Shown in pieces: positions 1 through 32,192 of a stretch of DNA of 32,192 nt. The stretch comes from Candidatus Methanophagales archaeon. GTDB lineage: Archaea > Halobacteriota > Syntropharchaeia > Alkanophagales > Methanospirareceae. Positions within the stretch are counted from its first letter, which is position 1, and each line of letters starts with the position of its first letter. The translations under genes were made by a program, and so were the position numbers. The notes under the pieces are model-generated. The model saw nothing but the letters and a program-made list of their open reading frames with translations. It was not told where the DNA came from and searched no databases. The DNA is taken from positions 1 to 32,192 of the forward strand of contig JAUWNY010000005.1 in the NCBI GenBank assembly GCA_030612405.1, read 5' to 3'.

Positions 1-52
1 TGCGTAAATCAGTGTAAATCCGTGTCTTAAATAGAAGGAAGTTATACTTTAC
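1..52 (+). repeat. Dispersed repeat R1, copy A
   Basis: tgcgtaaatcagtgtaaatccgtgtcttaaatagaaggaagttatact, matches copies at 13015-13060 and 21107-21153. Confidence 0.75.
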
Positions 53-57
53 ATACA

Positions 58-813
58 ATGAAAATCCTGATATGTGGCAAAGGGGGCTGTGGAAAGAGTT
101 CAGTAACAGCTCTGCTTGCAGTAGAACTTGAAAAGAGGGGATACAAAGTTATCGTAGTGGATAATGACGAATCAAACTTCGGGCTGCATATTCAGCTTGG
201 AATGGAACTTCCAAAGGATTTCGCAATACACTTCGGCGGTAAGAGAATGGTTGCAGAGAAACTATTGGAGTCCATGAAAGGGGGAAGGGAAAGATTCAGT
301 GTGTTCGGGGAAGGGATAAGAGCGAGTGACATACCGGAGGATTACATGAGCAAAAAGGGAGGGATAAATCTGCTCGCGATAGGCAAGATTCGCGATTTCG
401 GCGAAGGTTGTGCATGCCCCTTTAATGCTTTATCCGCTGATTTCTTGCGCATGCTTGAGCTGAGAGAAGATGAATTTACGCTTGTTGACACAGATGCAGG
501 GGTTGAGCACTTTGGAAGAGGTGTAGAAACAGGCTGTGACCTCATTCTGATGGTCATTGACCCCTCTCAGGAATCAATCCGACTTGCCGAGAAGATAACT
601 AAAATCAGCGAGAGCGCGGGTAAACCGTTATATTATGTGCTGAACAAGACAGATGACGAAACTGTGAGGTTTCTTCTCGATTCGGTGGATCAAAATAAGG
701 TCGTATCCGTCATACCAGCAGATAAGAAGGTATTTAAAAATTGTTTAGTTGGTGAAGCGCTCGATTTTGAGTTGGAAGGGATAAAGGAGCTTGCGGATTT
801 CCTAGAACGTTGA
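58..813 (+). CDS. CooC/MinD-like P-loop ATPase (CO dehydrogenase maturation factor-like)
   Basis: N-terminal MKILICGKGGCGKSSVTALLAVELEKRGYKVIVVDNDES: deviant Walker A GKGGCGKSS followed by the VVDND motif typical of CooC/ParA-MinD NTPases. Confidence 0.8.
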   Translation: MKILICGKGGCGKSSVTALLAVELEKRGYKVIVVDNDESNFGLHIQLGMELPKDFAIHFGGKRMVAEKLLESMKGGRERFSVFGEGIRASDIPEDYMSKKGGINLLAIGKIRDFGEGCACPFNALSADFLRMLELREDEFTLVDTDAGVEHFGRGVETGCDLILMVIDPSQESIRLAEKITKISESAGKPLYYVLNKTDDETVRFLLDSVDQNKVVSVIPADKKVFKNCLVGEALDFELEGIKELADFLER

Positions 814-838
814 GGGAGTTGATGATATTCGCACTGAC

Positions 839-1435
839 ATGAAATCAGAGGAAAACTTAAGAAATGCCATAAGGCAAATATCCATATCTGACTACGCGGC
901 ACATATAGCGGATATTCTTTACGAATTCCTTAATACTAATGGCGATAGCGATATTCCGTATGAGCACATAAGGGGATTAGCAGGAGAAAATGCTGAGGAG
1001 GTTATACTTGTTGCAAGTGAAAGGCGGTTAATCATTCCAGAAGGAAAAGATTTGAGCTGGAAAAGCAGTGAATATCTTTTTAAATTTAAAGATGAGAAAT
1101 ACTATATTCCAGGGGTGGTTAGAGAAGCAGCGAAAAGGGCTTGTGAAACGGGGACATGGGAGCCTGAATACGCGATACACGCATATTTTAAAAGGATAAA
1201 AGAGCCTTTAGGGGAGGTAATGCCTAATTTTTTCGCTGAAATAAAGCGGAATGCCCAATATGGGAAAATAAGAGCAAAGGAAATTAAATGTATCGCATCA
1301 CGATTTGACATGGAGGATAGAATAGGGGTATTAATCGCAGAGCTTAAAGCTGCTGGATTGATTAACCCTCGTTTCTCTTTCGCTCTCGGCTTGAAGGAAA
1401 AGGATGTAACCTACGAGGTCAATCCTTGCTTCTGA
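839..1435 (+). CDS. hypothetical protein, probably co-transcribed with the upstream CooC-like ATPase
   Basis: 198 aa ORF starting 26 bp after the ATPase stop codon, TGA stop; no family recognised. Confidence 0.55.
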   Translation: MKSEENLRNAIRQISISDYAAHIADILYEFLNTNGDSDIPYEHIRGLAGENAEEVILVASERRLIIPEGKDLSWKSSEYLFKFKDEKYYIPGVVREAAKRACETGTWEPEYAIHAYFKRIKEPLGEVMPNFFAEIKRNAQYGKIRAKEIKCIASRFDMEDRIGVLIAELKAAGLINPRFSFALGLKEKDVTYEVNPCF

Positions 1436-1508
1436 ATTAATTAATTATGAAGCGAAAAGAAGTTTTCGTAAAGCCTTTTCTTTTTATAAAATAAAATTTA
1501 AAGCCGAG

Positions 1509-2099
1509 ATGAAAGAAGATTTAGATGCACGGTTGCATGAATTAAGAAGTATACATGATGATTTCAAACTTATTTCAGCAAATGAAATAGAAGTAGCTGA
1601 TTGGGTGCGGTGGAAATGCAGATAGGGATGTAGAGGCTATGGGAAGCATCTGAACTGCCCGCCCTATACCCCAACGCCGGAAGAGACGAGGAAACACATA
1701 AAAGGATATGAAAAAGCGCTTATCGTAAGATTTGAGGATGTGAAGCCCAATTCAGATGTTCCCCCTCGCCATCTTCACCATTTCCTATGGGACGCCATTA
1801 CGAAGATAAGTGATACAATGTTTGAATTAGAAAGACACACATACCTGTCAGGATATTACAAGGCATTCGCAATGGATGCGCTCCCCTGTTCCTACTGTGA
1901 CCCATGCATACCGGAGCAAGACAAACCTCTTGACCAAGTACCAGAGAGATTCTGTAAACATCAAGATAGAGCGAGACCCTCAATGGAGGCATGTGGAATA
2001 GATGTTTTTGCAACAGTGAGAAAAGTAGGCTACGAAGCAGAAGTGTTCACATCGCCGTATCAAAAAATAACCCTTTTCGGGCTGCTATTGATAGAATGA
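1509..2099 (+). pseudogene. DUF2284-type predicted metal-binding protein interrupted by one in-frame TAG (1623-1625)
   Basis: One frame from ATG 1509 to TGA 2099 reads MKEDLDARLHELRS...[51 protein letters not shown]...; the Cys-rich motif C..GC.GYGK...CPPY spans the stop, and C-terminal Cys motif CSYCDPC is retained. Confidence 0.7.
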
Positions 2100-2188
2100 A
2101 TCCATCTTCCGTATTTGCTTCATTCTCTTTTCCAATTCTCAATAGTTTAACGAGCATTAGACTATACTGATTGCAAACTTTAAAGGCT

Positions 2189-2791
2189 TCAACCACTATA
2201 AGCATTTTCTTTACTTTTGCGTCTAGCGTCGTATATTAGCGTTACAATCGCCCACGGCGCACAAATTACCAAGATTAAAAACTCACTCACCGGACTGCTT
2301 TTTTGCGCAGGTTTTCCTTGCAGCCTGCTGAGGAAGGCACACGCTGTGTTGCCTGTCATGGTAAAGAAATTCACAATCCGAATGTAGTTCACGATGTCCT
2401 GGCTGACTTTGGGACCGTAATAATTACGGAACCGTCGCTCTGCTTCTGGGTCTGGTTTCCTTCCGGTTTCAGCATAGTGCTGGGCGAAGGCAATCGCCAC
2501 AGACTCATCTTCTGGGAAAGCCCCTATCTCCTGTGTTAGTAGCTTGCTAATCTCCTTCCCACTAACCCCTCCTTTAAGCGCTGTCTTGGTGTGTAGGTAT
2601 GAGCAGTAAGAGCACTCGTTGACGCTAGCGATTGATAGCATGATCTTTTCAGTGAAGGGTCGGCTAACGCGCTTGTTGCGAATGGTCGATATTAGAGCAG
2701 GGATGTGCGCTACTAAATCTCTGAGGTCACCAAAAAAAGTGCGTAGGGTATAGAATCGTTTGCGGAAACCGTTCATTCTTTCTTCAATCAT
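2189..2791 (-). CDS. carboxymuconolactone decarboxylase / AhpD-like family protein
   Basis: Contains MLSIASVNECSYCSYLHTKTALKGG, the AhpD-like E-C-x-x-C-x-x-x-H motif. Confidence 0.75.
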   Translation of the reverse strand: MIEERMNGFRKRFYTLRTFFGDLRDLVAHIPALISTIRNKRVSRPFTEKIMLSIASVNECSYCSYLHTKTALKGGVSGKEISKLLTQEIGAFPEDESVAIAFAQHYAETGRKPDPEAERRFRNYYGPKVSQDIVNYIRIVNFFTMTGNTACAFLSRLQGKPAQKSSPVSEFLILVICAPWAIVTLIYDARRKSKENAYSG

Positions 2792-2809
2792 TTTACTTCA
2801 ACTATTTAC

Positions 2810-3379
2810 CTAAGGCTCCTCCCCTTTTAATTTCTTCTCTCCTGCACGTATAGCCATTTTAAGCCAGTTCTCCGGAGGCACAAAAGGGCATACATAGTTC
2901 TTACTATAAGCACACCAGGGATTATACGCTTTATTAAAATCCAGAATCCATCTTCCTTCCGGTGTGCAGTCTCTCTCGAGCTCAAGGTCAATATACCGCC
3001 CTGCTCCGTAGGTCTCCTTACCACTGGTTACGTCCTTGAACGGGATAAACAGCCGTTCCTCTCGAGGGTCGATCTTATACGCCTGCAGTGTGCATTCCTC
3101 AGCACCCACTTTGAATCGAAATTCACCCCAGCGCAGGAAGTCCCGCATATTGCCTCCTGTGTCTTCAATTTTTAATAGCTTTTTATCGCCGTGCTCATGA
3201 AGTTCGAGCTCGAACCGGTAGTCTGCGTTAGGGGGATAATATTCAAGACCCCCGAACTTCGCTCGCTCTCCCGGTGGTATCGGCGATTGCCCGTGCACCG
3301 CAAAGAAGCTATCCTTCTCTTTTCGCTCGCGCTCAATCCCTTCATTCCACTCAGAATTTTTATCCATGTTTTCTTTCAC
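2810..3379 (-). CDS. DUF1684 domain-containing protein
   Basis: FFAVHGQSPIPPGERAKFGGLEYYPPNADYRFELEL... and C-terminal NPWCAYSKNYVCPFVPPENWL are typical of the DUF1684 family. Confidence 0.75.
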   Translation of the reverse strand: MKENMDKNSEWNEGIERERKEKDSFFAVHGQSPIPPGERAKFGGLEYYPPNADYRFELELHEHGDKKLLKIEDTGGNMRDFLRWGEFRFKVGAEECTLQAYKIDPREERLFIPFKDVTSGKETYGAGRYIDLELERDCTPEGRWILDFNKAYNPWCAYSKNYVCPFVPPENWLKMAIRAGEKKLKGEEP

Positions 3380-3384
3380 CTCAC

Positions 3385-3438
3385 ACTTTTTCTTTTTTTA
3401 CAAAAAGAAAACCTGTGCTAAAAGAAAAACAAAAAAGT
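3385..3438 (+). repeat. Dispersed intergenic repeat R2, copy A (hairpin TTTTCTTTTT-TTAC-AAAAAGAAAA plus CCTGTGCTAAAAGAAAAAC)
   Basis: Near-identical sequence at ~22965-23013 (reverse orientation) and ~28478-28526. Confidence 0.75.
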
Positions 3439-3491
3439 TCTTAGTTCTTTTGCTTGTTGTTATAAAAAAGCTACAATCTTCTAAGTTGAAG

Positions 3492-3797
3492 ATGAAGAAG
3501 AGAAACGAAAAAGAAATTTCGCATTATGCAAGGGAAAAGGGTGTTCAGAGTACCTTATATAAGTTTGGTATTGGGATAGGGTTAGCTAAAAGGGTTACTT
3601 ATCGTTACCCTATCGGAGTCTTAGAGAAACTCATTGCGGAAACCGAAAAGCGTCAACCTCAAGACCCAGCCGATTATTTCCTTAATGGCCTTAAGAGGTC
3701 TAGAATAAAGTACGGCTGTGATCGAAAACTTAATCGAAAAAGGAAAAGTATGAATGAATTAAAAGATATGGAGGAGAAAAAATGGCACTCATTGTAA
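3492..3797 (+). CDS. hypothetical protein (ATG 3492 preferred over the longer ORF, whose 5' part lies in repeat R2)
   Basis: MKKRNEKEISHYAREKGVQSTLYKFGIGIGLAKRVTYRYP...; overlaps next ORF by 16 bp. Confidence 0.45.
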   Translation: MKKRNEKEISHYAREKGVQSTLYKFGIGIGLAKRVTYRYPIGVLEKLIAETEKRQPQDPADYFLNGLKRSRIKYGCDRKLNRKRKSMNELKDMEEKKWHSL

Positions 3798-4162
3798 AGG
3801 ATACACTCATCCGAAAAAGGGACGGTGCTCTTCCAGCGGGGTCAAGCGGATTTTTTGTTTCCGTTCCATCCGTCTTCCTGTTTGGACTTGCGGAAGGTGA
3901 TAAAATCGTCGGAGAGATAAAAATAAAAGAAGGAGAAGAAAAGGAAACAAAAGAAAAAGAAATAACACTGATTCTTGAAAAAGAAAGTGGAGACAGCTTC
4001 TTGCATATCCCTGCTGAGGATTGGGATATGAATTTTATGCGCGAAGGCAGAGCGGATTTGAAACTGAAAGAAGCAATTCAAGGGGGTAAAGAAAAGAGGA
4101 AGCAGCTATATCCGAAGAAGGACGTTACGACATCCCCTGCCATAGGTTGTCGAATCTCGTGA
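3782..4162 (+). CDS. hypothetical protein
   Basis: 126 aa ORF with upstream gatatggaggag RBS-like sequence; MALIVKDTLIRKRDGALPAGSSGFFVSVPSVFLFGLAEGDKIVGEIKI. Confidence 0.5.
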   Translation: MALIVKDTLIRKRDGALPAGSSGFFVSVPSVFLFGLAEGDKIVGEIKIKEGEEKETKEKEITLILEKESGDSFLHIPAEDWDMNFMREGRADLKLKEAIQGGKEKRKQLYPKKDVTTSPAIGCRIS

Positions 4163-4221
4163 AATATGAATTTTTATAAAGAAATAAAAGTTTAAGAAAA
4201 CTAAAAGAAGGTGAAAGCAAG

Positions 4222-4353
4222 ATGGATACCGAGGGAGAAAGAAACCTTGAGAGAATCACATCAATGGATGGAGGCAAGGTGAAGTACAGAGTTAAATCGC
4301 TTGATGAGGTGGAGAAGACATTGTCCGTAATACGGGAAATAAAATGGGAGTAA
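4222..4353 (+). CDS. small hypothetical protein (43 aa)
   Basis: ATG preceded by AGAAGGTGA; MDTEGERNLERITSMDGGKVKYRVKSLDEVEKTLSVIREIKWE, stop TAA; not in the supplied ORF track. Confidence 0.4.
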   Translation: MDTEGERNLERITSMDGGKVKYRVKSLDEVEKTLSVIREIKWE

Positions 4354-4370
4354 AAGATGAAAAATCAAAT

Positions 4371-4404
4371 TCACCGCAGAGAACGCTGAGTTCACAGAGA
4401 AAAT
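4371..4404. repeat. CCGCAGAGAACGC...CACAGAGAAA-type interspersed intergenic sequence
   Basis: tcaccgcagagaacgctgagttcacagagaaaat resembles a well-known class of interspersed intergenic repeats; only one copy in this window. Confidence 0.4.
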
Positions 4405-4462
4405 TAGTTGTCTGGTATTAGTAGCCCTAAAACCTAACCCGCTAAATTAAGTACAAAAAATA

Positions 4463-4496
4463 AAAAGGGGATTTTTTTAAAAAAAAAGTACCCCTA
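4463..4496 (-). terminator. Candidate terminator hairpin of the mtr operon
   Basis: aaggggatttttttaaaaaaaaagtacccct directly downstream of mtrH forms an imperfect inverted repeat (GGGGAttttttt/aaaaaaaaagTaCCCC). Confidence 0.45.
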
Positions 4497-5468
4497 TGCA
4501 GTCATTTTCAGTATTGGATGTGGCTCCAGTGACTCAATACCGTGCTCTGCCGCGTTAGCCTCTGCAACAATCATATCCGCCATTCCCACCAGTGGGAACG
4601 TCATTGAGGCATTCTCAATCGGCCCGTAAAGCACGAAATCCATCCCCGCGATAATCGGAATGACATTCGAGGCTATATCGCAGATTCTGAACACATCCGC
4701 TCCGAGTCCTTCCCAACCGCCTGGTCCTTTCGTCGCATGTTCCTTCCTGAACGTTTTCAGCCATGTCCATGCAGAAGGTGCATTGTGGATGCCCAAACCT
4801 ACTGATATACCATATTTCGATTTGATGACGAATCCAGAAGCAATGGCTGAACCCACTCCTGCACCTATTGGCAGTGTCGCGGGGTCGCACATCTGTTTCG
4901 TTACGCCCAGGTCCCGTGCAAGCTGCACCAGTCCTTTATCAAAGGTACCTGCCCCGGTCTCTAACAGGTCTATCTTTCCCGCTACTGTCGAATCTTTTGG
5001 ATTGAACGCTAAGATAATCGCTGCTTCTATTTTGGATTCTTCTATTGCTTTCAGCTCCTCCGGTGAACACGACACGTTTATCGAGTTGTACACCGCTCTG
5101 TCTGTCAATCCCACTTCGTCCACGTACTTGAGTCCCGCAACCTTTGCCTCCGCAACGGTCGAGTCAATCAAGAAGGGTGAGTCACTCTTCTCTACACAGA
5201 ACGCAATTTCTTTCTCCATCGCCTCCGGCGATTCCGAAAATATCTGCATCATGCACGGATTGCCGGTTAAATCAGAAAACTCATCCTGCTTGTTTAGCAC
5301 GTCTTCCGCCGCTTTCTTATCAAATATCCCTTTTTCCGCGTCCTCGACGAGGTAATGCTTCGCGTAGAATATCGTGCCACACATAACAGTTGCGCACTCG
5401 CCTGGCTGTCCCCCTACTTTCACTCCGCCTATTTCATATATCTCCTGCTTCCTATCAAACAAAAACAT
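4494..5468 (-). CDS. mtrH: tetrahydromethanopterin S-methyltransferase subunit H
   Basis: FDRKQEIYEIGGVKVGGQPGECATVMCGTIFYAKH...; last gene of the mtrEDCBAFGH order. Confidence 0.97.
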   Translation of the reverse strand: MFLFDRKQEIYEIGGVKVGGQPGECATVMCGTIFYAKHYLVEDAEKGIFDKKAAEDVLNKQDEFSDLTGNPCMMQIFSESPEAMEKEIAFCVEKSDSPFLIDSTVAEAKVAGLKYVDEVGLTDRAVYNSINVSCSPEELKAIEESKIEAAIILAFNPKDSTVAGKIDLLETGAGTFDKGLVQLARDLGVTKQMCDPATLPIGAGVGSAIASGFVIKSKYGISVGLGIHNAPSAWTWLKTFRKEHATKGPGGWEGLGADVFRICDIASNVIPIIAGMDFVLYGPIENASMTFPLVGMADMIVAEANAAEHGIESLEPHPILKMTA

Positions 5469-5518
5469 TTTTTCCTTTCCTGTCCTCCTTTTTCTTATCC
5501 TCTCTCTTTTATTTTAGA

Positions 5519-5791
5519 TTAGATTAGGAACATCACAAATATCAGTATCCCCACTACAGCACCGTACAATATGCCAAGTGCTGTGCCAATTTTCTCGCCC
5601 TGTTTTTGCGCCAGCTCACCAGCTACGAACTCGACTTTCTCATCCATCACATCCAACCTATCCAGCAATTTCGTATGTTCTGGTGGTGTTATTGCAATTG
5701 GTATGGGGACACTTAACTCCTTTTCCAGTTCCTCTTCTAACTTTTCCAGTTCCTCTACCACTTCTTCTTCACTTTTTCCTTCTTCTGCCAT
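5519..5791 (-). CDS. mtrG: tetrahydromethanopterin S-methyltransferase subunit G
   Basis: VPIAITPPEHTKLLDRLDVMDEKVEFVAGELAQKQGEKIGTALGILYGAVVG, C-terminal TM helix; position between mtrF and mtrH; acidic N-terminal extension. Confidence 0.9.
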   Translation of the reverse strand: MAEEGKSEEEVVEELEKLEEELEKELSVPIPIAITPPEHTKLLDRLDVMDEKVEFVAGELAQKQGEKIGTALGILYGAVVGILIFVMFLI

Positions 5792-5797
5792 CGCTAC

Positions 5798-6007
5798 CTA
5801 CTTCACCCCCATTAACACTATCTTCAAGCCGGCAAGCACGAGGCTTACAAAGATGCCCAGTGCAAATCCTTTAACAAAACCGACCCAAAGCCCTGCTGCG
5901 AATCTCGAATCCTTTCCTATGACCGTTATCAGCTTCCTTAAATCCTCTATCTTCGCCGTTATCACTGCCGTCTCAGGAGTCTGTTGTGTAACTTTCTGTG
6001 CTGCCAT
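5798..6007 (-). CDS. mtrF: tetrahydromethanopterin S-methyltransferase subunit F
   Basis: 69 aa, EDLRKLITVIGKDSRFAAGLWVGFVKGFALGIFVSLVLAGL; position between mtrA and mtrG. Confidence 0.88.
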   Translation of the reverse strand: MAAQKVTQQTPETAVITAKIEDLRKLITVIGKDSRFAAGLWVGFVKGFALGIFVSLVLAGLKIVLMGVK

Positions 6008-6008
6008 T

Positions 6009-6770
6009 TTAAATCACCCCCGTTAATGCTAAATAAGCAATGAAAGGTATAGCGACAACTAAAGCGAGCAGAAATCCCGCGGCTAACCCGAGAATGGTAT
6101 TCTTTGATATTGCCATTGATAACTTGTAGTCCCTTGCCATCACCTGCGACTTATATCTCGCACTTTCTACCGCACCGGTGATTGTACCCATGAACGGCTC
6201 GGCAGACATAGCTAACGGTATTTTCAGTTCCGCCGCTTCTTCTTCCTCTGCTCCCACCTTCACGATCATCGGGTCTTCAGGAAAGGCACCCGGGTCTTTT
6301 GACTTACATTCCGCTACTTTCGCTTTTATCGCACCGACATCTTCTGAGCCCATCATCTCGATTATTTCTACCTGCTGTCTGAACCGCTCAACCGCTTCAA
6401 GTGGCACGTTCTCGATGAATGGTATTGCACCCGGTGCATCTACTATCTTATGCGATTCCTTGTCTATACCTTTCTCATGCAGTTTCAACAACGAGCCTCC
6501 GGTCACATGCCCCGGAACTTCTGGTCCCGTAAGGATGTAGAACCTTATGTTTGGATTGGCGATAATATTCGCTATCTGCTTCTCCAATCCAATGTTCTCC
6601 GTCTTACATGACCCCACTATTGCAGCTCCGGCAGCGAATAGCTCCTGTACCGCAGCATCGCTGAAATGACCGCCACCTGAGGAAACAGCCACGGGGTTCT
6701 TTGGATCCCCTGCCTCATAATCACCCGTCGCTACGGGCCATCCCTCTGCTGGTTCTTTTTTCTCCACCAT
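6009..6770 (-). CDS. mtrA: tetrahydromethanopterin S-methyltransferase subunit A (corrinoid protein)
   Basis: GWPVATGDYEAGDPKNPVAVSSGGGHF...TGPEVPGHVTGGSLLKLHEKGID; C-terminal TM helix. Confidence 0.96.
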   Translation of the reverse strand: MVEKKEPAEGWPVATGDYEAGDPKNPVAVSSGGGHFSDAAVQELFAAGAAIVGSCKTENIGLEKQIANIIANPNIRFYILTGPEVPGHVTGGSLLKLHEKGIDKESHKIVDAPGAIPFIENVPLEAVERFRQQVEIIEMMGSEDVGAIKAKVAECKSKDPGAFPEDPMIVKVGAEEEEAAELKIPLAMSAEPFMGTITGAVESARYKSQVMARDYKLSMAISKNTILGLAAGFLLALVVAIPFIAYLALTGVI

Positions 6771-6772
6771 TA

Positions 6773-7081
6773 TTATGCACCTCCAAATCCTATCCCATAC
6801 AGTACAAGTGCTACTGCCAGGATACCGAACGTCAGCCCTACCATCAGCATCGTGATAAACCCGGCTATGTTTGTTATTCCCTCTCTGTTAGGCTGTGCCA
6901 TTGAATACGTAGTCGATGGGTCAAGAATGTTTAACAGGTCATCAACTGCACCTTCTAAGATGTTCAACTGCTCGTCTATCGGCGCTAAACACACCTTGTA
7001 AAAACCAGGTCTGGCTTCTCCTACAGTCAGCGTTGACTCTTCTAAAACAACGTTGTATTTTTCATTTATTACTATTACCAT
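6773..7081 (-). CDS. mtrB: tetrahydromethanopterin S-methyltransferase subunit B
   Basis: 102 aa, C-terminal TM helix, position between mtrC and mtrA. Confidence 0.93.
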   Translation of the reverse strand: MVIVINEKYNVVLEESTLTVGEARPGFYKVCLAPIDEQLNILEGAVDDLLNILDPSTTYSMAQPNREGITNIAGFITMLMVGLTFGILAVALVLYGIGFGGA

Positions 7082-7089
7082 CTCTTTTC

Positions 7090-7971
7090 TTAGCCTCCTA
7101 AAGTCTTTATCAGTCCGGTGCCCTTAACCGCGTATGCTTCATCCATACACGCTTTCATGTATGCTCTGTAAAAGACCACCCAGACAACGGCACCAAGCAC
7201 AATCAACGGTACGCCCTGAACTGCCGATAAAGTCAGTGTTGTCGCTATTCCCAGGATGATACTTGCTATTCCGCCTATCTCAATAGACATGAGCAGCGTT
7301 CTCGCTCTTCTCTCGTCAGCACCAAGGCACGTGTTATAGGGCTGAAGCATACCAAAAGCAGATATAATGAAAATCGCCGCGATTAGTCCGTTGTTTATTA
7401 CATTTGGTAGTACTTTCGCAGGGTCATACGTCCCCACCACAATGGAAATTTCAATTAGCACTGCCAGTGTTCCTGCTATACCTAACTCCGTCATCCCTCG
7501 TTCCAAGCCCGGTATCTTCATATTGATGAACTTATCGCCGTTTGCCAAATTACCTGATACGAAACCCAGCAGTGCAAGAAGCGCAACGCCTGCTAATACG
7601 CCGAATGCTATTTCCACTCCGCCCACTACTAACGTTCCAAAGCTCATTGATGCTACTGCAATTCCCGTTATTCCACCTATAATACCAAATCCCATTGCTA
7701 ACACGCCTATGGATGGAACACCGGTTCCTAATCCGTATCTGGCGGTTTTTCTCACCGAATCCGCGCCCCACGCAAAGACGATCATTATACCTATCCCCTT
7801 GATGAACGCAGGTAGCCCCGGGAATATCGCTATTAATACACAGATGGTTAGCGCAAAAATCCCCAGCCTCGACTCGTTGAAATAGTCAAAGGATAGCCTA
7901 AACTCCTCTTTGGGCTTCGCTTTTTCCTCTTTCTCTTCTTGCTTTGCTTGCTTCGCTTCTTCTTCTCCCAT
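7090..7971 (-). CDS. mtrC: tetrahydromethanopterin S-methyltransferase subunit C
   Basis: Multi-pass membrane protein in mtr gene order; PYNTCLGADERRARTLLMSIEIGGIASIILG. Confidence 0.95.
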   Translation of the reverse strand: MGEEEAKQAKQEEKEEKAKPKEEFRLSFDYFNESRLGIFALTICVLIAIFPGLPAFIKGIGIMIVFAWGADSVRKTARYGLGTGVPSIGVLAMGFGIIGGITGIAVASMSFGTLVVGGVEIAFGVLAGVALLALLGFVSGNLANGDKFINMKIPGLERGMTELGIAGTLAVLIEISIVVGTYDPAKVLPNVINNGLIAAIFIISAFGMLQPYNTCLGADERRARTLLMSIEIGGIASIILGIATTLTLSAVQGVPLIVLGAVVWVVFYRAYMKACMDEAYAVKGTGLIKTLGG

Positions 7972-7975
7972 CTCG

Positions 7976-8704
7976 TTACATTACACCTCCTACTAACGTG
8001 CCGGTAAGCATTGCTATCACTACGATGACCCCACAAAGTGCAGACACGATTAAGGAACAGGTAAGCCCTGTTCGTATCCGAGCCTTGAACTTCGGGTCAT
8101 GGAATCCCTCTATCGTCCCTCCGATGTTATACGCTGCGATGATTGCGTTGGCAATAAAAATACCCATTGCCACTATCCCTGCAGTTGCCACGGAGAAGTG
8201 TGCATAGCTGTCTGAGACGAGCATGACGTAAATAAGTGCACCGCCAAATCCGCCTGAAAAACCACCCAGTATTCCCGAGACGAAACTCGCTGTCGGAACT
8301 CCGTGTCCATCTGTCCGTGGTGTCTTGTATTCCGTCTGCGATTCCTTGGTTATCGGGTCCACTGCCACTCTGCCCGAACAGGGCACTATACCAGCACCAA
8401 AGATGTATATCAGGTTTGCAACAAACATGGTGAACCCCATCATCAACATCGAGCCCACGGCACCTGACAGAGCAACAAGGATTACGCTTGGTTTTGTCGC
8501 CCAAAAACTCGCCACCGTTGACGCCGTGAATAAGCCCGTAACTGCTGCCCCGGTCATCAGCATCACACATCCGGTTGCAATTCCCGTGGCAGTAGACATT
8601 GCCGCTGGTGCTCCCCCCACGGGCATTAAATGAACCGCAAGAGACGACAGTAGCCCACCTATTATTATACACACCAATACCAACAAAAGTGTTATCGGCT
8701 CCAT
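7976..8704 (-). CDS. mtrD: tetrahydromethanopterin S-methyltransferase subunit D
   Basis: Multi-pass membrane protein; VHLMPVGGAPAAMSTATGIATG...VGSMLMMGFTMFVANLIYIFGAG. Confidence 0.95.
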   Translation of the reverse strand: MEPITLLLVLVCIIIGGLLSSLAVHLMPVGGAPAAMSTATGIATGCVMLMTGAAVTGLFTASTVASFWATKPSVILVALSGAVGSMLMMGFTMFVANLIYIFGAGIVPCSGRVAVDPITKESQTEYKTPRTDGHGVPTASFVSGILGGFSGGFGGALIYVMLVSDSYAHFSVATAGIVAMGIFIANAIIAAYNIGGTIEGFHDPKFKARIRTGLTCSLIVSALCGVIVVIAMLTGTLVGGVM

Positions 8705-8758
8705 CTTCTCTTTTCACTCCTTAAATTTTCTTTCTCTTTTCTCTTACTCATCTTTTTC

Positions 8759-9715
8759 TTACTCCCCTACGAAAGGCCCGTATTTATTCCTCGCCCACTT
8801 CTCTAACGTCCTGGCTAGTATTACAAGTACTATTGCAATAACTACCCCTATTCCAATGCCCCATGTTGCTGCTACCGCTGGATTAGCCAACCCTTCGATT
8901 GATAATCCACCAAGTAACATTCCTATCACTGTTCTCCAGTTCTCGAACAACACGATGAGCCCGAACGCCAAACCCGTTGCAGGACCGCCGAATTTCGCGC
9001 AAAAAGATGCTACGTCCTTTGACGTCCTTACACCGCAATCGCCGTATCGGCAGATTTGCCCGTGGTAAACTACTCGCCTACCCTCACCAAAAGGTTTATC
9101 CTGAAACGCCCTCTCTGTTCCATAGTGTATGTCACCCGTAGACGATCCGATTGCACCCACTGTTAGCCCCCAGATGAGGCACAGTAAAGGAAGAGGGAAC
9201 GGATTGCTTGCCCCTGTAACACCAGAAAGAATCCCCAAGTTGCACTGTATGTACGCAATAGCCGTAATGCATATCACTGCCATGAAGTTATGGGTTGCTA
9301 TCGGCAACAGATGCCCGTAGAAGACATCGAGATAAATAGGCTGCTCAAATCGTTTATGCGCTGCCTCTCTTCCCACATGGCATGTAGATGACCGAACCAT
9401 GTGCACGAGCGACCCCACTGCTGCACCCACAGGTATTGCTAATATCGCTGCTTTTGGCCCAACGGATTCAAACTGCAGTAATATCAACATTGCTATAGTC
9501 CCTGAGATAGTGCAAGAAAGCGCATAAGACAACCCTTCTCCCGAAATCGCTTTGTTGAAGTACCTGTGTATGTACCCCATCTCTGGCGCTAACTGAATCT
9601 GCGAATTTGGATTGCTCTGTGACCCTATGTCTGACTCCAGGTCCTCGAACATACACGCAATGAATGCCAAGAACGCTATCACCAACATCCATGCAAACAA
9701 ACTTATTACTGGCAT
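8759..9715 (-). CDS. mtrE: tetrahydromethanopterin S-methyltransferase subunit E
   Basis: EDLESDIGSQSNPNSQIQLAPEMGYIHRYFNKAISGE...; first gene of the mtr operon. Confidence 0.96.
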   Translation of the reverse strand: MPVISLFAWMLVIAFLAFIACMFEDLESDIGSQSNPNSQIQLAPEMGYIHRYFNKAISGEGLSYALSCTISGTIAMLILLQFESVGPKAAILAIPVGAAVGSLVHMVRSSTCHVGREAAHKRFEQPIYLDVFYGHLLPIATHNFMAVICITAIAYIQCNLGILSGVTGASNPFPLPLLCLIWGLTVGAIGSSTGDIHYGTERAFQDKPFGEGRRVVYHGQICRYGDCGVRTSKDVASFCAKFGGPATGLAFGLIVLFENWRTVIGMLLGGLSIEGLANPAVAATWGIGIGVVIAIVLVILARTLEKWARNKYGPFVGE

Positions 9716-9793
9716 GAGGAGAAGTTGGTAAATAACTCTTTATAAAGTTTTCTATTTTTTCGTGCGGGGAACATTATAAGCAGAAAGGGGAAA

Positions 9794-9808
9794 CATAAAT
9801 AACTTTCG
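9794..9808 (-). promoter_or_regulatory. Candidate BRE/TATA promoter for the mtr operon
   Basis: Minus strand CGAAAGTTATTTATG upstream of mtrE; same motif upstream of two other minus-strand operons (24444-24459, 19686-19702). Confidence 0.6.
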
Positions 9809-9826
9809 TTTTGGGTGTGAGTTATA

Positions 9827-9838
9827 ACCCGAACGGGT
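9827..9838. promoter_or_regulatory. Palindromic operator candidate ACCCG-AA-CGGGT
   Basis: Inverted repeat in the divergent mtrE/mmp14 intergenic region. Confidence 0.35.
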
Positions 9839-9938
9839 AACAAAACGCCGAACAGGGAGATATGCCGTTTTCTGCAAAAACAGACAAAATATTTATTTCA
9901 ATGGCATTATTATAACATACGCACTTTAGATAGTTGAA

Positions 9939-11396
9939 TTGGTAAAGAAGGAAAGAAGAACAATGGGCATATTTGGGAAAAAGCATCATCCACGAATACT
10001 TAAAACCGAGAAGATTAGTTATGCAGATTTGTTTTTTATCCTGCGTCTTTCAAGAGGAGACCTCACGTTAAGACCCATTTTTATTGCCGCAAGTGTTGAA
10101 CTTGGAAACAGCACTACCAAATCTATATTGACCGCTACGAATTTGAAAACCGGAAAGACATATATCCTTGACAAGGCAGTTAAGATGACAAGAGAGGCTC
10201 GTTCTGACCGTGATTCGTTCTGCCATACGTTAAGTTTGGTGGACCTTTCTGAAGAATCCATTGCGGATTTGGTAAAAAGGACGCTGCAGGACTGCGCGAA
10301 ATCCGCGGGGATAACTCCCCCTGATTTGCATTTCGTCGTTCGCTCCACGGGTGTAACGGCATGTTTCTCAAAGATTGAGGAGGTGGAGGGCGTAATAAAG
10401 GCGTTAGCAAAAGGATGTATGCTTGCCGGCGTGCCCCCAAGGAAGATGATTTCGCCCATGACAGTAGAAAATATCGCACCAGAGCTGAGGAAGTATTCAA
10501 GAATGGAAAAGACATATTTCGACGGTGCTGTGACCGGGAACATCCCCCCGGCAGGTGAGTCCATAGTAGGGAACGAGATGGAAGGGGAGCTTGTAACTGC
10601 CGGGCTTAAGGAAGCAGCTAAATGGCTTGACGTTGATTACCGTAACCCTGCTCTATCCCTTGATTTTGGCACCACACTCGCAGGTCGAATAACGGATGAT
10701 GGGTTGCCTTATGCACGTGTCATTGGTAGCTTTTGCGGTTTAGCCGGTGCAATACCCGATGCAGTAGTATCAAAAGTTGTGAAGGTTGATTTCCCTTCCG
10801 TACTCGATCTACAAAGGAAGAAGGGAAAGGTAAAGAAGGAGATAGTGAAAGAATATACAGAGAATATTTTCGGGCATGTACAGATAGAAAAGATAAAAAG
10901 TGGCACCCGGGTGGGCGGTGTCCCCGTGAACGTAGAAGCAGCGGAGAGAAGCGATGTTGTGTTAATCGGAGTGGATGCTGGACATAACCTCTCTGATCTT
11001 CCTAAAATAGCTGATATCGGTGCAGAACTCGTAAGAGAGGAAGGAGAACAGTATATTATGCCAGTAATAGACGAGTTATCGGGGTGTATGGTGGAGGGAG
11101 CGGTAGGAATAGCAAAAGAGGAAGGTTTATATTTACCCGATACAAAAATAGGAATAACAGGTAGAGCAGGGATAACGGGAAGAAAGCCTGAGATAATACT
11201 GGAAAACCTGAGCGGATTATTTGGAAAGAAAATGGATGCAGAAGTGATATTTACGGATGACGCACTGGCGCGGGGTGCTGCGGTTCTTGGCAGGTGTATG
11301 CACCAGTTTGGAACGCCTGAGAATCCGCTAGGCGGAGCTCAGGGTCATGGCTGTGTATATGGCAAGCGGGTAAAGAGGCAGAAAGGAGGGTTTTGA
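9939..11396 (+). CDS. methanogenesis marker protein 14 (start may be ATG 9963)
   Basis: ASVELGNSTTKSILTATNLKTGKTY...SVGN...GGAQGHGCVYGKRVKRQ; long ASKHA-like protein matching the mmp14 family; followed by mmp17 and mmp7. Confidence 0.88.
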   Translation: MVKKERRTMGIFGKKHHPRILKTEKISYADLFFILRLSRGDLTLRPIFIAASVELGNSTTKSILTATNLKTGKTYILDKAVKMTREARSDRDSFCHTLSLVDLSEESIADLVKRTLQDCAKSAGITPPDLHFVVRSTGVTACFSKIEEVEGVIKALAKGCMLAGVPPRKMISPMTVENIAPELRKYSRMEKTYFDGAVTGNIPPAGESIVGNEMEGELVTAGLKEAAKWLDVDYRNPALSLDFGTTLAGRITDDGLPYARVIGSFCGLAGAIPDAVVSKVVKVDFPSVLDLQRKKGKVKKEIVKEYTENIFGHVQIEKIKSGTRVGGVPVNVEAAERSDVVLIGVDAGHNLSDLPKIADIGAELVREEGEQYIMPVIDELSGCMVEGAVGIAKEEGLYLPDTKIGITGRAGITGRKPEIILENLSGLFGKKMDAEVIFTDDALARGAAVLGRCMHQFGTPENPLGGAQGHGCVYGKRVKRQKGGF

Positions 11397-11403
11397 GGTT
11401 GAG

Positions 11404-11976
11404 ATGGAGATAAAAGTAGAAGGAGGCGATGAATATGCAAACGCAAGTTATACGAACGTTTGCAATGATGTGTTCAGGGATGTAGGGCTACGGAGTAACA
11501 TAGACAGGGTATATATGTATTGCAACGCTGCGGAACATGTTTTTATTATTTCTATTAAAATCGGCAGAGTGCCAAGCCCTGTGAAGGTATGGGATGTGAC
11601 GTTGCGTGAAGGGAATAAGTTAAGGATTACAAAGGAGGAATATGCGCCCAAACTGCTTGCCCTATTGTGGGACCGATACGACGAGCGAGTGCAGCAGGAG
11701 AGCAGATTGATAATAAAGTTTGAACTGGATGAGGAGGAAGTAGCGAAACTTAACGAGTTGGTCGTCTACGACCCGAAGGAAGATTTGACCGTTAGGATGT
11801 TAGATGGAATAGACAGGATATTACCCGAGGGTGCACGCGTGCGGTATCCAATCCCTTCTGCACAGGGGCAGGGGATAACCATTATCGCTTCAGAGAATCC
11901 TATATCGGATGAATGGAAGGTAAAAGCGAAGGAGCTGGTAGGTGGGATAGCTTCGAGTGGGGAGGTGCATAATTGA
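11404..11976 (+). CDS. methanogenesis marker protein 17
   Basis: 190 aa, size and position match mmp17, lying between mmp14 and mmp7. Confidence 0.85.
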   Translation: MEIKVEGGDEYANASYTNVCNDVFRDVGLRSNIDRVYMYCNAAEHVFIISIKIGRVPSPVKVWDVTLREGNKLRITKEEYAPKLLALLWDRYDERVQQESRLIIKFELDEEEVAKLNELVVYDPKEDLTVRMLDGIDRILPEGARVRYPIPSAQGQGITIIASENPISDEWKVKAKELVGGIASSGEVHN

Positions 11977-11979
11977 ACT

Positions 11980-12879
11980 ATGTATAAAATAATGATGTTT
12001 TCGGGTGGTGTATACAAATTCAACGAATTAATAGAGACAGTCGAGGATATTGGCGGTTTTATATTGCAGTCAATGGTGATGCAGACAGAGACGATGCTGC
12101 ACCTGGCGTTCCCGGCGGAGGAGGAGCCACGTATCAAAGCCAAAGCGAAGGAATTAGGTGGTAAACTAAAAGATTTGCCGCTGGGTGGAGCAGAGATAAT
12201 GGTGGTCGTTCCTTCGCTGGGTAAACATCACGCTGTTTATCCTATGTGTGACATAGCGGAGTTTTTACGCAGAAATGGTGCGATTACGGATATGATGGGG
12301 TTGGCGAGAGGCGTGGGGAAGAGGATAGCACAGATGACCGTAGAGGAAAAGGCGATAATAAATGAATGCGATGCCGCAGTATTTGTGTTCGGGAATTTTA
12401 AGGAGTGTATCAAGAAGAAGGTAAAGCTATGCGAAATGATAGACGTGCCGTACATCATCGTTGGAGGACCGTCGGCGTCGGACGTTGACATACCACATTA
12501 TGTCGGTGGAGTGGGAAGAAGGACAAGCAGGATGAATCGAAAGGAAGATATAGAAAAATTAAGTGAGATGGCAACGGCGTTGGCGGACGTACTGGAAGAG
12601 AAAAGGATAGAACTGGAAGAAGACCCCTTAGCTGCTTCTCCTTTGTTCATTAAAGAGATGATAGAGATGATTCTACCACCAAAAGTTACAGAGGAATTCC
12701 CTATTGTGATTCACATGGATGGTTTGCGGGTGAAAGTAGATGCAGAGGACGAAGAAAGGATAAGAGACATAGAAATAGGAAAAAGAAAGCTTTCTGAGAT
12801 TTGCGAGATAAAAAAATCGTTATACGAGGGGTATCTGCTGGAAATATTACCAGAAGCAGTGGCAGGGGAGATATTCTAA
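11980..12879 (+). CDS. methanogenesis marker protein 7
   Basis: MYKIMMFSGGVYKFNELIETVEDIGGFILQS...CDAAVFVFGNFKECIKKK...VPYIIVGGPS: mmp7-family features. Confidence 0.88.
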   Translation: MYKIMMFSGGVYKFNELIETVEDIGGFILQSMVMQTETMLHLAFPAEEEPRIKAKAKELGGKLKDLPLGGAEIMVVVPSLGKHHAVYPMCDIAEFLRRNGAITDMMGLARGVGKRIAQMTVEEKAIINECDAAVFVFGNFKECIKKKVKLCEMIDVPYIIVGGPSASDVDIPHYVGGVGRRTSRMNRKEDIEKLSEMATALADVLEEKRIELEEDPLAASPLFIKEMIEMILPPKVTEEFPIVIHMDGLRVKVDAEDEERIRDIEIGKRKLSEICEIKKSLYEGYLLEILPEAVAGEIF

Positions 12880-12893
12880 ATTAAATTCTTACG

Positions 12894-12930
12894 ATGGACA
12901 CACACCCCACCATTTCCACTGGAAGGTGTC
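12894..12930 (-). repeat. Dispersed repeat R3, copy A
   Basis: Reverse complement gacaccttccagtggaaatggtggggtgtgtgtcc resembles 27667-27700 (shared AAATGGTGGGGTGT). Confidence 0.5.
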
Positions 12931-12978
12931 TTTTTCACCACTCGGGCTGATGAAATCGACAAAAGAAAATAAATTATA

Positions 12979-13060
12979 GACACGGATTAACACAGATAGA
13001 CGATAATTAAATAAGTCCGCGTAAATCCGTGTAAATCTGTGTCCTAAATAGAAGGAAGTT
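12979..13060 (+). repeat. Dispersed repeat R1, copy B, with an inverted partial copy on its left
   Basis: cacggattaacacagat ... atccgtgtaaatctgtgtcctaaatagaaggaagtt; second half matches 1-52 and 21107-21153. Confidence 0.75.
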
Positions 13061-13064
13061 TTAA

Positions 13065-13670
13065 TCAACATACTTCAAAATTCCACCATAAAACGCTTTT
13101 CGAGAAAGTTCCTTTTCTTAATTCTGATTGCTCAATTAGTTCCTTTGCTTCATCTAAAGTAAAAGCTGATTTTATCTCGTTTTCAAAAATTCCAAGCCAG
13201 GAACGCCGAAGGTCTTTTATAAAAAGGTAACCGTCAGGTTTAAGTACCCGCTCTATCTCATTTAACATAATAATGGGTTTACTAACCCCATGAACCATGT
13301 TAGTACTAAACACTACGTCAAATGTATTCTCTTCAAAGTACAATTTTTGGACATCGCCCTTTTTAAATTTTAATCGCCCTTCAATATCAGTATCAAATAC
13401 GCGGGAATTCGCATATTCTAAGAGTGGCTCTGACAAATCAATTCCAATTATTTCGCACTCCGGGATTTCTTTTGCCAGAACGGCATCCATACCCCCAAAA
13501 CCGCAACCCGCATCAAGAATTTTTCCTTTTTCAAAACCAATGGAAGCTAACTTTTTTGCGTAGTCATACCCCAGCTTTTCAATTATCTTCTTATGTTTCT
13601 TTATGTAGCGTTTAGCAAAATTCTTGTCGTTAAAGTCTTTTTTATGCTTTTTCATAATTTTTCGCCTCAC
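13065..13670 (-). CDS. class I SAM-dependent methyltransferase
   Basis: GKILDAGCGFGGMDAVLAKE motif I, IIGIDLS, FDVVFSTNMVHGV, ERVLKPDGYLFIKD. Confidence 0.85.
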   Translation of the reverse strand: MRRKIMKKHKKDFNDKNFAKRYIKKHKKIIEKLGYDYAKKLASIGFEKGKILDAGCGFGGMDAVLAKEIPECEIIGIDLSEPLLEYANSRVFDTDIEGRLKFKKGDVQKLYFEENTFDVVFSTNMVHGVSKPIIMLNEIERVLKPDGYLFIKDLRRSWLGIFENEIKSAFTLDEAKELIEQSELRKGTFSKSVLWWNFEVC

Positions 13671-13799
13671 TTATTTTTCTTTCCTTTTTCAAAAATCTCT
13701 GCCCACAAGTATTAACACTCCAAGGACAGCTTTTTTAATTGTTTCTTTCATTTTTTTTTAGTTCCATAAAGTTAATGGATTATGTGAAATTTGATTTTA

Positions 13800-14168
13800 T
13801 CACTTTTCAATTTCGGCCACATAACTGTAGAAGTCGAGTGTCCCTATATCATTTTCGTGGGCTATCTCGTTTATCCCCCATTCTGCATGATCAACCAACT
13901 TTTTCACTCTATCTTCCGGCTTTAAGTCGGGATATATACCAAGCATTATAGCAGCAAAAATTCCATCTGGGTCTAGGCTATTTACATTCTGGAACGTATC
14001 TCTTTTTCCGACTTCCTTTGTTCTCCCCTTTGCTATTCCAAGAGATGCACCTAGCCACCAGACATCTCGTTGTTCCTTAAATAACCCTTGAGTGACCAAT
14101 TGTTTCATTTGTGTTTTAGCATTGTCACTTGCAGGGATTGTTATGACTTTTCCAAAAGCTTCATTCAT
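13800..14168 (-). CDS. hypothetical small protein, last gene of the defence-like cassette
   Basis: ATG overlaps the stop of the DndD-like gene (TAATG); MNEAFGKVITIPASDNAKTQMKQLVTQGLFKEQRDVWWLGASLGIAKG... Confidence 0.65.
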   Translation of the reverse strand: MNEAFGKVITIPASDNAKTQMKQLVTQGLFKEQRDVWWLGASLGIAKGRTKEVGKRDTFQNVNSLDPDGIFAAIMLGIYPDLKPEDRVKKLVDHAEWGINEIAHENDIGTLDFYSYVAEIEK

Positions 14169-16182
14169 TATACTACCTCCCCGGCGATAGTAGGAAGTAT
14201 AATACTCCCCTCTTCTTCACCCTTATACATTACGGTTAAATCTGTTTTTATATTTCCACTTAAGTGTACTTCATCTCCTTCCCTAAATTCCCTATCAGTA
14301 ACCAGCAACACCAATTGCTTGGACATATTAGGGAGGTACTTAAGCACACGTTCTCCGTGCTTAACATCCAACCTCCCAAATGGAGTATCCATAAAAATTG
14401 GCGCTTCAACTTGGGCACATTTGTTCAGGCCCCCTACCAAAGACAATGCGACGAGCTGTTCTTCTCCTGAAGAACGCCATTCGCTCCGATTAAGAACCGT
14501 ATTTTGTTTTGTTATTATACTTAATCCATATTGGTCATTTATTTCCAGTCGATCAAAATCCTCTTTAGAACGGATCTGCTTAAATATCTCCGTTGCTGTG
14601 TTTTCTACTCTAGCTTTTTGCTCTTCTCTAAAACTAGACACGGACTTTTCGAATATGTTCCGAACTTTTTCTATAAACTCTATTTTTTTATTTAATTTTT
14701 GTAATTGATCTTTTGGAATCGAGGTTATTTGTCGATCTAATTCGTTTTTATTTTGGAGTAGTCTCAACTTCTCTTTCTCTTTTTCTTCTATTATCCCTTT
14801 TAATCTCCCAGATTCAAATTCACTCCGCCTTATTTTCATCTCCAGTTTTTTAGGCTCCTCAGCATCTACACTTCCAAGTTTAGATTGTACCTGTTCTAAT
14901 TCGGATCGTAATCGCTGAATATCATATTCAATATCAATAATTTGCTTATCTTTTTCTTTTAAATCCTTTGGAGGTATTAAAGAATTAGTCATGTTTTCTA
15001 ATGCGTTTTTACTAATCTCGAAAGACAGGTCAGGTTCTGGAATCTGAGTGAGGTGTTCAATTCTGATTTTTGTCTCTTCTAAGTCTCGTTCAAATTCGGC
15101 CAATTTTTTTGGATCCAATATAGTACCGCAATAACTGCATTTACTTTTTAATATTCCTTCCTTAAGAATCCTAGCCCGTTCTATCGCTTGTTGTTTTTGA
15201 TTATACTTCTCGAGTGATTGATTAGATTTTATTTCTAATTGTTGGATTAAGTTAGCTGCAATTGGAGCTAACACATTTTTGTACAACTCTTTGACGAGAG
15301 CACTTCTCTCATCCGTTTTTCTGCCTTTTTTATCTTCCCGATTTTTGATTTCCCCTTCTATACTTATTCTCTGATTGGCAAGATCTTGGACTTCTTTCAT
15401 ATCTGCCAATTCTCTTTTATCCGCAACAATCTCCGCATCCAGCTTACTTTTTTGGGATGCTATTTCAGCTTTTGATCTTTCAAGCTCTTCTAAATCTCCC
15501 TCAAGTATCTGCTGGAGTTCAGCTAATTCTTCCAAATCAGCACCACCGAGTTGTCTCAGAATTTTACCTCTTTCTTTTTCGAACTTCTTTTTAACAGAGT
15601 CTAAATCACTGCGGGCTGTTTTAAAATAAGGGAGACCGAGAACACACTCAATCGATTCTTTTAGCAAAGCCATAGCCCCCCTGCTATCTTCTTCTAGAAG
15701 TTCTTCGTAATCACGGAGCATTTCACCATCAAAAAAGTAGAATCGACTTATAGATGAAGGTAATATTCTCTGTATTTCGTGTTCTGGGTCAGGAACAATC
15801 CTTCCATTCCTATAAACCTCTATTACCTTTCCTTCCTCATAAATTGGTTATGATCATTATGCCTATTTGCCTGAGTACTCCTTACTATAATCCAATCCTC
15901 TCCTTCATGGATAAAACTGATTTGGACAGTATATTTGTACATATCCTTTTTCTTGGCTGTATGATTCAGTAATGAAGTTAATCTGATTTTCTCGCCTTTC
16001 CTATCACGGACCTCACCATAGAGAGCCCATAATATTGCTCGCTGAATAGATGTTTTCCCTTGTCCAGTACCCCCTCTAATGAGATGAATGCCTATTCCAT
16101 CATTCCAAAATGAGAGTTCATGGTTTCCATAAAAAGGACCAAAATTAAGCATTTCGATTTTTTTTATTATAATGCTAATCAC
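14168..16182 (-). pseudogene. DndD/Rad50-like SMC-family ATPase, split by a single-nucleotide frameshift near 15838-15848
   Basis: N-terminal ORF 15823-16182 has IKKIEMLNFGPFYGNHELSF and Walker A GGTGQGKTS; the next frame continues EEGKVIEVYRNGRIVPDPEHEIQRILPSSISRFYFFDGEMLRDYEELLEED into ORF 14168-15721, with zinc hook CSYCG, coiled coils and SSGEEQLVALSLVGGLNKCAQVEAPIFMDTPFGRLD signature/Walker B. Confidence 0.85.
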
Positions 16183-16360
16183 CTCCTCTCTGCTTTATTA
16201 ACTCCATGATCTGGTCTTGGCATCTCCCTCTATCAGAATCCAAAGGGTTCCTCATAACTAAAGCTAATATTTGTTCTAATAATTTTTCATCAACTTGTTC
16301 ATCCATCCCTTCATTCACCTTCTTCAACACCGAAACCATTTCCTCAAATTCCATAGTCAA
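16175..16360 (-). CDS. small hypothetical protein (61 aa) within the cassette
   Basis: Overlaps neighbours at both ends (helicase stop TGA at 16357; DndD-like start at 16182), consistent with translational coupling. Confidence 0.55.
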   Translation of the reverse strand: MTMEFEEMVSVLKKVNEGMDEQVDEKLLEQILALVMRNPLDSDRGRCQDQIMELIKQRGGD

Positions 16361-18588
16361 TCCTCCAATATCTCTTCCGATAGAGCTATTTCATTATCTG
16401 TAATGAGATCAGCACCGTATATATTCCCTATTTTCCATAGTTCATGAGTAATTTCAGCATTATTGGCATTTTTTGCAAAGTTCCAAGCACGAGACAACTC
16501 ACTTTTTATTACAGGCATTAAGACATCCTCATCTGTTTTTTTTGGCAATACTAATGCATCAACTATAGTAGCTATTCTTTTGCCTTTAGCTTTTCTAAGT
16601 ACCCGCCCTCTCCTTTGAATGTATTGCCTAGGATTAGTAGATGATGCAAGAATCAAAGCACCATCAACTATAGGGATATCAATCCCCTCGTCAAGACAAC
16701 GAATACTTACAATAACACTCGGATGTCGCTCAAAATATTGGATAGTCCTTTCTTTCTCCGCCTCTCTCATTTTAGAATGGTAGATGAGCACTGGCAGATT
16801 ATCATGTTTTTCACGTATTGCTTCTGCTACAGAGTTCATTTGTTCTTCATCTTCACAATAGATTAGCCATCTACTTTCTGGTTGATATCGTTCTGAGATA
16901 GTTTTGCATGCACATTCGACTTTACCTTGTGCCTTCTTTAAAATTCTGGCTCTCTTAATATATAATAGTTCTAATTTTTCAACTTCTTTTGAAGCTCCTT
17001 TAGAATCCAATACAGAAGGATTATTAGCTATGTATTTTTTTATTTCCGCAGTATTTTTGTCCCATTGTTCTAGCTCTTCCTCGTTAAGATTTACAATTTC
17101 ATAATAATAATCGTACCTAGTCAAAAATTTCCCCAATATGGGTATCTCCTCGTCATCTTCCTCTGACAATTTGACCTTTCCTCCAATAGGTAAGTTATAA
17201 ACGGGTACATCTCCGAATGTAGATTGTATCACTAAATTTCCTTCATTATCGAATAATCTCTCTGGTGTGGCTGACAGTCCAAGACGTTCTTTAAAGGATA
17301 TTCTATCTAGAACTTTCCTGAATACTGGGCTACCTATTCTATGAGCTTCATCAACAATCAAGATTGGATTTTTTGCTTGGCTTAAAAACTCTATAAAATC
17401 CCCTGAGGAACCCGTGGCCATTGTAGATATTATAATCCTTGGTTTAGCGATATCCGACACAAATATCCTTTTCATGGCATACACTTTCCAATTATGTCCT
17501 CCCCCAGCTATAAGAATTGGCACTTCGGGGAAAAACTTTAATACAATATCATACCATTGCTGTAATAAGATTTTTGATGGAACAAATATAACAACAAGAC
17601 GTCCCTGCTTAATTAAATCTAAAACGGCAAACAAAGCAGTATAAGTCTTTCCCGTTCCCGTTGCCATTGAAAGCATCCCAACACAATTATTTTTTTCCCA
17701 CGCTTCAATTGCTTGGATTTGGTAGTAGAAAGGGGATAACTTCCGCCCATCAATTTCTACTTCATAGCGGGGACGTAATTTCTCTTCAGTTTGAATATGA
17801 GTGGGGTTTCTAGCCCTAGCTCCTGCTCTACAATCCTCAAGCGTTAAGTGAGATTGAAATTTCGCTAACTCTTCTCGCTCTATTTCATTAATAGGGCGAA
17901 CCTTTGTGTGTATTGTCCCGCCAGTAATGAGTTTTTTAAAATATCTAGCTTTTGTTTCTGCCTTATGTGCCTCAAAATCATTTCCCCAACTTCGATATAC
18001 ATCAAACTCCTCATCGTTTCCCCAATCCTCAATAGATCCAACAGCTCTCCGAGTTTCATTTCCAGAGCCCGAGAAGGCTATATAATTTCCAACTGAATCA
18101 TAAAACACACCCATCTTTCTATGATATATACCGCCAGGTCTGGTTGCGATATAAAGTTCCATTGAACCTTTTTCAATAAGAAGTCGTAGCATATTTAGGC
18201 AATCATACTCTTTTGGATCTTTTGACATGTCCCTTAATACATACAACAAAGTAATTTCTTGTTCCTGCTCTGACCTTTTTCCCCTTAATTCATACCCCTC
18301 TCTCGCAGCTTCTTCATCATGTTCTGGAATATCTGGTGAGCATACTAACAGAATCTTTCCGCCATGTTTGGCAAAATTTAGTAAATCTTCACCAAGTTCT
18401 CTATAGATATTTGCCCTAAAATAACCAACCGCTCTTTCATACCTTGCAGAAAGAGCTAAGCAAGGAGAATAAAAATCGGGAATTATCATATTATCTTCAG
18501 TGTTGTATTCTGGCTTAGGCTCAAATTTACTAAGATTTAATTCTGAATTCGTTAGTCCTTTATTATTTTTTTCACTCATATATCCCAA
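16357..18588 (-). CDS. PLD-family nuclease domain fused to SF2 DEAD/DEAH-type helicase, resembling Dnd-associated restriction helicases
   Basis: PLD-like HKxG motif GGIYHRKMGVFYDSVGNYIAFSGSGNETRRA; helicase Walker A SMATGTGKTYTA, DEAH (IVDEAHRIGS), SATPERLF, and QYIQRRGRVLRKAKGK motif VI. Confidence 0.9.
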   Translation of the reverse strand: MGYMSEKNNKGLTNSELNLSKFEPKPEYNTEDNMIIPDFYSPCLALSARYERAVGYFRANIYRELGEDLLNFAKHGGKILLVCSPDIPEHDEEAAREGYELRGKRSEQEQEITLLYVLRDMSKDPKEYDCLNMLRLLIEKGSMELYIATRPGGIYHRKMGVFYDSVGNYIAFSGSGNETRRAVGSIEDWGNDEEFDVYRSWGNDFEAHKAETKARYFKKLITGGTIHTKVRPINEIEREELAKFQSHLTLEDCRAGARARNPTHIQTEEKLRPRYEVEIDGRKLSPFYYQIQAIEAWEKNNCVGMLSMATGTGKTYTALFAVLDLIKQGRLVVIFVPSKILLQQWYDIVLKFFPEVPILIAGGGHNWKVYAMKRIFVSDIAKPRIIISTMATGSSGDFIEFLSQAKNPILIVDEAHRIGSPVFRKVLDRISFKERLGLSATPERLFDNEGNLVIQSTFGDVPVYNLPIGGKVKLSEEDDEEIPILGKFLTRYDYYYEIVNLNEEELEQWDKNTAEIKKYIANNPSVLDSKGASKEVEKLELLYIKRARILKKAQGKVECACKTISERYQPESRWLIYCEDEEQMNSVAEAIREKHDNLPVLIYHSKMREAEKERTIQYFERHPSVIVSIRCLDEGIDIPIVDGALILASSTNPRQYIQRRGRVLRKAKGKRIATIVDALVLPKKTDEDVLMPVIKSELSRAWNFAKNANNAEITHELWKIGNIYGADLITDNEIALSEEILED

Positions 18589-18591
18589 CTC

Positions 18592-19647
18592 TCAATTCTT
18601 AAATACTTCTGTCTCAATACCTCCTTTTACAAACCTTCCGATTGATCCCTTTGCGTACTCTTCGTTCGGCTCTATTGAAATCCATCGTCTTCCTAATCTT
18701 TCTGCAACCGCACCGGTAACGTTACTGCCCGCGAAAGGATCCATAACCCAATCGTTTCTGTCAGTGAGAAATTTCACAAAAAACGACGCTAAATCTGCAG
18801 GCATTCTCGAAGGCTGATGCTCTAAACAATTTTCTTTACAATATTCTAAATAAGAATCTGATGAACTCGTGTTGGCGGCTATAATAACATTAGGTGCGAT
18901 AGCGCCATCATTATCTCTTGAGAAGGATTGCTCACCGATAACATGTTCGGATGGTCGTCGTCCTGAGTTATATTTCCCAGTCTTCAATAATTTCTTCATA
19001 GCGGGACTATATTCTTTCAAGACTTGACGGTTGTCTGCCTTGGGCCGAGGAGATTGGCTAAACCACCAGAGTCTCGTAAACGCATCTTTCACCCGGATTC
19101 TTTCTATTGTCACCCATTGAGCCGGTGAGGGTAAACGGGCAGGGTTGTAACAAATAAACTCTTGGCAAAGGTGAAAGTTTCCCGTCTCTTTAAATTTTAG
19201 AAAGGCCTCTAAGGGGAGAGTGGAGATAGTTGGATATCCTGGGTTCCATGCATTCCCTAATTCTATAACGATTGAACCATCAGGTGCAAGAAATTCTGAA
19301 AACAAAGTTGCAAAGCTTGATAGCCATGATGCGTACTCAGATCCTTGAAGGTTCCCATACTTTTTCTTTCTGTTCAAAGGGAATGGAGGGGAGGTAAAAA
19401 TCAATTGAATTTTTCCTTTCAGATTTTTTAAGGATTGCTTACTCAAAACTTCTTCGGATAAGCCAAGATAAAACCGCCCTTTGGGTGTTGAGTAATAGAG
19501 GCTATCGTCTGATTGAGATGTATGTTTGATTTGAGGAGATTCATTCCATATTATATTCTCATTCAACTCGGTTATTAATCGCCCATTTTTACCTTCCACT
19601 TTACTCTCCCCTGTCACACTCATATGGCTCAATCTATCAATTATCAA
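18592..19647 (-). CDS. DNA methyltransferase (N4-cytosine/N6-adenine type)
   Basis: Catalytic TSPPFPLNRKKKYG (motif IV) precedes the SAM site DPFAGSNVTGAVAERLGRRWISIE (motif X/I), the permuted order typical of beta-class DNA MTases. Confidence 0.9.
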   Translation of the reverse strand: MIIDRLSHMSVTGESKVEGKNGRLITELNENIIWNESPQIKHTSQSDDSLYYSTPKGRFYLGLSEEVLSKQSLKNLKGKIQLIFTSPPFPLNRKKKYGNLQGSEYASWLSSFATLFSEFLAPDGSIVIELGNAWNPGYPTISTLPLEAFLKFKETGNFHLCQEFICYNPARLPSPAQWVTIERIRVKDAFTRLWWFSQSPRPKADNRQVLKEYSPAMKKLLKTGKYNSGRRPSEHVIGEQSFSRDNDGAIAPNVIIAANTSSSDSYLEYCKENCLEHQPSRMPADLASFFVKFLTDRNDWVMDPFAGSNVTGAVAERLGRRWISIEPNEEYAKGSIGRFVKGGIETEVFKN

Positions 19648-19685
19648 TCTTTTATTTACACCTATTTAAAGTTACAAAATCTCAC

Positions 19686-19702
19686 ATTATTTATAACTTT
19701 CG
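19686..19702 (-). promoter_or_regulatory. Candidate BRE/TATA promoter for the MTase-helicase-DndD cassette
   Basis: Minus strand CGAAAGTTATAAATAAT about 40 bp upstream of the MTase start. Confidence 0.6.
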
Positions 19703-19822
19703 CCCTTCATCACCTGAAGAGCACAAACTTCTACGAGTAAGGGAGGGTATCGGTAAGGGCTGTAACCACGGCGTTATTTTTTATTTAAGAAGTAACCCTT
19801 ATTAAATTTGCCATAGCCAACC

Positions 19823-21118
19823 ATGACTAAACTACAAATTCCCTACGGCTCCAAGCTGGTAGATGTGGACATAGCAGGTAAACTGTTAGAGCACGAAGGC
19901 GGTATTGACAGAAGTAAAACCCAACCCAAAGACCTTGATGTGGAACGAATAAGACATGCCCTCCAAAACCTCATCGGCACAAAAAAGCTGCGAGAAATAG
20001 TGGACAGGAAAAAAGACGCAAAAATAGTGATTGTCGTTGATGATCATACACGAGATGCGCCTACTGTGAAAATGCTCGATGCGTTAACAGAAGAGATAGG
20101 GGAAGAGCATAAAGATAAATTACCAAGGCAGGTCACCCTACTCGTTGCTTGCGGTACGCACACAGCGCCAAATAAAGAGGACTTAAAAAGAATTCTTGGT
20201 GCGTATATGAATACGTATGCCTCGCAATTTAACCTTGAGATTCACGATTGCGATGCAAAAGACCAGGTATTTGTTGGCACGACAAGCAGAGGGACACCGG
20301 TAATGCTGAATAGAAGCTACGTAGAAGCAGATGTAAAAATCTTAACAGGAGACATAACACTGCATTATTACGCGGGGTTCGGCGGCGGAAGGAAGAGCAT
20401 CCTCCCCGGGATTTCATCACGAGAGACGATAAAGAGAAACCATGCACTTCTACTGGATGACCGTGCAAAAACGGCGAATATCGAAGATAACCCCGTGCAT
20501 CAGGATATGACAGAAGCAGCATCTTTCGCACCCCCGGATTTCGTAATAAATACGGTTGCCGACAGTTCGGGTAATCTGGTAGATGCATACGCAGGAGAGA
20601 TGAATTCTGTATTGCTTATGGGTGCGGAAGTTATGAAGAAACTATCTTCTCTTGAAACCGATTTGTTTGATGTTTTGGTGGTAAGTGCAGGTGGCTTTCC
20701 GAAGGACAGAAACCTGTATCAGGCAACAAAAGCTATCGAAAACTGTTATCGTGCAGTGGTTCCCGGCGGCACGCTAATTTTTGTCGCGGAATGTCGCGAA
20801 GGAATAGGCGACCCCTATTTTGAGGAATGGATGAATAAATATGCAACATACGAAGATACCGCAGATGCAATCAGAACGAATTTTGTACTTGGCGGGCATA
20901 AAGCGTTTTATATGAGGAAAACATTGAAAAGAGTTAATCTTGCTATTGTCTCTGAACTGGACACGCAAATGTTGAATAGATGGGGCATAACGGGATATAA
21001 GTCCCTTCGTGAAGCACTAAAAAAGGAAATAAACAATGAGCAGCTTAAAATAGGTATAGTTAAAAAAGGTTTAGATACATTATTGGTTAATGTCAGTAGC
21101 CAAGAAAAATCAGTGTAA
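19823..21118 (+). CDS. LarA-like nickel-dependent lactate racemase family protein (DUF2088)
   Basis: VIVVDDHTRDAPTVKMLDALTEEIGEEH...LLVACGTHTAPNKEDLKRILG...LTGDITLHYYAGFGGGRKSILPGISSRETIKRNH are LarA motifs. Confidence 0.88.
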   Translation: MTKLQIPYGSKLVDVDIAGKLLEHEGGIDRSKTQPKDLDVERIRHALQNLIGTKKLREIVDRKKDAKIVIVVDDHTRDAPTVKMLDALTEEIGEEHKDKLPRQVTLLVACGTHTAPNKEDLKRILGAYMNTYASQFNLEIHDCDAKDQVFVGTTSRGTPVMLNRSYVEADVKILTGDITLHYYAGFGGGRKSILPGISSRETIKRNHALLLDDRAKTANIEDNPVHQDMTEAASFAPPDFVINTVADSSGNLVDAYAGEMNSVLLMGAEVMKKLSSLETDLFDVLVVSAGGFPKDRNLYQATKAIENCYRAVVPGGTLIFVAECREGIGDPYFEEWMNKYATYEDTADAIRTNFVLGGHKAFYMRKTLKRVNLAIVSELDTQMLNRWGITGYKSLREALKKEINNEQLKIGIVKKGLDTLLVNVSSQEKSV

Positions 21119-21153
21119 ATCTGTGTCTGTGCCTTAACTTAAATAGAAGGAAA
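21107..21153 (+). repeat. Dispersed repeat R1, copy C
   Basis: aatcagtgtaaatctgtgtctgtgccttaacttaaatagaaggaaataac; contains the larA-like stop codon. Confidence 0.7.
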
Positions 21154-21257
21154 TAACTTATACTTATTACATACTTATTATACAAAAATAAAGTTTGTAT
21201 AGATAGGTAGATAGATAGAGTAGGAATCTAAATTTGGAGGAAGAGAGGATAAAATAA

Positions 21258-21728
21258 GTGGCAATGGCAAATCTTGCAAAGCAGAAGAGGATAGCCGCAG
21301 ACGTGATGAAGGTTGGCGAAGGAAAAGTATGGATAGACCCTGACCCAGAAGCTACGGCGGATATAGCAGAAGCGATAACGAGAGAAGACATTCGTGGGTT
21401 GATAGAAGAAGGAATTATAAAAAAGAAGCAGAAGAAGGGCGTAAGTAGAGGAAGAGCAAGACAAAGAGCGGCGAAAAAAGCCGTCGGACGTAGAAGGGGG
21501 CATGGGTCCCGAAAGGGTGCAAAAGGTGCAAGAAGGGGCAAGAAAAGGCAGTGGATAACCAAAATCCGGAGTTTACGCAGAAGATTAAAAGAGCTGCGGG
21601 ATGAGGAAGACCTCGATAAAACCGCATATCGTAAATTATATACTAAAGCGAAAGCAGGAGAACTAAGGAATATTGCTCATTTGAATGAGGTTGCAAAATC
21701 CGATAAGTTAATAAATTCAGCTAGGTAA
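21258..21728 (+). CDS. rpl19e: 50S ribosomal protein L19e (GTG start, or ATG 21264)
   Basis: [66 protein letters not shown]. Confidence 0.95.
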
Positions 21729-21748
21729 AAATAAAGAGGAAACAAGAA

Positions 21749-22297
21749 ATGGCAAAAAGTCCAACATATCATGTCCCGTTCAGAGGGAGAAGAGAAGGGA
21801 AGACCGACTATCGAAAACGGCTAAAGTTGCTGCTCAGCGGAAAGCCACGAGTAGTGGTACGCGAAAGTAATAAATACATCAGAATACAACTTGTCCTGGG
21901 TGATAGTCCTAGTGATAGGACGGTTATCTCCACGATATCTTCTGAACTTGAAGGATACGGGTATGAGGGGGGAAAATGCAACATTTCTGCTGCGTATCTC
22001 ACGGGATTGTTATTCGGTAGAAAATCGAAGGAAGCCAGGTTTGACGAAGGTATCCTCGATATTGGGCTGCGCACACCCACTCATGGTTCTAAAGTGTACG
22101 CTGCATTGAAAGGGGTTATTGATTCAGGGATGGAGATTCCTTATGACGCTTCTGTTTTACCCCCTGATGAGCGCCTTAACGGACGGCACATCGCTGAATT
22201 CTTACACAATCCTGCTATTATTGATAATTTTAATGTGGTAAAAGAAAAGATATTAGTTATAACTTCAATACAGGAGGAGAAAACGAAAGCATCATAA
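21749..22297 (+). CDS. rpl18: 50S ribosomal protein L18
   Basis: MAKSPTYHVPFRGRREGKTDYRKRLKLLLSGKPRVVVRESNKYIRIQLV. Confidence 0.95.
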   Translation: MAKSPTYHVPFRGRREGKTDYRKRLKLLLSGKPRVVVRESNKYIRIQLVLGDSPSDRTVISTISSELEGYGYEGGKCNISAAYLTGLLFGRKSKEARFDEGILDIGLRTPTHGSKVYAALKGVIDSGMEIPYDASVLPPDERLNGRHIAEFLHNPAIIDNFNVVKEKILVITSIQEEKTKAS

Positions 22298-22933
22298 ATG
22301 AGCGGAAGAAGGAAGAGGAGGAGGGAAGAGGATGAAGAAAAATGGGTGCCATTAACACGGTTAGGTACGCTGGTGCAAAGCGGTGAAATAAAGACCATAG
22401 AAGAAGCTCTTCGGTCGAGATACCCGTTAAAAGAGCATCAAATTGTAGAAATGCTCCTCCCTGATATTTCTGATGAAGTCGTGGACATAAACATGGTGCA
22501 AAGAATGACCGATTCGGGAAGAAGAATAAAATTCAGAGTTTGCGTAATCGTAGGGAATAGGGATGGTTATCTCGGTATAGGACTGGGTAAAGACGCTCTT
22601 GTTCGTAATAGCATTACAAAAGCGATACGAGATGCGGAATTAAACTTGACGTGTATTGAGCGGGGTTGTGGGTCGTGGGAATGCGACTGTAACGAGAAGC
22701 ATTCGCTACCTTTTAAGGTGCGCGGGAAATCCGGAGCGGTCGAAATAACCTTGAAACCCGCACCAAAGGGGCTGGGTCTCGCTGCGGGGGACATTCCTAA
22801 AAAGGTTCTGGAGTTCGCAGGCGTAGAGGATGTATGGGCAAAAACAAAAGGTTCTACACGAACCACCTTTAACCTTGCGCTAGCAACCTACGATGCGCTA
22901 AGAAAAACAGCTACAATAAAAACCATTCTTTAA
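22298..22933 (+). CDS. rps5: 30S ribosomal protein S5
   Basis: [83 protein letters not shown]. Confidence 0.96.
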
Positions 22934-22964
22934 AAAGAAAGCTTGTTGAAAACTTTGCCAAATA

Positions 22965-23013
22965 AAAAAAGTTTTCTTTTAGTACAGGTTTTCTTTTGTA
23001 AAAAGAAAAAGTG
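22965..23013 (-). repeat. Dispersed repeat R2, copy B, between rps5 and rpl30
   Basis: gttttcttttagtacaggttttcttttgtaaaaagaaaaagtg is close to the reverse complement of copy A. Confidence 0.75.
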
Positions 23014-23015
23014 TT

Positions 23016-23483
23016 ATGAAGGCGATAATAAAAGTGAGAGGAAGCGTAGGAATAAGGCCTGACATAAAGTATACGTTAGGGCTTCTTCGGCTGCACAGGG
23101 TGAACCACTGTGTCGTAGTGGGAAATGACGACTATTACAAGGGGATGATAAATAAGGTGAAGGATTACGTTGCATGGGGCGAAATATCAGAGGATATGCT
23201 TGAGGAATTACTAAAAAACCGGGGTAGATTAGTGGGAGGCAAAAGATTAACTGAGTCGTATTTACAGGACAATACGCTTTTTAAGTCGTTTAAAGAACTT
23301 GCTCATGGTTTGCATTCGGGAGAAGTAAAGATGAAGGATTTGACGGAATACCAAATCAAACCTGTTTTCAGGTTGCACCCACCAAGAAAAGGGCATCGAG
23401 GAATAAAAAAAACGGTTCCGCAAGGTGGTGAACTCGGCTATCACGGTGATGCGATAAATGAGTTGTTGCATAAGATGAGGTAA
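23016..23483 (+). CDS. rpl30: 50S ribosomal protein L30
   Basis: IIKVRGSVGIRPDIKYTLGLLRLHRVNHCVVVGNDDYYKGMINKVKDYVAWGEI. Confidence 0.95.
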   Translation: MKAIIKVRGSVGIRPDIKYTLGLLRLHRVNHCVVVGNDDYYKGMINKVKDYVAWGEISEDMLEELLKNRGRLVGGKRLTESYLQDNTLFKSFKELAHGLHSGEVKMKDLTEYQIKPVFRLHPPRKGHRGIKKTVPQGGELGYHGDAINELLHKMR

Positions 23484-23608
23484 AAATACCTCAACCATGC
23501 CACTATTGAATAAATTTTTGCGGTTTGTTTGACTTTAAAACAAACAGGCGCAATATCAAAAGAAGTGACCTATACCTGTACCTATAAGCAATGCTATAAT
23601 AGTAAATC

Positions 23609-24016
23609 CTAAAATAATGAGTCTATATCTGATTTCGTTAGGTGAAGGGAGCTTTTGTTCAAGATTCTTAGTATCTCTTCAGCTTCTTTAAAAGATTTCA
23701 CCCCCTCTTTCCAGTTTTTTGGTTTATAATTTCTGTCATGTTCGATCTTTTCTTTAGCTGATGAAATTGCTGCCGTTATTTCTGTTTCATTGGGAACATC
23801 TACGAAACTTAATCGGTACAATATATGAGGTTTTAGTTTTTTGTCAATCCTGTCAAGATATACTTCTGTAACATTTTGCGCTCCCTCTAAAATGGCTCTG
23901 TAAAGGTGTGCTTCCATCTCTGCCAATTCTCTATTTGCCTTGTTATTATCATCATCCTCGAAGAGGTATATTAGCAGTTTTCGTAAGTGATCAAAAGCAT
24001 CTCGCAAATTGTACAT
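23609..24016 (-). CDS. hypothetical protein
   Basis: 135 aa ORF, third gene of a compact minus-strand operon. Confidence 0.5.
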   Translation of the reverse strand: MYNLRDAFDHLRKLLIYLFEDDDNNKANRELAEMEAHLYRAILEGAQNVTEVYLDRIDKKLKPHILYRLSFVDVPNETEITAAISSAKEKIEHDRNYKPKNWKEGVKSFKEAEEILRILNKSSLHLTKSDIDSLF

Positions 24017-24028
24017 TCCTACCCAATC

Positions 24029-24160
24029 TCATTTAAATGTGGCTATTTCATTGTGGATATGCATATCTCTTGCATATTGGTAAGGCTCCCCTAATACCTC
24101 TAAAATAGATTCTATTATTTCCTCTTTTTCAGGAGATAATATGTTGTCGCTCTTTACCAT
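24029..24160 (-). CDS. small hypothetical protein (43 aa)
   Basis: MVKSDNILSPEKEEIIESILEVLGEPYQYARDMHIHNEIATFK; ATG overlaps the stop codon of the upstream gene (ATGGTAA); not in the supplied ORF track. Confidence 0.5.
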   Translation of the reverse strand: MVKSDNILSPEKEEIIESILEVLGEPYQYARDMHIHNEIATFK

Positions 24161-24411
24161 CTCGATTTCTCAGAGAAGAACCTTCTCTCTACACGCTTTT
24201 TTCGCTCTTCTCTCTCTTTTTCATTCTCCACACCATAAATCGGACTAATAAGATAACCTTCAGCAGAACCCATTGGTTGCCTCAATTCACCAACTTCGAT
24301 TTTAAGCCTTTCTTCGATTTCATGCATGTCCATTTCATCCATTTCGCGGACTGTAACACCAATGCTTTTTGCATTCTCCTCCCTCAAAGAGATTAAAAAG
24401 TTATCCTCCAT
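24154..24411 (-). CDS. hypothetical protein
   Basis: 85 aa ORF with a TATA-like promoter motif at 24444-24459. Confidence 0.5.
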   Translation of the reverse strand: MEDNFLISLREENAKSIGVTVREMDEMDMHEIEERLKIEVGELRQPMGSAEGYLISPIYGVENEKEREERKKRVERRFFSEKSRW

Positions 24412-24443
24412 TTTTTCACCCCATTAAAAATGGGAATAAAGGA

Positions 24444-24459
24444 ATATAAATAACTTTCG
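24444..24459 (-). promoter_or_regulatory. Candidate BRE/TATA promoter
   Basis: Minus strand CGAAAGTTATTTATAT, ~33 bp upstream of the 24411 start codon. Confidence 0.6.
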
Positions 24460-24658
24460 CTTTTTTACGATTTTTAACAGATAACCACATTTTTAATAAT
24501 TTTTAGCATAAAAATTTGAACAAAAATAAGAAAACAAATTTCCCTCTTCTTTTTATCTCCCCTTTCTATAGCTTTAACCATCTACGTTATTTTTCAATTT
24601 TAAGGTTAGAAAAATCCCATTGTAGTTGTAATGTTTATATATCAAAACAACCATTATA

Positions 24659-25183
24659 ATGGTGATGATAAGTTCTGAAGTTGGACAAATGATACAAAAT
24701 GAAGACGAAAACCAAGCCTTTCACAGAAGAGTCGGCGAAATATTAAGAATTGCAGTAAATGTAGAAGAAGAGCTTGACTTTTTCATTGCTAATTATTTTT
24801 GCACACCTCAAAGTTACAAAACCTTTCTTCTAAATGATTTATGGTTAGTAGAACGGACAGGTGGTCGTAAAATCAATATATTTAAAAAGATATGTAAAGA
24901 GGAAAAAATTGATGAAAAGCGGGTTAATGGAATAGTTGAAGCTACGAATTTTGTAATAGAAAAAAGAAACATGGCTGCTCATGGTGAAGCGTCCGTGCAT
25001 GATAAAGAAGAGGGGATAAAACTTCAAACCCGTAAAAGCATGAAAAAAAAGAAACAGGAATTAAAAGTCACAGATGACTTGGTTAAGCAAGTTGATGAAA
25101 AAGGATCATATGCTAAACAAGAAATTGTTAATCTATATTTGGAGCTTTCTAACCCATCAAGAGAGAAGGATAACGATTGGTGA
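24659..25183 (+). CDS. hypothetical protein with HEPN-like RxxxxH motif
   Basis: ATNFVIEKRNMAAHGEASVHDK contains R-N-M-A-A-H in an all-helical context; upstream TATA-like tttatatat. Confidence 0.5.
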   Translation: MVMISSEVGQMIQNEDENQAFHRRVGEILRIAVNVEEELDFFIANYFCTPQSYKTFLLNDLWLVERTGGRKINIFKKICKEEKIDEKRVNGIVEATNFVIEKRNMAAHGEASVHDKEEGIKLQTRKSMKKKKQELKVTDDLVKQVDEKGSYAKQEIVNLYLELSNPSREKDNDW

Positions 25184-25290
25184 CCAGCATTAAAACGTGA
25201 AGTTCTTGTTACCGCGGATAACACTGATCCTGTCGAAGCAAAAGTAAAAATCAACAGCGAGGAGAGGAAAATTGAATTGGTTAATTATAT

Positions 25291-26358
25291 TAGACTTGTT
25301 GCTAATTAAAAGTTATCTCTACTGAGAGGGTTTTAATCAGGTATAACATGTGTTATCAAGTATGATAACCGTTAATCGAGCTTTAAAAAGCGATAGATTA
25401 ATGAGAGCTACGGCAGGGCTATCCGCACGAGAATTTAATCAACTGGTGCAGAGTTTCAGCCAAGAACTTCAAAAGGAGGGGTGGATTAGATATGAGATAG
25501 GTGTGAAACGAGGAGATAGGGAAAGGAAACCAGGAGGTGGCAGAACGGGGAATTTGAGAAGTTTTACAGAAAAATTGTTTTTCATTCTCTTTTATTTCAA
25601 GTGTTATCCCACTTTTGACGTCTTAGGGCTCCTATTTAATCTTGACAGGTCAAATGCATGCCGCAATGTCCAGAAATTAACGCCCATCTTGGAGAAAGTG
25701 CTCGATAAAAAGATGGCATTGCCAAAGAGGAAAATTAGCACCTTAGAGGAATTATTTGAGCTATTTCCCAATGTTAAGGACTTATTCATCGATGGGACAG
25801 AGAGACCGATCCAAAGACCCAAAGACCGCGAGAAGCAAAAGAAAAACTACTCCGGGGAGAAGAAGGCGCACACTCGCAAGAATATAGTCATCACCGATAA
25901 GAATAGGCGAATTGGTTATCTGAGCCCACCAGAGGCGGGTAAAAAGCACGATTACGGGATGTTTAAAGAGCTATTTCCGCCGCCGGGGGAGCTATTCCCA
26001 AAACGCATAACTTTATGGCTGGATCTGGGCTTCACTGGCGTTGAAAAGGACTATCCCGAAGCGACTGTTAGGATGCCACGGAAGAAGCCCAAGGGAAAAG
26101 AATTGACCGATGAGGAGAAGGCGCAGAATAAGGTTATCAGTGGTTTCAGAGTTCTGGTAGAGCACGCTATCGGCGGAGCTAAGCGATTCCGGATAACGAG
26201 CGATAAGTTTCGGAATAAAAAAGATGAATTCAATGACGTGGCTATGTTGATATCGTGTGGATTGTGGAATTATCATTTGAAGTGCGGTTGAATCGGAAGT
26301 GGGGGCTGGAATAGGAGTACCTCTTTCTTTCGCAGGATATTATTTTGCAACAAGTCTA
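25291..26358 (+). mobile_element. IS5-like insertion sequence (DDE_Tnp_4 transposase)
   Basis: Transposase ORF flanked by inverted TAGACTTGTTGC (25291-25302) and GCAACAAGTCTA (26347-26358), giving ~1068 bp. Confidence 0.7.
25350..26291 (+). CDS. transposase, IS5-like/HARBI1-type DDE superfamily endonuclease (DDE_Tnp_4)
   Basis: FIDGTERPIQRPKDREKQKKNYSGEKKAHTRKNIVITDKNRRIGYLSPPEAGKKHDYGMFKE...LWLDLGFTG...VEHAIGGAKRFRITSDKFRN. Confidence 0.9.
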   Translation: MLSSMITVNRALKSDRLMRATAGLSAREFNQLVQSFSQELQKEGWIRYEIGVKRGDRERKPGGGRTGNLRSFTEKLFFILFYFKCYPTFDVLGLLFNLDRSNACRNVQKLTPILEKVLDKKMALPKRKISTLEELFELFPNVKDLFIDGTERPIQRPKDREKQKKNYSGEKKAHTRKNIVITDKNRRIGYLSPPEAGKKHDYGMFKELFPPPGELFPKRITLWLDLGFTGVEKDYPEATVRMPRKKPKGKELTDEEKAQNKVISGFRVLVEHAIGGAKRFRITSDKFRNKKDEFNDVAMLISCGLWNYHLKCG

Positions 26359-26401
26359 TTTAATAACATACAGATGCCAATTCAGATTGCGTATAGTTCA
26401 A

Positions 26402-26626
26402 CTAACCTTTTAGAATTTCTTTAACTCTTCCGATTTCGCCTGATTTAAGGCGGACTTTAATTCCATGTGGATGGTGTTGAGAATTTGTAAGAATCTCTTT
26501 AACTATACCTTCCGTTAGCTTTCCAGAGCGTTGATCCTTTTTAAGTACAATTGCTACTCGCATTCCCAGTTTAATATTCACTCGTTTAGTCCCATCCATA
26601 AAACAATATCCTCCATTTTTCAGCAT
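26402..26626 (-). CDS. YwbE family protein (DUF2196)
   Basis: VNIKLGMRVAIVLKKDQRSGKLTEGIVKEILTNSQHHPHGIKVRLKSGEIGRVKEIL. Confidence 0.85.
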   Translation of the reverse strand: MLKNGGYCFMDGTKRVNIKLGMRVAIVLKKDQRSGKLTEGIVKEILTNSQHHPHGIKVRLKSGEIGRVKEILKG

Positions 26627-26961
26627 TAATTAATAGTTCTTGGTTAATTCAAACTATGCCTATTTTTTGAGTCATCGTTTCCTTACTTTTTTCCTTCCGA
26701 CATATAAACCGCAACCAAAACAGCGATACAAACCTTTTCGTTTTTTTTCTCTCGTTTTTACGATGCCAACCAAACATCCACAAAAAGTTTAGCATAAAGA
26801 GTTTTATCCCTCAAAAGTTTACTACTCCTACCCTTAATCCACTTCGCTATCCAGCGAACGGAATATTTTGGAGGATATTTGATAATCAAATGAACTTTTT
26901 CACCCACTTCTTTTTACTCATACACCACTCTTTTTATACACGGCGTTTAATCTTAAAAGCG

Positions 26962-27645
26962 ATGAACGTGAAAGAAACCCCCTGGAAACATTGGAAACAC
27001 ATCACAAAACTCGACCCAGATAAACATATCTCGCGTGATGATTTAAAAACCGTCGTGGAAAGCGGAACGGACGCAATAATGATTTCCGGCACTCAAAACA
27101 TCACCGACGAGAACGTATCCCGATTAATATCTATGCTGAAAAATTACAATATACCTAAAATATTAGAGCCAGCAACTCCTGAAGCCATCATGTATAAAGG
27201 CATAGATTACGTTTTTGTGCCGCTGGTTCTTAATTCCCACGATTTGGAATGGATTGTGGGTAAGCATGTGGACTGGATAAAAAAACAACCAATCGAATGG
27301 GATATGATTACACCTGAGGCGTATATCGTCTTGAACCCCGAATCAGCAGTCGCTAAACTGACAAAATCCGATACGGACTTAACCGATAACGAAGTTATTG
27401 CTTACGCACGGTATGCCGAGAAATATCTTCGTCTTCCTATTACTTACATTGAATACAGTGGGACGTATGGAGACCCGCATAAGGTAAAGAAAGTAAAACA
27501 ATCGCTAACCGAAACGTCTTTGTTCTACGGTGGCGGGATAGACTCAAAGGAGAAAGCAGCAGAGATGAAGGCGTGTGCTGACGTCATTGTGGTTGGTAAT
27601 GTAGTGTACACTGATATGGAAAAGTTTTTGGCGACGATTATTTAG
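26962..27645 (+). CDS. (S)-3-O-geranylgeranylglyceryl phosphate synthase family protein
   Basis: HWKHITKLDPDKHISRDDLKTVVESGTDAIMISGTQNITDENV...YIEYSGTYGDPHKV...LFYGGGIDSKEKAAEMKACADVIVVGNVVY, PcrB/GGGPS motifs; ATG 26962 preferred to the ORF-track start 26890. Confidence 0.88.
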   Translation: MNVKETPWKHWKHITKLDPDKHISRDDLKTVVESGTDAIMISGTQNITDENVSRLISMLKNYNIPKILEPATPEAIMYKGIDYVFVPLVLNSHDLEWIVGKHVDWIKKQPIEWDMITPEAYIVLNPESAVAKLTKSDTDLTDNEVIAYARYAEKYLRLPITYIEYSGTYGDPHKVKKVKQSLTETSLFYGGGIDSKEKAAEMKACADVIVVGNVVYTDMEKFLATII

Positions 27646-27666
27646 ATGCTTGTGATTTCAGATTTC

Positions 27667-27700
27667 TCACCCTCCACTAGAAATGGTGGGGTGTCCGGGT
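27667..27700 (+). repeat. Dispersed repeat R3, copy B
   Basis: tcaccctccactagaaatggtggggtgtccgggt; reverse-orientation relative at 12894-12930. Confidence 0.5.
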
Positions 27701-27766
27701 ACACGGCACAAATTTTTTTTTAAAAAAAAGTAATCTAAAATCAAAATAAAAAGCAGGTAAAATGAA

Positions 27767-28453
27767 ATGACCAAAATCGCAGTGTGTGTGTGCTCAGGCG
27801 GGATAGATTCCACCGTAGCAGCGGCAATCGCATCGCAGGAAGGCTATGAACTGCATTTCTTTCACGCTTCCTACGGGCAGCGAGCGGAAGGAAAGGAAAA
27901 AGCGGTAGTAGAACAAATAGCTGCTTACTTAGGTGCGAAAGAGTTGAAGTTCGCGGAAATACCGTTTTTGAAAGAGCTTGGTGGGTCTTCATTAACGGAC
28001 ATCAAGAGAGCAATCCCTGCGGGTGAAGAAGTAGATTTGGATAAACCGGGGGAGACGCCATCTACGTGGGTGCCCTGCCGAAATTTAATCTTATTGGCGA
28101 CTGCAAGCGCCTATGCAGAAGTCGTTTCCGCAGATGCCGTTTTCGTGGGCTTCAATGCCGAAGAGGCGAGGTCGTATCCCGACAACGAGAAGGAATTTGT
28201 CGAGCGATATAATGCGGTGCTGGAAAAAGCAGTTGCTTCTTTCTCGCAGCCGCCAACGGTAAAAGCGCCTTTAGTTGATTTGTTGAAACCCGAGATAATA
28301 AAAAAAGGGGTAGAGGTCAAAGCGCCCTTACACTTGACTTATTCGTGTTATCTGGGTGATGATAAGCATTGTGGGATTTGTGAGTCGTGCCTACATCGGC
28401 GAAGAGGGTTCAAAGAAGCGGGTGTGGATGACCCAACGGAGTACAGCCAATAG
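27767..28453 (+). CDS. queC: 7-cyano-7-deazaguanine synthase
   Basis: CSGGIDSTVAAAIA PP-motif, HASYGQRAEGKEKAVVEQIA, TWVPCRNLILLATASAYAE, zinc site CYLGDDKHCGICESC. Confidence 0.95.
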   Translation: MTKIAVCVCSGGIDSTVAAAIASQEGYELHFFHASYGQRAEGKEKAVVEQIAAYLGAKELKFAEIPFLKELGGSSLTDIKRAIPAGEEVDLDKPGETPSTWVPCRNLILLATASAYAEVVSADAVFVGFNAEEARSYPDNEKEFVERYNAVLEKAVASFSQPPTVKAPLVDLLKPEIIKKGVEVKAPLHLTYSCYLGDDKHCGICESCLHRRRGFKEAGVDDPTEYSQ

Positions 28454-28477
28454 TAGGCCAATCCTAAATCCCAAGCA

Positions 28478-28526
28478 ACACTTTTTTTTTGAAAAAAGGA
28501 AACCTGTGCTAAAAGAAAAAAACAAT
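28478..28526 (+). repeat. Dispersed repeat R2, copy C
   Basis: acacttttttttttgaaaaaaggaaacctgtgctaaaagaaaaaaac matches copy A. Confidence 0.7.
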
Positions 28527-28560
28527 GTGTGTTTTGAAAATCAGATTCAGAGTTTAGAGA

Positions 28561-29412
28561 TTACACCAGAGGTTCAGGCTGCCTCTCTTCCGGGAGCACC
28601 GGTAATCGCATGGTATTCAACAACAAAGTATCTTTGACTTCTTTAGCACGTTCCAAGAGCAATTCCTTACCCTGAGGCGTGAGTGCGAATATCGGGATTG
28701 CTGTGCCAGCCTGTAAAAGAGCTTTTTCTTTTGCCAGTTCTCTTATGTGCGGCGAGGCACAAGCAGTAATCAAGTCGGTGATTTCGCAGAACTCCTCAGC
28801 CTCTGTTTTGGAGATGCCCGTGAGATGAACACCAAATATTACTGCGTGCTTGCGGATAGCTCTACATTTTTCAGCGTCTGCCACTGTGGACACTGTGACA
28901 CCCACTCTTTCGTATCCAAGCTCAAGTGCCATCTGCAACCCAGCCGCCTGGTCTATCCTTGGCGGGTCGAGTATTTCCCCACCTCTATCCCTTATTTTCT
29001 TTATTATTCCTTCAACAGGTGTGGTCTCAATTACACCGCTCAGCCTCGCCCCTATCCCCTGCACCAGTGCAGGATTAGAAGTGACTACTGTGCCAGCGCC
29101 TTCGCAAACCGTTACGGTGGCATCGAGCAAAACTCTGTGAAGTGCGGTCATAAAAGTCTCCGAAGCGCCAAAACCAACGAAAACCTCTGCCTCTACTTCT
29201 CTATCTACCGTGCACATCCCGAAATCCTGTATCCGAAATTCAACATTCTCTTTTATCACTTTCTCGTTCAGTTCCTTTATTCCTCGTATTTTAGCCCACA
29301 ACGGGCAATAGTTGAGCAGGGGTTTGGCAACCCCAACAACTTTACCGTTTTCTACTACCACCCTCGTTTTCCCCATGGTTTCAAAAACATGCCTGTCTTT
29401 TCCCATTTTCAA
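28561..29412 (-). CDS. methanogenesis marker protein 8 (DUF2099)
   Basis: HVFETMGKTRVVVENGKVVGVAKPLLNYCPLWAKIRGIKE...CEGAGTVVTSNPALVQGIGARLSGVIETTP. Confidence 0.88.
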   Translation of the reverse strand: MKMGKDRHVFETMGKTRVVVENGKVVGVAKPLLNYCPLWAKIRGIKELNEKVIKENVEFRIQDFGMCTVDREVEAEVFVGFGASETFMTALHRVLLDATVTVCEGAGTVVTSNPALVQGIGARLSGVIETTPVEGIIKKIRDRGGEILDPPRIDQAAGLQMALELGYERVGVTVSTVADAEKCRAIRKHAVIFGVHLTGISKTEAEEFCEITDLITACASPHIRELAKEKALLQAGTAIPIFALTPQGKELLLERAKEVKDTLLLNTMRLPVLPEERQPEPLV

Positions 29413-29480
29413 CTATCCCCGCAAAAATGAAAAGAAGAATAGATTTATAGGTTTGTTATTCTTCTATTTTTAAGAGGTAA

Positions 29481-30713
29481 ATGAACATCGAAGAGATAAG
29501 AAAAGACTTCCCGATTTTGGATAGCGGGATAATATATATGGACAGTGCAGCAACGAGTTTGACGCCTGAGCCCGTTCTGGATGCCGTTCTGGATTATTAC
29601 AGGAATTATAATGCGAATGTAGGTCGTGGCGTGTATAAACTAACGCAGATAGCTTCGCAGAAATATGAAGACGCACACAAAAACGTAGCGAAGTTCATTG
29701 GAACCACAGCAAACGAGCTCATTTTTACTAAGAACACAACCGAGGGGATAAACATGGTAGCCTCAGGAATTGGGCTGAAGAAGGGAGATAAAGTTGTGGT
29801 CAGCTTATGGGAACACCATTCCAATCTCCTGCCCTGGATACGTGCGAAAAAGACGTTAGGAATAGATCTGGAAGTGGTAAAACCCAATGCGATTTCGGAA
29901 GGCGAGGCGAAAACCCAATGCGCTCTTGAAACACCGGATTTTGTGGATGCGATAGACAAAAAGACAAAGATAGTGGCGATAACGCACGTCTCTAATGCAC
30001 TGGGCTCAATTCTTCCAGTAAAAGAAATATCGAAGCTGTGCGCGGAGAACAATGCTCTTTTGCTTGTTGATGCAGCGCAATCCGCACCTCATCTGAAAAT
30101 AAACGTCAGGGATATGGGCTGCGATTTCCTCGCCTTCTCAGGGCATAAGATGCTCGGACCTACGGGAATCGGCGGTTTAGTTATCAAAGAGGAACTTATG
30201 GACGAGATGGAACCGCTGACGGTTGGTGGAGGCGCAGTGGAGGACGCTTCGTTTACTGATTATAGCTTAAAACAGTCGTATGAGAAATTTGAAAGCGGCA
30301 CGCCAAACATAGCAGGGGCAGTGGGTCTCAGTGCAGCAGTGGCGTACTTGGAAGGGATTGGAATGGAAAAGGTAAAAGAAAGGGAGGAGAAACAGGGAAA
30401 AAGAATCATTGAAGGGCTACGGGAACTGGGCAATGTCGAGATTTATGGCTACGGGGGCGAAGCTTTTGAGCGTGGGCAGAGGATAGGGGTGGTATCTTTC
30501 AATGTAAAGGGTGTGAATCCGACCGAAGTTGCGTCGCGGTTGGACCGCGAAGCGAGCATAACTGTACGGTCAGGGCATCATTGCTGCATACCTTTAATGA
30601 ACTACCTCGGGTTGGGTGCAGAGGGAACAGTCAGGAGTTCGGTGTATTTGTATAATACCGAGGCGGAAGTGGAAAAGTTTTTAGAACTTATTAGGAAGAT
30701 AAGTAATTCATAA
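29481..30713 (+). CDS. cysteine desulfurase, SufS/Csd family
   Basis: YMDSAATSLTPEPVLDAVLDYYRNYNANVGRG...FSGHKMLGPTGIGGLV PLP lysine motif...VRSGHHCCIPLMNYLG. Confidence 0.93.
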   Translation: MNIEEIRKDFPILDSGIIYMDSAATSLTPEPVLDAVLDYYRNYNANVGRGVYKLTQIASQKYEDAHKNVAKFIGTTANELIFTKNTTEGINMVASGIGLKKGDKVVVSLWEHHSNLLPWIRAKKTLGIDLEVVKPNAISEGEAKTQCALETPDFVDAIDKKTKIVAITHVSNALGSILPVKEISKLCAENNALLLVDAAQSAPHLKINVRDMGCDFLAFSGHKMLGPTGIGGLVIKEELMDEMEPLTVGGGAVEDASFTDYSLKQSYEKFESGTPNIAGAVGLSAAVAYLEGIGMEKVKEREEKQGKRIIEGLRELGNVEIYGYGGEAFERGQRIGVVSFNVKGVNPTEVASRLDREASITVRSGHHCCIPLMNYLGLGAEGTVRSSVYLYNTEAEVEKFLELIRKISNS

Positions 30714-30738
30714 TTTACAACGCAAAAAGAGTGTATAT

Positions 30739-31419
30739 ATGGACATAGAGAAGCTCTGGGAACTTTTGCATAAGGAGAGAAACACGGCATCACTGCAGGT
30801 GTTACCTGAGACCTTCCATGAGGACGTGAGAGAATATCTGAAGAAGTTAGAGGATGAGAAAATAGAAGCGGGTGGTGAGAGAGGGAGAAGCGAACTCGTG
30901 GATGACGAGATACGAAACGCAAGAATGAAAGCAGAGGACATCATCCAGAGACGCATAGGGAAAATAGTAAAACTTGCCAGTTCGGGTATGGGAACGGCAC
31001 CCAAGCAAATGTTAGATGAAGAAGCGAAGATATTTGAAGGCGTGAAAAACTATGTGGAGCAAGGCAAAGAGAGATTGTTTGCGTTGTTGTCGAGTGAGGA
31101 TGAGCGCGCAATCAAAAGCGAAGGTATAGGGGAAGACGAAAGGGAAGAGCAAAAGCAGCAGGGCGATGCTGAAACGGTGGAGCCGAGTTTTAAACAGGTT
31201 GAACAGCCGGATTCCGCAGAAAACGACAATCAGAATGAAAAAGAAGAAATGCATATCGTTAGAATATTAGAAGATATACCGACTTTTATGGGTACAGATG
31301 GAGAAATATATAACGTGGGAAAAGAAGATGTTATTATGCTACCAAAAACCAATGCAGAGATATTGTGCAGGCGCGGGGTTGCGGTAAGGATTAAAAAGGA
31401 GAAAGTAGATAATAAGTAA
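30739..31419 (+). CDS. archaeal GINS complex subunit (Gins15/51-type)
   Basis: MDIEKLWELLHKERNTASLQVLPETFHEDVREYLKKLEDEK; immediately precedes rpl44e. Confidence 0.75.
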   Translation: MDIEKLWELLHKERNTASLQVLPETFHEDVREYLKKLEDEKIEAGGERGRSELVDDEIRNARMKAEDIIQRRIGKIVKLASSGMGTAPKQMLDEEAKIFEGVKNYVEQGKERLFALLSSEDERAIKSEGIGEDEREEQKQQGDAETVEPSFKQVEQPDSAENDNQNEKEEMHIVRILEDIPTFMGTDGEIYNVGKEDVIMLPKTNAEILCRRGVAVRIKKEKVDNK

Positions 31420-31433
31420 ATAAGTAGGAGTAG

Positions 31434-31733
31434 GTGCGAGCCATAAACAGAAAAATGAAGATGCCAAAACGTGTACGGATATATTGCCCCTTTTGTGACC
31501 GGCATACCATACACGAAGTGGAAAAGGTAAAAAAGGGAAGAGCTTCTTCCTTACACTGGATCGTAAGACAGAAGAAACGCAGGTCGGGAATCGGGAATAG
31601 CGGTAAGTTCTCTAAAGTTCCCGGTGGCGATAAGCCGACAAAAAAAGTTTTCCTCCGATACAAGTGCACGGAATGTAAAAAATCATATCAAAAACCGGGT
31701 TTCAGGGTATCGAAGCTTGAGCTTGTGGAGTAA
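31434..31733 (+). CDS. rpl44e: 50S ribosomal protein L44e
   Basis: [28 protein letters not shown]...[40 protein letters not shown]. Confidence 0.96.
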
Positions 31734-31782
31734 AACTATCATTTTATGGTTTGAGCATGTGTAGGAATTAAGCTTGGCAAAA

Positions 31783-32192
31783 TCATTGTTCACTCTGACC
31801 AATACAAGTCCTTACCAGTAACTCAAGTTTTTTATTTTGGTAATCGAACTCAGCCACAATCCTTTTCAGGTTATCGGGTAACTTCCTGTACCCCCACAAG
31901 CACCTCCTTTTCGTCTCTTCAATACCATTTCGGAGAAAGTAATAGGGCAGATTTACATGGAAAAATGAGATGCTGTCGGCATCTCTTAAAGTGTCAGCAT
32001 CTCTGGTGCCTCCTGTTTCATGATGGAAGACCAGATAAAAGCTATCATCGGCTAATTCTTTACTTATGGTGCACTCTTTCATTATTTCTGCCAGGATCTC
32101 AGCACTGTTTGAAGCATGGGCATCTTTAAACTCATCGTAATTTTTGTAATCTTCCCTTCTTACCTTCCGCTCCTCAATGGCTCTCTCGATAT
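31783..32192 (-). CDS. hypothetical protein, partial (open at the window edge)
   Basis: Frame continues 5' of the listed ATG to the window end: ...IERAIEERKVRREDYKNYDEFKDAHASNSAEILAEIMKECTIS... Confidence 0.55.
   Translation of the reverse strand, partial: IERAIEERKVRREDYKNYDEFKDAHASNSAEILAEIMKECTISKELADDSFYLVFHHETGGTRDADTLRDADSISFFHVNLPYYFLRNGIEETKRRCLWGYRKLPDNLKRIVAEFDYQNKKLELLVRTCIGQSEQ

Follow-up and report, generated by a model that had tools for sequence, protein, structure and literature searches.

The five co-directional, nearly gapless minus-strand genes at 13800-19647 of our window, a 32,192-nt stretch of DNA assembled from a Candidatus Methanophagales archaeon, are likely to form a methylase-linked PbeABCD (CxC-ABC/DndE) defence set that a Methanophagales-like archaeon acquired horizontally, and that would act by the mechanism proposed below. 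The first-pass annotation had taken the cassette for an unnamed hybrid that matches no known system, and this part of its reading fails. PADLOC gives PbeA and PbeC, the two small ORFs are placed where PbeB and PbeD would be expected, and methylase-linked PbeABCD, with cytosine methylases replacing the phosphorothioation genes, was already published between 2019 and 2024 (PMC6459918, PMC10853773). According to Xiong et al. (2019, PMC6459918), 155 of 320 pbeAC occurrences without dndCD adjoin base-modifying genes. The earlier suggestion that a methylase stands in place of sulfur-transfer genes is supported, and is also a feature of the published CxC-ABC/DndE model (PMC10853773). We found no paper naming both Methanophagales and PbeABCD. 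What is contributed here is a defined clade, characterised by an M.PvuII-type methylase and a CxxC hook, that occurs in several archaeal families and on at least one bacterial plasmid.

Gene content and identity of the cassette

Table 1 Genes of the cassette, with their positions in the window.
Gene product	Position	Strand	Basis of assignment
N4-cytosine-type beta-class DNA methyltransferase (M.PvuII family)	18592..19647	-	PF01555, PDLC03323, PDB 1boo
PbeA, N-terminal PLD nuclease domain fused to SF2 helicase	16357..18588	-	PDLC02707, TIGR04095, ResIII/Helicase_C
PbeB-position small protein, 61 aa	16175..16360	-	Position; sub-threshold Sp-DndD PF20306
PbeC, DndD-like ABC ATPase with CxxC hook, frameshifted	14168..16182	-	PDLC02747
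PbeD-position protein, DndE-like fold, 122 aa	13800..14168	-	AlphaFold2 + Foldseek

The tight packing of the genes described in the first-pass annotation was confirmed. The ATPase starts at a GTG at 16182 and shares 8 bp with the small ORF, and a TAATG is common to the ATPase stop and the last ORF (13800-14168). The gap between the methyltransferase (MTase) and the helicase, given before as 4 bp, measures 3 bp with the TTG start. Chance does not account for this five-gene arrangement: four further archaeal genomes, and one bacterial plasmid, show the genes in the same order. GC content is 35-38% in the cassette region, compared to ~44% in the surroundings, and no repeats or tRNAs that would mark an insertion boundary were found in the cassette flanks. 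The window also holds mtr and mcr-linked genes which, along with relatives that bear the name Methanophagales, point to a Methanophagales-like host. Separately, we note a 253-aa protein uniting MtrA and MtrF domains at 6009-6770.

Profile searches bear out the domain calls made in the first pass, namely a beta-class MTase, a PLD nuclease with an SF2 helicase, and a DndD-like hook ATPase. The MTase matches PF01555 in Pfam (E=1e-29) and PDLC03323 in PADLOC (270 bits), while its residues 52-347, nearly the full length, match M.PvuII (PDB 1boo, E=1.1e-73). Motif IV reads TSPPF, and for an M.PvuII-like enzyme with this motif, N4-cytosine methylation is the predicted product. The true start probably lies downstream of the TTG at 19647, as the frame opened by this TTG resembles its relatives only from about residue 43-52 onwards. 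Despite the near full-length likeness to the PvuII methylase, a PvuII-like type II restriction-modification system was rejected because there is no stand-alone cognate endonuclease beside the methylase, whose neighbours are PbeA and the lactate racemase LarA; the restriction part would instead be PbeABCD. We also looked genome-wide for avoidance of CAGCTG, which could have betrayed the predicted target, but the host (count of 86) is no more depleted than its genus mates without the cassette (63, 91 and 73), a point against our reading.

The helicase is PbeA. Its best PADLOC matches are all PbeA (PDLC02707, E=3.4e-178), it carries the expected PLD (HKD) nuclease fused to an SF2 helicase with ResIII and Helicase_C domains, and both the HxK...GSxN residues (H156, K158, G174, S175 and N177) and the helicase motifs are invariant in an alignment of 10 sequences. 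The match to TIGR04095 (E=7e-93) scores 312 bits, below the 600-bit cut-off. Elsewhere, at L060 (7547-9187) and L147 (8548-10074), we see helicases adjoining CxC ATPases in which a PLD motif was not found, and these are possible Pbe variants without the nuclease.

For the ATPase, PDLC02747 (PbeC) is the best PADLOC profile for both halves of a gene that is frameshifted in the window (E=1e-18 for the N part and E=3e-68 for the C part), and the protein has the DndD-like coiled-coil ABC ATPase character of PbeC, with the gene intact in relatives. A make-up of helicase, methylase and ATPase is also like that of Hma (PMC8565338). However, we give practically no credence to the cassette being Hma, DISARM or a BREX-type system, since the helicase's PADLOC best matches are all PbeA and the ATPase is a DndD-like hook ABC protein with PbeC as its best match. 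HmaC, by comparison, is a DUF499 ATPase (PMC12839542), and no DUF499 domain was found in profile searches of the window ATPase. Hma was rejected on this ground and because the methylase is of N4C type, not m5C as in HmaB; BREX and DISARM readings were likewise tried and rejected.

The 61-aa protein gave no match in the PADLOC profile search, and in Pfam a weak match to Sp-DndD (PF20306) with E=0.003 and 18.1 bits, below the 27.2 cut-off. It occupies the slot between PbeA and PbeC, where its relatives are 37-95% identical, and its position and the sub-threshold profile match make it a candidate PbeB. For the 122-aa protein, family profile searches gave no match, and nothing was found by profile-profile comparison with DndE or in a PDB sequence search. 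Its AlphaFold2 model (pLDDT 75) shows the same helix order as a DndE model built likewise, and the top 16 Foldseek hits to the model are all DndE (probability 0.96-1.00, TM 0.47-0.58, best E=0.008); a true DndE from host contig C63, serving as the positive control, gave E=4.5e-6. Judging by the modelled fold, we propose with moderate confidence that this protein is PbeD, a putative DndE cognate with two RHH domains. Assignment of all five genes to a named system, which the first-pass annotation had set as grounds for refuting its reading, is in this way largely achieved: profiles place PbeA and PbeC, fold together with position places PbeD, position together with a sub-threshold profile places PbeB, and the MTase is a published optional partner.

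In the PbeABCD of Xiong et al. (2019, PMC6459918), PbeA and PbeC are accompanied by two small genes, all ordered as in the window, although the small proteins there are of 66 and 152 aa rather than 61 and 122 aa. That system is tied to DndCDEA phosphorothioation, whereas the window set is tied to an N4-cytosine-type methylase and shows none of the DndC-dependent coupling of that definition, with no DndC at the locus. The same absence separates it from Dnd (DndBCDE), which requires DndC at the locus; the sole DndC of this genome is on C63. With the CxC ABC-ATPase/DndE system (Rakesh et al. 2024, PMC10853773) the window shares the HKD nuclease-SF2 helicase, the small protein, the hook ABC ATPase, the DndE cognate and a circularly permuted N4-cytosine methylase, and of the adjacent m5C or circularly permuted N4C methylases described for that system it has the latter, in the form of the MTase with TSPPF. 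It differs in that we noticed no MTaX1-type gene, in that the methylase is specifically M.PvuII-like, and in the hook itself. The zinc hook of the window clade has CxxC instead of the name-giving CxC spacing; it reads C-x-x-C-G both in the window and in five close relatives, and CPTC in Aurantiacibacter, and the hook residues are conserved. Elsewhere in the phylum CxC prevails among Pbe loci, although CxxC occurs in some of them too.

The split PbeC gene

The first-pass annotation had read the DndD-like ATPase as one open gene and overlooked a frameshift at ~15,842-15,848. The gene is split into ORFs at 15823-16182 (N part) and 14168-15721 (C part), in different frames, because it differs by a net +4 nt from three aligned relatives (L041, L042 and L043) whose genes stay open there. 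A decayed locus, with PbeC truly inactivated and the methylase alone active as an orphan enzyme, would be compatible with the PbeABCD identity, and we judge the chances of this to be evenly balanced. The frameshift is missing in the three close relatives and its site is outside any homopolymer run, which favours true inactivation. However, a local assembly error could occur in a fragmented MAG, and relaxed selection is not seen, with dN/dS at 0.21 for the C part against G070 and at 0.26 between intact copies. The frameshift must then have arisen recently or be an artefact of assembly. If it is genuine, restriction has probably been lost in the sampled strain.

Recurrence, transfer and a second Pbe set

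Co-conservation was assessed by searching 394 genomes of the phylum and then inspecting gene neighbourhoods. The MTase-PbeA-PbeB-PbeC-PbeD order is kept in G070 from the host's own family, in G036 (Methanocellaceae UBA148), in G389 (Methanoperedenaceae GB37) and in G336, while in G245 (Methanophagales RS_14_10) we see A-B-C-D only, on a contig starting inside PbeA. No DndC was found in any of these five genomes. Outside the archaea, the plasmid NZ_CP015441 of the alphaproteobacterium Aurantiacibacter atlanticus carries all five orthologues in the order of the window, with identities of 50% for the MTase, 38% for PbeA and 29% for PbeD (E=6e-17), and with the small protein in place. The plasmid cassette has the gene order, CxxC hook (CPTC) and TSPPF methylase in common with the window, but is bacterial, 27-50% identical, and bears generic annotation names only. 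The check on co-conservation proposed in the first pass has thus been run, and the five genes do keep together in archaea and on a bacterial plasmid.

More broadly, among the Pbe loci examined, 8/16 DndC-lacking genomes have an N4C-type methylase no more than 5 kb from PbeA, compared to 0/11 DndC-bearing ones, a count that leaves out the host itself and G245 (one-sided Fisher p=0.006, from genomes that are not independent). The link is not strict, as on a Methanothrix contig (L064) the 6.5 kb upstream of PbeA-B-C contain no methylase. Seen from the methylase side, the partnership is looser: methylase relatives in G039, G217, G378, G185 and G180 adjoin other genes, and for the 180-aa ORF beside the one in G378 no solved relative was found. 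In two members of the family to which the host belongs, at L086 (374-5330) and L087 (8985-13938), an M.PvuII-like methylase sits beside a HEAT-repeat protein and an SMC-type ATPase that is LmuB-like in PADLOC (E=8e-30), possibly a separate defence cassette. At L083 (7009-10258), where PbeA is absent, a methylase ~67% identical to that of the window neighbours a protein of 756 aa that weakly matches a GHKL ATPase.

The cassette DNA (13789-19516) is 90% identical to G070, whereas flanking core genes of G070 reach ~67-71%. This gap, of ~90% against ~68%, shows that the cassette moved as a unit, and the sequence comparison indicates that it was acquired horizontally with the methylase included. 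To G245, positions 13789-18543 are 94% identical at the DNA level. Among genus mates, G288 lacks the stretch 13183-19805 altogether. In G279 (L140, 4437-5781) other small ORFs are present at the cassette site, a variable site beside LarA.

The first-pass statement that DndC is missing is right as far as the window goes, but the genome has the gene on another contig, outside the sequence given to the first pass. Host contig C63 (L040, 248-7625) encodes PbeA', a small protein, PbeC', PbeD', DndC, DndD and DndE; the 5' part of PbeA' is beyond the contig end, and PbeC' has no zinc hook. A MetRS with 95-97% identity to genus mates marks the contig as native to the host, and it is the only place in the genome with DndC. 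One Pbe set of the host genome is thus linked to a methylase and the other to phosphorothioation. As DndC, DndD and DndE are native to the organism, the window cassette might rely on phosphorothioation supplied in trans from C63, its methylase being an unrelated passenger. We find this very improbable, because the four archaeal genomes with the complete cassette, and G245, all lack DndC, because C63 is already equipped with its own PbeA'-B'-C'-D', and because the methylase moves along with the cassette and turns up again on a plasmid in bacteria.

Proposed mode of action and its meaning

Our proposed scheme for the methylase-linked set is modelled on the published CxC-ABC/DndE model (PMC10853773) and on the genetics of PbeABCD (PMC6459918). 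Host DNA would be marked by the M.PvuII-like enzyme, which would set N4-methylcytosine at a short palindrome. PbeC, the hook ATPase, and its DndE-like, DNA-binding partner PbeD would together clamp DNA and scan for unmethylated sites, and on incoming unmarked DNA this complex would load or license PbeA. The SF2 motor of PbeA would travel on the DNA while the PLD domain would nick or cleave it, or else stop its replication, and PbeB may be an essential small partner or regulator. The analysis establishes what the genes are and how they are ordered, that they are conserved together and moved as one unit, and that the four genomes with the complete archaeal cassette lack DndC; we infer the modified base and target sequence, the reading of the mark by PbeC/PbeD, and the cutting. 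The restriction-modification-like logic of the first-pass annotation, with the PLD-helicase as effector and the hook ATPase as sensor or loader, is plausible and agrees with the published model (PMC10853773). In the haloarchaeal PT-linked system, all four pbe genes were required for the full antiviral effect, whereas cutting of viral DNA by PbeABCD was not observed (PMC6459918), which counts against our scheme. We found no experiment on methylase-linked Pbe in the literature.

A suicide mechanism has been proposed for the CxC-ABC/DndE family (PMC10853773). Infection would be sensed and host DNA cut or blocked, with PbeB as a brake freed by a viral trigger and with methylation having a regulatory role rather than guiding target choice. 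The small protein is indeed fast-evolving (37-95% identity), as might suit such a role. Nevertheless we regard this as unlikely, since PT-marked virus escapes PbeABCD (PMC6459918), which argues for mark reading on the invading DNA.

Finally, we lean towards viewing the clade as a cross-domain PbeABCD subtype that has a CxxC-hook ATPase clade to itself. In this subtype an M.PvuII-type enzyme would supply N4-methylcytosine as the self mark, fully replacing phosphorothioation, and one archaeon has both the methylase-linked and the phosphorothioation-linked version. Whether PbeABCD can read base methylation in place of phosphorothioation was a question left open by its discoverers (PMC6459918). 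The compact, intact five-gene cassettes of G070, G036 and the Aurantiacibacter plasmid, whose methylase belongs to a structurally known family, make the question testable in laboratory strains, and the host described here carries the methylase-linked and phosphorothioation-linked Pbe sets within a single genome.
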